Of a stretch of DNA of 51,231 bases, positions 1-51,231 are shown piece after piece. How positions within the stretch are numbered: the first letter of the stretch is position 1; every line of letters begins with the position of its first letter. This DNA is from a virus. A program made the translations under genes and the position numbers. The notes under the pieces were generated by a model. It had not been told where the DNA came from, searched no databases, and was given only the letters and a program-made list of their open reading frames with translations. The stretch covers positions 1 to 51,231 of IMG/VR virus record IMGVR_UViG_3300042691_031545; one strand, 5' to 3'.

Positions 1-146
1 GTATCGACACAGATGACGATATCACTGTACAAGATTTTCGAACAATGTTTGAAGACGATCCTCAAGGTATGGCGGATCTGATCAGAGATCGTGGCCGAAA
101 GTTATACAGTGATAGACAAAAAGATAACGAAATTAAGATTAGATAA
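1..146 (+). CDS. 3' end of an unidentified gene (partial)
   Basis: An open frame enters from the left edge (first complete codon at base 3) and stops at TAA 144-146, giving the last 47 residues of a protein. The visible tail is very acidic at first (IDTDDD) and then mixed-charge, ending NEIKIR. It resembles the solvent-exposed C-terminus of a larger soluble protein. No motif allows a family call. It is followed at once by a late promoter element and a homing endonuclease, which suggests the endonuclease was inserted directly downstream of this gene. Confidence 0.5.
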   Translation, partial: IDTDDDITVQDFRTMFEDDPQGMADLIRDRGRKLYSDRQKDNEIKIR

Positions 147-170
147 TAATTTGGATTTTTATTAAACTCG

Positions 171-178
171 TATAAATA
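171..178 (+). promoter_or_regulatory. T4-type late promoter
   Basis: Exact match to the T4 late promoter consensus TATAAATA. It ends only 5 nt before the ATG at 184, so a transcript started at the usual T4 distance would have almost no leader. Drives the GIY-YIG gene. Confidence 0.7.
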
Positions 179-183
179 AATGT

Positions 184-876
184 ATGACTACCGCATACGT
201 TTATATTTGGATACATAAACCCACATTAAAATGGTATATAGGTTCAAGGACAAAAGAAAATTGTCATCCTAATGATGGATATATTTGCTCTAGTAAAATA
301 GTAAAACCATTAATAAAAAACTCACCAGACGAATGGGAAAGAAAAATCATTGCCATTGGATCGTCAACTAATATAATTCTATTAGAGAATGAATTACTTG
401 AGTTGTTAAATGCAAAAACTGATCCTAGAAGTTATAATTTGCATAATGGTGATGGAAAATTTTCAACAGCAGGCATAACTTTACCTACAGAATGGATAGA
501 CAAAATACGCAAAGGAAACACTGGTAAAATCAGAAGTGAAAGCGCCAGGGAGAATTATAGACGGGCAAATAGGGAGAAGGTTAAAGATATAGATTATATT
601 AATAAGTTAAGAAAACCAAAACCTGCGGACCATGGTAATAAAGTTTCTAAAGCATTAACCGGAAAGAAAAAATCAGATGCACATCGAAAAGCAATGTCCG
701 ACGTCAGGAAAGGAAAATTGACCGGGCCTTGTTCAGATAATAGACGAAATGCTATAAGTAAAGCATTAAAAGGAAAGCACACCTTACCGATTGTTATGTG
801 CCCGCATTGTGGATTAGAAGGCAGGGCTAATATGAATAGATGGCACTTTGATAATTGCAAGAAAAAGAAAATATGA
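184..876 (+). CDS. GIY-YIG homing endonuclease (Seg-like)
   Basis: 230 aa free-standing homing endonuclease. The GIY-YIG core is at the N-terminus: YVY at 5-7 stands for GIY, and WYIGSR at 17-22 carries YIG plus the catalytic Arg. The middle holds NUMOD3-like modules (about 104-135 and 153-180, with KALTGKKKSDAHRKAMS), the DNA-contacting repeats of Seg/I-Tev type enzymes. The C-terminus has a small zinc-finger pattern (C206, C209, H221, C225). Such enzymes cut DNA lacking their own gene and so spread between phage genomes. A second, clearly homologous copy starts at 50662. Both lie immediately behind a late promoter, as T4 intron and seg endonucleases often do. Confidence 0.85.
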   Translation: MTTAYVYIWIHKPTLKWYIGSRTKENCHPNDGYICSSKIVKPLIKNSPDEWERKIIAIGSSTNIILLENELLELLNAKTDPRSYNLHNGDGKFSTAGITLPTEWIDKIRKGNTGKIRSESARENYRRANREKVKDIDYINKLRKPKPADHGNKVSKALTGKKKSDAHRKAMSDVRKGKLTGPCSDNRRNAISKALKGKHTLPIVMCPHCGLEGRANMNRWHFDNCKKKKI

Positions 877-2387
877 TTTTTGGATATTTTACATTAACCG
901 TGGCATTATTAATATCTGCGATAGCAGAATATTATAGCATTGTGGGACTTATGGCTATTTTTGCTGCATCCCCAGTATCGGTGGCCGTAATGGGAGTGGC
1001 TCTCGGTATAGGAAAAATTACCGCCGCGGTTTGGCTAAAACTTAACTGGGATAAGGCAAATTGGACTTATAAGATATATCTGACTCTGGCAGTGTTTTTA
1101 TTAATGTTTTTGACTGCAATTGGATGTTTCGGTTTCTTGTCAAAAGCACACACTGATCAAAGTTTGGTATCGGGGGATGTGCAAAGCAAGATTGCAATCT
1201 ATGATGAAAAAATTAAAACAGCACGAGAGAATATTGAAGCTGACCGCAGGCAACTCCGCCAAATGGATGAGGCTGTTGATCAAGTCATGGCAAGAAGCAC
1301 CACAGAAGAAGGTGCATCAAAGTCCAATGCTATTCGCAGAGCCCAAGCCCGAGATAGAAGTGCGTTAGCCAAGAGCATCGAATCCAACCAAAAACTTATT
1401 GCTGCTCTTAACGATGAAGCCGCACCCATACGAGCAGAAGTTCGTAAAGTGGAAGCAGAAGTCGGACCGATAAAATATGTGGCAGCATTAATTTACGGAG
1501 ACAACCCAGAAGCAAATTTACTCGAAGCCGCAGTACGATGGGTTATTATTTTGATTGTGGCAGTGTTTGATCCACTGGCTCTTGTTCTAATTTTAGCAGC
1601 ACAACAGAGTCTACGTTGGGCCAAAGATGATCGAGAAGATCAAGAACTGTTGGAAGAAGATTCGCGTCGCGAAATTGAAAACGATCCCGATATCAATGAC
1701 TTAACTAATAATCGCAGCGAAAGCACAGATAAAGATATAAAAGAAGAATCATTGCAGGAAGAAAAATTACCCAGTGCAGACTCTAATATAACAGCACAGT
1801 CGGCACCACCTGAAAATGACTTTGACATCAGCAAACACACGTACCTTAATAAACCGTTTGTTCATTTTAAAAACTTAAAGCCCATGGTTTATAAACCAGA
1901 GCCGGTTGTAGAACCAGAAGTGGAACCAGTTGCAACAGTTGAGGCAACCGCGGACCAACCCGGTCAAGAGACACAGCCTGAAGAAAAGGTTCTGCCAAGC
2001 AAATTTGCCAAGGTTCCTGAAACAGCACCCCGGGTTAAAGTAGAATCTCCACCCGTGCCAGAAACTTTAAATTTAAGAAAACTGCAACCAGACAATGCAG
2101 AAGCAACTAGTACAAAAAGTGGGTTTGGTATTAAGTTTCCTGACAGCTCTGCTAAAGGTGACATGTTCCTCAGAGTCGATTATCTTCCAAATAAATTGTT
2201 CAAGCATAACGGTTTCAAATGGATTGAAGTTGACAAAGACAAAACAGATAGCTATACTTACGACGAACAATATATACAATACCTGATTGAAAAAATTAAA
2301 TCAGGCGAATATGAAATAGATCAATTAAGTGATACTGAACAAGATTTAGTGGCACAGCAACTTCAAAAAAATAATGCAAAAACCTAA
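873..2387 (+). CDS. Membrane protein with coiled coil (DUF4407-like layout)
   Basis: 504 aa. The ATG at 873 overlaps the previous stop (ATGA), so it is preferred to the upstream in-frame TTG at 855. Hydrophobic segments lie at roughly 3-20, 27-53 and 68-93, followed by a charged coiled-coil-like region (about 105-200), then a fourth membrane segment near 220-245 (VIILIVAVFDPLALVLILAA). After that comes a long Pro/Glu-rich low-complexity linker and a compact hydrophilic C-terminal domain of about 65 residues. The order membrane helices, coiled coil, membrane helix resembles DUF4407 proteins. Function is unknown; an inner-membrane role during infection is an inference. Confidence 0.6.
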   Translation: MIFGYFTLTVALLISAIAEYYSIVGLMAIFAASPVSVAVMGVALGIGKITAAVWLKLNWDKANWTYKIYLTLAVFLLMFLTAIGCFGFLSKAHTDQSLVSGDVQSKIAIYDEKIKTARENIEADRRQLRQMDEAVDQVMARSTTEEGASKSNAIRRAQARDRSALAKSIESNQKLIAALNDEAAPIRAEVRKVEAEVGPIKYVAALIYGDNPEANLLEAAVRWVIILIVAVFDPLALVLILAAQQSLRWAKDDREDQELLEEDSRREIENDPDINDLTNNRSESTDKDIKEESLQEEKLPSADSNITAQSAPPENDFDISKHTYLNKPFVHFKNLKPMVYKPEPVVEPEVEPVATVEATADQPGQETQPEEKVLPSKFAKVPETAPRVKVESPPVPETLNLRKLQPDNAEATSTKSGFGIKFPDSSAKGDMFLRVDYLPNKLFKHNGFKWIEVDKDKTDSYTYDEQYIQYLIEKIKSGEYEIDQLSDTEQDLVAQQLQKNNAKT

Positions 2388-3102
2388 AATATCTATATTA
2401 TTACCGACAAGAAAAAGAACAGAGGCTGTTATCAAAAGTGTGGGCAGTCTTTTAAGTACTGCAAAAGATCCCAGTCAAATTGAAATACTGATTGCCTATG
2501 ACGACGACGATGACGAAAGCAGGGAATTCTTTAGTACAACATGGCATCCCTTTGTCGAACAATGTGGTACAACTACAAAAGTGTTTGAAAGCGAACGTCA
2601 CGGTTATCTAAGATTATACAAGTATGTAAATATGTTAGGTACTCAGGCATCGGGCGATTGGATTATGTTTTGGAACGACGATGCCCTGATGCTCACTGAT
2701 AATTGGGACGAAGAAATATATAAACACAACGGGTTCTTTGGATTATTAAGAATGCCCTGTGTTACTATGAATCATCCATTTGCATTATTTCCTATTATAC
2801 CAAGATCGTGGATTGAATTCTTTGGATGCATTAGTCCAGTGAATCACAGCGATTGGTGGATATACAATGTCACTGCTCCTGTTGGCAGATTATTAAATAT
2901 CCCTGTGCAGGTATATCATGACCGAGCAGATGTCACTGGTGGCAACAACGATGAAACTTTTAAAGAACAAAGTTATGCCGCAGACGGCAAAGATCCAACA
3001 AATCCAGAAGATTACAGTCATCCCCAAAGACAAAAAGATCTCACTGACTGGGTCACTAAACTAGCATATAAGATTAAAGATGAACAACCACCAGCTACTT
3101 GA
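2374..3102 (+). CDS. Family 2-like glycosyltransferase
   Basis: 242 aa GT-A fold glycosyltransferase. The N-terminus KISILLPTRKRTEAV is the typical first strand and nucleotide-binding loop of GT2 enzymes. An Asp-rich stretch follows at 43-47, and NDD at 101-103 after GDWIMFW occupies the position of the metal-binding DXD motif. It should transfer a sugar from a nucleotide donor; acceptor unknown. It overlaps the preceding gene by 14 bp and the following methyltransferase by 23 bp, so the three are probably co-translated. A role in modifying virion or host surface glycans is inference. Confidence 0.75.
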   Translation: MQKPKISILLPTRKRTEAVIKSVGSLLSTAKDPSQIEILIAYDDDDDESREFFSTTWHPFVEQCGTTTKVFESERHGYLRLYKYVNMLGTQASGDWIMFWNDDALMLTDNWDEEIYKHNGFFGLLRMPCVTMNHPFALFPIIPRSWIEFFGCISPVNHSDWWIYNVTAPVGRLLNIPVQVYHDRADVTGGNNDETFKEQSYAADGKDPTNPEDYSHPQRQKDLTDWVTKLAYKIKDEQPPAT

Positions 3103-3859
3103 ACAAATTAGAACTTATTGGAATAATAGACCTTGTAATATACGACATAGTCAAAGTCCGATCGGAACAAAGGAATACTTCGACGAAGTCGAAGCTCGCA
3201 GATATGCCAACGAGCCGCACAACTACACTTTTCCAGAATTTGACCGATGGAAAGGAAAACGTGTGCTTGAAATTGGCTGTGGAATAGGTACTGATGCTAC
3301 AAACTTTGCTCGAGCAGGAGCAAAATATACTGGTGTGGATCTAAGCATAGAAAGTATTAAATTAGCTAAACAACGCTTCGAAGTATTCGGTCTCGGGGGA
3401 GAATTTTTTGAATGCAATGCAGAGGAATTGAATAATGCGTTCGATCCTCATGAAAAGTTTGATTTAATTTATAGCTTTGGTGTCATACATCATGCACCAC
3501 GACCCGATCGAGTAGTGGCATGTTTACCCAACTTGTTAGCGCCCGGTGGTGAAATTAAATGCATGTTATATGCTAAAAATAGCTGGAAAAATATCATGAT
3601 TGAGGCAGGGTGGGATCAACCTGAAGCACAAGATAATTGTCCACAGGCAATGACATATACCAAACAAGAAGCAAGGGAGTTGTTTAGAGAATTCGACAAT
3701 GTTCATGTTGAACAGGATTTTATTTTTCCTTGGAATATAGAACATTATATTAAATATGAGTATGTTAAACAACCTTGGTTTGAAGCTATGCCGCCAGAGT
3801 TGTTTAAGATCATGGAACGTGCTCTTGGTTGGCACCTTTTAATTACAGCAAAGAAATAA
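3080..3859 (+). CDS. Class I SAM-dependent methyltransferase
   Basis: 259 aa. Rossmann-type methyltransferase with motif I VLEIGCGIGTD at 62-72, acidic strand-2 residue D87 in TGVDLS, and the post-motif segment YSFGVIHHAPRP typical of small-molecule methyltransferases (UbiE/Methyltransf_11 type). The N-terminus has an extra 50-residue region (RPCNIRHS, EYFDEVEARRY) found in a subgroup common in aquatic phages and bacteria. The substrate is unknown; the glycosyltransferase upstream makes a sugar or lipid-linked acceptor plausible. Confidence 0.85.
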   Translation: MNNHQLLEQIRTYWNNRPCNIRHSQSPIGTKEYFDEVEARRYANEPHNYTFPEFDRWKGKRVLEIGCGIGTDATNFARAGAKYTGVDLSIESIKLAKQRFEVFGLGGEFFECNAEELNNAFDPHEKFDLIYSFGVIHHAPRPDRVVACLPNLLAPGGEIKCMLYAKNSWKNIMIEAGWDQPEAQDNCPQAMTYTKQEARELFREFDNVHVEQDFIFPWNIEHYIKYEYVKQPWFEAMPPELFKIMERALGWHLLITAKK

Positions 3860-3860
3860 T

Positions 3861-4139
3861 ATGCCACGCTTTATTACCCCGCCGGATGTTGAATACGACA
3901 AATCTATTCCCAAAGTTCTTATAAGGAACTGCAATTGGACTGGTGATCAAATTCAGTATTTGTTAGATAATCTCGGAGACAAAACCTACGACATTTATCT
4001 TTATCACGACAACATGGATGATATTCAATGGTTCGAGGGAATCCGAGCAATGACGAATCCCAAACATGTCTACGATTTTAGGCATTACACTAATCGTGAT
4101 ACGTTGGAGTGGCTCAAGGAAGTCGACAATGAGTTTTGA
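3861..4139 (+). CDS. Conserved hypothetical phage protein
   Basis: 92 aa soluble protein starting one base after the methyltransferase stop. It is rich in aromatic and acidic residues (DIYLYHDNMDDIQWFEG) with a mixed alpha/beta appearance. Its 3' end overlaps the S21 gene by 11 bp, suggesting translational coupling. I do not recognise the family. Confidence 0.6.
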   Translation: MPRFITPPDVEYDKSIPKVLIRNCNWTGDQIQYLLDNLGDKTYDIYLYHDNMDDIQWFEGIRAMTNPKHVYDFRHYTNRDTLEWLKEVDNEF

Positions 4140-4368
4140 CAGACCTAAGCGATCTCGGGGATTGACAGTCTATGTTAAAGACGATAATGTAGAAAAAGCA
4201 CTTCGAAAATTCAAGAAAAAAGTTTCAGACACAGGAATTTTGCAAACTCTTAAAGAAAAAGAGTTTTATGAGAAACCAACTACAACTAGAAAAAAGAAAA
4301 ATAGTGCAGCAAAAAATCGTTGGCAAAAAAAGTTAGAATCTCAGACACTGCCTAAAAAACTGTACTGA
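4129..4368 (+). CDS. rpsU: Ribosomal protein bS21 homologue
   Basis: 79 aa from ATG 4129; the longer in-frame start at 4066 would sit deep in the preceding gene. The core matches bS21: GLTVYVKDDNVEKALRKFK, then GIL, YEKPTT and an Arg/Lys-rich tail (RKKKN, RWQKKL). bS21 sits on the 30S platform next to the anti-Shine-Dalgarno end of 16S rRNA. S21 is the ribosomal protein most often reported in phage genomes. A phage copy could replace host S21 and shift initiation toward phage messages (inference). The C-terminal extension after the core is slightly longer than in many bacterial S21 proteins. Confidence 0.85.
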   Translation: MSFDRPKRSRGLTVYVKDDNVEKALRKFKKKVSDTGILQTLKEKEFYEKPTTTRKKKNSAAKNRWQKKLESQTLPKKLY

Positions 4369-4637
4369 TGTACGTTGAATTTAGATTAACAGCCAACGAT
4401 GACAGAAGCTCTATTAGAGCAGAACTGGCTCTTCATTTAATAAACAGGGATTTACATGCATGGAGCGACCAGTATGATATCCCTTATAAAACCAAAGTTC
4501 ATAAACTAACTAAACGAGTAATGTTCGATGACATCGAAACTTATTCGTTTTTTGCTTTAACCTTTGTGCCCACTAGCCATACAGCCACTCGTTGGAGTCT
4601 AATAGAACCAATGAATCCTCCCAAATCAATTGACTAA
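4368..4637 (+). CDS. Conserved hypothetical phage protein
   Basis: 89 aa starting inside the S21 stop codon (TGATG). It has an N-terminal strand MYVEFRLTA, an alternating charged/hydrophobic middle, and the C-terminal segment FALTFVPTSHTATRWSLIEP. No catalytic motif is visible. Tight coupling to rpsU suggests co-expression; function unknown. Confidence 0.6.
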   Translation: MYVEFRLTANDDRSSIRAELALHLINRDLHAWSDQYDIPYKTKVHKLTKRVMFDDIETYSFFALTFVPTSHTATRWSLIEPMNPPKSID

Positions 4638-4663
4638 ACAGTTCGATTTCTATATAATAAATA
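4630..4663 (+). promoter_or_regulatory. Stacked sigma70-like and late promoters for hsp20
   Basis: TTGACT (4630-4635) and TATAAT (4653-4658) are separated by 17 bp, a near-consensus sigma70 promoter. The late element AATAAATA (4656-4663) overlaps the -10, so hsp20 may be transcribed both early and late. Confidence 0.7.
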
Positions 4664-4665
4664 CT

Positions 4666-4692
4666 ATGTAGATGCCCGGGTGGGGTCTACAT
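4666..4692 (+). other. 5'-terminal hairpin of the hsp20 leader
   Basis: ATGTAGA (4666-4672) pairs with TCTACAT (4686-4692), and CCC (4675-4677) pairs with GGG (4682-4684) around a GGGT loop. It would lie at the very 5' end of the predicted transcript. A second weak AU hairpin (TTAAT 4713-4717 with ATTAA 4725-4729) presents the AAAGGAG ribosome site in its loop. Confidence 0.45.
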
Positions 4693-4731
4693 TTCAAATG
4701 TCATAATTTTGCTTAATAAAGGAGATTAAAA

Positions 4732-5178
4732 ATGACACAATTTTCTATTCACACCATCGACCTTCCTTCACTTGCACGCCATGCTATCGGCTTTGACCGT
4801 ATGTTTGAAGAACTCAATCGTACATTTGCTAATAGCCGCGGGGGCGACAACTATCCTCCACATAATGTGGTTCAATTGGATGACACACATTTTGTAGTTG
4901 AAGTTGCAGTGGCGGGGTTTGCCGAAGAAGATCTCGACGTAGAATTAAAAGACAACGTCCTGACAGTCAAAGGCGAACGCCCAAAAGCAGAAGGCGAAGC
5001 ACCCAAATACCTACACAAAGGTATCAGTGCTCGTAATTTTACTCGCAATTTTCCATTGGCTGAAAACATCGAAGTCCGTGGTGCCACAGTTAAGAACGGT
5101 GTTCTTAGTGTAGCACTTGAGCTCATTGTTCCTGAAGAACAAAAGCCCAAAAAGATTGCAATTTCTTTTACGAAGTAA
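4732..5178 (+). CDS. Small heat shock protein (Hsp20/alpha-crystallin)
   Basis: 148 aa IbpA-like holdase that binds unfolding proteins without ATP. The N-terminal arm has FDRMFEELNRTF; the alpha-crystallin domain spans about 38-135 with VVEVAVAGFAEEDL, LTVKGERP and the conserved end GVLSVALEL; the C-terminus carries an I-A-I (IXI-like) anchor in KKIAISFTK. It has a good ribosome site (AAAGGAG, 4718-4724). Hsp20 is a hallmark auxiliary gene of T4-like aquatic phages, thought to protect capsid or scaffold proteins. It is followed by clpS, linking folding and proteolysis functions. Confidence 0.95.
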   Translation: MTQFSIHTIDLPSLARHAIGFDRMFEELNRTFANSRGGDNYPPHNVVQLDDTHFVVEVAVAGFAEEDLDVELKDNVLTVKGERPKAEGEAPKYLHKGISARNFTRNFPLAENIEVRGATVKNGVLSVALELIVPEEQKPKKIAISFTK

Positions 5179-5184
5179 TATAAT

Positions 5185-5207
5185 AAGGGACCTAAAAAAT
5201 CCCTTTT
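5185..5207 (+). terminator. Weak terminator-like hairpin between hsp20 and clpS
   Basis: AAGGGA (5185-5190) and TCCCTT (5200-5205) form a 6-bp stem with a 9-nt A-rich loop followed by only two further T. It may attenuate read-through or protect the hsp20 message rather than fully terminate. Confidence 0.35.
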
Positions 5208-5212
5208 AAAAT

Positions 5213-5527
5213 ATGACAACTACTGCAGAACCAAAAATTGTACCAAAAATCAAGCCTAAGTCTGACATTCCCGAACCAGTTAGATACAATGTGATTTACA
5301 TCAATGACGAAGTTACTACTCAAGAATTTGTGGTAGAAACATTAGTTATTATTTTCAATTATACTCAAATCGAAGCTGAGGAAATGACTTTGAAAGTCCA
5401 TAAAGAAGGATCTGCGGTAGTTGCTACTATGCCATATGAAATGGCTGAACAAAAGGGCGTAGAAGTAACTATGCTGGCACGAAACAACGGATTTCCGCTG
5501 GTGGTTAAATTAGAACCCGAGGCTTAA
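5213..5527 (+). CDS. clpS: ClpS adaptor of the ClpAP protease
   Basis: 104 aa, normal ClpS length. After a disordered Lys/Pro-rich N-terminus comes the core YNVIYINDEVTTQEFVVETL, where the N-D-E triad aligns with the N-degron binding residues of ClpS, then KVHKEGSAVV, whose His matches the conserved pocket His, and the C-terminal strand FPLVVKLEPE. ClpS delivers N-end-rule substrates to ClpA and inhibits SsrA-tag degradation by ClpAP. Together with phage ClpP (30436) and tmRNA (45.1 kb) this suggests deliberate adjustment of host protein turnover. Confidence 0.9.
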   Translation: MTTTAEPKIVPKIKPKSDIPEPVRYNVIYINDEVTTQEFVVETLVIIFNYTQIEAEEMTLKVHKEGSAVVATMPYEMAEQKGVEVTMLARNNGFPLVVKLEPEA

Positions 5528-5528
5528 T

Positions 5529-6059
5529 ATGGATATCATGTTGGACCTTGAAACGCTGGCTACCAGTCCAGACAGCGTGATTCTTACTTTTGGCGCAATT
5601 AAATTTAACCCTTTTGATCCAGATCAAGAGTTAGACGACGGTCTCTACTTTCGAATTAACGTAGACGAACAAATTACACTTGGCCGCAATGTTGACGAAG
5701 GCACTGTGGCTTGGTGGGGCACACAAAGCGACGAGGTGCGCGAAGAAGCACTGGGCGAACATGACCGTATATCACTGGAAGAATTTACTCGTTCGCTGAA
5801 TAAATTTGTAGTAGGTGCAACTCGTATTTGGGCTCAAGGACCTGTATTTGATATTGTTATCCTTGAGAATCTGTACAGGCAACTAGGCAAACCCTGTCCT
5901 TGGCAATACTATACAATTCGCGACAGTCGGACTTTACTTAAAGCATTGGGCGACACACGAAAAGGCGGGTCGATGTTGCACAATGCATTAGCTGATGCAG
6001 TCAGTCAGGCACAGGCCATACAAGATGCTGTCAGTCGCCACAATTTAACTGATCTTTGA
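5529..6059 (+). CDS. DexA-like 3'-5' exonuclease (DEDDh)
   Basis: 176 aa RNase T/DnaQ-fold nuclease. The four acidic residues and His are visible: D6 and E8 in MLDLETL, D108 in GPVFDIV, and H151 with D156 in HNALADA. The segment GTVAWWGTQ and the overall length fit the T4 exonuclease A (DexA)/Rv2179c-like group, which degrades ssDNA or RNA ends. It starts two bases after clpS ends. A role in nucleotide salvage from degraded nucleic acid is likely by analogy with T4. Confidence 0.85.
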   Translation: MDIMLDLETLATSPDSVILTFGAIKFNPFDPDQELDDGLYFRINVDEQITLGRNVDEGTVAWWGTQSDEVREEALGEHDRISLEEFTRSLNKFVVGATRIWAQGPVFDIVILENLYRQLGKPCPWQYYTIRDSRTLLKALGDTRKGGSMLHNALADAVSQAQAIQDAVSRHNLTDL

Positions 6060-6077
6060 TATCTTAAAGAAAATAAT

Positions 6078-6497
6078 ATGTTTTATCTTGCATATGGAAT
6101 GAATTCCAATAAAGACAGTATGGCACAACGTTGCCCTGCTGCAAAAAGTCTAGGCTCTGTGGTTCTCGACGGACATAAGCTAGCATTCAAGCATTTTTGT
6201 GATGCTGTTGCCGATCCACAAAGTCAAATGGTCTGTGCATTATGGGATATTACCGAAAACTGCGAACGCAGCCTGGATGCATTAGAAGGTTATCCTCATT
6301 TTTACGGAAAAAAAGAAGTTGAAGTAATGCACAATGGCCGCAATATTCGTGCAATGATATATTATATGAAAGACTACTATGATTATGGAATTCCTAGCCG
6401 CAGCTATTTAGACATGGTAGTAGAGGGTTATCGACAGCACAACATAGAGGTATCACAGATCGTTGACGCATTAGAGGAATTAGAAGAATGCACATAA
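6078..6497 (+). CDS. Gamma-glutamylcyclotransferase-like protein
   Basis: 139 aa GGCT/AIG2-like fold. The N-terminal substrate loop YGMNS (6-10) and the catalytic Glu in LDALEGYP (E70) are present, followed by Y76 in the expected position. Family members cyclise gamma-glutamyl amines to 5-oxoproline. Phage copies are frequent but uncharacterised. It overlaps the next gene by 10 bp. Confidence 0.75.
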   Translation: MFYLAYGMNSNKDSMAQRCPAAKSLGSVVLDGHKLAFKHFCDAVADPQSQMVCALWDITENCERSLDALEGYPHFYGKKEVEVMHNGRNIRAMIYYMKDYYDYGIPSRSYLDMVVEGYRQHNIEVSQIVDALEELEECT

Positions 6498-6787
6498 TTA
6501 TGGGCAAAGAAGCCGCACAGGCTCTTAAAGAAAATTATACTGTATTAGAATTAGAAACTTTTTATCATAACGGACAAGATATCACCGCTTATTGTGTAGT
6601 GGATCAAGTACCCATAATGGAACTTCCGGCCTTAGAAAGCTATAAACAGCAACACAGTGATTTTATTGATCAGCTTAACAAGAAAAATTTTAAATATTGT
6701 GTTGATGCAGCTCCATTCCTCAAGGGAAGATTCAATGGAGATCTAGACAGTTTCTACGACGAAATAGTAAATCGCTATAAAGAATAA
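6488..6787 (+). CDS. Conserved hypothetical T4-like phage protein
   Basis: 99 aa. It begins MHIIMGKEAAQALKENYTVL and contains LELETF and a C-terminal GDLDSFYDEIVNRYKE helix. Proteins of this look are common in T4-like cyanophages and relatives, but I know of no function. Coupled to the GGCT-like gene by overlap. Confidence 0.6.
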   Translation: MHIIMGKEAAQALKENYTVLELETFYHNGQDITAYCVVDQVPIMELPALESYKQQHSDFIDQLNKKNFKYCVDAAPFLKGRFNGDLDSFYDEIVNRYKE

Positions 6788-6814
6788 CTAGTCAGATTAT
6801 TTCTTCTTGCTTTC

Positions 6815-6822
6815 TTTAAATA
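6815..6822 (+). promoter_or_regulatory. Late-type promoter for the curli-like operon
   Basis: TTTAAATA, one mismatch from the T4 late consensus, 16 nt before csgF. An AAGGGA ribosome site lies in between, so this is a normally spaced leader. Confidence 0.5.
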
Positions 6823-6838
6823 CTAAGGGAGCAGAAGA

Positions 6839-7303
6839 ATGATAAAAATAATAAAATATCTATTAGTAGGCGCTATCACAGCGCCTGCGGTTGTTTTATC
6901 AGCGCCTTTATCAGATTTTTCATTTAAAAATCCTAGTTTTAGCGGGATAGGGTTTAGTAGTCATTTATTGACCATCGAAAATCAAGAATCTACTAGACGT
7001 AAATCAGTAGCAGATAAAGTACAAGCCGAGTTGGACAAAATCAAGGCTGATGAAAAAAACACTAATTTAAATAAATTTCTAAACAATCTAGAGTCTAGAA
7101 TTTATGCACAGATAAGCCAAAATTTGGCCACAGCCATGTTTGCAAGTGGGGGGTCAGACTCGGGGTCTTTTACCTTTGACAAAGCTACTAATACAACTAT
7201 TAGTTGGGTCAAAGATTCTTTGGCTGGCACCATTAAATTAACAGTAAATGGGCCCGGAGTTAACTCCGAAATTACTGTACCGTTAGGGCAATTCCAATTT
7301 TAA
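6839..7303 (+). CDS. csgF: Curli assembly protein CsgF-like
   Basis: 154 aa with a Sec signal peptide (about 1-22, ending VLSAP). The mature N-terminus FSFKNPSFSGIGFSSHLL matches the CsgF segment that inserts into the CsgG channel (F-x-x-x-NPxFGG). The C-terminal strands TTISWVKDSLAGTIKLTV and EITVPLG fit the rest of the family. In bacteria CsgF caps the CsgG pore and anchors the curli fibre at the outer membrane. It lies 2 bp upstream of csgG, as the first gene of a curli-like operon behind a late promoter. Confidence 0.75.
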   Translation: MIKIIKYLLVGAITAPAVVLSAPLSDFSFKNPSFSGIGFSSHLLTIENQESTRRKSVADKVQAELDKIKADEKNTNLNKFLNNLESRIYAQISQNLATAMFASGGSDSGSFTFDKATNTTISWVKDSLAGTIKLTVNGPGVNSEITVPLGQFQF

Positions 7304-7305
7304 TT

Positions 7306-8229
7306 ATGAAAACAAAATTAATAGCCCTAACAATGATAAGTTTGCTAAATGGATGTGCAATACATCAATTAGCCGGAGACTTAGACGCACTGCCAGAAGT
7401 CACTAAAAATGTACTTCAAAAAGAATTTGACAGCATACCGCCACCGTCAGTGGGTAAACCGATCAGTGTAGCAGTATACAGTTTTCAAGATAAAACTGGA
7501 CAAAGAAGACCTCTACAAAATATTGCAAGTTTAAGCACTGCGGTAACCCAAGGAGCAGAATCGTTTCTTATTAAGGCACTGCAAGATGTGGGGCGAGGTC
7601 AATGGTTCGAAGTAGTTGAGAGAGTAGGGATAGATAATCTGACCAAAGAAAGATTAATTATCCGACAAATGAGGGAAGCCTACGAAGGTAACAATGCCAG
7701 ACCTTTAATGCCCATGCAATTTGCAGGTATGATCATTGAAGGTGGTATTATTGGTTACGATTCTAGTACTAAGTCGGGTGGAGTTGGTGCTAGATGGTTG
7801 GGTATAGGTACTCAAACTCAGTACAGTGAAGATATTGTTACGGTAAGTCTAAGAGCTGTCAGTGTTAACACTGGCAAAGTTCTTATCAGCGTAACAGTGC
7901 AAAAAACTATATTAAGTAGCAGCGACAGTACCACAGCATTTAAATTTTTCGATCTCGGCACTAAAGCATTCGAAGCCGAAGCTGGTTTGACAATAAACGA
8001 ACCAGGAACTTATGCCGTCAAAACTGCTATAGAAGCAGCGGTGGTTGAGTTAATCAAAGAAGGTCAACGAAAATCAGTTTGGGATTTTAAAACACAAACA
8101 ACACAACAAAATAATAAGGAGGGAAATCAAATTGAGCTGGTTCAAGAGAAGACCCCGGATAAAAGAGGAGAAACATCTCCCGCATCATTGGCACAGCCCG
8201 CTAGCGGACAAGCTAATGGAGGAAACTAA
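7306..8229 (+). CDS. csgG: Curli secretion channel CsgG-like lipoprotein
   Basis: 307 aa outer-membrane lipoprotein. The signal peptide ends with lipobox LLNGC (C17). Family blocks are clear: ISVAVYSFQDKTGQRRP, GAESFLIKAL, WFEVVERVGIDNLTKERLI, then the transmembrane hairpin region GVGARWLGIGT and DIVTVSLRAVSVNTGKVL. CsgG forms a nonameric pore that exports curlin subunits. CsgG homologues are known in some aquatic T4-like phages. The last 30 or so residues are low-complexity and overlap another reading frame (8132-8302) that has its own ribosome site. Confidence 0.9.
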   Translation: MKTKLIALTMISLLNGCAIHQLAGDLDALPEVTKNVLQKEFDSIPPPSVGKPISVAVYSFQDKTGQRRPLQNIASLSTAVTQGAESFLIKALQDVGRGQWFEVVERVGIDNLTKERLIIRQMREAYEGNNARPLMPMQFAGMIIEGGIIGYDSSTKSGGVGARWLGIGTQTQYSEDIVTVSLRAVSVNTGKVLISVTVQKTILSSSDSTTAFKFFDLGTKAFEAEAGLTINEPGTYAVKTAIEAAVVELIKEGQRKSVWDFKTQTTQQNNKEGNQIELVQEKTPDKRGETSPASLAQPASGQANGGN

Positions 8230-8302
8230 AATAAAGGTAAGACCGCAGGAGCAAGTTGAGGAAAAAAATAAATCAACTTTTAATAAAAATGAAAAAAAAT
8301 AA
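8132..8302 (+). CDS. Small basic phage protein, TTG start, overlapping csgG
   Basis: 56 aa frame hidden in the 3' end of csgG (+1 relative to it) and overlapping the start of the next gene. A strong ribosome site AAGGAGGG (8116-8123) lies 8 nt before a TTG codon. The product starts MSWFKRRPRIKEEKHLPHHW, followed by HSPLADKL, an Arg/Lys/Pro/His-rich pattern I associate with a family of short conserved phage proteins. The csgG frame here encodes only Gln/Asn/Ala/Gly-rich tail, consistent with a second gene constraining the DNA. Function unknown. Confidence 0.55.
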   Translation: MSWFKRRPRIKEEKHLPHHWHSPLADKLMEETKIKVRPQEQVEEKNKSTFNKNEKK

Positions 8303-9068
8303 AATTATAGCAGTACTATTAATGATGATATCATCATTGGCTATAGGATCTGACAACAGCATATATATTGATCAAGCAGGTGATAACGCTGTCATAACAA
8401 TGCTGCAAGAAGGTGCCGGTAATAGGATTAGGGGAATACAAGGAGTAGGAACCGGAAACACCACTCCAGCCAAGATAACAGGTGATGCTGTTAACGTGTC
8501 TGTAGAACAAGTTGGTAGCGGTAATATATTAAATTTAGGTTTAGTTACCACTACAGCCAACGGGTCAAGTCCAACAAACGTTGTTTATAAAGTCACAGGC
8601 AGCAATGCTGTTGGTACTGTTAATTTAAATAATGCTGGTACTGGAGTAAATTCTAGTACTAATTTAGACATTGATCAGTCCGGCGATGGAGCAATAGCCA
8701 CAGTTAACATACTAGGTTCTAATAATAGTTTAACCGTAGATCAGGCAGGTGGAAATAATAATAAAATAATTGCCACTATTAACGCTGACTCAACTACATC
8801 TGTGATTAATCAAACAGCTGGTGGAGGAAATGAAACTACGTTAAATCTTACCGGTGATAAAGGCACTGTTAACCTTACCACTGTGGGTACATTGAATGTT
8901 ACTTCAATAACACAGAGTGGTGGAAGTACGTCTGGTCATTCTGCTACTATAAACTTAACAGGATCTAGTAACAGCACCACTGTATTGCAACAAGGTACTA
9001 TAGACACTACAGTAAACATAGTAGGAGTTGGTTCAGGAAATGCGTTTAATATAACAACTAAGAATTAA
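8289..9068 (+). CDS. Curlin-repeat fibre subunit (CsgA/CsgB-like), larger
   Basis: 259 aa from ATG 8289; the in-frame TTG at 8256 would put a hydrophilic stretch ahead of the signal peptide. A signal peptide (about 1-20) is followed by degenerate curlin repeats of the type N-x-(I/A)-x-I-x-Q-x-G: IYIDQAGDNAVITMLQEG, VSVEQVGSGN, LDIDQSGDGAIATV, LTVDQAGGNNNKI, ITQSGGSTSG, TTVLQQGT. Cys is absent and Asn/Gly/Thr are abundant, as in amyloid curlins. It should be exported through CsgG and polymerise or decorate a surface. It sits between csgG and a FecR-domain gene. Confidence 0.75.
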   Translation: MKKNKIIAVLLMMISSLAIGSDNSIYIDQAGDNAVITMLQEGAGNRIRGIQGVGTGNTTPAKITGDAVNVSVEQVGSGNILNLGLVTTTANGSSPTNVVYKVTGSNAVGTVNLNNAGTGVNSSTNLDIDQSGDGAIATVNILGSNNSLTVDQAGGNNNKIIATINADSTTSVINQTAGGGNETTLNLTGDKGTVNLTTVGTLNVTSITQSGGSTSGHSATINLTGSSNSTTVLQQGTIDTTVNIVGVGSGNAFNITTKN

Positions 9069-9069
9069 A

Positions 9070-10182
9070 ATGTTATGCAAAGCAATAATATTCGTACACT
9101 TGGTGATTATATCCAGTATGTCTATAGCAGCATCTATAGGGAAAATAACAGAACTAGTAAATACCCCTCCCAGCATCCAGAGACAAAAGAGCACCCTGAT
9201 TGCGGACAAAGGTATAGGAGTGGAAATGAACGACTCGATAAAGACAGCTCGGGGAAAAGTGGGTATAACGTTTGAAGATGATACCAAAGTCCAAATTAAC
9301 GAAAACTCCAAACTAGTAATAGATGACTTTGTCTACGATCCAAAAAGTAAGTCTGGTAAGTTAGGAGCAAAGATTGCCCTGGGCACCGTGAGATATGCAT
9401 CAGGTCAGATTGCAAAAAATGCACCCCAGAACGTAGCATTGAACACTCCCACCGCTACTATCAGTGTACGGGGAACAGATTTCACAGCCACAGTAGACGA
9501 ACTTGGACAAAGTACTATTATACTTTTACCCAGTTGTCCAGATAATAAACCCGCTAGGACTAAACAAGATATAGAAAGAAATTGTGTTGTTGGGACTATC
9601 ATAGTAGAAAGTGATGCAGGACAAGTAATACTGAATCAAGCATTTCAAGCAACCAGAGTTGAAAGTCGTAGTGTTCCTCCTATGAGACCTGCCATTCTTA
9701 ATTTAAGTGAAGACGCTATTAGTAATATAATACTGTTAAGTCCCCCCAAAGAACTGAGAAAAGAAAACTCTGATAATAAATTAACAACTAAAAATTTTTT
9801 AGATGTTGATTTTTTAAAAGAACAAGGATTAGAAAATCAACTTGACCTACAACAAGCCAGAATATTTCAAGATAGATTAAGTTATGATTTTTTAGATACT
9901 TCCTTTTTAAACGGATTGTTTGACATGATTGGTGACATATTAAATGAAAAATTATTGGATGAAGTAGACACTGTTCTGCCAGACTATAGACGTAGCAGTG
10001 GTATAATTGCAATCAAAGACGAATCTAGAGTTGAATTGTGCAGAAACGATGGCAGCAATATTCAATGTGTGGCCACGCCGTTTACTCAAAATAGTACCAT
10101 TTATCAAACACAGGGAACATTGGAGTTTAAAAATCGTGTCAACGCAGGGGGTAATACAATTATTACCTTAATACAAAGATGA
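9070..10182 (+). CDS. Periplasmic/surface FecR-domain protein
   Basis: 370 aa with an N-terminal signal peptide (about 1-22, ending SIAAS). Residues about 40-150 form a FecR-type beta domain: GIGVEMNDSIKTARGKVGIT, DDTKVQINENSKLVID, LGTVRYASGQ, TPTATISVRGTDF. FecR domains occur in envelope proteins and are not only sigma-factor regulators. The rest is helical and ends in a Cys-containing beta segment. Being inside the curli-like operon, starting one base after one curlin gene and overlapping the next by 4 bp, it may be an assembly, anchor or length-control factor (inference). Confidence 0.7.
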   Translation: MLCKAIIFVHLVIISSMSIAASIGKITELVNTPPSIQRQKSTLIADKGIGVEMNDSIKTARGKVGITFEDDTKVQINENSKLVIDDFVYDPKSKSGKLGAKIALGTVRYASGQIAKNAPQNVALNTPTATISVRGTDFTATVDELGQSTIILLPSCPDNKPARTKQDIERNCVVGTIIVESDAGQVILNQAFQATRVESRSVPPMRPAILNLSEDAISNIILLSPPKELRKENSDNKLTTKNFLDVDFLKEQGLENQLDLQQARIFQDRLSYDFLDTSFLNGLFDMIGDILNEKLLDEVDTVLPDYRRSSGIIAIKDESRVELCRNDGSNIQCVATPFTQNSTIYQTQGTLEFKNRVNAGGNTIITLIQR

Positions 10183-10754
10183 AAAAAATTTTAATTTTAT
10201 TTCTTTTACCTTATATTTCCATTGCCGCAGATAATCATATTATGATCGATCAAATTGGGAATAACAATACTATAACCATTTCCCAAGATTCGTCCGGTCA
10301 CTCTGCTACTGTAACTTTGGGAAAATCTAGTTCCGTTGACAACAGTATTATAATGATAGATCAAAAAGACTATAGTACTAAATCTGTAGCAGTAGAAATT
10401 AAAAGCGGATACAACAATGGTGTGGACATACTACAGCAAGGAATAGGAAATCACACTGCTAGCATTATTAACTTAAATGGAGCAGCAAATAATTTTATAA
10501 TCAGTCAAAGCGGGCTTGGAAATCATTCATTTACTACAACTGCTACATCCAATACTATCAACGACAGCAATACTGTTACTGCCGTTCAAACAGGAAATTC
10601 TGGAGCTAATAAAGTTTTTAATTTGAATTTAAATGGTGCTACAGGTGCTTCAGTAAATATTCAACAAACAAATCCATGGTCACCAGATTCTGGTTCTTTG
10701 ACTATTCAGTGTTTACCGGGCAGTTGTGGATCTTATAGTTATATCAGACAATAA
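10179..10754 (+). CDS. Curlin-repeat protein (CsgB/CsgA-like), smaller
   Basis: 191 aa with signal peptide (about 1-17, ending SIAAD). Repeats of curlin type follow: IMIDQIGNNNTITISQDSS, VDILQQGIGNHTASI, FIISQSGLGNHSF, VTAVQTGNSG, VNIQQTN. The C-terminus has two Cys in QCLPGSCGS, a possible disulfide loop absent from the larger curlin. By analogy with bacterial curli, two subunits of different size may be a major fibre protein and a nucleator. It ends the operon. Confidence 0.7.
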   Translation: MKKILILFLLPYISIAADNHIMIDQIGNNNTITISQDSSGHSATVTLGKSSSVDNSIIMIDQKDYSTKSVAVEIKSGYNNGVDILQQGIGNHTASIINLNGAANNFIISQSGLGNHSFTTTATSNTINDSNTVTAVQTGNSGANKVFNLNLNGATGASVNIQQTNPWSPDSGSLTIQCLPGSCGSYSYIRQ

Positions 10755-10756
10755 AT

Positions 10757-10786
10757 TTGATATTCATGGCTACAAGAATATATAAT
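10757..10786 (+). promoter_or_regulatory. Sigma70-like promoter for the epimerase gene
   Basis: TTGATA (10757-10762) and TATAAT (10781-10786), 18 bp apart. Predicted start of transcription falls at or next to the ATG at 10792, so the message would be leaderless. Confidence 0.5.
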
Positions 10787-10791
10787 TGTGT

Positions 10792-11616
10792 ATGGACACA
10801 AAACTTCAAGTATTTGGGGGCCTGGGATTCGTTGGCTCCAATTTCGTTAAACAATATCCCGATGTTATAGTCAATGATCGCAATGATTATACAGTAAAAT
10901 CCAAAAATATTTTATACCTCATCAGTACTATTAGCAACTATAATATGCTGACAGATCCCTACGTAGATATCAATACCAATTTAACTACGCTGATGCGGGT
11001 ATTAGAACAGTGCAAGGATCAGGATGTAACATTTAATTTTGTCAGCAGTTGGTTTGTCTACGGTGACACCGAAATGCCTGCTCAGGAAAACAGCCCTTGT
11101 AGACCGACTGGATTTTATAGTATAACAAAAAAAGCAGCAGAAGATTTATTGGTCTGTTATGCCAAAGTTTTTAATATCAAATATAGAATTTTACGGTTAG
11201 CAAATGTAGTAGGTCCGGGTGATCCAAAAGCCAGTCTACAAAAAAATGCACTACAATTCTTAATCAATGAAATTAAAGCCAACAAGGATATCAAAATATA
11301 TGATGGCGGTAACATGTACAGGGATTACATGCACGTTACGGATGTAGCAAGAGCAGTTAAATTAGTGATAGATCAGGGAGACATTAACACTGTATATAAT
11401 ATCGGCAACGGAAAACCTATCAAGTTTAAAACTATAATCGAGTACGCACACACGGTTACCAACAGTTCTAGTCAGTTAGTTAACATTGAACCTCCTGAAT
11501 TTCATAAAATTGTTCAAGTTCATAGTATGTTTATGAACACAGAAAAATTAAAAAAGCTAGGGTATAAACCTTTATATTCTATGGAACAGATTGTGGAAGA
11601 CATGATTTCTCGATAA
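10792..11616 (+). CDS. NAD-dependent nucleotide-sugar epimerase/dehydratase
   Basis: 274 aa extended short-chain dehydrogenase. The nucleotide-binding glycine motif is GGLGFVGS near the N-terminus, the catalytic motif is YSITK with a preceding Ser-rich strand FVSSWFVYGD, and RLANVVGPGD is the usual post-catalytic loop. The protein is shorter than typical 310-330 aa family members, with a reduced N-terminal half. Likely substrate is a UDP- or dTDP-hexose. With the sugar dehydrogenase at 15950 and several glycosyltransferases it could feed surface glycan modification. Confidence 0.8.
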   Translation: MDTKLQVFGGLGFVGSNFVKQYPDVIVNDRNDYTVKSKNILYLISTISNYNMLTDPYVDINTNLTTLMRVLEQCKDQDVTFNFVSSWFVYGDTEMPAQENSPCRPTGFYSITKKAAEDLLVCYAKVFNIKYRILRLANVVGPGDPKASLQKNALQFLINEIKANKDIKIYDGGNMYRDYMHVTDVARAVKLVIDQGDINTVYNIGNGKPIKFKTIIEYAHTVTNSSSQLVNIEPPEFHKIVQVHSMFMNTEKLKKLGYKPLYSMEQIVEDMISR

Positions 11617-11619
11617 ATA
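11612..11619 (+). promoter_or_regulatory. T4-type late promoter
   Basis: GATAAATA ending 7 nt before the ATG at 11627 and overlapping the stop of the upstream gene. No ribosome site fits between it and the start codon. Confidence 0.6.
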
Positions 11620-11626
11620 TTAAACT

Positions 11627-13675
11627 ATGTTTGTAAAAAAACTATTGTTAAGTCCTTGGACTGCGCTATTAACACTGGCACTTATTGTAAGTATAAGAAT
11701 TGTTGATCCCGCTTTTATAGAAAGTGTAAGATTAAGGTACTTTGACACTTTTATCACACAAAAAACTCCTACAGACAACAATATATACACAGTCAATATA
11801 GATGAATCTAGTCTAGAAAAGTACGGCCAATGGCCATTACCGAGGACAGAATATGCGAAAATTATTCAAGACCTTTATGCTCGCAATGCTGGCCTTGTTG
11901 TTCTCAATGTGCTTATGGCTGAGTCTGATCGTACTGGTGGAGATGGCGATCTTAGTGCCATACTTAAAAAGTATCCTGTAGTATTAGGTTCTGTGCCTAG
12001 TAACAAAACAAAAAATGAGCCTCGGGTTCCTGGATCAGCAGTACTAGGACCAGAATGGTTGGACCAAATTGTTACCTATCCAGGACTGATTGCCAACGTT
12101 CCTAAATTAGAAAATAATGCTGCAGGAGTCGGCATAGTAAACACACTACCAGAAGTAGACGGAGTTAATCGCCGTGTTCCTTTAATCGTAACTGTTGATG
12201 GAAAACTATATCCTGGACTAGCATTGGAAACATTGCGTGTTGCCACAGGCAATGACACATTTCAAGTTAAATTATTTGAAGGTGGCGTTGAAAAAATGCG
12301 TTTACCTGGAGAAGTTGGAATTATTAACACAGACAATCTTGGACGTATATGGATTGATTGGAGCCAACAGAGTAAATCAGTTAGCTTAACAAACTTACCA
12401 AAAGATTTTAATCGTGCCATTGTTGTAGTAGGTCCCACTGCCGCTGGTATTGCTAACCCTGTGCCGACTAGCAAAGGTGCAGTATTTCCGCATGATGTAC
12501 AAGCCAGTGTAATTGCTACAATAGCCAACGGTGTTGTTATTCAACGTCCAGACTATGCGGATGGCTTAGAAATTATTGCTATTGCAGTTGCGGGATTGTT
12601 ATTATTGTTTTTAACAAGGTGGACTTATGTTGGACTTGCGTCGGTTATTGTATTGGTCGCTGGCGGTATTGCTGGCAGCTACTATGCTTACAGCAACTTT
12701 TTATTCTTATTTGACAGTACTGCCTTTGCAGTTGGCACAGTCCTGGTCGCTTTGCATGCCTATGGTGTCAAATTCGTCAGTGAATTCTTACAAAAGCAAG
12801 CCATAAAGAAACAATTTGCCGGCTATTGCTCCAAAGAAGTAGTAGAGATGCTACAAAAAGATCCAGACTTAATTAAACGTGGTGTGCGTAAAGACGTATC
12901 GGTTATGTTCAGTGACCTACGTGGCTTTACACCTATCGGCGAACACTACGGAGATGATGTTGCTGGACTGGGCAAATACATGAATGGTTACATGGACAGC
13001 ATCAGCAAGCCTATCATGGATAACAAGGGCATGGTCATCAAATATGTAGGTGATGCAAGTATGCACATACATGGTGCTCCTATTGAAGATCCTAATCACG
13101 CTCGCACTATCGTTAAGGTAGGATTAGAAATGTTAGATGCTGTTGACGAGTACACCAAGCTGATGGAAGCACAAGGGTTGCCTCCAGCCGCAATGGGTTG
13201 GGGTTGTAACACGGGCATTGGCTTTATTGGTGAGATGGGCAGCACTGATAGACACAGCTATGACATTTTGGGCGACATGGTTAGTACTGCGGCTCGACTA
13301 GAAGCACGTTGTAAGGCCTATGGTGTGTTGGCCATTATTGGTGCTGAAACATACAATAGAACCAAAGACGACTTCTTCTACTTGTTGTTAGATAATCTAC
13401 AACCAAAAGGTAAGACTGTAGCAGACTTAATCTATACAGTTATACGACCGCGTGGTGAAGATTATAGTAAAGATCGAGAACAGCACGAAGCAATGCATGC
13501 CTTGTATAAGGCTAGGAAGTTTGACGAAGCTGCTGCTATGTGTAAGAAGATGAAAGGTCTATTTGGTGGACAGATGGACAAGTACTACAAGATATGGATT
13601 GAACGTTGCGAATTTATGAAGCAACAGGATTTAGGTCCAAATTGGAACGGCGAATTTATAGCGCACGAAAAGTAA
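11627..13675 (+). CDS. CHASE2-domain class III adenylate-cyclase-like protein
   Basis: 682 aa. Layout: N-terminal membrane helix (8-25), an extracytoplasmic CHASE2 sensor domain (about 35-300), three closely spaced membrane helices (about 305-378), then a class III nucleotidyl cyclase domain (about 420-610) and a helical tail. Both metal Asp residues are present (D430 in FSDLRGF, D476 in YVGDA), as are the adenine-selecting pair K473 and D546, and transition-state R557. The usual Asn of GDxVN is Ser (S553 in GDMVSTAARLE). It may make cAMP in response to a periplasmic signal, or be a reduced-activity variant. Phage-encoded membrane cyclases are rare. It is driven by a late promoter. Confidence 0.85.
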   Translation: MFVKKLLLSPWTALLTLALIVSIRIVDPAFIESVRLRYFDTFITQKTPTDNNIYTVNIDESSLEKYGQWPLPRTEYAKIIQDLYARNAGLVVLNVLMAESDRTGGDGDLSAILKKYPVVLGSVPSNKTKNEPRVPGSAVLGPEWLDQIVTYPGLIANVPKLENNAAGVGIVNTLPEVDGVNRRVPLIVTVDGKLYPGLALETLRVATGNDTFQVKLFEGGVEKMRLPGEVGIINTDNLGRIWIDWSQQSKSVSLTNLPKDFNRAIVVVGPTAAGIANPVPTSKGAVFPHDVQASVIATIANGVVIQRPDYADGLEIIAIAVAGLLLLFLTRWTYVGLASVIVLVAGGIAGSYYAYSNFLFLFDSTAFAVGTVLVALHAYGVKFVSEFLQKQAIKKQFAGYCSKEVVEMLQKDPDLIKRGVRKDVSVMFSDLRGFTPIGEHYGDDVAGLGKYMNGYMDSISKPIMDNKGMVIKYVGDASMHIHGAPIEDPNHARTIVKVGLEMLDAVDEYTKLMEAQGLPPAAMGWGCNTGIGFIGEMGSTDRHSYDILGDMVSTAARLEARCKAYGVLAIIGAETYNRTKDDFFYLLLDNLQPKGKTVADLIYTVIRPRGEDYSKDREQHEAMHALYKARKFDEAAAMCKKMKGLFGGQMDKYYKIWIERCEFMKQQDLGPNWNGEFIAHEK

Positions 13676-14059
13676 TTACCCTTCACCTGCTGCCGCAGTT
13701 TTTTTATCTTCTGGATCAATTTTGTTGATACTGGCTTTTTCTTCATCCATACGCACAGCTTTGTCGAATTGTTTTGCTGCTTCACGCTCAACTTTAACAC
13801 CTTCCATAACACGGTCTGACTCAATCATCTTACCGCGCAGATGCAATACTGTATTAACTTTCTGATTTAAACGAATAAGGTCATTGTCTAGCATACGTAT
13901 ACGATCTATAAGTGCAATAAGAACAGTGTTGGCTTCTGAAATAACTGGTTTAACTTCTTTGGTTGACCATTCCCACACATATTTTATAATATACCCCATA
14001 CCGACTGCCATGACGATTGGGAATCCATATTTGTTAATTAAGTCTACTACTTCATTCAT
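13676..14059 (-). CDS. Small membrane protein with coiled coil, holin-like layout
   Basis: 127 aa. One N-terminal membrane segment (YGFPIVMAVGMGYIIKYVW) is followed by an amphipathic helix with heptad character (ALIDRIRMLDNDLIRLNQKV) and a charged tail. It is paralogous to the protein at 14469-14750 (shared GFPI, ALxxR, DxxRxxxxV). The layout resembles phage holins or membrane-associated accessory proteins, but no lysin is nearby, so function is open. It is the last gene of a four-gene minus-strand operon. Confidence 0.6.
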   Translation of the reverse strand: MNEVVDLINKYGFPIVMAVGMGYIIKYVWEWSTKEVKPVISEANTVLIALIDRIRMLDNDLIRLNQKVNTVLHLRGKMIESDRVMEGVKVEREAAKQFDKAVRMDEEKASINKIDPEDKKTAAAGEG

Positions 14060-14243
14060 GTTTTTGCCCGCCTTCTAATGTAAACTGTACAAGCGGATCT
14101 ACTAGTACTAAACTCATTTTGCCATTGCTGACAACAACTTGCCAAAATTGACCTGGCTTCCACCCCAATTTTTCTAAGTTTAATTCTTCGTCGGGGATAA
14201 TGTAACCTTCCCCTAAGTCCCACACATAGTCGATATGTTTCAT
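14052..14243 (-). CDS. Small conserved hypothetical protein
   Basis: 63 aa. It contains DLGEGYIIPDEELNLEKLGW, then KPGQFWQVV and DPLVQF, a compact beta-rich pattern seen in short proteins of T4-like aquatic phages. It overlaps the next minus-strand gene by 8 bp. A competing frame (14056-14253) over the same DNA lacks such structure. Function unknown. Confidence 0.6.
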   Translation of the reverse strand: MKHIDYVWDLGEGYIIPDEELNLEKLGWKPGQFWQVVVSNGKMSLVLVDPLVQFTLEGGQKHE

Positions 14244-14259
14244 AATATATCAATGCCTC

Positions 14260-14469
14260 TCATGATATTGCATAATCGTTATCTAATCTTTCTTTTATTA
14301 GTGGACAGATGTCAGAATACTTTAATAAAAATTCTGTTAGCACAGGTCCATCTGGTACCCAAAATCTTATACGATTAAGGTGAATTTCATATTTAATTTC
14401 ATTATGGATTACCCATCGCCCAACTTCTTTGTATTGTTTATTGCTAGTGTAAACACAGTACTGATGCAT
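14260..14469 (-). CDS. Small hypothetical protein
   Basis: 69 aa, Tyr- and Ile-rich, with EIHLNRIRFWVPDGPVLTEF in the middle. Its ATG overlaps the stop region of the upstream gene by one base. No motif recognised. It appears co-transcribed with the two holin-like paralogues. Confidence 0.5.
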   Translation of the reverse strand: MHQYCVYTSNKQYKEVGRWVIHNEIKYEIHLNRIRFWVPDGPVLTEFLLKYSDICPLIKERLDNDYAIS

Positions 14470-14750
14470 TAATCTCTCCGGGCATCGTTTTTGCCATCTG
14501 CCCGCGCAATACGGTCAACATCAGGTCTCAGTCCCAGAGCGTTACTTACAATAGTGTCAATACGCACCACGTCGTGATTCATTGTTTTAACACGATTATC
14601 TAAAGCCGTAATAATACCAGCCATACCTCTAATGGAACCTAACACACCCTGCAATAACAGTTTGATAGTTAAGTAAACGAAGTACCCGCCAGCAAGTGCG
14701 ACTGCAATAGGGAATCCTAGATCTCCTATTAATTTGAAAATATCTCCCAT
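14469..14750 (-). CDS. Small membrane protein, paralogue of the 13676-14059 product
   Basis: 93 aa. An N-terminal membrane segment (GFPIAVALAGGYFVYLTIKL) is followed by a conserved amphipathic helix (ALDNRVKTMNHDVVRIDTIV) and a charged tail LRPDVDRIARADG. A good ribosome site (AAAGGAG on the minus strand) precedes the ATG. Similar pairs occur in T4-like aquatic phages without assigned function. First gene of the minus-strand operon. Confidence 0.65.
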   Translation of the reverse strand: MGDIFKLIGDLGFPIAVALAGGYFVYLTIKLLLQGVLGSIRGMAGIITALDNRVKTMNHDVVRIDTIVSNALGLRPDVDRIARADGKNDARRD

Positions 14751-14787
14751 TTGACGGCTCCTTTTATATTATTGAAAGCTTATCGAT

Positions 14788-14795
14788 TATTTATT
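14788..14795 (-). promoter_or_regulatory. Late-type promoter, minus strand
   Basis: AATAAATA on the minus strand, overlapping the end of the upstream gene and about 38 nt before the ATG of the 14469-14750 gene. A normal leader with a ribosome site fits here. Confidence 0.5.
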
Positions 14796-15948
14796 TGTGC
14801 AAAATGTTTTTAACTTGGTCAAAATTAATTTTAGAAATATCGACTTTGCTGTCAGTAGAGTCGCAGAGAATTTGACGAAAATTATCAACTAATTCATCAA
14901 TTATAAGTGTTTTAAAGTTTCCGTAAAAATGGTTAAAGTTGTATTCCAACGTAGACTTCACCTCGGCATACATATCATTGAGTTGGGAGTTTGACATCGA
15001 ACAAAGTTTTTCGATTTGCTCAGTGATTAGCAATATTCTTTTATCTGGATCTAATTCATTGTCGTAACTTTCGTCTATCCAGCGATCAAAAGTTTTAAAA
15101 CCGTATCTTTTTAAATATGCAAGATTGCCCGGAGCACCTACTAAGATAAATGGTCTTTTCGACACAATTGGTTTAAAGATCTTTTCAGTGAGATGCAATT
15201 TGTGATCATAAAACACCGTTTCGGTGACTATGTGCCAAAGCGCAGATTTGTGCATGGAGATTTCTACTATTCCCAAATTTGCACTGGCATTTCCTGGTGG
15301 ATTATCTGAATCTATTATTAATCCGTTTCTTAATTCATTGATATTTTTTTCGATTCTTATTTTAGCGTCAGAGCTTAATCTTGAATTTGTATCCGCTAAT
15401 TCCTCCTGCCATGTGCCTAATCCATTGTCTCGCAATATTAAACTTACATGACCGTGTTTTAACAGATCTCTTTCGTATAAATGACTTACTAAATTTAAAC
15501 GATAGCTTCTATCTTTTGTCACCAGTCTGTTATAGCTAATAAATACTTTTGTAAAATGATTTTCAAAATTAGGGATATATTGATAATCTCTGTACCAAGC
15601 TAATGCAGCAAAACCATGAAAGAAATAATACCAATTTTTAAAACCGTTTTCGAGACATATATTGTCTACAGAAGATGATTTTTCACTATTGGCAAAAATT
15701 ATTTTTTTAGTGTTGAATAATTTTAACGGATCGTGTTTCTGAATGCAGGTTTGTACAGTGTTAACATTTATAGGTTCTTGATCATAAAAAAAGCAATGAT
15801 TTTTAAAAGAATTGATGTGTTCGTGAACCCCGAACAACAAATCATTTACGTGGGTACTGCCGAATGGAAAAAAATAGCAATCAGCTAGATTTGCAGGTTT
15901 AAGTAAATTTGTGTATAATATAAGATATAAATTCTCTAAGGAAAACAT
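14791..15948 (-). CDS. Putative glycosyltransferase (GT-B-like C-terminus)
   Basis: 385 aa. The C-terminal part carries ETVFYDHKLHLTEKIFKPI, then RPFILVGAPGNLAYLKRYGF and FDRWIDESYD, a pattern seen in phage and bacterial proteins distantly like family 10 fucosyltransferases, where the TEK-(I/L)-F-x-P-(I/L) region binds the nucleotide sugar. The N-terminal half has CYFFPFGS and FYDQEP. No other Met lies in the first half, so the start at 15948 is accepted, though no ribosome site is seen. The forward promoter of the next gene lies inside its 5' end, an unusual divergent overlap. Confidence 0.55.
   Translation of the reverse strand: MFSLENLYLILYTNLLKPANLADCYFFPFGSTHVNDLLFGVHEHINSFKNHCFFYDQEPINVNTVQTCIQKHDPLKLFNTKKIIFANSEKSSSVDNICLENGFKNWYYFFHGFAALAWYRDYQYIPNFENHFTKVFISYNRLVTKDRSYRLNLVSHLYERDLLKHGHVSLILRDNGLGTWQEELADTNSRLSSDAKIRIEKNINELRNGLIIDSDNPPGNASANLGIVEISMHKSALWHIVTETVFYDHKLHLTEKIFKPIVSKRPFILVGAPGNLAYLKRYGFKTFDRWIDESYDNELDPDKRILLITEQIEKLCSMSNSQLNDMYAEVKSTLEYNFNHFYGNFKTLIIDELVDNFRQILCDSTDSKVDISKINFDQVKNILHK
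15891..15919 (+). promoter_or_regulatory. Sigma70-like promoter for the sugar dehydrogenase
   Basis: TTGCAG (15891-15896) and TATAAT (15914-15919), 17 bp apart, within the 5' end of the minus-strand glycosyltransferase gene. Confidence 0.6.
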
Positions 15949-15949
15949 A

Positions 15950-17200
15950 ATGACTTTCGAAAAAAAGAAAATTGGCTTTGTAGGTATTGGAAAGCTGGGT
16001 TTAGATTGCGCTGAAGTTATGGCCGAAAAACATGACGTCTGGGGCTATGATATTTACCCACGTACAAGCGACTCTGTACGAGTTTGTGGTATTGAAGAAC
16101 TATGTGAAAATGCCGAATGGATTTTCATTGCTGTTCCTACTCCACATGCTGAAGGATATGATGGTTCTGTTCCATCTAGTCACATGGAGCCAAAAGACTT
16201 TGGACATGATGCAGTAATTGACGCAATTAATAAAGTTAATCAATATGCTACAACCAGTAAAAAAGTGGTACTAATTAGCACTGTGCTGCCTGGTACTACT
16301 CGTAGAAAATTTATTACGCTATTGGATAAAAAACATCAGTTCTTGTATAACCCTTACTTGATTGCCATGGGCAGTGTTAAATGGGATATGGCCAATCCTG
16401 AAATGGTTATTATTGGAACCGAAGATGGTAGTTTGACTGGCATTGCCGGAGAACTAATTGATTTATATAAAACTATAATGCACAACGATCCCCGTTATGA
16501 AGTCGGAACATGGGATGAATGTGAAGCTATTAAGATTTTCTACAATACTTACATCAGTGCCAAAGTTGGCATTGTTAATATGATTCAAGACTTTGCTATG
16601 AAGATTGGTAATATTAACGTTGACGTTGTCACTAACGCTCTTGCAAGAAGTACTATGCGACTTCAAGGGCCCAAATACATGACAGCTGGCATGGGCGATG
16701 CTGGAGCTTGCCATCCTCGTGACAACATTGCTCTACGCTGGCTGGCCGATCATTATGAAGTTGGTTATGATTTGTTTGACACTATTATGCACGCCAGAGA
16801 AGTTCAAGCAAAAAATTTAGGATTATTTTTAGTTGATCAATCGAACGCAACAGGTTTGCCTATTGTTATTCACGGTAAAGCTTATAAACCAGACGTTGAA
16901 TACTGCATTGGTTCGTATTCGACGTTAGTAGGGCATTATATTAAAGAAGCTGGCTTTCCAGTAGTATATGTTGATCCATTGGCAGATAATCAAGACGAAG
17001 TAGTTGCAAATATGGATACCCCAGCGGTATTCTTGTGGGCACACAATCGTAAGATTACTTATGAATATACTGGCGATCAAAACGATACCCTGCCCTATTG
17101 TGATATCAAACCTGGCAGCATTATTGTTGACCCGTGGCGTAAACTGTCTTCTACCACCAATGTGAAAGTTGTTCATTATGGCAACACTCGTCCGCAATAA
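15950..17200 (+). CDS. UDP-glucose/GDP-mannose 6-dehydrogenase family protein
   Basis: 416 aa. ATG 15950 follows an AAGGA ribosome site; the upstream in-frame GTG is not needed. Rossmann motif GFVGIGKLGLDCAEVM is at the N-terminus; the central helix has NTYISAKVGIVNMIQD; the catalytic Cys is in GDAGACHPRDN, corresponding to GGxCxxKD of the family; the C-terminal UDP-binding domain has GKAYKPDVEYCIGS. These enzymes oxidise NDP-hexose to NDP-uronic acid in two NAD-dependent steps. The His after the catalytic Cys and the Arg instead of Lys before Asp are unusual. It likely supplies glycosyltransferases in this region. Confidence 0.8.
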   Translation: MTFEKKKIGFVGIGKLGLDCAEVMAEKHDVWGYDIYPRTSDSVRVCGIEELCENAEWIFIAVPTPHAEGYDGSVPSSHMEPKDFGHDAVIDAINKVNQYATTSKKVVLISTVLPGTTRRKFITLLDKKHQFLYNPYLIAMGSVKWDMANPEMVIIGTEDGSLTGIAGELIDLYKTIMHNDPRYEVGTWDECEAIKIFYNTYISAKVGIVNMIQDFAMKIGNINVDVVTNALARSTMRLQGPKYMTAGMGDAGACHPRDNIALRWLADHYEVGYDLFDTIMHAREVQAKNLGLFLVDQSNATGLPIVIHGKAYKPDVEYCIGSYSTLVGHYIKEAGFPVVYVDPLADNQDEVVANMDTPAVFLWAHNRKITYEYTGDQNDTLPYCDIKPGSIIVDPWRKLSSTTNVKVVHYGNTRPQ

Positions 17201-18389
17201 TTTTTGCATTGCGCCGTTTAATCAGATTACTTTTAGTCCGCTCGGGAATTTCAGCCCGTGTCCTGAGATTGGCGGAAGGCCATGGATAAATCCAGACGGT
17301 AATATTTTAAAAATGTGGAGCAGTGAAAATTTTGAAAAGTTACGCTCGTCGTTTTTGAATAATGAAAAAAACTCTATTTGCAACCGTTGTTGGGCCCAAG
17401 AAGAGTTGGGCCAAGGTAGTTTACGTAAGCGGTTACTAGTCAATAGTACCGCAGGAGTTCCTAAATTTAAACCAGGTGAGCTGGTTCCTTTCCTTGACCA
17501 TCATCACAAAATCGGACCACAGCAAATCAATATAATGGTCGGTAATAAGTGTAATTTACGTTGCAGATCTTGTTATGTAAGATCCTCTATAACTTACAAA
17601 AAAGAAGGTCAGTACTATCAAGAAAAGAACAATTTAAAATCCTCAATATATTATATTGAAAACTTAAAACCTACAGAATTTAGCGATGAACAAATTGATC
17701 AAATATTTCAATTGAGTGGTAACGTCGGTCGGATTGAATTTTATGGCGGCGAGCCATTGGTAGATACAAAAACATTGTCTTTGTTACAAAGATATGTTGA
17801 TTCTGGACTAAGCAAAAATATAACTTTATTTTATAATACGAACGGTATTACACCTATTAAAGAAGTACACTATAAACTTTGGAGTCAATTTAAATCATTG
17901 GAATTTAATTTTAGTGTAGACGATATTTACGATAGATTTACTTATTCCAGGCACCCAGGAAAATGGGATGATTGGGTTAAGAATTTGAATTTTGTTCGCA
18001 ACTATCCGTGGGAAATACCTGTTCAAGTAACTGCTATTTGTACTGTGGGGATTTTGAATATATACTACGTTCCCGAAATATTGGACAAACTGGATGAGTT
18101 AAACATAAAAGTATTTTTGAATACTATCGATATTCCTAATTATTATAGTATAAAGTGCTTACCAATGGCTATAAAAACTGCTATAAAAGAAAAACTTAAT
18201 CGATATCATTCCAAAACGAGAATAAATTTTTTCTTAAATTATTTAGACTGCGATGAAGATCTAAGCATATGGGAAGACTTTAAATTTTGGACTAAAGAAA
18301 AAGATGAGTATCGAAAAGAAAATTTTTCCATAACTTATCCAGAATTTTATAAAATAATAAAAGATTATGATCCAACATTTACATATTAA
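17178..18389 (+). CDS. Radical SAM protein with N-terminal SPASM/twitch-like Cys motif
   Basis: 403 aa from ATG 17178, overlapping the dehydrogenase by 23 bp. The N-terminus FCIAPFNQITFSPLGNFSPC plus ICNRCWAQEE resembles an auxiliary Fe-S twitch motif placed before the core. The radical SAM cluster motif is CNLRCRSC (C125, C129, C132), with the following GGEP motif in EFYGGEPLVDT. The substrate is unknown. It overlaps a 2OG-Fe(II) oxygenase by 23 bp, and a second radical SAM protein of the same layout is at 20632. The group may modify a peptide, sugar or lipid in the host envelope. Confidence 0.85.
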   Translation: MATLVRNNFCIAPFNQITFSPLGNFSPCPEIGGRPWINPDGNILKMWSSENFEKLRSSFLNNEKNSICNRCWAQEELGQGSLRKRLLVNSTAGVPKFKPGELVPFLDHHHKIGPQQINIMVGNKCNLRCRSCYVRSSITYKKEGQYYQEKNNLKSSIYYIENLKPTEFSDEQIDQIFQLSGNVGRIEFYGGEPLVDTKTLSLLQRYVDSGLSKNITLFYNTNGITPIKEVHYKLWSQFKSLEFNFSVDDIYDRFTYSRHPGKWDDWVKNLNFVRNYPWEIPVQVTAICTVGILNIYYVPEILDKLDELNIKVFLNTIDIPNYYSIKCLPMAIKTAIKEKLNRYHSKTRINFFLNYLDCDEDLSIWEDFKFWTKEKDEYRKENFSITYPEFYKIIKDYDPTFTY

Positions 18390-18873
18390 TTATTTTTGGA
18401 ATGAAGAATATAAAAATTTAAACTATATCCAAGAACCTTTCAATGATCCCGACAGTGTAGCTCATTGGGTTACCCGGGGATATTCGGGGCCTTTTACAGG
18501 TTGGATGTGCGACATGCGTAATCCCCAACCAAGCTGGAATCAACAATTTATCGACATTTTTGAAGCTAAAGGTTGGAAAGACATAGGCACTAGTTACTAT
18601 CGAATGGACACTGGCACTGTATTGCCCAATCACCGCGATCTTTATAAAAAGTACATCGAATTATTTAATTTGCAAGGTCAAGAATATAGTATATATCGAG
18701 CTATTGTTTTTCTAGAAGATTGGCAATCTGGGCATTATGCTGAATATAATAACGAACCATTTGTAGGTTGGCGATCTGGTGATTACGTAGTGTGGCGTTA
18801 TGACGCACTGCACATGGCTGCTAATTTAGGATCACTACCAAGATATACCCTTCAAATAACAGGTCATCAATGA
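18367..18873 (+). CDS. 2OG-Fe(II) oxygenase (Asp/Asn hydroxylase-like)
   Basis: 168 aa double-stranded beta-helix protein. Iron ligands: H89 and D91 in PNHRD, H149 in ALHMAAN; R159 in PRYTLQITG should bind 2-oxoglutarate. The segment YRAIVFLEDWQSGHY matches aspartyl/asparaginyl beta-hydroxylase-type phage proteins. Such oxygenases are very common in aquatic T4-like phages. It is sandwiched by 4-23 bp overlaps between a radical SAM gene and an amidinotransferase gene, so it likely acts on the same product. Confidence 0.8.
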   Translation: MIQHLHINYFWNEEYKNLNYIQEPFNDPDSVAHWVTRGYSGPFTGWMCDMRNPQPSWNQQFIDIFEAKGWKDIGTSYYRMDTGTVLPNHRDLYKKYIELFNLQGQEYSIYRAIVFLEDWQSGHYAEYNNEPFVGWRSGDYVVWRYDALHMAANLGSLPRYTLQITGHQ

Positions 18874-19883
18874 AAATAAACAGTAAAAACGAATACGATA
18901 AACTAATATCTTGTGTAGTCGGCGATGCCACTGCTGCTCGCTTTCCCGAATTAGATGAAATTTTTAATTACAATAAAGAAGTAACTAATTGGAAAGAAAC
19001 GCCTTTGCCAAGAGGCAAATTTTCTCAGCATATAATCGACGAAGCCAACGAAGATCTACAAATTTTAGCCGATACTTTAACATCTTTGAATGTAGAGGTA
19101 TATAGACCCACTGACATAGATCATGCACACACCGTAAAAACACACGAATGGGAAACCGATGGTATGTATAACTATTGCCCCAGGGATGTATTATTAGTTG
19201 TCGACGATTTAGTGATTGAATGTCCAATGGTTTACAGAAGTAGGCAGTTTGAATCAGCTGCTTACTTTAAAATTAAAACTAAAGCCATTCAAGACGATGC
19301 TAGGTGGATCAGCGCACCTCGGCCTAGATTACTGACTCAGGACAACTACGTTGAAAATGATAATATTGTGCTAAGTGAACGTGAACCGATGTTTGATGCT
19401 GCAAATATTTTAAGACACAACGATGATATTCTTTATCTTGTTAGCAACAGCGGCAATCGACTAGGAGCAAAATGGTTACAGAATATTTTAGGTAAACAAT
19501 ATCGAGTGCATATTGTCGATAACCTGTACAGTTACGCACATATAGATAGTACAATAAGCGTGTTGCGCGATGGGCTTGTATTATTAAATGGCAGTAGAGT
19601 AAATGATGATAACTGCCCTGCATTATTTAAAACATGGGACAAGATCTACGTAGATGATGTGGTTCCGCAAAGCTTTTACAAATATCCGTATGCCAGTAAA
19701 TGGATAGCATTGAATGTCTTCAGTGTGGATCCAACTACTGTTATTGTTGATAAAAATCAAATTCAATTGATACACAAATTAGAACAACGGAATATGACTG
19801 TTATACCATTAGAACTCAGACACAGCAGGACTCTTGGCGGAGGTTTTCATTGCGTGACTTTAGATTTGAATCGTCAGCACTAA
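18870..19883 (+). CDS. Glycine/inosamine-phosphate amidinotransferase-like protein
   Basis: 337 aa guanidine-modifying-enzyme fold. The nucleophilic Cys is C328 in GGGFHC near the C-terminus, and the catalytic His is H224 in YAHIDS. The N-terminal KLISCVVGDATAARFP and the motif YNCPRD-like YNYCPRD fit arginine:glycine and inosamine-phosphate amidinotransferases. It would move the amidino group of arginine onto an amine acceptor. A few aquatic phages carry such genes. Acceptor here is unknown, but an aminated sugar or cyclitol produced by the neighbouring radical SAM enzymes is possible (inference). Confidence 0.8.
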   Translation: MKINSKNEYDKLISCVVGDATAARFPELDEIFNYNKEVTNWKETPLPRGKFSQHIIDEANEDLQILADTLTSLNVEVYRPTDIDHAHTVKTHEWETDGMYNYCPRDVLLVVDDLVIECPMVYRSRQFESAAYFKIKTKAIQDDARWISAPRPRLLTQDNYVENDNIVLSEREPMFDAANILRHNDDILYLVSNSGNRLGAKWLQNILGKQYRVHIVDNLYSYAHIDSTISVLRDGLVLLNGSRVNDDNCPALFKTWDKIYVDDVVPQSFYKYPYASKWIALNVFSVDPTTVIVDKNQIQLIHKLEQRNMTVIPLELRHSRTLGGGFHCVTLDLNRQH

Positions 19884-19886
19884 ATA
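19879..19886 (+). promoter_or_regulatory. Possible late promoter
   Basis: ACTAAATA, the variant also used before other genes here, overlapping the amidinotransferase stop and 24 nt before the ATG at 19911. Confidence 0.35.
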
Positions 19887-19910
19887 AATTATTGAGACAA
19901 TAACAATAAT

Positions 19911-20627
19911 ATGAGTCAATTTATAAATTACAGCGATACTATTTTTAATGCTTTTTGTTTACACACTAAGAGAAAAGAAATAATAGATCGTAAACGTGAA
20001 ATCATCGACAAAGTATTCGAGTTTTACAATGTTGGCTGCGAAAGTATTTTATTCGTTGGATTTAATCCTGCTATTTTGTCTACTAACGTCAAAGAAATAT
20101 ATGTTGCGGAAATCAGCGACGAAGTATTTAATTGGTTACGTAGTCAAGGGGTTCCTGTAAATAGATTTGACCAGCTGAGAAAATTTGATATAATTGTAGC
20201 TTTTGATGAATATCTAACCTTTGCAGACAATGAAGATCATCAAAAAAATAAAATTGATTCTCTTTGCAAATTAGCCAATAGTTTGATTATTACAACTATT
20301 AAAGATTATAAAAATCAAGAATTCAAAGACAGAGAATACAGTCAGCCTGCAATTATCAAGGCCGATAATAAGCTGACAGCATACACTGAAATTCACGATT
20401 GGGATATACGCGATAAGAATGCATTTACCACAGCGTTATATCAATTGAGTGGTAAAGAAACATTATGCTGCGATATTTTTAATAGACGAACACTATACTT
20501 TAAGCAGTTAGCTAAATTTTCATCAGATTCTGGTGCTGAAAGTTTTTTAGTACATAAAAACTTAATGTACAAAAGTTTGATCAAAAAAAATTACGAACAC
20601 GTTGTAAGCATTAATTTCGAAAAATAA
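19911..20627 (+). CDS. Hypothetical protein, possibly methyltransferase-fold
   Basis: 238 aa. The segment CESILFVGFNPAILST looks like a degenerate strand-1/motif-I region of a Rossmann methyltransferase, followed by IYVAEIS (acidic strand 2) and FDIIVAFDEYL (strand 4). The Gly-rich loop is not canonical, so SAM binding is uncertain. It sits between the amidinotransferase and the second radical SAM gene, and is likely part of the same pathway. Confidence 0.5.
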   Translation: MSQFINYSDTIFNAFCLHTKRKEIIDRKREIIDKVFEFYNVGCESILFVGFNPAILSTNVKEIYVAEISDEVFNWLRSQGVPVNRFDQLRKFDIIVAFDEYLTFADNEDHQKNKIDSLCKLANSLIITTIKDYKNQEFKDREYSQPAIIKADNKLTAYTEIHDWDIRDKNAFTTALYQLSGKETLCCDIFNRRTLYFKQLAKFSSDSGAESFLVHKNLMYKSLIKKNYEHVVSINFEK

Positions 20628-20631
20628 GACA

Positions 20632-21930
20632 ATGTTTGAAAAATCCTTTTGCCCTAGTCCCTGGTTCCACCTACGATTAAAATACGATGGTTCCTTTGGA
20701 GAATGCAGATGGGGGGATAAAAAGTCCAATCATAATTTTACTACAAGTATTATGCAATTTTACAATAGCGAGCAAATGTCTCATATGAGAACGCAGCTAT
20801 TAAATGGAGAGAAACCCAATATTTGTGAAACTTGTTATTATGAGGAAACATTTGGAAAATTAAATGGCAGAATTCGCCAATTAAATAAAAGTGGAATTAA
20901 TAAAAACAACTTTGCATTAACAACAAGAAGTAGTCCGCATTATAAATTATTTGAATACAGTCAAAATAATAATGGGCAAGCAAATTACGAACCAGTTGAT
21001 TTACAAATAGATTTAGGTAACGTTTGTAATAGTGCATGTATTATGTGCGACCCATTTTCAAGTAGCAGATTGACATTGGACTATAATAAACTTAGTAAAA
21101 CACATCCGTTATTTCCTGTACCGACTCCTTATAAATATTGGACCCAAGACCCAACTCGTCTCGACCAGTTTGTTAATGAACTTATTGAAATAAAGAATTT
21201 AAAATACATTCATTTTCTGGGAGGCGAAACATTATATGATCCTGCATTTTATACAATTTGTGAAAAACTAATAGATGCTGGTATTAGTAAAAATATCACC
21301 ATTGGTACAACAACCAATGGCACAATATATGATGATAGAGTAGTGAGATTAATAAATGAATTCGGCGGGTTTCATTTAGGTATTAGCATAGAAGCAGTTA
21401 CTCCTATCAATGATTATGTCAGATATCCTGGTAAGTTAACTGATATTATTCCTAATATAGATAAGTTTTTAGAATTAAGAAAAACAACTAATCTTTTTAT
21501 CAGTTTACGAATAACTCCTAATATCTTTACAATATACGATATAGATTTATTGATTAGATACATGCTCGAAAATCAAGTTATAGCAGAGAGTTGTAATATA
21601 TTACAAAAACCAGCACAGCTCAGAATGGAATTATTGCCAGATGATATAAGACAGGAAATCATTGCTAAGTTAAAAAAAGTAATAGAAGAATTCCAATTAA
21701 AAAAGTATAACGTAGTAAATGTACGGGTCACTGAATCAATTAAAAAAGTAATATCTGACATCGCCTATGAATATTTGAATTTTTTAGAAACATATTCCTC
21801 TTTGGCAGATGAAGAAGAATTAAGATATAAACTAGTTAACTTTATTAAAGGGTTCGAATCGCTGAGAGAAAATAGTATTTTAGATTATGCACCACGATAT
21901 GAAAAATTTCTCCGACATTACGGCTATTGA
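20632..21930 (+). CDS. Radical SAM protein, second copy
   Basis: 432 aa. Same architecture as the 17178 product: N-terminal FCPSPWFHLRLKYDGSFGEC and ICETCYYEET (auxiliary cluster-like Cys), then core CNSACIMC (C132, C136, C139) and FLGGETLYDP in place of GGEP. The two proteins share layout but are well diverged. It starts 5 bp after the previous gene. Substrate unknown. Confidence 0.85.
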   Translation: MFEKSFCPSPWFHLRLKYDGSFGECRWGDKKSNHNFTTSIMQFYNSEQMSHMRTQLLNGEKPNICETCYYEETFGKLNGRIRQLNKSGINKNNFALTTRSSPHYKLFEYSQNNNGQANYEPVDLQIDLGNVCNSACIMCDPFSSSRLTLDYNKLSKTHPLFPVPTPYKYWTQDPTRLDQFVNELIEIKNLKYIHFLGGETLYDPAFYTICEKLIDAGISKNITIGTTTNGTIYDDRVVRLINEFGGFHLGISIEAVTPINDYVRYPGKLTDIIPNIDKFLELRKTTNLFISLRITPNIFTIYDIDLLIRYMLENQVIAESCNILQKPAQLRMELLPDDIRQEIIAKLKKVIEEFQLKKYNVVNVRVTESIKKVISDIAYEYLNFLETYSSLADEEELRYKLVNFIKGFESLRENSILDYAPRYEKFLRHYGY

Positions 21931-22273
21931 AACTGCTCACGTATTAGATATAAAGTTAGGCTATCGTGTTCACGGTAGGTGTGTGTTTAACGTAAGCATA
22001 AACGATTATCAAATTGAACCTGATGAATCTATTAGGTTAAATCTGTTTGATAACATACTTCTTAAAATTGAACTATTAGATTTTGATGAAGGTACAAGTG
22101 GTATCGAAATCGAATCCTTTAGTATCAACGAACTAGAAATATTACCAAAATATCAACATCTATCCAATAATAAGAAATGCTATGTTGATAGTCTGGGATT
22201 ATGGTATTTCGAAATATCTGCACCATTTTATCCATGGTATCATCAGATTACAGGGCAAGGCTGGATAGCTTGA
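21899..22273 (+). CDS. Conserved hypothetical protein
   Basis: 124 aa from the second Met (a 128 aa form from 21887 is equally open). It overlaps the radical SAM gene by 32 bp. Beta-rich, with a conserved-looking C-terminus WYFEISAPFYPWYHQITGQG. Frequent in aquatic phage genomes near radical SAM genes in my recollection, without known function. It could be a binding partner or carrier for the modifying enzymes (speculative). Confidence 0.5.
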   Translation: MKNFSDITAIETAHVLDIKLGYRVHGRCVFNVSINDYQIEPDESIRLNLFDNILLKIELLDFDEGTSGIEIESFSINELEILPKYQHLSNNKKCYVDSLGLWYFEISAPFYPWYHQITGQGWIA

Positions 22274-22298
22274 CTGAATTATTAAATGCTGCTATAAT
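22270..22298 (+). promoter_or_regulatory. Sigma70-like promoter for uvsE
   Basis: TTGACT (22270-22275) and TATAAT (22293-22298) with 17 bp spacing. The predicted start of transcription coincides with the A of the ATG at 22305, giving a leaderless message. Confidence 0.7.
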
Positions 22299-22304
22299 TA
22301 TAGC

Positions 22305-23345
22305 ATGACTACAACTATTTCTCGACGTATTGGCTTTGCCTGCAAATGGATTGACAATTCCAGTCAAATTGACGGAATTAAACCCAAGGATGACTGTAAA
22401 AAGTACAATACCGGCACTACTACTATTACCTGGTTAAATAGACAAAGTAAACATGTTGCCGAAGAAAAACTTTGGGCACTGATGCGCCAAAACATTGAAG
22501 CAACTAAACTATTAGTAGAAAAGGTCAGTATACTTGAACCGCATCTTAGAATGGTACGACTCAGCAGTGATATACTTCCTGCTTACACTGAGCCAAGCTG
22601 GTCTTGGTTTTATAGGCTACCCGATGTCCAATCTTACGCAGAAAGACATTTCGGAACCATTGGTGATATTGCTAGGAAGATGGATGTTAGGCTCAGTATG
22701 CATCCTGGTCAGTTTGTGGTTCTGGCTAGTGATAGAGCAGATGTTGTAGATCGCAGTATAGAGGAGTTTGAATATCATGCGGATATGGCGAGATGGATGG
22801 GGTATGGTCAAAGATATCAGGACTTTAAGATCAACGTCCATATTGCCGGTAGAGCCGGTCCAGCCGGTATTAAAAGTGCCCTCAAGAGACTTACCCCCGA
22901 AGCAAGAAACTGCATTACCATCGAGAACGACGAAATTAGCTGGGGAATCGAAGACAGCCTCGAACTTGCCGAGGATCTCGCTTTGGTGCTAGACATTCAT
23001 CACCATTGGATTAAAACAGGAGAATATATTGAGAACAATGATGACCGTATTAAAAGGATTATTGATAGCTGGCGTGGTGTGCGTCCTGTTATACACTACT
23101 CCGTTAGTCGTGAAGATGTACTTGTCGGCCATTCCGGACACGACCGCCCCGCTCTTAGTCCGTTAATGGAACAGGGCTACAAAAAAGGTAAACTACGGGC
23201 ACACAGCGACTTCTACTGGAATGACGCAGTTAATCAGTGGGCAGTGACACACAACGAATGGGCAGATATTATGTGCGAAAGTAAAGCCAAAAATTTGGCC
23301 AGCTTCGAACTGGCCAAATATGCTCAACGTAAAAGTCTAATTTAA
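22305..23345 (+). CDS. uvsE: UV damage endonuclease UvsE/UvdE
   Basis: 346 aa TIM-barrel nuclease that nicks 5' to UV photoproducts and other lesions. Family signatures: RIGFACKWI at the N-terminus, ITWLNRQ, VRLSSDILP, RLSMHPGQFVVL, NVHIAGRAG, CITIENDEISWG, LVLDIHHHW and the metal-site His/Glu/Asp in these strands, ending with KLRAHSDFYWNDAVN. Length is usual for the family. It has its own promoter and apparently no leader. It probably repairs phage DNA before or during replication in sunlit water. Confidence 0.9.
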   Translation: MTTTISRRIGFACKWIDNSSQIDGIKPKDDCKKYNTGTTTITWLNRQSKHVAEEKLWALMRQNIEATKLLVEKVSILEPHLRMVRLSSDILPAYTEPSWSWFYRLPDVQSYAERHFGTIGDIARKMDVRLSMHPGQFVVLASDRADVVDRSIEEFEYHADMARWMGYGQRYQDFKINVHIAGRAGPAGIKSALKRLTPEARNCITIENDEISWGIEDSLELAEDLALVLDIHHHWIKTGEYIENNDDRIKRIIDSWRGVRPVIHYSVSREDVLVGHSGHDRPALSPLMEQGYKKGKLRAHSDFYWNDAVNQWAVTHNEWADIMCESKAKNLASFELAKYAQRKSLI

Positions 23346-23674
23346 ACTGCTTTTTTCTTTACAGTTGTTTTCTTAGCTGGCGCAGCTTTTTTGGCAGCAG
23401 GTTTTTTAGCAGGCGCCTTTTTAGCAGGTTTAACTACCTCAGCGACTACTTCCGTTTTGGCTTCCACTACAGGTTGAACTGGTTCTACTACCAACGGGAT
23501 TGGCGTAGTAGCGGCTGGTTCAGGTACCTTGTACGGTGCTTGTTTTTCAACAGCATTATCATTGATGATATCCAATGGATGTTTGTCAGATGATTGATCT
23601 TTTTTGGCATTGTTTGCGTTCCAGGCCCAATATCCCACAACAGCTAATGCCACTAATACTACAATAATTTCCAT
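23342..23674 (-). CDS. Membrane-anchored protein with histone-H1-like Lys/Ala/Pro tail
   Basis: 110 aa. Residues 1-20 (MEIIVVLVALAVVGYWAW) form a membrane anchor or uncleaved signal; a linker rich in Val/Pro/Glu follows; the last 30 residues are KKAPAKKPAAKKAAPAKK, exactly the composition of bacterial histone-H1-like proteins. The anchor plus basic tail could tether DNA or another polyanion to the inner membrane. Its stop codon overlaps the uvsE stop on the opposite strand. It is transcribed divergently from the phasin-like gene across a region with two dyads. Function is inference. Confidence 0.6.
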   Translation of the reverse strand: MEIIVVLVALAVVGYWAWNANNAKKDQSSDKHPLDIINDNAVEKQAPYKVPEPAATTPIPLVVEPVQPVVEAKTEVVAEVVKPAKKAPAKKPAAKKAAPAKKTTVKKKAV

Positions 23675-23714
23675 TCTTATCTCCTTGCAAGTTGTTTGAA
23701 TGTATTATATTTAC

Positions 23715-23734
23715 TTTAGTGACTATTCACTAAA
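23715..23734. other. Operator-like inverted repeat
   Basis: TTTAGTGA (23715-23722), CTAT, TCACTAAA (23727-23734): perfect 8-bp arms. It lies between divergent genes, just upstream of a minus-strand TATAAT-like -10 (23702-23707 region), so it could be a repressor site for the H1-like gene. Confidence 0.45.
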
Positions 23735-23741
23735 AAATTAA

Positions 23742-23779
23742 TTGACTTTTGCTGCATTGCAGCATATAATAGATAAATA
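23742..23779 (+). promoter_or_regulatory. Sigma70-like promoter with dyad in the spacer, plus late element
   Basis: TTGACT (23742-23747), 17 bp, TATAAT (23765-23770). The spacer contains a perfect dyad TGCTGC-ATT-GCAGCA (23750-23764), the place where a bound repressor would block RNA polymerase. A late element GATAAATA follows at 23772-23779. Confidence 0.65.
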
Positions 23780-23840
23780 AATTTGTAAGGTGCTGCATGG
23801 GGCGGGCCAAACAAATAAATTTCGTCTTAAGGAGAAAATT

Positions 23841-24110
23841 ATGTTTACATATGACACACTAATCGACGCCGTTCAAACCGGTAAAAAACAATTCGTGAAT
23901 ACTTTTGTTCAGAATGAAGCTGTTAAAAATGCAATGGTTACATTCATCGACGCTCAGGCAGACTATACTAAAAAAGCCGTTAAGGTTGGCACAGACACTG
24001 CTTCTGTTCTTACCAGCGAATTCATGAAAGCATCGCAAGAAGCTATGAAATTTGATTACAGTAAGTTTGGCGAGGGTTTTGGCAAAGCATTTTCTGCTGC
24101 CAAAAAGTAA
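23841..24110 (+). CDS. Phasin-like protein
   Basis: 89 aa from ATG 23841, preceded by AAGGAG; the longer in-frame start at 23790 precedes the ribosome site. An all-helical, Ala/Lys-rich protein: QNEAVKNAMVTFIDAQADYT, KKAVKVGTDTASVLTSEFMK, ASQEAMKFDYSKFGEGFGKA. This heptad-like pattern and the end FDYSKFGEG...AAKK match phasins, which coat polyhydroxyalkanoate granules in alpha- and betaproteobacteria. Phage phasins are little studied; it might influence host carbon stores or act as a chaperone-like amphipathic protein. It has its own early/late promoter and a strong terminator. Confidence 0.6.
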   Translation: MFTYDTLIDAVQTGKKQFVNTFVQNEAVKNAMVTFIDAQADYTKKAVKVGTDTASVLTSEFMKASQEAMKFDYSKFGEGFGKAFSAAKK

Positions 24111-24135
24111 TACTTAAGTACTACTTTTAATCCAC

Positions 24136-24165
24136 GAAACCCGCCGCTTTGGCGGGTTTCTTTTT
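24136..24165 (+). terminator. Strong rho-independent terminator
   Basis: GAAACCCGCC (24136-24145) and GGCGGGTTTC (24151-24160), a perfect 10-bp stem with loop GCTTT and a T run. Ends the phasin-like gene; the next promoter begins 3 bp later. Confidence 0.9.
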
Positions 24166-24167
24166 GG

Positions 24168-24196
24168 TTGCTCGAAATTCCCAATTTTGCTATAAT
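24168..24196 (+). promoter_or_regulatory. Early promoter, conserved cassette type
   Basis: TTGCTC (24168-24173), 17 bp, TATAAT (24191-24196). The spacer end and -10 share CCCAATTTTGCTATAATA with promoters at 24490, 42239 and (near-identical) 41983, 42664, 43202. The leader CAGTAACAAAACGGAG is also shared. Confidence 0.75.
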
Positions 24197-24224
24197 AATG
24201 GCACAGTAACAAAACGGAGCAAGA

Positions 24225-24461
24225 ATGATTACAGCAGACAAACTTAAACTCCTGACTAATTTCCCTGTGTTCATGCTTACGCAACTGATCCAGCAGGCAG
24301 GCTATAAGAAAGACAAGTTCAATACTGCCAAGTTCTTGGGCATCACCAACGCCGGCCAATTCTGCTATAGTGTTACCTATATCGAGAACAGTGAAGAATG
24401 TAATACTAAAGTATTTCTGACGTATGACTCCGTGGCAGACAACGTCATTGCAGATTACTAA
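24225..24461 (+). CDS. Small early hypothetical protein
   Basis: 78 aa behind a cassette-type promoter and an ACGGAG ribosome site. It begins MITADKLKLLTNFPVFMLTQ and ends DSVADNVIADY; mixed alpha/beta. No family recognised. T4-like phages carry many such short early genes that target host factors. Confidence 0.6.
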   Translation: MITADKLKLLTNFPVFMLTQLIQQAGYKKDKFNTAKFLGITNAGQFCYSVTYIENSEECNTKVFLTYDSVADNVIADY

Positions 24462-24489
24462 TGTTGTAAAAATACAACACAAATTTCGG

Positions 24490-24518
24490 TTGCTCAAAAA
24501 TCCCAATTTTGCTATAAT
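24490..24518 (+). promoter_or_regulatory. Early promoter, conserved cassette type
   Basis: TTGCTC (24490-24495), 17 bp, TATAAT (24513-24518), followed by the shared leader with AACAAAACGGAGTA and the ATG at 24549. Confidence 0.75.
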
Positions 24519-24548
24519 ATTGGTATAGTAAACAAAACGGAGTAGATA

Positions 24549-24830
24549 ATGAAGCAAGATTACACCATGTACATTTACAAACGTGATCGTCGTTGCAAAT
24601 CTGGTGAGCGTTTGTTTAGTACCACTGTTTGGGCTAACCGTGACGAGGCAGGTATGCGTCGCGAATGCAACGAGCTCTACGACCTTTATCCTGCTACTAA
24701 AGGCTGGCGCTTCGAGTGTCATCCCAGCAAGGTCACAGTCAAGAATCTGATGTCCGGCAAGGATGTGCAAATTGATCGCGACACTCCTTGGTGTTGCAAT
24801 CCTGCGTCTGAAACTTATTGGAGCATGTAA
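24549..24830 (+). CDS. Small early hypothetical protein
   Basis: 93 aa, Arg- and Cys-rich (YIYKRDRRCKSGERLF; four Cys in all), with a beta-strand-rich first half and GWRFECHPSKVTVKNL. No recognised motif. First of four apparently co-transcribed early genes (24549-25849); its stop overlaps the next ATG (TAATG). Confidence 0.6.
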   Translation: MKQDYTMYIYKRDRRCKSGERLFSTTVWANRDEAGMRRECNELYDLYPATKGWRFECHPSKVTVKNLMSGKDVQIDRDTPWCCNPASETYWSM

Positions 24831-25102
24831 TGCGTACAAAGACTATTATTGATGGTTTCAAAAACAGTCAAAAATTTCGTTTTATTCTCATGGCTGACAG
24901 CGGCGAAGAAGTTGGCATGGTCATCACCATCCAGCAAATGAGCGAACAATTTGCTACTCGCAATGCCAGGATCAGTGTTTGGGAGGCTTTGTTAAAGTTG
25001 GCCGTCGATCGTTATCAGGCCGAAGTTCGAGGCGAAACCAAGCCCACTGGCATTGTCACTAATGCTGTTGGTTTCCGTCAAGTTCAAGTTGATCTTCACT
25101 AA
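24830..25102 (+). CDS. Small early hypothetical protein
   Basis: 90 aa from the ATG at 24830 that overlaps the preceding stop. It reads FRFILMADSGEEVGMVITIQ in the first half and GFRQVQVDLH at the end, suggesting a small alpha/beta fold. No family recognised. Confidence 0.55.
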   Translation: MRTKTIIDGFKNSQKFRFILMADSGEEVGMVITIQQMSEQFATRNARISVWEALLKLAVDRYQAEVRGETKPTGIVTNAVGFRQVQVDLH

Positions 25103-25111
25103 GGAGTTTTT

Positions 25112-25609
25112 ATGAAATGCAATCCCACCCTCACCGCGGAAGAATTTAGCACGATCCACAATGCGGTTTGTGATTTGGATAGCCTGGTGCATCAACTGGA
25201 AAAAGTACTCCGACCCGAACTATACATGACTCTGGTCAATTCTCGCGATAGTATTCGAAAAGGTCTTACAAATGCATATAAGCAAGAAGACAAGGCATTT
25301 GAAACAAAAAGCAATCACTACGACGATGTTCGCAGTCAACTTGGTTTGGATAATTCTGTATGGAGTATCTATGAAGTAGACAATCTAGTAGATCGTCATC
25401 CTTTTGAAGGTGCAGACCGCGTAGTTTACAAAGACCACTGGGGTTCCAAACCTGTGAGTTGCAGTATTAACGGCATGACTTGGTCCGCTTTGTACATTGC
25501 GGCCAATGCCTGTATTCGAGACAGCGGCGACAAACACCATGTGTTCATCGAACGGTTTAGTCCCGACAAAGATGATTCGCGTACCCTTATTCTGCAAACT
25601 GGTTCTTAA
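25112..25609 (+). CDS. Early hypothetical protein
   Basis: 165 aa with ribosome site AAGGAG 9 nt upstream. The N-terminal half is helical (EEFSTIHNAVCDLDSLVHQL), the C-terminal half mixed, with GMTWSALYIAANACIRDSGD. No motif recognised; same operon as its neighbours. Confidence 0.55.
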   Translation: MKCNPTLTAEEFSTIHNAVCDLDSLVHQLEKVLRPELYMTLVNSRDSIRKGLTNAYKQEDKAFETKSNHYDDVRSQLGLDNSVWSIYEVDNLVDRHPFEGADRVVYKDHWGSKPVSCSINGMTWSALYIAANACIRDSGDKHHVFIERFSPDKDDSRTLILQTGS

Positions 25610-25624
25610 TTAAGGAATAAAATC

Positions 25625-25849
25625 ATGAACGATTGGGATCGAGACAATCTTAATTTTATTTTGAATGCTGACAAAAACGAACTGGCTGCATTTTACGACT
25701 CATGTAACAGCGAAGACTTAAACTATCTATTTAGGCTCGTGAATTGGGAAATAGGCCGACTTCGTGTAGCAGAAGCAGAAGAATTCGATCGAGTCGTTGA
25801 AACCGAGACCGCAAATTTGATTCTGCAAAAATTTATGCTCAATAAATAA
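25625..25849 (+). CDS. Small acidic early protein, parent of a downstream remnant
   Basis: 74 aa, strongly acidic and helical: DRDNLNFILNADKNELAAFY, then EIGRLRVAEAEEFDR and the C-terminal NLILQKFMLNK. The last 34 residues are clearly repeated, in diverged form, at 26875-26976 after the SGNH gene. Two late-type promoter motifs overlap and follow its stop codon. Function unknown. Confidence 0.6.
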   Translation: MNDWDRDNLNFILNADKNELAAFYDSCNSEDLNYLFRLVNWEIGRLRVAEAEEFDRVVETETANLILQKFMLNK

Positions 25850-25859
25850 TTAATAAATA
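25841..25859 (+). promoter_or_regulatory. Tandem late-type promoter motifs
   Basis: AATAAATA at 25841-25848 and again at 25852-25859, overlapping the end of the acidic protein gene. The 120 bp downstream up to ATG 25979 contain a small dyad (GTCTGG...CCAGAC, about 25935-25960) but no gene. Confidence 0.5.
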
Positions 25860-25978
25860 ATTGAGTTCGGCAAAAAATCTTTGAGGCTTTTTCTGTATAC
25901 AGAACGAACATTGCACTGATTTTAAAGATCATCATGTCTGGTCCAGTTGTGTCCAGACTAGAAGACCGATAGTATTAA

Positions 25979-26878
25979 ATGCCTAAAAAGTTATACATAT
26001 TGTATCCCAAAGTAGATGCATCAGAGTTGATACCACATTCAACCCTGTTGACATCTCTTGATCAATGCCTTGATTTCAATGAATATCATACATCTTTGGG
26101 AGACATGTCTGTTACAGACATCATTTCAGTAATAAAGATGTTTGACCAACTTGAACTGATAGACATAGGTTTTGACAAAACATCACCAATATGGATGGAA
26201 ACCAAGATTTTGCTAAACTATCTTGGGCATAGAATGCCAGTACTCTATCACAAAATAGAACCATTGAAAGTTTTTACTGATCATAACAATTTGCTGGCAA
26301 ACCAGAACAAGAAAAAAATTTGGATTTTTGGATGTAGTCATAGTCACGGTGTTGGCTTGCCGTCTCAAAAACAGACATTTGGTGCTCTGCTTGGGGAACA
26401 TTTTCAACTTCCTGTAAATTTTATCACCTTGCCTGGCAGCAGTCTTCAATGGAGTCTTCGGCATCTTATCAATGCTGATATTTTGCCCGACGATCTGGTA
26501 ATATGGCAGATAACCCATCCATTTAGATTGACTCTGTACAACGGTGTTACCAAAGAAATTAGACTGGCACAATCATCTAATCGGTGCTTGATCGACACTT
26601 TCAATGATCAACAAATGTTTTTTCACCATTGTAGTTTGATAAACTACGGTGTGAATTATTTGAGAGCAAAAAAAAATAAATTTGTACTTATTAGTATTCG
26701 CGATGCCCATGGGCATGGGCATTATGACTATCGTCAAGAGTACACCAAATATCCAGAATATTGTTACATGCCAAACGTCAACTTAGATCTTGGCTCCGAC
26801 AACGCACATCCGGGGCCTTTGAGTCATCGAGCCATTTCTCTCGAGTTAACAAATTATATACAATCCATTTATCATTGA
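25979..26878 (+). CDS. SGNH-hydrolase-like protein
   Basis: 299 aa. After an N-terminal region of about 110 residues, a SGNH fold appears: block I IFGCSHSHGVG with candidate nucleophile S120, a Gly block TLPGSSLQW, the strand DDLVIWQITHPF, and the catalytic D-x-x-H in SDNAHPGPLSHR near the C-terminus. Such enzymes hydrolyse acetyl or other esters, often on envelope glycans. Codon usage looks slightly different from flanking genes, and a gene-tail duplication at its 3' end suggests insertion here. No ribosome site is obvious. Confidence 0.65.
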   Translation: MPKKLYILYPKVDASELIPHSTLLTSLDQCLDFNEYHTSLGDMSVTDIISVIKMFDQLELIDIGFDKTSPIWMETKILLNYLGHRMPVLYHKIEPLKVFTDHNNLLANQNKKKIWIFGCSHSHGVGLPSQKQTFGALLGEHFQLPVNFITLPGSSLQWSLRHLINADILPDDLVIWQITHPFRLTLYNGVTKEIRLAQSSNRCLIDTFNDQQMFFHHCSLINYGVNYLRAKKNKFVLISIRDAHGHGHYDYRQEYTKYPEYCYMPNVNLDLGSDNAHPGPLSHRAISLELTNYIQSIYH

Positions 26879-26976
26879 TCGCTCAATTGCGTATACTTAA
26901 ATTAGAACATTTTGATAATATTGAAATTATCCCCGAAGCTAATTCAATTCTTAGGAAGTTCATGCTCAATAAATAA
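26875..26976 (+). pseudogene. Duplicated tail of the 25625-25849 gene
   Basis: 33 codons reading LIAQLRILKLEHFDNIEIIP then EANSILRKFMLNK, aligning over their full length with the C-terminus of the protein at 25625 (IGRLRVAEAEEFDR...NLILQKFMLNK). No 5' part of the gene remains, and it overlaps the SGNH stop codon. It keeps the late element AATAAATA in the LNK-stop region, now just before the next gene. Best read as a remnant of a tandem paralogue displaced by the SGNH gene. Confidence 0.65.
26968..26975 (+). promoter_or_regulatory. Late-type promoter in the remnant
   Basis: AATAAATA in the same position relative to the LNK-stop codons as at 25841-25848; only 4 nt precede the ATG at 26980. Confidence 0.5.
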
Positions 26977-26979
26977 TTG

Positions 26980-27447
26980 ATGAATTTAATTTTTATCAGT
27001 CACAATCTTAAAGATCCTGAAGCATGGAGATTGGCGCTTGGCGTAGAAAAGTTAATTCATTTTAATAATCCAGATAAACTAAAAGGGTTTGCTGAGATAT
27101 CATTGACGTTGGACGAGCTAATATACGAGAATAAGATGCCCATTGATTGGGTATTATATTGTAACAATGAAAAAGGAATTAAATGGAATGAGTTTCTTTC
27201 TATAGAGTCTCATTTCAGTGAGCGATCCGATACGTTGTTTTTAACTCAGACTCGCATACAAGGAAAAGCGCAATATCCAGTGCCCGATCTATTAGGAAAT
27301 TTTTATTGTAAACCGCATGTTTTTACATTATTAGGCAGTGTATACAAGATACAGGCTAACATGATTAAAGACACTAGATCGGACATCGAATCTACAAAAA
27401 TTCTATTCGGGTTAACTCGAGCAGGGTTTAATATTAGATTAATATGA
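26980..27447 (+). CDS. Hypothetical protein
   Basis: 155 aa from ATG 26980. Starts MNLIFISHNLKDPEAWRLAL; a central PIDWVLYCNNEKGIKWNEF and C-terminal KILFGLTRAGFNIRLI. It looks like a compact alpha/beta domain, with no motif I can name. It overlaps the next, glycosyltransferase-like gene by 4 bp, suggesting a partner role. Confidence 0.5.
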   Translation: MNLIFISHNLKDPEAWRLALGVEKLIHFNNPDKLKGFAEISLTLDELIYENKMPIDWVLYCNNEKGIKWNEFLSIESHFSERSDTLFLTQTRIQGKAQYPVPDLLGNFYCKPHVFTLLGSVYKIQANMIKDTRSDIESTKILFGLTRAGFNIRLI

Positions 27448-28277
27448 CCGATTCTTTAAAAACTATAAACAGACTTGCAGTGATCTTAGTCGGCGAATTA
27501 AGAACATGGAAAATTGCCAGTCGGTATTTGTTTAGATTATTTGAAGAACGTGCTCATCAAGTTGATTATTTTTTTGTTACGTGGAATGTGACTTCTCAAA
27601 CAGGCGAACTAGTCCCCGTCACTGATTCTGATGTGTTAATTCCGTTTCAATCACATAATAAAAATTTAATATCTTATAAAATATTAGAACCTATAGGCCG
27701 TCACAGAACAACATTTTACAATCAAGCTTGGTTGTCTAAATTTGGCAATATGTTAAAGCGTCGTCATGAAATTAATAACAATTTTGTCTACGATCAAGTA
27801 GTCGAAACCAGACCCGATTGTTATTTCAGAAGCAGCGATACACCTTGGATTATATGTAAAGATTTTGAATATGAAGGTGCAGCCCCTAAGACATGGGATA
27901 GTGGTCTATTAGGTATAACGGATGTGTATTTTAGAAGTACCAGTGGCACCAACGATTTAATTGCAGATCGGTATTATTCTAGTAGATCGCCCGATCATAC
28001 TCAAATAATAAATGAAACTCATTGGGAATTTTCTAATCATCATTGGGTTATGTGTGAAATTTTTAATAAAAGGTTGTTGGTACCAGTTAGTCATAACGAC
28101 ACCGGCGATTTCAATTTTTTCTGTTGTGTCAGGCCTAATTTTCCAGCAGACACCGACTTAGATAAAATTCATTGGAAAACATTAGACGAATTATTTGTTG
28201 GGTGGGGCAGACCCTACGACGATTTTTTCTACGGGCCCCAAAGCTCTATGCCTCTAGTAGAAAAAGTCAATCAATGA
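27444..28277 (+). CDS. Putative glycosyltransferase
   Basis: 277 aa. The N-terminal LAVILVGELRTWKIASRYLF and VDYFFVTWN match a poorly characterised GT-A-like family in which the first strand binds the nucleotide; VVETRPDCYF occupies the usual acidic-motif position, and HWVMCEIFN follows. The acceptor is unknown. The rejected alternative is a generic hypothetical; the glycosyltransferase call rests on pattern resemblance only. Confidence 0.5.
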   Translation: MTDSLKTINRLAVILVGELRTWKIASRYLFRLFEERAHQVDYFFVTWNVTSQTGELVPVTDSDVLIPFQSHNKNLISYKILEPIGRHRTTFYNQAWLSKFGNMLKRRHEINNNFVYDQVVETRPDCYFRSSDTPWIICKDFEYEGAAPKTWDSGLLGITDVYFRSTSGTNDLIADRYYSSRSPDHTQIINETHWEFSNHHWVMCEIFNKRLLVPVSHNDTGDFNFFCCVRPNFPADTDLDKIHWKTLDELFVGWGRPYDDFFYGPQSSMPLVEKVNQ

Positions 28278-28306
28278 TTGACGTTAAATCCAATTTGTAA
28301 TATACT
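28278..28306 (+). promoter_or_regulatory. Sigma70-like promoter
   Basis: TTGACG (28278-28283), 17 bp, TATACT (28301-28306), before the 28339 gene. Confidence 0.6.
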
Positions 28307-28338
28307 ACTATTCTGTTCAACTTTTTATCAAATAAATT

Positions 28339-28785
28339 ATGGGACTTGATCAATACGCATATGTAGCCGCTAAGGCCAGTGAACGAGCAGAGTATTACGA
28401 AGCTGAAGAAGGTGAATTTATTGACGGCGAGTGGAAGGTGCCCGGCAAATCCGAACCAAGAGAGATTGCTTATTGGCGCAAGCATCCAAATCTGCAAGGA
28501 TGGATGGAACATCTGTGGCACAAGAAACGTAATGCAGAAGGCAATCCTGTTGTCGAAGATGCTGATGATATGGGCACATTTAATGGTGTAGAGCTTGAGC
28601 TCACGTGGCAAGATATTGATGAATTAGAAAATGCTGTAAAAAAACGTAAACTGCCATCGACTCAGGGATTCTTTTTTGGTAATGATGCTGATCAGTACTA
28701 CTACGATCAAGATTTAGAATTCATTAAAAATGCCCGGGCAGAGTTGTTTCTGGGATTGAAAGTGTTTTATAACAGCTCTTGGTAA
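28339..28785 (+). CDS. Conserved phage protein (often misnamed phosphoglycerate kinase)
   Basis: 148 aa. Begins MGLDQYAYVA and contains EIAYWRKHPNLQGWMEHLW, FNGVELELTW, GFFFGND and the terminal VFYNSSW. This pattern recurs across T4-like aquatic phages and related bacteria. Database names such as phosphoglycerate kinase are not supported by any kinase motif here. Function unknown; own early promoter. Confidence 0.7.
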   Translation: MGLDQYAYVAAKASERAEYYEAEEGEFIDGEWKVPGKSEPREIAYWRKHPNLQGWMEHLWHKKRNAEGNPVVEDADDMGTFNGVELELTWQDIDELENAVKKRKLPSTQGFFFGNDADQYYYDQDLEFIKNARAELFLGLKVFYNSSW

Positions 28786-28808
28786 AGAGCATTTTTTGGA
28801 GAAGCGCA

Positions 28809-28967
28809 ATGAGCGAAAAAACCCTAAACGCAGCTAATCAAGCCATTTTTCATATGCAACTTAACACAGACGAAGCAATTCGTTATGTGATAAAAAATGC
28901 CAATGTCGGCCCCAAAGAGGCTGGGCAGGCAATCAAGGAGACCCTAGTAGGTTATAAAACACGGTAA
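28809..28967 (+). CDS. Small hypothetical protein
   Basis: 52 aa from ATG 28809 after TTGGAGAAG. Helical: EKTLNAANQAIFHMQLNTDE then GPKEAGQAIKETL. The longer in-frame start at 28779 lies inside the upstream gene and lacks a ribosome site. Not recognised. Confidence 0.5.
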   Translation: MSEKTLNAANQAIFHMQLNTDEAIRYVIKNANVGPKEAGQAIKETLVGYKTR

Positions 28968-28984
28968 AATACTAGCACATAATC

Positions 28985-29025
28985 AAAGCTCTCTACTGCG
29001 ACTAAATACCGCTGAGAGGGCTTTT
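28985..29025 (+). terminator. Terminator-like hairpin overlapping a gene start
   Basis: AAAGCTCTC (28985-28993) pairs with GAGAGGGCTTT (29014-29024) with a 2-nt bulge; the T run ends 3 nt before the SprT-like ATG. The loop contains a late element. Confidence 0.45.
29001..29008 (+). promoter_or_regulatory. Possible late promoter inside the hairpin loop
   Basis: ACTAAATA, 19 nt before ATG 29028; early transcripts would stop at the hairpin while late ones start within it. Confidence 0.4.
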
Positions 29026-29027
29026 TC

Positions 29028-29525
29028 ATGGCTAGACCTAATCCCATTCGATCTATAATGTCGTACCCGTTACCCAGTATAACTTATCAACGGAAAAAAA
29101 GATTTAGACCCGCTGACGAAGACATTATCTACGCATATAATATATTAAACAAATATATTTTCGATAACCAGTTAAGACGACCAGAAATTAATCAAGGAAT
29201 TATTCACAAAGCTTGGGGATTGTGCCAATGGCACTATGATGAACAACACACAGGATCGTATTGTTCTATTAGACTGTCAGACAAGTGGTTTTGCTCGCAG
29301 TGGTTTTTAAACACACTTGCACATGAAATGGTGCATCAGTATCAATGGGATATAGGTCGGTGGTGTCATATTGAGCGAAACGGAAAAGACATTAATTTCG
29401 GGGGCGGTGCCCATGGCCCCAGTTTTTATGCTTGGCGTGATCGATTTGAACATTATAATTTAAATTTAAAAGTCAGTTTTGGTCAACGTCGTTGGTTTAA
29501 GCATCAAGACTTTAATAAGTGCTGA
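29028..29525 (+). CDS. SprT-like zinc metalloprotease
   Basis: 165 aa. The zinc site is HEMVH (H99, E100, H103) in LAHEMVHQYQWD, with the third ligand probably in GGGAHGPSF. Upstream are NKYIFDNQLRRPE and the strand SYCSIRLSDKW, as in SprT/Spartan domains. In eukaryotes Spartan removes DNA-protein crosslinks; phage versions are common in T4-like genomes but not characterised. The C-terminal zinc ribbon of full SprT is absent. Confidence 0.8.
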   Translation: MARPNPIRSIMSYPLPSITYQRKKRFRPADEDIIYAYNILNKYIFDNQLRRPEINQGIIHKAWGLCQWHYDEQHTGSYCSIRLSDKWFCSQWFLNTLAHEMVHQYQWDIGRWCHIERNGKDINFGGGAHGPSFYAWRDRFEHYNLNLKVSFGQRRWFKHQDFNKC

Positions 29526-29546
29526 AATTAAATTATAATTAATTTT

Positions 29547-30428
29547 ATGTACTCTTATCTCTGCATTGAATATGCGAACCCATCAAATCACGAAGACTCT
29601 GTTACAATTAGATTTAAACTTAGAAATTCTAGTATTGTGCCACTATGGATCGATCAAGTTCTCGAAGCACAACAAAAATACTCTATAGATGATCCTAGTA
29701 GGTTTTACGGATTTGGCTCGTATGAAGAACAAGAAAAAACAGCATTATTAAAAATAAACAACTGCATAGATACCATTAACAGTTACGAAAAAATTATCAC
29801 AAGGAAATTGACATCGGTCGCTGATCAAGATACCTTAAATTACTTACATAATATATTCGAAATATATCACGGATTACTTGACCAGCAAACTCATCCGTTT
29901 TTTGTCAGTGCTAATAAACAAGTACAAAATGCACTGGCAGAGTTAAACATTTGTGTTCATAGTTGCGAAAGTATATCGAGAGGTAATAAACCCAGACATG
30001 TTGTTACATATTTTGGATTGCCTAAGATCAAAACTTTATCCAACGAACACTATGATTTGTTCACTGACATTTTTGAATTTGGGACTGTGTATTTAAACTA
30101 TGTTGAAATTGGTAAAACTATAGAAGATTTAGCTATAGATAATGATCGATACATTTCTGAAGAAGCATTTAAACCTTTTAATTTTTTCAGTGCAGATTTT
30201 GCAGTGAGTTTTTCCAAATCGGATTTAAGTCAAGTTTTTAATAAGCGTGATCTCGTTCGTGAATATTATCTAACGCATTCTAAGTTTTTTCTAAACCGAG
30301 GATATTATGCAGGCCATCCGCATTTAAATTTAGGAAAGATACCTTTGGCAGACATTGATTATAGCCACCAAGATGTGTTACAATTAATACAAACTAGACA
30401 GTATGTAAAATCTGTCAATTTCATTTAG
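29547..30428 (+). CDS. Hypothetical protein
   Basis: 293 aa. Starts with a strand-rich region ([20 protein letters not shown]), then long helices ([20 protein letters not shown]) and a C-terminal [19 protein letters not shown]. Several conserved-looking His and aromatic residues but no known motif. Similar-length proteins occur in aquatic phages. It lies directly upstream of clpP (8 bp), so they are likely co-transcribed. Confidence 0.55.
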
Positions 30429-30435
30429 GAAAATT

Positions 30436-31026
30436 ATGCCAAACTTTGTACCAACAGTGCTGGAAAAAACCAGCAACGGCGAGCGAGCCTATGACATTTA
30501 TAGTCGATTGCTCAAAGATCGTATTGTTATGTTAGACACTGATGTCAATGAACACAGTGCCAGTTTAGTTGTTGCTCAGATGTTATTTTTAGAAAGCGAA
30601 AATCCTGACGCAGATATCTTATTTTATATTAATAGTCCAGGCGGTGTAGTAACTGCTGGTATGGCTATCTACGATACTATGCAATTTATTAAACCTGAGG
30701 TGTCTACTATTGTCATGGGACAGGCTTGTTCGATGGGCAGTTTATTGGCACAGGCAGGAGCGCCAGGTAAACGATTAATGTTGCCCAATGCGCGACACAT
30801 GATCCATCAACCCAGTGGTGGTGCCCGAGGCCAGGCCACTGACATGCTGATTCAAGTTGAAGAAATTTTGTCAATGAAACGAAACTTAACCAATATCTAT
30901 GTAAAGCATAACAGTGCATCTAAGACATTTGATGAATTGACCGCGGACATGGAACGAGATAATTTTATGAGTGCCGAACAAGCAGTTGCATATGGATTAG
31001 CAGACAGCATAGTTGAACGTAGATAA
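30436..31026 (+). CDS. clpP: ATP-dependent Clp protease proteolytic subunit
   Basis: 196 aa, full ClpP length. Ser-His-Asp triad S99 ([14 protein letters not shown]), H124 ([11 protein letters not shown]) and D175 (MERDNFMS). [15 protein letters not shown] and [17 protein letters not shown] are canonical. The N-terminal axial-loop region starts directly at NFVPTVLEK, so there is little or no propeptide. In the oligomer it would be fed by host ClpX/ClpA. With a phage tmRNA (tags substrates) and ClpS (chooses substrates), it forms a coherent degradation set. Confidence 0.95.
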
Positions 31027-31029
31027 ATA
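31022..31029 (+). promoter_or_regulatory. T4-type late promoter
   Basis: GATAAATA overlapping the clpP stop codon, 22 nt before the cupin gene at 31052. Confidence 0.55.
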
Positions 31030-31051
31030 TTTTCCTATATTCAACTTAACT

Positions 31052-31516
31052 ATGATAACACATCAATCTTTAACAGAAACCAAAACCGTCATTAAACCTT
31101 GGGGGCAAGAAAAATGGATCCAGCAAGGGCAAGATAATCATTCATATGTTCTTAAAGAAATTATTCTGAATGAGGGTTTTAAAACTAGTTTGCAAGTACA
31201 CAAATACAAAGCAGAAACAAATTATATCTTAGAAGGTCAAGGCCTACTAATATACAGCGATGTCAAATTTGACTGTGACCGGTATGTTGAAGGAAAATAT
31301 ACTGAGCAAGAATTAGATCAAATTTTGATTAATTTAAAAGTCCAATCATATGGCCCGGGCAGCGTAATGTCTATAGAGCCTGGTACTATTCATAGAATGA
31401 TAGCATATACTAAACTACGTTTCGTGGAAGCCAGTACTTGTCATTTAGATGACGTGATTCGTTTACAAGATGATGCAAATCGTCTTCACGGTCGAATCGA
31501 TTCAGAACACAAATAA
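31052..31516 (+). CDS. Cupin, mannose-6-phosphate isomerase type II-like
   Basis: 154 aa from ATG 31052; the longer in-frame start at 31013 lies inside clpP. Single cupin domain: KPWGQEKWI, LNEGFKTSLQVHKYKAETNY, LEGQGLLIY, then GSVMSIEPGTIHRMIA. The His/Glu ligands of both cupin motifs are present. This matches the C-terminal isomerase domain of mannose-1-P guanylyltransferases. First gene of a tight operon (31052-35216) that seems to make an activated sugar. Confidence 0.75.
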   Translation: MITHQSLTETKTVIKPWGQEKWIQQGQDNHSYVLKEIILNEGFKTSLQVHKYKAETNYILEGQGLLIYSDVKFDCDRYVEGKYTEQELDQILINLKVQSYGPGSVMSIEPGTIHRMIAYTKLRFVEASTCHLDDVIRLQDDANRLHGRIDSEHK

Positions 31517-31517
31517 T

Positions 31518-33062
31518 ATGTTAACAGTATTAATATTAGCCGCAGGCTACGGCAGACGTATGGGTCCATTTAGTCGCATGGTCAATAAAGCACTTATTCC
31601 CTATGACAATAAACCTTTAATTAGTCATATTATGGAAAAGTTTGACAGCGACACAAAATTTGTTATTGCTTGTGGGCACATGGGACAACAGGTAAAAGAC
31701 TATGTCAGTGCAGTGCATACAGATAAACAAATAGTCTACGTGGATATTCCTGACTATAGCGAAGGAAACACAGGCCCAGCAACTACTATTCAACATTGTG
31801 CCAAACACATTAGTGGTGCATTCTTTTGGTTAAGCTGCGATACACTGTTCGATTTTGATATCAACAATAACTTAGATCATAATTGGATCGGAGTCCATCC
31901 AGTGAACAGTGATATAGCACAAGACTATTGCTGGGTCGAGCGAGAAGGCGAAACAATTACAATGATTAAGAATAAACAATCCAGCAAGTTAGCAGTGGAT
32001 GCTTTTATTGGATTAATGTATTGTGTGGATGACACTTACCTTGACAACCTCAAAGCAGTTAATGCCCGCGAAGCTTATGAAGGGTTCAATGATAATCTTA
32101 AACTTCAGGCACATACTGTTCGCGGATGGAAGGACTTTGGTACTTATGACAAGTGGGTTGAATTGAGTTCGGGACTTAAAGATATTAGTTTTCCTAAACC
32201 CAACGAAATTTTTTATCACGACAACAATAAAATTATTAAATTTACAGTAGATAGTACTCTGACAGATCGGAAAGCAAATCGTGCGTTATTAAATCCGACT
32301 TGTATGCCTGATAATATCAGACGCAGCGGTCAATTTTTAGTTTATGATTATGTAGATGGCGATATAATTTATAGTCAATTATCCACTGAATTATTTGATA
32401 AGTTGCTTAATTGGAGCAACGAACATTTATGGAAGTCTAAGTGGTTTCCAAATACAAAAGATATCTGCCGTGACTTTTATTTTAAAAAGACACAAGATAG
32501 ATTAAATCAGTTTAGAGTCAAATATAACGATTGGAGCGAACCCAACACTGTTAACGGAGTAGACGTTAAGCCAATGGATGAATATTTAAAAATGATAGAT
32601 TGGGATTGGCTGTACTCTAACACACTGTGGGGATTTATACACGGGGATTTTCAATTTGAAAATATAATTTATAATCCCGAATCAGACAAATTTACTTGTA
32701 TAGATTGGCGTACGGATTTCGGTGGCGATAATTATGGCGACTTATACTATGATTTAGGAAAAATGCTGGGCGGCATTCTATTAGATTACCAAGCTGTCAA
32801 GTCAGATAAATTAGAATACAGCGAAAAGAACGAAGTAGCAGTATTAAATGATTGTAGTATTCCCAACGCAGATATTTACATAAATCAATTAAAAACTTTT
32901 TGCGAAACAAAGGGGTTAGATTGGGATAAAGTATTTTTGCTAGTGCCATTAATTTATTTGAATATGAGCCCGTTGCACGATGCTCCGTTTGACAAATACT
33001 TATTTGCCTTGGCCCAGTTACATTTTTCGAGACATTTTAATGGATCTGCAAACAGCAATTAA
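31518..33062 (+). CDS. Nucleotidyltransferase fused to APH/choline-kinase-like domain
   Basis: 514 aa. The N-terminal 220 residues are a sugar or choline-phosphate nucleotidyltransferase: LILAAGYGRRMGPFSRMVNK then ALIPYDNKPLI. The C-terminal domain is an APH-fold kinase with HGDFQFENIIY (H375, N380) and CIDWRTDFGG, as in choline and aminoglycoside kinases. A kinase plus nucleotidyltransferase in one chain could phosphorylate and then activate one substrate, as in LicA/LicC choline metabolism or sugar-1-phosphate activation. The fusion on a phage genome is notable. It starts one base after the cupin stop. Confidence 0.8.
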   Translation: MLTVLILAAGYGRRMGPFSRMVNKALIPYDNKPLISHIMEKFDSDTKFVIACGHMGQQVKDYVSAVHTDKQIVYVDIPDYSEGNTGPATTIQHCAKHISGAFFWLSCDTLFDFDINNNLDHNWIGVHPVNSDIAQDYCWVEREGETITMIKNKQSSKLAVDAFIGLMYCVDDTYLDNLKAVNAREAYEGFNDNLKLQAHTVRGWKDFGTYDKWVELSSGLKDISFPKPNEIFYHDNNKIIKFTVDSTLTDRKANRALLNPTCMPDNIRRSGQFLVYDYVDGDIIYSQLSTELFDKLLNWSNEHLWKSKWFPNTKDICRDFYFKKTQDRLNQFRVKYNDWSEPNTVNGVDVKPMDEYLKMIDWDWLYSNTLWGFIHGDFQFENIIYNPESDKFTCIDWRTDFGGDNYGDLYYDLGKMLGGILLDYQAVKSDKLEYSEKNEVAVLNDCSIPNADIYINQLKTFCETKGLDWDKVFLLVPLIYLNMSPLHDAPFDKYLFALAQLHFSRHFNGSANSN

Positions 33063-33786
33063 GTGGAAAAAGAAATCCAAACTATTTGTAAGCCTTGCGG
33101 CTCGACCCGGCAAGACTGGTGAAAAGTTTTATTCTGCATTATTTGAATATCACAAAATAGACGCTGAATACATGGCCTGCGAGTGTAAAGATTTTGTTCA
33201 GGATATACGTTTGGTGCGCGAACACTGTGATGGAGCCAGTATTACAATGCCTTTTAAACAACTTGTCAATCAACACATAGACAGGTCTGAATCACCTAAT
33301 TCGGCTATTAATACCGTGGTAAACTACTCAAGCTTACTTGTTGGTTATAATTGTGATTATCTAGGACTTAAAGAAGTATTGGGCAACAAATTAAAAGATC
33401 AAACTGTGGTAGTGCTTGGGGATGGTGCAATGGCGGAAAATGTCATTATGCTATCTGATCAGGCTCATAACATTATCCAAATATCCAGGCGTAAAAATAA
33501 TTGGGACCAACGACACACAAACTGTGATGTGCTGATTAACACCACTAGTATTGGTATGGGCACAGATCAATCCCCGGTTGATTTTATTAATGCTCACACT
33601 GTGATTGATTGTGTTATTGGTAAAACTTCATTAATACAGCAAGCACAAGAAAAAAATAAACAAGTGGTAACCGGAGCGGATATATATCAAGCACAGTTTA
33701 AACACCAATTTAAATTATATACACACCAGGAACCTGACTCGGCCACAGTTAGTTCGGTAGCAAAGAGAGTTTTTAGTTATGTTTGA
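33040..33786 (+). CDS. Shikimate-dehydrogenase-like protein (AroE fold)
   Basis: 248 aa from ATG 33040, overlapping the previous gene by 23 bp. AroE landmarks: ITMPFKQ with catalytic Lys K73, SAINTVV (N91), NCDYLGL with D106, and VVVLGDGAMAENV as a degenerate dinucleotide loop. The N-terminal Ser-x-Ser shikimate-binding motif is replaced by SLAARPGKTG, so the substrate is probably not shikimate. In this operon it may reduce or oxidise a keto-sugar acid (inference). Confidence 0.65.
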   Translation: MDLQTAIKWKKKSKLFVSLAARPGKTGEKFYSALFEYHKIDAEYMACECKDFVQDIRLVREHCDGASITMPFKQLVNQHIDRSESPNSAINTVVNYSSLLVGYNCDYLGLKEVLGNKLKDQTVVVLGDGAMAENVIMLSDQAHNIIQISRRKNNWDQRHTNCDVLINTTSIGMGTDQSPVDFINAHTVIDCVIGKTSLIQQAQEKNKQVVTGADIYQAQFKHQFKLYTHQEPDSATVSSVAKRVFSYV

Positions 33787-34249
33787 GTATTTTATATCTG
33801 ATGTTGACGGGTGTCTCAATGATGGTCGCATATATTGGGACAGCAATGGACAAAAGCCTTTTAAAGCTTTTGGAAATTATGATCACGATGGAGTAAAATT
33901 ACTTCGAGAACATGTTAAATTAATTTTTATCAGCGCCGATAAACATGGGTGGGATATTTTAAAAAGTCGAATAGTCGACCATATGAAATGCGAATTACAT
34001 TATGTCCCAGAAAGTCAGAGATTCAATTTTGTAGAAAAATACGGATTCGACAAAGTTGCCTACATGGGAGACGGATTATTCGATGCAAAAATTATATCTC
34101 TGGCCAAAGCAGGTATTGCACCTGCACAAGCACGAATAGAAGCCAGAAGTGTTGCTACATACGTTACTCCCAGCAATGGTGGAGAAGGCGCTTATTTAGA
34201 CGCAGCCTTATATATTATGAAACTAATGGGGATCAATCATGAATTTTAA
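33779..34249 (+). CDS. HAD phosphatase, KdsC-like
   Basis: 156 aa cap-less HAD phosphatase. Nucleophile motif DVDGCLNDG (D8, D10), FISADK as motif II, and motif IV AYMGDGLFDAK. Size and the GDGxxD motif fit KdsC-type enzymes, which remove phosphate from 3-deoxy-octulosonate 8-phosphate or related nonulosonate phosphates. It overlaps neighbours by 8 and 11 bp. Confidence 0.8.
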   Translation: MFEYFISDVDGCLNDGRIYWDSNGQKPFKAFGNYDHDGVKLLREHVKLIFISADKHGWDILKSRIVDHMKCELHYVPESQRFNFVEKYGFDKVAYMGDGLFDAKIISLAKAGIAPAQARIEARSVATYVTPSNGGEGAYLDAALYIMKLMGINHEF

Positions 34250-35216
34250 ATTAGGCATGGGGCCCATGAGTTACTACATAAATGAAATCTTGGCCAACTA
34301 TGCAAAAGAGAAACAACAGCCGTTAATGATTATTGCTAGCCGAAATCAGATTGACTCTGACAGTGGATATGTAATGACAACTAAAGAGTTATCTAAACAA
34401 ATTTCTCCCTTACGCAGCGATTATTTAATGTTGTGCAGAGATCATTGCGGGCCGTACTTCTTAGATGCAGAAAAAAGTCTCAGTGCCCGACAGGCAGTGG
34501 AAGCTACAAAGAAAACAATTGCGGGCGATATTGAGAATGGATTTGATTTAATTCATATTGATACCAGCAGATGCGAACAACCATATCATATTGCAGATGA
34601 GCTTTTTAATTTTTGTTTATTTTTAAACCCAAAAGTTCGATTCGAGTTTGGCACTGAAGAAAACGTGGGAGTTGCGGCGGGTATTAAAAAATATCAGGAA
34701 GATGTCAAGTTTGCCAGTCAGTTTCCTAACATGGAATTTGTAGTAGCTCAGACTGGCAGTTTGACCATGGAAGATCGTCAAGTTGGCAGTTTCGATGTGG
34801 CCATGGTTCGTAAGTTAGTGGGATATGCGGAAGCTGCTGGAGTTAAGTTAAAAGAGCATAATGCAGACTATTTGTCAGCTGAACAAATTTCCTTACGCAA
34901 ACAAGCAGGAGTACATGCCTGTAATATTGCACCGCAACTAGGTGTTATCCAAACAAAAACTGTACTGGATCTTGCTGATCGTTTTGGAGTAGATTCCAGT
35001 CATTTCAAGCAAACAGTGTTAGACAGTGGTAAGTGGAAAAAATGGATCATTGACGGTGACAACGATGTAAAAATTGCTGTCGCAGGACACTATTGTTTTA
35101 ATTCTCCAGTTTATTCTCTATTAGAAGAAAAACTGGCTAATTTTTGTAACGTCAAATCTGCCGTTGAGCAAAACATCAAAATTTGTTTGGATCAATATTA
35201 TACCAATTTATACTAA
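34239..35216 (+). CDS. Class II aldolase-type TIM barrel (GatZ/KbaZ-like)
   Basis: 325 aa. LMLCRDHCGPYFLDAEKSLS, GFDLIHIDTSRCEQP, RFEFGTEENVGV and VAQTGSLTMEDRQVG resemble the D-tagatose-bisphosphate aldolase accessory subunit family GatZ/KbaZ, including the Asp/His/Glu residues of a metal-barrel active site. It could catalyse an aldol step that makes the phosphorylated keto-sugar used by the HAD phosphatase. Last gene of the operon. Confidence 0.65.
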   Translation: MNFKLGMGPMSYYINEILANYAKEKQQPLMIIASRNQIDSDSGYVMTTKELSKQISPLRSDYLMLCRDHCGPYFLDAEKSLSARQAVEATKKTIAGDIENGFDLIHIDTSRCEQPYHIADELFNFCLFLNPKVRFEFGTEENVGVAAGIKKYQEDVKFASQFPNMEFVVAQTGSLTMEDRQVGSFDVAMVRKLVGYAEAAGVKLKEHNADYLSAEQISLRKQAGVHACNIAPQLGVIQTKTVLDLADRFGVDSSHFKQTVLDSGKWKKWIIDGDNDVKIAVAGHYCFNSPVYSLLEEKLANFCNVKSAVEQNIKICLDQYYTNLY

Positions 35217-35219
35217 ATA
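35212..35219 (+). promoter_or_regulatory. Possible late promoter
   Basis: ACTAAATA overlapping the aldolase stop, 25 nt before the nuclease start. Confidence 0.35.
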
Positions 35220-35244
35220 ACTTAGTATTTAAAGGCGTAGTTTG

Positions 35245-35679
35245 ATGAAGAAATTATTAGTTTTATTAGCATTTTTACCTTTTGTAGCGTTTGCACAAAA
35301 AACACCCCAAGGGGCAACTTACGATGCACAAATTGTACGCATCAATGACGGCGACACTGTGGTCATAGCTGCACCATTTTTGCCTGCACCATTAAAACCT
35401 GAACTAGCTGTCAGAGTTTTTGGCGTTGATACTCCTGAAAAAGGATTTCGCGCTCAGTGCCCACAAGAAGATCAACGTGGACAGATGGCCACAGCTTTCA
35501 CTAAGCAAGCTATTGCAGCCAGTCAAAAAAGACAGGTTACATTGTACGGATGGGATAAATTTGGTGGCAGAGTGTTAGGAGATATCATATTAGATGGTAA
35601 AAGTCTTCGCGCAATGCTAATACAAAACGGATTTGCCAGAGAGTATTTTGGCGAAGCTAAAACAAGCTGGTGTAATTAA
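35245..35679 (+). CDS. Secreted thermonuclease-like (SNase) protein
   Basis: 144 aa with signal peptide (1-18, ending FVAFAQ). The SNase OB fold follows: YDAQIVRINDGDTVVIAAP, VRVFGVDTPEK (Arg and metal Asp/Glu), GWDKFGGRVLGDI and a C-terminal EYFGEAKTSWC. It should cut DNA or RNA in the periplasm, perhaps degrading competing incoming phage DNA or scavenging nucleotides. Such nucleases recur in T4-like cyanophages. A strong terminator follows. Confidence 0.85.
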   Translation: MKKLLVLLAFLPFVAFAQKTPQGATYDAQIVRINDGDTVVIAAPFLPAPLKPELAVRVFGVDTPEKGFRAQCPQEDQRGQMATAFTKQAIAASQKRQVTLYGWDKFGGRVLGDIILDGKSLRAMLIQNGFAREYFGEAKTSWCN

Positions 35680-35699
35680 TACAGTTTGATGAAAATTCG

Positions 35700-35724
35700 A
35701 AGGGCCTGTGTGGCCCTTTTTTTA
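35700..35724 (+). terminator. Rho-independent terminator
   Basis: AAGGGCC (35700-35706), loop TGTGT, GGCCCTT (35712-35718) and a long T run to 35724. Confidence 0.9.
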
Positions 35725-35729
35725 TTAAA

Positions 35730-35737
35730 AATAAATA
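35730..35737 (+). promoter_or_regulatory. T4-type late promoter
   Basis: AATAAATA just after the terminator and 22 nt before ATG 35760; starts the block of putative capsid-packaged proteins. Confidence 0.6.
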
Positions 35738-35759
35738 TAATATCTGACAACTATTACTT

Positions 35760-38144
35760 ATGAGATACCAAGAAATTAAAATAATAAATGAAGACGAGGA
35801 CTTGTTTGAAATAAACATGAGTCCCGGTAATCTTGACAAGCTGGCTAGTCAAATCGACGCCCGGGCTGGCATGGAATTTGAAATGATTGTACCTGGTGTC
35901 AAAGGTGACGATCCAGAAATGGAACCTGACTACAACAGCGACGAACGCTGCCGCAGCATTGATGATGCTGTGCAATTTTTCCACGACGGTGATTACAATG
36001 GCCGCAGAGAAGTACAACGCCTGCGTGAACGCATGGAAGAAGACTATCAAGAGTGGAAGATGGAAATAATCGACGCAGACTGGGCCAACGATCCCGCAGA
36101 GCATATCTACGAATACCTAGTGGACAATGTCACTCCCGAGGAAATAGGCGAAATCATTGGCGAGGACCTATCAGATGCCGACGGCGTAACCAAACAGCAA
36201 GCCTCGGTGGCCGCAGACTTTGTGAATGAAAACGAATTACAGCCCTATTATGACAATGCCAGAGATATACACAGAGAAGAAATGGACGGTGCATGGGACG
36301 AAAGCGACTGGTTGGATGCACAGGATCTTGACACCATGAGTGCCATTGAAAATGCATATGAAATTTCATGGCCACACTGGACGTATGACAATGATGGAGA
36401 AAATGTAGACATTGACCAAGTGGCTGATGAATTTGGAACAGCTATAAAACGGCCGGTAAATGCCAGTCAAAGATATCATGGTGCCCGTCGTGAAGCTGGT
36501 CATTATGTAGTAGAGCCCGATGGCAGTTTGGACCCAGATGACAGCAACGACGTGGGATTAGAATTTGTGAGTCCGCCCTTGCCGCTAGAAGAAATGTTCA
36601 GTGATTTAGACAAAGTCAAAGCTTGGGCAGACAAAACTGGTTGTTATACAAATGAAAGCACTGGGTTACATATCAACGTTAGTGTACCCGAATTCAGCGT
36701 TGACAATTTAGATTATATAAAACTGGCATTGTTGATGGGCGACAAATATGTGCTGGAACAGTTTGATAGATTGGGCAATACCTACGCTAAAAGCGCCATG
36801 GACAAAATTATTGACCGTGTCAGACAAAGACCCGAAGATGCTGAAATGCTGCTGGTTAAGATGAAAGAAGGATTAGGCAAGCTAGCAACTAAAGTAATTC
36901 ACAGCGGTGCAACTGACAAGTATACCAGTATCAATACAAAAACGGGCTATGTAGAATTTCGTAGTCCAGGTGGCGATTGGTTAGGCGATAAATTTTTTAA
37001 TCAAATAAAACCAACACTGACAAGATTTGTAGTTGCATTAGATGCTGCCATGGATCCGCAAAAATACAGAGATGAATATCTTAAAAAACTTTATAAACTA
37101 TTGCAACCTAAAAGTAAAGATGACACACTGAGTTACTTTGCCAAGTATGCCGCAGGAGAAATGCCTAAGGCTGCATTAAAGAGTTTCATTAAACAAGCAC
37201 AATTAGAACGTAAAATTGCCAAAGACCCCACTGGTGGAGAGAAGTATTGGTGGCGTGTGGGTCGTCCAGGTTACGGTGGCAGTGTTGAGGTAGTGGCTAC
37301 TAATCGAGCAGAAGCCATTGCATTAGGCAAGAAAGAATATCCCGAGTGGGACTATGCCAAAGACATGACTGCTACACCGATTCGTCCATACGATAAAGGT
37401 CCAGTACTTGGCAGAATAGGTAACCCCGAGCCGGTTGGTGCAATGCGTCCAACCAATCCTGATGGCAACTATGTAATTTTTGCCAACAACAGCAGAGCCG
37501 GCGATCCTCCTGCTTACCGCTTTATGGCCGCAGACAACGACGATGCCGAAACAGTGTTGACTCAATGGAGACGTGAAAATCCCGGTGACTGGGAAGTACA
37601 TTATGATGCTAACCAAAGACTGGGACAGCCTCCTGTGCCGGGCAGCACTCTGGACCGTCAACGTCAGCGAGCTGCACAGTCTGCTGGTGAATTTCAATTT
37701 GAAAGGCCTCAAACTGATATAGAAAATCGCCTGGGTTGGCCTGATCAAACTGCTGATGCCAACTATGAAGTTGTCAACAGAAATACCCTGCAGCCAGTGT
37801 ATTTGTTCATTGCCAACACTGATCAGGATGCTGCAAGAAAATACAGTCAAATCATAGATGCCATGGGCATGCCTGGCGCAGCTGAAAACTATGGCTACAG
37901 AGCCAGGGGCAGTGTAATGCCACCCGTGGATCGCCAAGGAGCTCAATCAGGTAACCAACGTCCAGCAGCAGGTGGCAACTTCACAGGCAACTGGTTGATC
38001 TTGGATCCTGAAGGTAGAGAAATACATCGCTTCTCGGGTGTAGGCAATGTGCAGAGTGATGCTAATCGTGTAGCTATAAACTGGATGCGAGCACGACCGG
38101 GCACCTTGCAGGCTGGCGTCACAGTGGTACCAGAGATGCAATAA
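35760..38144 (+). CDS. Amidoligase-like protein with putative capsid-targeting N-terminus
   Basis: 794 aa, largest gene here. Residues about 37-440 resemble the putative amidoligase (COOH-NH2 ligase, ATP-grasp-related) family: GMEFEMIVPG, YVVEPDGSLDP, VGLEFVSPPLPLEEM, TNESTGLHINVSV, KTGYVEFRSPGGDW. The C-terminal 300 residues hold three or four repeats of a small beta domain (YWWRVGRP..., NYVIFANNSRAGDP, NYEVVNRNTLQPVY, NWLILDPEGREIH). The N-terminus MRYQEIKIINEDEDLFE ends in LFE, a match to the T4 prohead protease rule (L/I)-x-E. It may be packaged in the head and injected, then modify host envelope or proteins (inference). Confidence 0.7.
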   Translation: MRYQEIKIINEDEDLFEINMSPGNLDKLASQIDARAGMEFEMIVPGVKGDDPEMEPDYNSDERCRSIDDAVQFFHDGDYNGRREVQRLRERMEEDYQEWKMEIIDADWANDPAEHIYEYLVDNVTPEEIGEIIGEDLSDADGVTKQQASVAADFVNENELQPYYDNARDIHREEMDGAWDESDWLDAQDLDTMSAIENAYEISWPHWTYDNDGENVDIDQVADEFGTAIKRPVNASQRYHGARREAGHYVVEPDGSLDPDDSNDVGLEFVSPPLPLEEMFSDLDKVKAWADKTGCYTNESTGLHINVSVPEFSVDNLDYIKLALLMGDKYVLEQFDRLGNTYAKSAMDKIIDRVRQRPEDAEMLLVKMKEGLGKLATKVIHSGATDKYTSINTKTGYVEFRSPGGDWLGDKFFNQIKPTLTRFVVALDAAMDPQKYRDEYLKKLYKLLQPKSKDDTLSYFAKYAAGEMPKAALKSFIKQAQLERKIAKDPTGGEKYWWRVGRPGYGGSVEVVATNRAEAIALGKKEYPEWDYAKDMTATPIRPYDKGPVLGRIGNPEPVGAMRPTNPDGNYVIFANNSRAGDPPAYRFMAADNDDAETVLTQWRRENPGDWEVHYDANQRLGQPPVPGSTLDRQRQRAAQSAGEFQFERPQTDIENRLGWPDQTADANYEVVNRNTLQPVYLFIANTDQDAARKYSQIIDAMGMPGAAENYGYRARGSVMPPVDRQGAQSGNQRPAAGGNFTGNWLILDPEGREIHRFSGVGNVQSDANRVAINWMRARPGTLQAGVTVVPEMQ

Positions 38145-38150
38145 GATAAT

Positions 38151-38699
38151 ATGTTTATTACCGAATTGTTTGAAGCCAAAGTTCCCAGTGTGCGTGATCA
38201 AATTATTGCCGATGTAAAAAAACACGGCGGCTCTGCCAATGAATATTTTGTGCGTTTCACTGATAGGGACAAATTAGGATTCAGTGGTCGTCAATGGTTT
38301 GGTCATACACCTGATGTTGATCATCCCAAGTTTTCAGTGGACTACATTGGTCACGGAGTAGGTCGCAGAGCATTATGGTTTTATCCTTTGAGCACATTCT
38401 TGGATCAAAGTCGTCATGTGTATGCCAGCGAGCAACCCTATATATGGTTAGTCAAACTCAAACCTGACGCATGGATACAGACTGTGCAGCGCGGTGATAC
38501 CAAAGTGGCGCCAGCACCCAAAGGCAAACGCAGAGCAGGAATTTGGCGCAACAGCAATCCACCTGCTGTGATATTTTTTGAACCTGGCTTTGATGTTGTA
38601 GGTCGTTACTATGACTATGCTGGTCAGCATAAACGGCATGGACAAGTTAAAGGTGCGCCGCCATCTAGTTTCTTTGATCGAATTAGAGGATACAAATGA
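38151..38699 (+). CDS. Unknown protein with T4-Alt-like N-terminal targeting motif
   Basis: 182 aa. Starts MFITELFEA, closely like the first residues of T4 Alt (MELITELFD), a capsid-packaged ADP-ribosyltransferase whose N-terminus is removed by the prohead protease. The predicted cut is after E8 (LFE). The rest has YFVRFTDRDKLGFSGRQWFG, RRALWFYPLSTFL, PYIWLVKLKPDAWI and a basic C-terminus. A mono-ADP-ribosyltransferase fold is possible but I cannot find the full R-S-E triad. It is between the amidoligase and kinase genes, overlapping the latter by 4 bp. Confidence 0.6.
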   Translation: MFITELFEAKVPSVRDQIIADVKKHGGSANEYFVRFTDRDKLGFSGRQWFGHTPDVDHPKFSVDYIGHGVGRRALWFYPLSTFLDQSRHVYASEQPYIWLVKLKPDAWIQTVQRGDTKVAPAPKGKRRAGIWRNSNPPAVIFFEPGFDVVGRYYDYAGQHKRHGQVKGAPPSSFFDRIRGYK

Positions 38700-39361
38700 T
38701 TCTAGCAGATTTTTTATTAGAAGCAGAAGCAGGTACTAAAAATTCTGCTGCAATTTTTAGAAAGCTAAAAGCAGCCGGTTATAAAAAGTTAGGATCAGGT
38801 GCAGATTCTGTGGTATGGGCCAAAGACGACGCCAGTGTTATTAAAATTTTAATGCCTGAAGACAGCAACAGTTTAGCAGAAAAAACTTTTTTAAAATTTT
38901 ATGATTTTGTGCAAGCAAACAAAGACATTGCCAATTTACCTAAATTTTTAGAATCTAGTCAGACTATGAATATAAATGGCAAAGACTATACCTTTGTGGT
39001 CATGGAAAGATTACAGCACATACCGCGTGGCAGTATCCAGGAAGCCATGGTCTGGGTTCTCAGCGACTATGCTGCTAAAAAAATGCAGTGGAAAGATGTA
39101 TTCAAAGAATTAACCCATCCCGACACATGGAAATATTGGGAACCTCCTCCTGCCAAAGAAAAAATAATTAACATTATAAAGAATATGAGTCAGCAAGATA
39201 TTCTACAATATGCTGTTTTATATTCTGTAATGACCTTGCTGTACCATACCGGAAGAATAAACAAACTGGGATGGGACTTGCATACAGAAAATGTAATGCA
39301 ACGACAAGATGGGACTTTAGTTATAATAGATCCTTGGTTTGCCTTAAATGATGGCATTTAA
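38696..39361 (+). CDS. Protein-kinase-like protein with capsid-targeting N-terminus
   Basis: 221 aa. MILADFLLEAE resembles T4 capsid-targeting sequences, with a (L/I)-x-E site after E9. A kinase-like fold follows: Gly-loop LGSGADSVVWA (32-42), invariant Lys K50 in ASVIKIL, hinge VVMERLQ, catalytic-loop-like GWDLHTENVM (D194, N199) and DFG-like IIDPW (D212). It could be a phosphotransferase acting on host protein or small molecules right after injection. The helical C-lobe is shortened. Confidence 0.65.
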   Translation: MILADFLLEAEAGTKNSAAIFRKLKAAGYKKLGSGADSVVWAKDDASVIKILMPEDSNSLAEKTFLKFYDFVQANKDIANLPKFLESSQTMNINGKDYTFVVMERLQHIPRGSIQEAMVWVLSDYAAKKMQWKDVFKELTHPDTWKYWEPPPAKEKIINIIKNMSQQDILQYAVLYSVMTLLYHTGRINKLGWDLHTENVMQRQDGTLVIIDPWFALNDGI

Positions 39362-39364
39362 TAT

Positions 39365-39393
39365 TTGACAGATTTTCAATTATTTGTTAAACT
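39365..39393 (+). promoter_or_regulatory. Sigma70-like promoter for the nuclease cassette
   Basis: TTGACA (39365-39370), 17 bp, TAAACT (39388-39393). Confidence 0.6.
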
Positions 39394-39399
39394 TGCGGC

Positions 39400-39421
39400 A
39401 TACACACGCCGTTGTGTGTAT
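39400..39421 (+). other. Leader hairpin
   Basis: ATACACAC (39400-39407), loop GCCGTT, GTGTGTAT (39414-39421): a perfect 8-bp stem at the 5' end of the predicted transcript. No T run follows, so not a terminator; may stabilise the message or act as an operator. Confidence 0.5.
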
Positions 39422-39446
39422 TATTAATCAAAACTGGAGAACCAAA

Positions 39447-40622
39447 ATGATGAATTTTCAAAACGGCGCAGTTACTACCACGACTACGCAAACTTATGCG
39501 GCTCAAAAAAATGCCCGCTTTTCCCTAACTGCAAGCCAAATTCGAACCATTCAACAACGATGGGACGAAACTTATAATGCGTTGCCCCGTATTCAACAGC
39601 AGGCCATTGATAATGCGTTAGCCGCTGCGATCTCAGAATTTCGTCGTCGCAATCCTAATATTAAAGGCACCAAAGATCTAAAGAAACAGTTGGCTAAAGC
39701 ATGGACTGTTAGTATGTCGCAGGTATGCATCGACGATACCATGCAACGGCAATTGAATATTGCCTGGGTTCTAACTTTGCTAAATGTGTTTGTGGCCACT
39801 AAAGTTATCCCTATTCATGTTTATCAACCTGACCCTAATACAGAACAATATTTGGCGTGGGACGGGCAGCACACTTTAGTACTACTTTGGCTGATTTGTA
39901 CACAGGTGTTTGCAGAAAATCCTGAAGATTTTGAAATCCCCGTTAACGTTTACGCCAGCCATCAAAAAAGCGAGATGCGTGGTTGTTTCATTGACTTGAA
40001 CAGTGAAGAAGGTAAAAAGATGCTGGACTTGTTTGACAAGATCGAGCAAATGATTTATGGTGTGCGTGTGGACGGCAGTCAAAATCCTTTGTGGGTGTTC
40101 ATTGAACAAAAACAACAAATCGTCGAAAGTCGCGGCCTGTTTCTAACCAGCAAAAAGTTTGGCGATGATCACATGCCTGGTGCAATTAGTCGTATGCAAG
40201 AAATTAACAAAATGGACTTGGAAAGTCTAGAATGGCTTTGTGATTATCTTGTGGCAGTTGGTGCTCAACATCGTGCGGTAGAGGAGAAGGAAATGGTCAT
40301 GATGGCTTACTTTTTTGAACGTTGCCGATTGGCCAAACTCAAACTTACACAACAACAAGTGTTTGACATTGCAGGTCTTGCCATTACTAAATGGGGCGGA
40401 AGCTTTAGTCCCAGTAGTCGCTTTTGGGCTAAAGTCAGCCAGGCGTACACAAATTGGCATGCCGCTCATATTGTTTATGGCAATCCTCGTTGCAACAAAG
40501 AGCCTATTCATGGTTTTCCGTTTTTGGCAGAACAAATTAAACGAGACCTTAAAGGTTTTGCCAAATTGTCTAGTAATACTAGCAGTGAGTTTCTGCCAGA
40601 ATCTGGAGACTTGTTTCCATGA
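39447..40622 (+). CDS. ParB/Srx-fold-like protein
   Basis: 391 aa from ATG 39447 after a CTGGAG ribosome site; the in-frame start at 39384 precedes the promoter -10. The central part has VIPIHVYQPDPNTEQYLAWD then GQHTLVLLWL, where DGQHT matches the DGxHR box of ParB-N/sulfiredoxin-fold proteins, followed by IPVNVYASHQKSEMRGCFI. The C-terminal half is helical. Phage relatives of this fold can be nucleases, NTPases or regulators. It is coupled by 4-bp overlap to an HNH gene, itself coupled to a GIY-YIG gene. Confidence 0.6.
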   Translation: MMNFQNGAVTTTTTQTYAAQKNARFSLTASQIRTIQQRWDETYNALPRIQQQAIDNALAAAISEFRRRNPNIKGTKDLKKQLAKAWTVSMSQVCIDDTMQRQLNIAWVLTLLNVFVATKVIPIHVYQPDPNTEQYLAWDGQHTLVLLWLICTQVFAENPEDFEIPVNVYASHQKSEMRGCFIDLNSEEGKKMLDLFDKIEQMIYGVRVDGSQNPLWVFIEQKQQIVESRGLFLTSKKFGDDHMPGAISRMQEINKMDLESLEWLCDYLVAVGAQHRAVEEKEMVMMAYFFERCRLAKLKLTQQQVFDIAGLAITKWGGSFSPSSRFWAKVSQAYTNWHAAHIVYGNPRCNKEPIHGFPFLAEQIKRDLKGFAKLSSNTSSEFLPESGDLFP

Positions 40623-41065
40623 AATATCTAAGATTTGACAAGCCAAAAAGTCTTGCTCAAATCAGGAAGGAGCTAGGTAAAACCTGCTCTGTTCCTGGGT
40701 GCTGCAAACCACTGACCAATATGGAAGGCCCGGGCTCAAATAAGTTATGTCGCGAGCATCAACTCAGCCAAGTTGAATACGGCGGTCCAGGAAAAATCAG
40801 TCGTCCTCATACTTTTCATAGGCAATGGATTTGTGTTGATTGTGGCAAGGACGTTAGCGTCGAAGTTGATAAGAAATATCCAGGCCTACAGGAGTCTGAC
40901 CCGGACAAATTTTTTAGACTATGTCGTAATCGTATCATCGGCGATCATGTTATTCGCAGAGCCGACGGCGGTGACGACACTAAAGAAAACGTTCAAAGTC
41001 GTTGTTTAGACTGCAACAGTGATAAAACTATTCTTAATGAAGATTTTAGAAAAGGTCAAAAATGA
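40619..41065 (+). CDS. HNH nuclease
   Basis: 148 aa. The N-terminus has Cys clusters (TCSVPGCCKPL, LCREH), then WICVDCGKDV; the HNH core is IIGDHVIRRADGGDDTKENV then QSRCLDCNSDKT with D-H, Asn and the terminal C-x-x-C zinc pair. Overlaps of 4 bp on each side place it in a three-gene cassette. It lacks the usual homing-endonuclease DNA-binding tails, so a nuclease with a phage function is as likely as a homing enzyme. Confidence 0.75.
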   Translation: MKYLRFDKPKSLAQIRKELGKTCSVPGCCKPLTNMEGPGSNKLCREHQLSQVEYGGPGKISRPHTFHRQWICVDCGKDVSVEVDKKYPGLQESDPDKFFRLCRNRIIGDHVIRRADGGDDTKENVQSRCLDCNSDKTILNEDFRKGQK

Positions 41066-41469
41066 AATTAGATGCAATGCTCACTGATTTTCAGCGATGT
41101 CAACTAAAGCCTGCTATTAATCGTATTTTGTTTAAAGACTGGAAAACACTGCCTAAGAGCAAAGGTTTGTACAGTATCTGGCAAGATGAGCAATGCATCT
41201 ATGTAGGACAGGGTGGCGGAGGTACAGGAATTCGAGAAAGGTTTGGGCATCACTGGAATAAAGCTTATAGTATTCAAAAGTCGGGCACTAGTCATGGTGC
41301 AGGTTGGCGCGAAGCCAGGGATTTGAATTGGTGGACTCCCGAGTCTTGGTCTATAGAATACTTTGAATGCAAAAGTGCTGTTCACAGAACATATTTAGAA
41401 GGAGCTATGATGTTAGTGTTTAATCCTTATTGCAATGATGAAAGCTTTGGGGATCGAATAAATATCTGA
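41062..41469 (+). CDS. GIY-YIG nuclease-domain protein
   Basis: 135 aa. GLYSIWQDEQCIYVGQGGGG gives G-(I/L)-Y and YVG, followed by RERFGHHW with the catalytic Arg region and E112 in LEGAMMLVFNP. It has no NUMOD or zinc-finger tail and is much smaller than the homing endonucleases at the window edges. It closes the ParB-HNH-GIY cassette. Role unknown: host DNA degradation or competitor exclusion are candidates. Confidence 0.7.
   Translation: MKLDAMLTDFQRCQLKPAINRILFKDWKTLPKSKGLYSIWQDEQCIYVGQGGGGTGIRERFGHHWNKAYSIQKSGTSHGAGWREARDLNWWTPESWSIEYFECKSAVHRTYLEGAMMLVFNPYCNDESFGDRINI
41457..41464 (+). promoter_or_regulatory. T4-type late promoter
   Basis: AATAAATA overlapping the end of the GIY-YIG gene, 6 nt before ATG 41471; no room for a leader. 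Confidence 0.55.
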
Positions 41470-41470
41470 T

Positions 41471-41986
41471 ATGCGAATATTTGATGTTATTATTCCTGTT
41501 AACGAATCTTTGTTTGAAAGTTTAGGCAGAAAAAACACAACAGGGTATCTACTAAACGATCTTAAAAAAATCGTAAACGAATATCAATTCGGTCATTGGC
41601 AAGAAGGTTTAGGACGCGACAAGCCCTTCATGCGAGGGGACTTGTATAATGCAACGTATACAGTAAAGGTACAGCCTTATCCGGCGATAAGAAAAAAATT
41701 CCGCGATTTCATGGAACTAAAAAGAGCCAATCCCATGGCGCTTTTTGGCAGTAGCGATAAAAGTTTCAGTTCAGATGGTATATTTAATTCCGTAATCCCA
41801 GGCCTAAGACATGCACACATTACTTTCGATTTGAGCATTGTGTATAAACTCATAGGAAATCAAATTTATCTGTATGGGTTTTTCACGCACGATGATTTGG
41901 GCACAGGCCAACCACGTAATATTAATCGTCAAAAAAATGCGGCTAAACGTTTATCCCAGCAAAACTTTAACGAACAAAACGGTTGA
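41471..41986 (+). CDS. Candidate capsid-packaged protein, weakly RelE-like
   Basis: 171 aa. N-terminus MRIFDVIIPVNESLFES ends with LFE before Ser, again the (L/I)-x-E prohead protease pattern. The body has GRDKPFMRGDLYNATYTVKV and a C-terminal block HAHITFDLSIVYKLIGNQIY then LYGFFTHDDLGTG, which resembles the last strands of RelE/YoeB-type toxins (weak). It has its own late promoter. An injected mRNA-cleaving effector is a testable guess; otherwise unknown. Confidence 0.55.
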   Translation: MRIFDVIIPVNESLFESLGRKNTTGYLLNDLKKIVNEYQFGHWQEGLGRDKPFMRGDLYNATYTVKVQPYPAIRKKFRDFMELKRANPMALFGSSDKSFSSDGIFNSVIPGLRHAHITFDLSIVYKLIGNQIYLYGFFTHDDLGTGQPRNINRQKNAAKRLSQQNFNEQNG

Positions 41987-42011
41987 CTGAAATTACCAAT
42001 TTTGCTATAAT
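41983..42011 (+). promoter_or_regulatory. Early promoter, conserved cassette type
   Basis: TTGACT (41983-41988, overlapping the previous stop), 17 bp ending CCAATTTTGC, TATAAT (42006-42011), then ACAGTAAG leader. Confidence 0.75.
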
Positions 42012-42040
42012 AACCGTACAGTAAGAAATTCGGGTAAGAA

Positions 42041-42220
42041 ATGAAAGTTTTTGTGCTCCGCGATAGTAAAGGTAACGTTCTGCAATATAGTGCAGAAATT
42101 GGTGTTCTGTTTGACGCAGCCGAACTGCACGAAGCAAAAACCCAAGAAAAAACCCAAATCCTGGCCGAAAACCTGTTTGAAATCAAGGCAGAACTCAAGA
42201 AATCCCCAGTTGTTGCATAA
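42041..42220 (+). CDS. Small early protein
   Basis: 59 aa. MKVFVLRDSKGNVLQYSAEI gives two N-terminal strands, then a long charged helix (FDAAELHEAKTQEKTQILAE). Ribosome site is the weak GGGTAAG. Placement between two cassette promoters supports it as a real early gene. No family recognised. Confidence 0.6.
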   Translation: MKVFVLRDSKGNVLQYSAEIGVLFDAAELHEAKTQEKTQILAENLFEIKAELKKSPVVA

Positions 42221-42238
42221 AAACAACACAAATTTTGG

Positions 42239-42267
42239 TTGCTCGAAAATCCCAATTTTGCTATAAT
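42239..42267 (+). promoter_or_regulatory. Early promoter, conserved cassette type
   Basis: TTGCTC (42239-42244), 17 bp, TATAAT (42262-42267); leader ATAGTAAGCAACAAGGAGT. Confidence 0.75.
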
Positions 42268-42297
42268 AATGGAATAGTAAGCAACAAGGAGTAAGCA

Positions 42298-42474
42298 ATG
42301 AACTTTGAACAAGCACTGGATGTCGTAGAGCAATATCAGCAAGATTGGGCCCTGCCCGGACTGCTGGAAACTCTGGTACAGATGCAGAATTGTTACGATG
42401 ATCTCGCCAGCACAGAAGCCCAGGCGTATCGCGTAGTTTTTCGTGAAATGGGCAAGCTCTTTTCCCCGGCTTGA
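42298..42474 (+). CDS. Small early protein
   Basis: 58 aa after an AAGGAG ribosome site. An all-helical acidic protein: MNFEQALDVVEQYQQDWALP, LLETLVQMQNCYDDLA, and EAQAYRVVFREMGKLF. No family recognised. Same promoter class as its neighbours. Confidence 0.6.
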   Translation: MNFEQALDVVEQYQQDWALPGLLETLVQMQNCYDDLASTEAQAYRVVFREMGKLFSPA

Positions 42475-42503
42475 TATCGCCGTCCAACTTCGAAGGAACC
42501 CAA

Positions 42504-42671
42504 ATGCACTATCCTGAATATTTCACCTCAGACGATATCATGGAATTCGAGTACGAATACAACCGTATTCTTGATATCGAAGAAAACGTGGGTTTTTGGA
42601 AAATCAACGGAGAACTTCAACTTGTTGCACAAAAACAACAAGAAGAACTAGAAGAACTTTTGGTTGACTGA
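42504..42671 (+). CDS. Small acidic early protein
   Basis: 55 aa from ATG 42504 after GAAGGA. Very acidic (YFTSDDIMEFEYEYNRILDI) and ending QKQQEELEELLVD. Acidic phage peptides sometimes mimic DNA or bind host nucleic-acid enzymes; that is only a possibility. The next promoter overlaps its stop. Confidence 0.55.
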   Translation: MHYPEYFTSDDIMEFEYEYNRILDIEENVGFWKINGELQLVAQKQQEELEELLVD

Positions 42672-42692
42672 AATTCCCAAATTTGCTATAAT
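42664..42692 (+). promoter_or_regulatory. Early promoter, conserved cassette type
   Basis: TTGACT (42664-42669), 17 bp, TATAAT (42687-42692); leader CAGTAACAAAACGGAGTA, nearly identical to that at 24.2 kb. Confidence 0.75.
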
Positions 42693-42723
42693 AGTGGCAT
42701 ACAGTAACAAAACGGAGTAAGAA

Positions 42724-43026
42724 ATGTCTGCACTTTTTGATCTCAACGGCGCATTTATGCGTGATATGACTGAGTCGGATCGACGTGAAATTCGCATGTA
42801 TGGAACAACCGTAGACCAAATGCGTGAAGCAGTTGAAGAAAGCATCACGTTCCGTTTTTCAGGTCCTGCTATGATGGCAGCAAGCCTCATGAGCGACTGC
42901 CAAGAGATGGTAAGTTACGGCCCTTACGACAGCGATACGCTGGCTAATCTTCTTGAAGATCAGCGCCAAATGCTGAACCGTGCCAAGTGGATTTTGTTTG
43001 AATATTGCATGAAGGAGACTGCATAA
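42724..43026 (+). CDS. Small early protein
   Basis: 100 aa, helical: LNGAFMRDMTESDRREIRMY, then SGPAMMAASLMSDCQEM and LANLLEDQRQMLNRAKWILF. Good ACGGAG ribosome site. Function unknown. Its stop overlaps the next ATG (TAATG). Confidence 0.6.
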   Translation: MSALFDLNGAFMRDMTESDRREIRMYGTTVDQMREAVEESITFRFSGPAMMAASLMSDCQEMVSYGPYDSDTLANLLEDQRQMLNRAKWILFEYCMKETA

Positions 43027-43193
43027 TGAGTAAAATTAGCGAACTTAGTCTCGACATCCAAGAGATGTTGGCCGAAGAACACGACCCCCGTGCCATTGCA
43101 CGATATCTCGATATTCCTGCAGAATGGGTCTATGAAGAACTTTCCCGGGAAATCGAAGAAGCTTTTAGCCCTTTCGAAACTTGTAATAGCTAA
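43026..43193 (+). CDS. Small early protein, helix-turn-helix-like
   Basis: 55 aa from ATG 43026. Three short helices, with DPRAIARYLDIPAEWVYEEL looking like a helix-turn-helix of the MerR/phage-repressor style (AIARYLDIPAEWV). The acidic surface argues against strong DNA binding. Coupled to the upstream gene. Confidence 0.55.
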   Translation: MSKISELSLDIQEMLAEEHDPRAIARYLDIPAEWVYEELSREIEEAFSPFETCNS

Positions 43194-43201
43194 AATTTCG
43201 G

Positions 43202-43230
43202 TTGATCAAAATTCCCAATTCTGTTATAAT
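43202..43230 (+). promoter_or_regulatory. Early promoter, conserved cassette type (diverged)
   Basis: TTGATC (43202-43207), 17 bp with ATTCCCAATTCTGT, TATAAT (43225-43230); AAGGAACT ribosome site follows. Confidence 0.7.
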
Positions 43231-43253
43231 TTAATTTTAAACAAGGAACTGCA

Positions 43254-43427
43254 ATGACTAAATCTTTCGTTACTCATCTTGGCGGCACTGTTACTTTTAC
43301 CCCCACTGGTTTGATTCACAAGGCAAGTTCTGGTGCGTACAGCGGTCGACTGGCTGAACTGAATCAGAATGCTGTGGTCACCGATCAACCCAAACGTGGT
43401 CGCGGCCGTCCTCGTAAAAATAAATAA
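43254..43427 (+). CDS. Small AT-hook protein
   Basis: 57 aa. The N-terminal 40 residues form a short beta/turn region (HLGGTVTFTPTG), and the C-terminus KRGRGRPRKNK is a textbook AT-hook (GRGRPRK), which binds the minor groove of AT-rich DNA. In this AT-rich phage it could act as a DNA-binding accessory or regulator. Own early promoter. Confidence 0.65.
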   Translation: MTKSFVTHLGGTVTFTPTGLIHKASSGAYSGRLAELNQNAVVTDQPKRGRGRPRKNK

Positions 43428-43453
43428 TTTTAGTTCTACCAAAGGACCTATAA

Positions 43454-43801
43454 ATGAACACTTGCATGAGTTGCGCTCGAAAACATGACAGTTGGCTTGC
43501 ATACTGTACCAATTGTATGCAGACTCAAGCTATCATTAAACAAATGGAAGCGGCTGAGCGTCGTCGAAATTTTAATTCGCCCGCTAGTCAGCCTTTGCCC
43601 CCATCTGTCAATTATGGTGCTTATAGTAATTCGCCACCAAGTCGATTTTTTTGGCTGCTGACCAGCGGGATTGGTGCATTTGGATTTTTCTGTTGGATCT
43701 TGTATATGTTTTGGACTTTGTTGTTCAATGGGGCCAATTTTACTACCACAGATTTTGTTGCTGGATTGGTGTTTTTCATTTGGGCTGCCAACGAACTCTA
43801 A
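43454..43801 (+). CDS. Zinc-ribbon membrane protein
   Basis: 115 aa. The N-terminus has two Cys pairs (CMSC, CTNC) forming a zinc ribbon; a Ser/Pro/Asn-rich linker follows, then two membrane helices (FFWLLTSGIGAFGFFCWILY and TTTDFVAGLVFFIWAA). Layout resembles small zinc-ribbon membrane proteins of bacteria. Function unknown. Ribosome site AAAGGA. Confidence 0.6.
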   Translation: MNTCMSCARKHDSWLAYCTNCMQTQAIIKQMEAAERRRNFNSPASQPLPPSVNYGAYSNSPPSRFFWLLTSGIGAFGFFCWILYMFWTLLFNGANFTTTDFVAGLVFFIWAANEL

Positions 43802-43828
43802 TTTGGTAAATCAGAATTCATAATATGG

Positions 43829-43857
43829 TTGACATCAACTTCGTTTTCAACTATAAT
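43829..43857 (+). promoter_or_regulatory. Sigma70-like promoter
   Basis: TTGACA (43829-43834), 17 bp, TATAAT (43852-43857); consensus -35 and -10. The 65-nt leader includes the palindrome TGTTAACA near 43880. Confidence 0.75.
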
Positions 43858-43926
43858 TTGAATATGTTAGCAAATGGATGTTAACATTGTTTTTTCAACT
43901 AACTTGTTTTTTTCTAGGAGTATTTT

Positions 43927-44262
43927 ATGTTTAAAGTTGCTGGTGTTTCCGTTCTCAAAGGTGAAGTCAAAGTTCGTTTTGCCAACGACATGACTCGTGT
44001 TAAGGTGTTGGCTAAAAATGGTCACACTGATATTGAACTGCTTGAGCTGCCCGAGGCCATGGACAAGCCTGCTGTGGTTACGTATCTTAAGACCACTGAT
44101 CTCTATACCGATGCTCGCTTTACAGCCGCAATCGATGCCGCGGATACCAAATATAACAGTGTGGCAACTGTTAAGGTCACTAAGGCTAAAGCAGAGAAGC
44201 CTAGTATTGAAGCTATTAAGGCTCGTGCTAAAACAGCTAAGTCTGAGCCTGTGGCAGAGTGA
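43927..44262 (+). CDS. Conserved phage hypothetical protein
   Basis: 111 aa with TAGGAG ribosome site. MFKVAGVSVLKGEVKVRFAN then DMTRVKVLAKNGHTDIELLE forms a beta domain found in short proteins of aquatic phages; the tail is Lys/Ala-rich (KVTKAKAEKPSIEAIKARAK). The consensus promoter and strong terminator suggest high, separate expression. Function unknown. Confidence 0.6.
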   Translation: MFKVAGVSVLKGEVKVRFANDMTRVKVLAKNGHTDIELLELPEAMDKPAVVTYLKTTDLYTDARFTAAIDAADTKYNSVATVKVTKAKAEKPSIEAIKARAKTAKSEPVAE

Positions 44263-44281
44263 TCGGCGCAATGTGCAGGAC

Positions 44282-44302
44282 AAGGCCCGTATGGGCCTTT
44301 TT
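44282..44302 (+). terminator. Rho-independent terminator
   Basis: AAGGCCC (44282-44288), loop GTAT, GGGCCTT (44293-44299) and T run. Confidence 0.85.
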
Positions 44303-44307
44303 CATTG

Positions 44308-44315
44308 AATAAATA
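44308..44315 (+). promoter_or_regulatory. T4-type late promoter
   Basis: AATAAATA directly after the terminator, 7 nt before ATG 44323. Confidence 0.55.
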
Positions 44316-44322
44316 TGATAAA

Positions 44323-44466
44323 ATGGTAATACTTAATTTAATTTTTTTGTTAGCACTAATTGGTATCATTGGATTTTGGATTCATTCAGTGGCCACCTAC
44401 GATTGGTCAAAATTCGATGAAGACAGCAAAGATGATGATTTCTTAAAGCCATACGATGACAAATAA
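44323..44466 (+). CDS. Small single-pass membrane protein
   Basis: 47 aa. One N-terminal membrane helix (VILNLIFLLALIGIIGFWIH) and a very acidic cytoplasmic or periplasmic tail (DWSKFDEDSKDDDFLKPYDD). No ribosome site; begins just after a late promoter, so it may be translated from a leaderless message. Function unknown. Confidence 0.5.
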   Translation: MVILNLIFLLALIGIIGFWIHSVATYDWSKFDEDSKDDDFLKPYDDK

Positions 44467-44476
44467 GGAATAAATT

Positions 44477-44869
44477 ATGAAAAAAATTCTTGTAGGATTG
44501 TTGTTTGCATCAAGTGCTGCCATGGCTCAAGATGTTTATGTAGTATCAGTACAGCCTAGATTTACTACAGTATATCAACAACAGTGCCAGATAGTCAGTG
44601 TAAGAGAAGACAACAGTGGTGTGGGCACTGTTATTGGTTTAATTGCAGGCGGTATTATCGGCAATCAAGTTGGCGGCGGAAGTGGTCGCGATATTGCCAC
44701 CGTGATCGGTGCCGGAGTAGGAGCCAGTGTAGGCAACAGGATCGGACAAGATCAGATTTCTGGTGGTCAGCGGCAAGTGTGCCAAAACGTGCCTGTGACT
44801 GTGCAGAATGGCGAAACAGTGACATTTAACTATCGTGGCAGAGTGTTCACGCAAGTATTCACCCATTGA
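44477..44869 (+). CDS. Glycine-zipper (17 kDa surface antigen-like) envelope protein
   Basis: 130 aa with a cleavable signal peptide (1-18, ending AAMAQ; no lipobox Cys). A glycine-zipper segment GTVIGLIAGGIIGNQVGGGS then GAGVGASVGNRIG matches the SlyB/Rickettsia 17 kDa antigen domain. A C-terminal beta region (VTVQNGETVTFNYRGRVFTQ) follows. Two Cys may form a disulfide. It probably acts at the outer membrane or periplasm late in infection. Confidence 0.75.
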   Translation: MKKILVGLLFASSAAMAQDVYVVSVQPRFTTVYQQQCQIVSVREDNSGVGTVIGLIAGGIIGNQVGGGSGRDIATVIGAGVGASVGNRIGQDQISGGQRQVCQNVPVTVQNGETVTFNYRGRVFTQVFTH

Positions 44870-44875
44870 TAAATA
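44868..44875 (+). promoter_or_regulatory. T4-type late promoter
   Basis: GATAAATA overlapping the previous stop; 23 nt before the GTG at 44899. Confidence 0.5.
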
Positions 44876-44898
44876 TTTGACACACAGATAATAGCTAA

Positions 44899-45066
44899 GT
44901 GAAACATCTCAAAGAAGTCAACATGGGATATTTCGAGCATTTGAAATTTGCTTGGTCTATGGCTGCCGCTTCTTTTATTCACGGTATATTTCCCTGTTTG
45001 TTTCCCGACTACGTGACTACGAAAATAACTGGGTCACCTCCCCGTTTTAGAGTTGACAACAAATAA
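44899..45066 (+). CDS. Small membrane protein, DUF6356-like
   Basis: 55 aa from GTG 44899 (ATG 44923 gives 47 aa). NMGYFEHLKFAWSMAAASFI then HGIFPCLFPDYVTTKI matches a short family with a Y-x-E-H-x-x-F-A start and a single membrane helix ending in H-(A/G)-x-x-P-x-L-F, found in alphaproteobacteria and their phages (DUF6356 in my recollection). Function unknown. The tmRNA promoter -35 lies in its last codons. Confidence 0.55.
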   Translation: MKHLKEVNMGYFEHLKFAWSMAAASFIHGIFPCLFPDYVTTKITGSPPRFRVDNK

Positions 45067-45081
45067 GAATAAATATATACT
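45053..45081 (+). promoter_or_regulatory. Promoter of the tmRNA precursor (sigma70-like plus late element)
   Basis: TTGACA (45053-45058), 17 bp, TATACT (45076-45081). AATAAATA (45068-45075) sits in the spacer, so late transcription is also possible. Predicted start near 45088 places the acceptor segment first in the RNA. Confidence 0.7.
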
Positions 45082-45164
45082 GTAAATTAAGACTGTATGA
45101 AGTAGATTGAAAAGGATTCAAGACGCGGGGGCAGTGCCCGCCAGGTCCACCATAAGGAAATTAA

Positions 45165-45281
45165 ATGGATATGTACATGCTTAAAGATTTGCTTGGCATT
45201 TTTCTAGTAATTGGATTACCAATTGTTATTGTGTATGCATTACTGAAAAGTGCTGAACGACCAAGGCATTTATCTGAATAA
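45165..45281 (+). CDS. Small membrane protein encoded inside the tmRNA intervening segment
   Basis: 38 aa. Ribosome site AAGGA (45154-45158) lies two bases after the encoded CCA, ATG at 45165. The product is MDMYMLKDLLGIFL followed by VIGLPIVIVYALL and a basic tail KSAERPRHLSE: one membrane helix. It fills almost the whole stretch between the two mature tmRNA pieces, so the same transcript may be both precursor RNA and message. Similar in style to the small membrane protein at 44323. Confidence 0.55.
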   Translation: MDMYMLKDLLGIFLVIGLPIVIVYALLKSAERPRHLSE

Positions 45282-45400
45282 TGTTTCTTTATGATGGGCC
45301 TGACACAGGATCGATTGGGTCAAGAGTAATGAAATGGACAGTCCGGCAATGTAGAAGCCGTTAGGGTTGAGACAACTCGGCCGAAGACACAAAACTAGTA

Positions 45401-45490
45401 AATGCAAAAGCATCTACATCTGGTAGCTTCAAGTTCAGCGGAAAAGGCGTAAAGCTAGCTTCTGCTCGTCGTGAGGCTGTATTGGCCTAA
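45401..45490 (+). other. tmRNA tag reading frame
   Basis: After TAGTA (45396-45400), placed like the TAGTC before the resume codon of E. coli tmRNA, the frame reads NAKASTSGSFKF, SGKGVKLAS, ARREAVLA and stop TAA (45488-45490). Starting at AAT (45401) it has 29 codons; starting at GCA (45404) it has 28. Bacterial tags are usually 8-15 residues for alphaproteobacteria, ending in LAA or VAA; this one is about twice as long and ends VLA. Confidence 0.7.
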
Positions 45491-45536
45491 GTAGCCAAAC
45501 CCGGGGTTGGTAACCTTGTAACTCAATAACCTAATT

Positions 45537-45557
45537 AGGACCTTCGGGTCCTTTTTA
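45537..45557 (+). terminator. Rho-independent terminator of the tmRNA
   Basis: AGGACC (45537-45542), TTCG tetraloop, GGTCCT (45547-45552) and T run. Confidence 0.9.
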
Positions 45558-45576
45558 TTTGTCCAAATGTTCGAGA

Positions 45577-45611
45577 TTGTAATCTTTCTGTAATCTTCAT
45601 GCCCTTAAATA
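45577..45611 (+). promoter_or_regulatory. Pho-box-like element and promoter of pstS
   Basis: TTGTAAT (45577-45583), CTTT, CTGTAAT (45588-45594): two 7-mers 11 bp apart, one or two mismatches from the PhoB half-site CTGTCAT with the same 7-4-7 spacing. Eleven bases later comes TAAATA (45606-45611), where a Pho-activated -10 belongs; CTTAAATA (45604-45611) also resembles a late element. Confidence 0.65.
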
Positions 45612-45635
45612 TTATGTAACTATCAAGGAGATTAC

Positions 45636-46643
45636 ATGAAAAAAATTACAGCATTTGTCGGTGCATTACTAATTTCTGCGTCTGCAATCAGCGCAGACAT
45701 TACTGGTGCAGGCGCAACATTCCCTTTCCCAGTCTATGCTAAATGGGCAGAAGCATACAAGAAAGAAACTGGTATAGGACTCAACTATCAATCAATCGGC
45801 AGCTCAGGCGGCATAAGACAAATCAATGCAAAAACCGTTGACTTTGGTGCAACTGATGCTCCAGTTAAAGGTGAAGACTTAGACAAAAATGCTCAAGTTC
45901 AGTTTCCAGCTATTATCGGTGGCACTGTTCCCGTAATTAACTTAGACGGATTCAAACCTGGTGAACTTAGAATCACAGGACCTGTAATGGCAGAAGTGTT
46001 CATGGGCACTGTTTCTAAATGGAATGATCCAAAACTAGTAGCACTAAATCCTGGTAAGAAACTTCCTGACACTGCTATTACTGTAGTACATCGTGCCGAT
46101 GGTTCAGGCACAACTTTTAATTGGACTGATTATCTAACCACTGTTAGTCCTGAGTGGGCGCAGCGTGTGGGTCGTGGTGCCGCAGTTAAATGGCCAGCAG
46201 CTAGCTCAGTGGGTGGTAAAGGCAATGAAGGTGTGGCTGCTAATGTAAACAGAATTAAAGGCTCAATTGGTTATGTAGAGTATGCTTATGTTAAAAAGAA
46301 CAACATGGTATTTCTACAACTGCAAAACAAATCAGGTCGATATGTTAGTCCTGATGACCTAACATTTGCCGCAGCCGCAGATGGTGCCGATTGGTTCTCA
46401 GTTCCTGGTATGGGATTGAGCATCGTGGATCAAAAGAATCCCAATGCTTGGCCAGTGAGTTCGGCCAGTTTCATCATTATGTACAAGAACCCTGCTAACA
46501 AAGCTAACAGTGATGCAGTATTGAAATTCTTTGACTGGGCATTTAAGAATGGTAAGAAGATGAGTGAAGAATTAGATTATGTGCATTTACCCACAGTATT
46601 ACAAGATCAAATTCGTCAACGAGTTTGGAGTCAAATAAAATAA
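45636..46643 (+). CDS. pstS: Phosphate ABC transporter substrate-binding protein PstS
   Basis: 335 aa periplasmic protein with signal peptide (1-20, ending ISADI). Phosphate-binding loops are visible: GAGATFPFPVYAKWA, SIGSSGGIRQI, VDFGATDAPV and HRADGSGTTFNWTDYL. It captures phosphate for the host PstCAB transporter. Phage pstS is known in aquatic T4-like phages and is induced during phosphate starvation through host PhoB. The Pho-box-like element and TCAAGGAG ribosome site upstream, and a strong terminator downstream, make it a self-contained unit. Confidence 0.95.
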   Translation: MKKITAFVGALLISASAISADITGAGATFPFPVYAKWAEAYKKETGIGLNYQSIGSSGGIRQINAKTVDFGATDAPVKGEDLDKNAQVQFPAIIGGTVPVINLDGFKPGELRITGPVMAEVFMGTVSKWNDPKLVALNPGKKLPDTAITVVHRADGSGTTFNWTDYLTTVSPEWAQRVGRGAAVKWPAASSVGGKGNEGVAANVNRIKGSIGYVEYAYVKKNNMVFLQLQNKSGRYVSPDDLTFAAAADGADWFSVPGMGLSIVDQKNPNAWPVSSASFIIMYKNPANKANSDAVLKFFDWAFKNGKKMSEELDYVHLPTVLQDQIRQRVWSQIK

Positions 46644-46688
46644 ACCGACCACACAGATAGAGTGGGGCTGGAACTCGTAACCAGCACC

Positions 46689-46711
46689 AAGGACCGTAAG
46701 GTCCTTTTTAT
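46689..46711 (+). terminator. Rho-independent terminator after pstS
   Basis: AAGGACC (46689-46695), loop GTAA, GGTCCTT (46700-46706), then T-rich run. A second small stem (GCTGG/CCAGC) lies just before. Confidence 0.9.
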
Positions 46712-46716
46712 TTTAG

Positions 46717-46724
46717 TGTAAATA
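46717..46724 (+). promoter_or_regulatory. Late-type promoter
   Basis: TGTAAATA, right after the pstS terminator and 21 nt before ATG 46746. Confidence 0.4.
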
Positions 46725-46745
46725 CTATTTTAAGGACAAGCCACT

Positions 46746-47066
46746 ATGAAAAAACTATCAGTGGCGTTCCTATTCTGCCTAACCAGCACCATAGCCAACG
46801 CTCAAAATAATTCTAATTTTACACAAATTCCTAAGCCAGTAGTTTGTGGCCCCACCGAACTAATTTTTAAAACGTTGATTAATTCTGAAATAAACGAGCA
46901 ACCGGTATGGACAGGAAAAAACGAAGATGACCGAAGTGACTATGCATTATTCATCAATCCTAAAACTAATACATTTACCATAGTTCAGTTTGCAAAAGAA
47001 TGGGCCTGTATTTTAGGCACTGGTTTTAAATCACAAAAATTTAGTAATTTCACCAAAAATCTTTAA
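46746..47066 (+). CDS. Small periplasmic hypothetical protein
   Basis: 106 aa with signal peptide (1-19, ending IANAQ). The mature part VVCGPTELIFKTLINSEINE, PVWTGKNEDDRSDYALFINP and FAKEWACILGTG, with two Cys, resembles short secreted proteins of aquatic phages. It probably folds with one disulfide. Function unknown. Confidence 0.6.
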   Translation: MKKLSVAFLFCLTSTIANAQNNSNFTQIPKPVVCGPTELIFKTLINSEINEQPVWTGKNEDDRSDYALFINPKTNTFTIVQFAKEWACILGTGFKSQKFSNFTKNL

Positions 47067-47075
47067 AAGTTACTG

Positions 47076-47090
47076 TTATACATGTATAAT
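47076..47090. promoter_or_regulatory. Palindrome over the -10 of the peroxiredoxin gene
   Basis: TTATACATGTATAA (47076-47089) is a perfect 14-bp dyad; TATAAT (47085-47090) is the likely -10. The -35 is poor (TTTAAA region), so a regulator binding the dyad is plausible. Confidence 0.45.
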
Positions 47091-47126
47091 GCTTAATTGG
47101 TATTCATTTTAATTTAAGGAGAAAAT

Positions 47127-47666
47127 ATGAAAACAGTTGGCGATAAATTAGAGAAATTCGCAGTTACAGGTGTGAAGTTTGCACAACCAGAAGATGCATT
47201 CTTTACAATTACAGAAGAAAGTTTTCCAGGTAAGTGGAAAGTAATTGTTTACTATCCAAAAGACTTTACATTCGTTTGCCCTACAGAAATTGTGGCTTAC
47301 GATAAACTAGCCGCAGATTTTGATGACCGTGACGCAGTATTGCTCACAGGATCAACAGACAATGAGTTCTGTAAAGTGGCTTGGCAAAATGCCCACCCAG
47401 ATCTAAAGAATATTCGTCATAATCAATTCGCAGATACACAGCGTGGTGAGTTGAGTTTGATTGAGCAACTTGGTGTGTTCTATGCTCCAGCAGGTGCAGC
47501 ACTTCGCGCCACATTCATTGTTGACCCAGACAACGTTATCCAGCATGTTACTGTCAACAACTTGAATGTTGGTCGTAGCCCAGAAGAAACTCTGCGTGTT
47601 CTTGATGCTCTACAAACTGGCGAGCTGTGTGCATGTAACCGTACCATTGGCGGCGAGACTCTGTAA
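47127..47666 (+). CDS. 2-Cys peroxiredoxin (AhpC family)
   Basis: 179 aa. Peroxidatic C51 in FTFVCPTE, resolving C168 (or C170) in GELCACN, and the conserved TGSTDNEFCKVAW region. Reduces peroxides using thiols. It lacks the long C-terminal tail of robust typical AhpC and resembles AhpE/AhpC-like forms of actinobacteria and proteobacteria. Ribosome site AAGGAG. A phage peroxiredoxin may keep an infected cell viable under oxidative stress. It abuts the aldolase gene (1-bp overlap). Confidence 0.9.
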   Translation: MKTVGDKLEKFAVTGVKFAQPEDAFFTITEESFPGKWKVIVYYPKDFTFVCPTEIVAYDKLAADFDDRDAVLLTGSTDNEFCKVAWQNAHPDLKNIRHNQFADTQRGELSLIEQLGVFYAPAGAALRATFIVDPDNVIQHVTVNNLNVGRSPEETLRVLDALQTGELCACNRTIGGETL

Positions 47667-48322
47667 TGTTAGAAACCATTTGCGAAACACTGGTAGAAGC
47701 CTATCGTAGAAATTGGATCACCAGTCGCGATGGTAATGTCAGCATACGACACCACGACCGTGATCATTTTTATATCACACCCAGTGGTGTGCGTAAGCAG
47801 ACTCTACAGCCTGATCAGTTCAAGAAGATTGCAATTCATAAACATATTCAAAGCGGATTTGGTACTGCATCTTTTAACTATACTTGGCAAGATGTTCCCT
47901 ATACTGACATTAGTTCGAACTTAAAACCCAGCGGAGAAATTCCACTACATTTCGGACTACAAAGAGAAATGGGACAACACAAAGATGATGTTAGAGTCGT
48001 AGTTCACTTGCATCCTACATACTGTGTTGCAGCCATGCATGCCGGTATTGATTTGAGTACCATTGTCAACAACTTTCCCGAGCTAAGTCGTTATACCCGA
48101 GTGGCACCTAATGTGCCGGATGTTCAGCCCATCAGTCAAGAGCTGGCAGATCGTTGCCATCATAACTTACAACTGGATAAGGATGGCAACATTTACTATG
48201 ACATTGTAGGAATTAAAGGACACGGTGTAGTGGCCATTGATACAAGTCCGTGGCGTGCATTTGAACATATTGAGCGCCTCGAGCATATAGCCCGTATCGT
48301 TCTTGCAAGCGGAAATTACTAA
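47666..48322 (+). CDS. Class II aldolase/adducin-family protein
   Basis: 218 aa. Features: NWITSRDGNVSIR near the N-terminus, YITPSGVRKQTL, catalytic Glu in PSGEIPLHFGL, zinc ligands HLHP and IKGHGVVAIDT. This is the fuculose-1-phosphate/ribulose-5-phosphate 4-epimerase aldolase fold. It cleaves or forms a phosphorylated sugar via an enediolate; exact sugar unknown. Adjacent to peroxiredoxin and, beyond a homing endonuclease, SHMT. Confidence 0.8.
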   Translation: MLETICETLVEAYRRNWITSRDGNVSIRHHDRDHFYITPSGVRKQTLQPDQFKKIAIHKHIQSGFGTASFNYTWQDVPYTDISSNLKPSGEIPLHFGLQREMGQHKDDVRVVVHLHPTYCVAAMHAGIDLSTIVNNFPELSRYTRVAPNVPDVQPISQELADRCHHNLQLDKDGNIYYDIVGIKGHGVVAIDTSPWRAFEHIERLEHIARIVLASGNY

Positions 48323-48344
48323 TTTTTACATTTATGCTCCAAAG

Positions 48345-48352
48345 GATAAATA
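48345..48352 (+). promoter_or_regulatory. T4-type late promoter
   Basis: GATAAATA, 17 nt before ATG 48370; GGAG ribosome site between (48360-48363). Confidence 0.6.
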
Positions 48353-48369
48353 CTTTATCGGAGTATAAT

Positions 48370-49059
48370 ATGAGAACCAGAGAATACATAAAAATATATA
48401 AACAACATTATGGAGAGATACCTAAGGATTCACAAGGAAGATCATATGATATACATCACATTGATGGAGATTACACGAACAATGAGATATCTAATCTAGT
48501 GGCATTGAGTATTGAAGAACATTACAACCTACACAAAACACAAGAGGATTGGGGAGCAGTCTGGGCATTAGCAAAAAGATTAAATGTTAGTCAAGAAGAA
48601 AAAAGTCAAACAACTAGAAATATGAATTTAGCTCGTGCCAAAGCTGGAACTCACTGGAGTCAGATATCTAGTAGAAATAGAACACATCATTTTAACAATT
48701 TAGAATGGCAAAGAAAAATGACTGCAATACAATTATCTAACGGCACACATGCTAGCCAACAGGTTTGGACTTGTGAAAAATGTAATAAGACTGGTAAAAA
48801 TTCAGTCAATTACAGTAGATATCACGGTGATAATTGTGGAGCAGTTAGTGTGTCACAAGGCAGAGTTTGGGTGAATAATGGATCTGTTAGCAAGATGATT
48901 GATAGGAATGAATTAGAACAGTTGACTATAGAAGGCTGGACGCCTGGTCGAGGATCTGCAGAATTAACTACTAGGCGTGCAAATGCCAATGGGAACACAG
49001 GCCGAGCCAATCCTTATGTTAGAAAAACAACAAGACCGTATAATAGAAGAGAAAAATAA
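48370..49059 (+). CDS. HNH homing endonuclease
   Basis: 229 aa from ATG 48370 (a start at 48334 precedes the promoter). HNH core: SYDIHHIDGDYTNNEISNLV then EEHYNLH. The middle holds a C-x-x-C...C zinc element (WTCEKCNKTGK, DNCG), and the tail has VWVNNGSVSKM and GWTPGR, the DNA-binding tail often seen on phage HNH and GIY-YIG homing endonucleases. It sits between aldolase and glyA as a selfish insertion with its own late promoter. Confidence 0.85.
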   Translation: MRTREYIKIYKQHYGEIPKDSQGRSYDIHHIDGDYTNNEISNLVALSIEEHYNLHKTQEDWGAVWALAKRLNVSQEEKSQTTRNMNLARAKAGTHWSQISSRNRTHHFNNLEWQRKMTAIQLSNGTHASQQVWTCEKCNKTGKNSVNYSRYHGDNCGAVSVSQGRVWVNNGSVSKMIDRNELEQLTIEGWTPGRGSAELTTRRANANGNTGRANPYVRKTTRPYNRREK

Positions 49060-49060
49060 T

Positions 49061-50209
49061 ATGTTAGATCCAAAAATAGAATTGGCACTACTCAATGAGA
49101 GTATTAGACAGAATCAAACTATTGAACTGATTGCCAGTGAAAACTATACCAGTCAAGCAGTCATGGATTTGTGCGGAAGCATCTTAACCAACAAGTATGC
49201 AGAAGGTCTGCCAGGCCGACGTTACTACAATGGCTGTGCCAACGTAGACGAGATCGAAAACATTGCTATTGAATATGCTAAAAAATTGTTTGGCTGTTCG
49301 TTTGCCAATGTGCAACCGCATTCAGGTGCTAATGCTAACCTAGCAGTGTTCAAAGCATTCTTGAACATGGGCGACACGGTGGTGGGCATGGACTTGGCCA
49401 GCGGAGGACATTTGAGTCATGGCGCCAAAGTCAACGTCAGCGGCAACTGGTTTTTCAGTCACAGTTACGGAGTCGACCCGCAGGGTTTTATCGACTATGA
49501 CAAAGTGGCACAGTTAGTATGGGATACAAGACCCAAACTAGTTATTGCTGGCGCTAGTGCTTATAGTCAAATTATTGATTGGGCTAGGTTTCGTGAGATT
49601 GCTGATTCAGTTGGAGCACTGCTACTAGCAGATGTGGCTCATTATTCAGGATTAATTGTGGGCGGAGAGTATCCCAGTCCTTTTCCCTATGCAGATGTTG
49701 TTACCACTACAACACACAAAGGTCTACGTGGACCACGAGGCGGTTTGATTTTGTGGAATGATGCAGAGTTTTCAAAACAACTCAACAGTGCTGTATTTCC
49801 AGGTACACAGGGCGGCCCACTGATGCATATCATTGCTGGCAAGGCACAGTGTTTCTATGAAGCACTGCAACCAGAGTTTAAAGACTATGCCAGGCAAGTT
49901 AGACTGAATGCTGATGCTATGGCAAAGACTTTTATTGATGCTGGAATCAATATTGTCAGTGGCGGCACTAAATGTCACATGTTTACTATTGATCTACGCA
50001 ACGAGTCAATGAGTGGGAGAGAGTATGCTGACACATTAGAAGTATTACAAGGAATCACTGTAAACAAAAACGGTGTACCAGGTGAAACTCGTAGCTTTGC
50101 TGAAACATCGGGTGTACGTATTGGTGTAGCAGCAGAAACAACTCGTGGTCATGATGAAAAATGGTTTCGCGATTTAGCGCATCGTATGATTAAAATTCTA
50201 AGAGGTTAA
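49061..50209 (+). CDS. glyA: Serine hydroxymethyltransferase
   Basis: 382 aa from ATG 49061 (1 base after the HNH stop). PLP-binding Lys K220 in TTTTHKGLRGPRGG; IELIASENYTS, YAEGLPGRRYYNGC and SGANANLAVF are canonical. It interconverts serine and glycine, making 5,10-methylene-THF, the one-carbon donor for thymidylate synthesis. The protein is 30-40 residues shorter than most bacterial GlyA, losing mainly the C-terminal end. Phage copies probably support nucleotide synthesis. Confidence 0.95.
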   Translation: MLDPKIELALLNESIRQNQTIELIASENYTSQAVMDLCGSILTNKYAEGLPGRRYYNGCANVDEIENIAIEYAKKLFGCSFANVQPHSGANANLAVFKAFLNMGDTVVGMDLASGGHLSHGAKVNVSGNWFFSHSYGVDPQGFIDYDKVAQLVWDTRPKLVIAGASAYSQIIDWARFREIADSVGALLLADVAHYSGLIVGGEYPSPFPYADVVTTTTHKGLRGPRGGLILWNDAEFSKQLNSAVFPGTQGGPLMHIIAGKAQCFYEALQPEFKDYARQVRLNADAMAKTFIDAGINIVSGGTKCHMFTIDLRNESMSGREYADTLEVLQGITVNKNGVPGETRSFAETSGVRIGVAAETTRGHDEKWFRDLAHRMIKILRG

Positions 50210-50211
50210 CA

Positions 50212-50625
50212 ATGTTAGACTGTATGATTGTTGGAGACAGCATTGCTGTGGGTGTATCTATGGCCAGACCCGAATGTGCGAGTTATGCTCGGGGTGGTTG
50301 GAATAGTTGGCAATGGAACAAAGATTACTTGGCCAAATCAGCGAGTCAGCCTGCGAGAACTGTGATTATCAGTTTGGGTGCCAATGACCACAAAGGCGTC
50401 AAAACAGAGGCAGAGTTGCGTAAAATGCGCGAAGCAATCAAAGGTAATCGTGTATTTTGGATCGATCCGGGAAAAGATCGTAAGCCAGTGCCACATGATG
50501 CTATTGTAAAAATTGCACAAGAGTATGGGGATACCATCCTTCCCAGACCCAAAGATCATATGAGTGCTGATGGTATTCATCCCACAGGTCGAGGATATAA
50601 AATTTTAGGAGAACAGACAAAATAA
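50212..50625 (+). CDS. Small SGNH hydrolase-like protein
   Basis: 137 aa. Block I VGDSIAVGV (nucleophile Ser), block III ISLGANDHKG and block V DGIHPTGRGY with catalytic D-x-x-H. No signal peptide. Size suggests a minimal esterase domain, perhaps deacetylating glycan or acting in lysis. It starts 2 bases after glyA. Confidence 0.75.
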   Translation: MLDCMIVGDSIAVGVSMARPECASYARGGWNSWQWNKDYLAKSASQPARTVIISLGANDHKGVKTEAELRKMREAIKGNRVFWIDPGKDRKPVPHDAIVKIAQEYGDTILPRPKDHMSADGIHPTGRGYKILGEQTK

Positions 50626-50648
50626 TGGCACAGAATAATGTAATGAGT

Positions 50649-50656
50649 GATAAATA
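50649..50656 (+). promoter_or_regulatory. T4-type late promoter
   Basis: GATAAATA, 5 nt before ATG 50662, same geometry as at 171-178 before the homologous endonuclease. Confidence 0.6.
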
Positions 50657-50661
50657 CTTGT

Positions 50662-51231
50662 ATGGAAACAATCACTCATACATCATTCGTCTATAAATGG
50701 ATCCACTTGCCTACGGGCAAGTGGTATATTGGCAGTAGAACCGCTAAAGGATGTCATCCTGAAGATGGCTACATTAGTTCGAGCCAACTTATTAAACCGC
50801 TGATAAAACAAAATCCAACAGAGTGGAAAAGAGAAATCATTAAAACTGGTAGCCCAGAAGAGATGATTGAACTGGAAACTACTTTGTTGGAGTCATTAGA
50901 TGCTAAACACAATCCAATGAGTTTTAACCAACACAACGGCGATGGTAAGTTTACTAGGACAGGTGTAAAAGTATCAGAGGATACTCGTAAGAAACAAAGC
51001 GAGTCTATCAAAAAGGTTCATCCTAATAGAGGCAAGCCAAGTCCAAATAGAGGCAAGATAGCATCAGAGGAAACTCGTAAGAAGCAAAGTGAATCAAAGT
51101 TAGGGAAGAAACGCAAATCATTTACAGAGCAGACAAGAGACAAGATTAGGCAGGCAAAGTCGGGTAGTAATAATCCAAGTTATGGTAAAACACCAAGCGA
51201 GGAAACTAAAGAAAAACTTCGTCAAGCCAAT
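50662..51231 (+). CDS. GIY-YIG homing endonuclease (partial, runs off the window)
   Basis: 190 codons in frame to the window end, no stop seen. FVYKWIHLPTGKWYIGSRT matches the 184-876 protein closely, as do CHPEDGYISSSQLIKPLIK and HNGDGKFTRTG. It is followed by several NUMOD3-like repeats (SEDTRKKQSES, SEETRKKQSESKLG, SEETKEKLRQA). It belongs to the same family as the first gene but has more DNA-binding repeats so far. Confidence 0.85.
   Translation, partial: METITHTSFVYKWIHLPTGKWYIGSRTAKGCHPEDGYISSSQLIKPLIKQNPTEWKREIIKTGSPEEMIELETTLLESLDAKHNPMSFNQHNGDGKFTRTGVKVSEDTRKKQSESIKKVHPNRGKPSPNRGKIASEETRKKQSESKLGKKRKSFTEQTRDKIRQAKSGSNNPSYGKTPSEETKEKLRQAN

Follow-up and report, generated by a model that had tools for sequence, protein, structure and literature searches.

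Permuted tmRNA genes are known from alphaproteobacteria, betaproteobacteria and cyanobacteria (Rfam RF04321; RF01849, RF01850 and RF01851), and the phage locus described here has the same order of pieces, the G3-U70 pair, the encoded CCA, the pairing between the pieces and the tag frame. The alphaproteobacterial copies examined had mostly a short intervening segment and no spanning ORF, whereas at the phage locus this segment holds a putative protein gene, the Shine-Dalgarno site of which is part of the closing stem. Permuted tmRNA in phages is a known kind already: Melnitz, a phage of Methylophilales, and other marine phages carry a two-piece ssrA and are likewise T4-type phages with a permuted tmRNA (PMC9004378). 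Besides the tmRNA, the Melnitz paper describes a glutamine riboswitch, and its count of two-piece tmRNAs from phage genomes, marine or aquatic for the most part, came to 53 (PMC9004378). The tmRNA database of 2025 lists 79 unique tmRNAs from phages, and its permuted sequences number 11,946 (PMC11915505).

Genes placed in a part absent from the mature tmRNA have been described in two other settings. The intron form of tmRNA also carries a protein gene, as homing-endonuclease ORFs within group I introns that interrupt the T loop and splice themselves out (PMC11915505), whereas the phage segment contains no intron and lies between processed ends. A second gene in the segment is likewise known from a permuted tmRNA whose intervening sequence contains tRNA-Ala (PMC11915505); this is a single case and an RNA gene, whereas the phages have many diverse protein genes. 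Of the segment contents reported, a tRNA gene and a repetitive element, one case of each, come nearest (PMC11915505), and no report of protein genes in a tmRNA intervening segment was found in the open-access literature, subscription papers being outside the search. A protein gene inside the excised tmRNA segment, found across many related phages, appears to be undescribed.

A two-piece tmRNA gene in a phage fragment

The window, the whole stretch of 51,231 nucleotides analysed, is a 51-kb IMG/VR virus fragment with genes for UvdE, an SHMT-like protein, UDP-glucose dehydrogenase and radical SAM proteins, and PstS adjoins the tmRNA. Additionally, the window codes for a CsgG curli-pore protein (7306-8229; 4e-51), a protein with CHASE2 and adenylate/guanylate cyclase domains (11627-13675), and a 794-aa protein with an amidoligase domain (35760-38144). 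The CsgG curli-pore gene has also been reported for Melnitz and pelagimyophages, and Melnitz resembles the window both in this CsgG-type gene and in a segment-spanning ORF. Records of the relatives reach up to 350 kb, and the T4-type capsid protein gp23 was present in 9 of the 12 records searched, Melnitz included; that the tmRNA is phage-borne, as a preliminary description of this DNA had it, is supported by these T4-type relatives and by the window being a virus record. SmpB was not found in the 11 phage records searched, so host SmpB would be required. Five MAG contigs among 84,980 bacterial and archaeal genomes fitted the tmRNA signature used in search of a host, and were rejected, as all had a CACCTCC acceptor, which is not that of the clade. 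Among named phages, the window DNA, the tag protein and the L079 tmRNA each gave no match.

On the basis of covariance models and helix covariation, the region 45091-45535 is a circularly permuted, two-piece phage tmRNA gene (Table 1). RF04321 (tmRNA_permuted) matched 45091-45431 over its full length (84 bits at E 1e-14, against a gathering score of 47); RF01849 (alpha_tmRNA) matched 45043-45536 with 52.7 bits (gathering 50), and both matches were unchanged on a repeat search of the window. The two-piece tmRNA proposed earlier at 45053-45557 is thus borne out, including the comparison with Rfam models that had been put forward as its check. ARAGORN missed the window copy; it called permuted tmRNA with cargo inside in L131, L079, L128, L238, L049 and Melnitz.

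Table 1. Coordinates of the features at and near the tmRNA locus of the window
Feature	Position	Strand	Sequence or remarks
DUF6356-like ORF	44899-45066	+	just upstream of the tmRNA, outside it; 22.3 bits, below the cut-off of 24.4
Sigma-70-like promoter	45053-45081	+	TTGACA-17 nt-TATACT; 11/12 consensus; also at the same place in L011/L031
Acceptor piece (3' half of tRNA-like domain)	45091-45152	+	RF04321 and helix covariation
Inter-piece helix arms, acceptor piece	45091-45096; 45115-45121	+	
T stem-loop	45125-45141	+	stem strands 45125-45129/45137-45141
Acceptor 3' strand	45142-45148	+	CAGGTCC
Encoded ACCA	45149-45152	+	
Intervening segment, predicted excised	45153-45295	+	143 nt, between ACCA and GGGCCTG; cargo slot
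Closing stem, 5' arm	45153-45160	+	TAAGGAAA; holds the Shine-Dalgarno site; pairs with 45284-45291 in the minimum-energy fold
Embedded ORF, predicted membrane protein	45165-45281	+	38 aa, MDMYMLKDLLGIFLVIGLPIVIVYALLKSAERPRHLSE; Shine-Dalgarno site and start placed as in the cargo of relatives
Closing stem, 3' arm	45284-45291	+	TTTCTTTA; followed by TGAT; RNase P predicted to cut between 45295 and 45296
5' piece with mRNA-like region	45296-45535	+	3' end approximate; RF04321/RF01849 and helices
Acceptor 5' strand	45296-45302	+	GGGCCTG
Inter-piece helix arms, 5' piece	45315-45321; 45338-45343	+	
Tag frame from resume codon GCA	45404-45490	+	28 aa, AKASTSGSFKFSGKGVKLASARREAVLA, stop TAA; tag of this type also in L238 (ARAGORN)
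Intrinsic terminator	45537-45557	+	AGGACC-TTCG-GGTCCT and T tract, stem-loop 45537-45552; same terminator in L236 and L239

The acceptor piece with its encoded ACCA lies ahead of the 5'/tag piece, as already described, and the three helices listed at that time are all real, with covariation in relatives. The 7-bp acceptor stem CAGGTCC/GGGCCTG pairs fully across the 59 unique relatives, with G3-U70 in 59/59 and compensatory changes at the other pairs, and two-sided changes were found in the acceptor stem, the T stem and the 7-bp inter-piece helix (GATTCAA/TTGGGTC), in which one pair shifts from A-U to G-C. The 6-bp inter-piece helix GACTGT/ACAGTC has the compensatory versions TGCTGT/ACAGCT, GGTTGT/ACAACT and GACAGT/ACTGTT. 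The gene also has its own promoter, as had been claimed, in a region where chance alone would give some 1.7 promoter-like sites, whatever their quality, and the resume codon GCA, the 28-aa tag frame, the TAA stop and the terminator are in place.

The miss by ARAGORN and a score barely above the threshold of the alpha model could point to a tmRNA that was taken over from a host and has decayed or lost its function. The tRNA-like pairs are nevertheless all intact with compensatory changes, the promoter, tag frame, stop and terminator are intact, and the long tag is conserved in relatives; decay was rejected for the clade on these grounds and is scarcely credible. The narrow alpha score (52.7 against 50) bears in addition on the “alphaproteobacteria-like processing” suggested earlier: the model is passed, barely, and relatives are divided between the alpha and beta models, sister phage tmRNAs passing the latter (L169 with 91.1 and L122 with 84.0), which leaves that attribution weak.

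A single loose pattern for permuted acceptor pieces gave at least 120 matches in IMG/VR, and Melnitz was published in 2022 (PMC9004378), so the statement that phage tmRNAs are rare is outdated. A clade-specific acceptor-piece pattern found 113 IMG/VR clade members among the matches listed.

Contents of the intervening segment

The preliminary description was right on the two-piece phage tmRNA, and overlooked the gene in the segment, the Shine-Dalgarno site buried in a stem, the exchange of cargo and the unusual tag. The clade was defined as the members sharing the acceptor and T-arm signature, the 113 listed giving 59 segments after dereplication. Segment boundaries are common to these 113 relatives among the matches listed; between the same flanks, the segments vary from 39 to 382 nt and differ greatly in content. 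An ORF was taken as spanning when it started at most 30 nt from CCA behind a Shine-Dalgarno-like motif and stayed open to at most 16 nt from the far end, with expected counts taken from shuffles of the middle part of the segment. Spanning ORFs were found in 22 of the 59 dereplicated segments (4.5 expected), and in 16 of the 19 segments of 110 nt or more (0.73 expected). The remaining 37 of the 59 lacked a spanning ORF, and cargo is therefore optional. In a small control of about 20 alphaproteobacterial copies, long ones included on purpose, the segments were short in most and no spanning ORF was found, even at 89-165 nt.

Most of the homologous cargo pairs tested are, as judged by dN and dS, under purifying selection: L131/L145 (dN 0.14, dS 1.38), L132/L228 (0.20, 1.62), L148/L222 (0.14, 0.64), L154/L174 (0.03, 0.25) and L166/L223 (0.02, 0.14). 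The exception was the closely related pair L168/L182, where an excess of synonymous change was absent (1 vs 6). The cargo of L131 is DUF2061 (Pfam, 3.5e-20), and DUF6356 (Pfam) was identified in the cargo of L140 (7e-10), L044 (3e-8) and L021 (4e-11), the latter two on tmRNA backbones other than that of L140. For a third family the model of the L166 cargo had a modest pLDDT of 62 and weak PDB matches (best E 5e-3), of which those listed were almost all acetyltransferases, weakly suggesting a GNAT-like fold. PHROGs searches of the cargo proteins gave no useful match.

An ordinary permuted tmRNA whose segment is neutral filler, its ORFs being chance open frames, would fit the many relatives with short non-coding segments (39-119 nt) and the same closing stem, and also the orphan status of the window ORF. 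Chance frames do not account for the 16 of 19 long segments spanned by an ORF against 0.73 expected, for a dN/dS of 0.1-0.2 in diverged cargo pairs, or for Pfam families and a GNAT-like fold among the cargo; this explanation was rejected for the clade for these reasons, and we hold it to be very unlikely.

In the window itself, the Shine-Dalgarno sequence begins directly after CCA, and the ORF stops at 45279-45281, 14 nt before the predicted cut. A degenerate DNA scan of IMG/VR detected no homologue of the 38-aa product, and local tblastn over all fetched loci returned only the ORF itself, so the case for the window copy rests on its architecture; taken by itself, this ORF is a plausible candidate for a protein gene.

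Cargo homologues also occur as ordinary genes outside tmRNA, DUF2061 in L036 and the L166 type as a domain of the larger L099 protein. In the window, an L142-type cargo homologue lies upstream of the tmRNA at 44335-44445. Both this ORF and the DUF6356-like one (Table 1) are small membrane-protein ORFs of families that sit inside the tmRNA segment in other phages.

The 119-aa cargo of L133 begins with MRIKELTE, a start shared with the L051 cargo and comparable to MKISELTS in L154. This start appears to resemble the capsid-targeting leaders of T4, and the protein looks ADP-ribosyltransferase-like; it had no Pfam or PHROG match. The non-coding segments of L016, L045, L058, L192 and L218 show internal structure, with a T-arm-like stretch in L016, and for those of L016, L045 and L058 the Rfam match was to tmRNA only. 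Searched against Rfam at gathering scores, 16 relatives gave tmRNA and one ordinary tRNA, with no riboswitch or other RNA.

The closing stem and the Shine-Dalgarno site

A closing stem is formed by the eight bases that open the segment and the eight that lie upstream of the four preceding G1. Across relatives up to five pair types occur at single positions of this stem, and a segment's own arms paired on average at 7.61 of 8 positions, compared with 5.15 of 8 for swapped arms (0/20000 permutations as high). As pairing of ACCA with the U(G/A)AU ahead of G1 is possible at the cost of one or two mismatches, the acceptor helix, CCA and the closing stem make one long helix, which is seen in the minimum-energy fold of the window (-134 kcal/mol, z -2.5).

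The opening and closing of the Shine-Dalgarno site was modelled thermodynamically on short stretches, with neither pseudoknots nor kinetics in the model. The mean unpaired probability of the site across 24 cargo loci was 0.62 in the nascent transcript, which lacks the far arm, vs 0.05 in the precursor, with respective values of 0.68 and 0.00 for the window. The excised segment alone keeps the site closed in most of the 24 loci, and the opening and closing was less clear-cut in L214, L131 and L173. The modelling suggests that translation of the cargo is confined to the nascent transcript.

With elements legible in the sequences (the tmRNA, the ORFs, selection on most tested cargo pairs, the closing stem, and the exchange of cargo and tags), the reading that we consider probable is a phage permuted tmRNA with its intervening segment used as an exchangeable slot for expressing a small phage protein, which is translated before the precursor closes. 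We infer translation, its timing, the cleavage sites and the function in infected cells as follows. A single promoter would give a single precursor with the acceptor piece, CCA, the Shine-Dalgarno site and small ORF, the 5'/tag piece and the terminator. During transcription the site would be open and ribosomes could make a burst of the small protein; transcription of the far arm would then let the ends of the segment pair, which would bury the site and lengthen the acceptor helix. Cuts by host tRNA-processing enzymes at CCA and at the 5' G would next release the segment, and the two-piece tmRNA that remains would work with host SmpB.

Ends of the cargo frames, the tag and the meaning of the proposed slot

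In many relatives the cargo stop is the UGA of the UGAU preceding G1, a single base short of the place where RNase P is predicted to cut; in L149/L177/L210, L064 and its copies, L013/L049, L044, L070, L080 and the Melnitz family the cargo has no stop before the cut. The segment ORF of the Melnitz isolate (MZ577097, L351; locus 943-1085), MFKWLSKTRLVVITRDYFRERNRKADAKIPKYLSGTRSVYD (MFKWL...KADAKIPKYLSG), is unannotated in the record and, unlike that of the window, runs without a stop into the 5' piece, and the tag is ordinary (ANDNYVPVDYALAA). Homologues of this ORF on ten IMG/VR contigs are all without a stop before the cut, and within the family length differences are in frame and synonymous change exceeds replacement change per site (L351/L354: 8.7 of 27.3 synonymous vs 9.3 of 107.7 replacement sites).

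A processed non-stop cargo message would be a substrate of trans-translation, reminiscent of arfA, whose stopless message is restrained by trans-translation (PMC10107115); alternatively, such cargo may be read before cleavage. The likeness is proposed for some relatives only, and unlike arfA, the phage message and the tmRNA would share one transcript. The window ORF has a stop ahead of the cut, so that the non-stop reading does not apply to it.

Taken further, the cargo mRNA may be a deliberate substrate, the tmRNA from the same transcript limiting or tagging the cargo protein, since the last codon of a message cut by RNase P would be its very end or be followed by one more base. This is consistent with the stopless cargo of several relatives and of the Melnitz family (the isolate as well as all ten copies from IMG/VR), in frame despite its divergence, with the UGA one base before the cut in many others, and with the repression of the non-stop arfA message by tmRNA (PMC10107115). 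The fixed closing stem, however, constrains the 3' sequence, so the frame at the end may be incidental, translation may come before cleavage and continue into the 5' piece, and the window ORF has an ordinary stop; deliberate tagging of the cargo is possible, and we doubt it. Only tentatively, and with the same doubt, may the phage permuted tmRNA be seen as a bifunctional one-RNA operon, with a swappable effector cassette, a Shine-Dalgarno site shut by folding, a cut at or near the last codon, and a tmRNA that controls or tags the cargo, which would close a regulatory loop within a single transcript.

The 28-aa tag of the window is basic and lacks the usual ALAA end. Close versions were found in seven IMG/VR tmRNAs (xxASTxGSFKFSGKGVKLASARREAVLA), with synonymous and replacement differences, and sit on different tmRNA backbones. 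L236 has the tag and terminator of the window with another T arm and a non-coding segment, and L238 has the long tag with another T arm and an 83-aa cargo. As the long tag stands behind differing T arms and segments, the tmRNA genes of these phages are mosaics of exchangeable modules. Another long tag, AKANTFEYFTVDFDITAMNDEQFEIAA, occurs in L271 near 3735, where the segment holds an apparent second CCA-ended tRNA-like piece, and L134 and L205 have an odd tag, ANQSKRKRLTFRIGSLNAD, with an end that is not an SsrA-like degron.

The retention of the long tag in seven relatives on different backbones, its missing ALAA end, and the inhibition of tmRNA by the tag-less form of phage DS6A (PMC11915505) would also suit a phage RNA that mainly interferes with or reprograms host trans-translation through the 28-aa tag, the cargo being secondary. 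Most relatives, in contrast, have ordinary tags (ANDSQFALAA, ANDEQFALAA or similar), and we find a main role of this kind unlikely.

The segment that separates the two halves of a permuted tmRNA has so far counted as waste. A tmRNA with its discarded segment as a regulated slot for small protein genes appears to be new, and for this clade the proposal appears well supported. If phages express the segment genes, one transcript would supply both a stable rescue RNA and a small protein, RNA genes that are annotated or were missed would conceal many small genes of phages, and the folding of the tmRNA precursor would act as a translation switch. The Melnitz isolate, with its cultured host (OM43 H5P1), has the same unannotated feature, which makes the idea testable now, and the conserved long tag raises the question of what purpose a phage-encoded tag may have.
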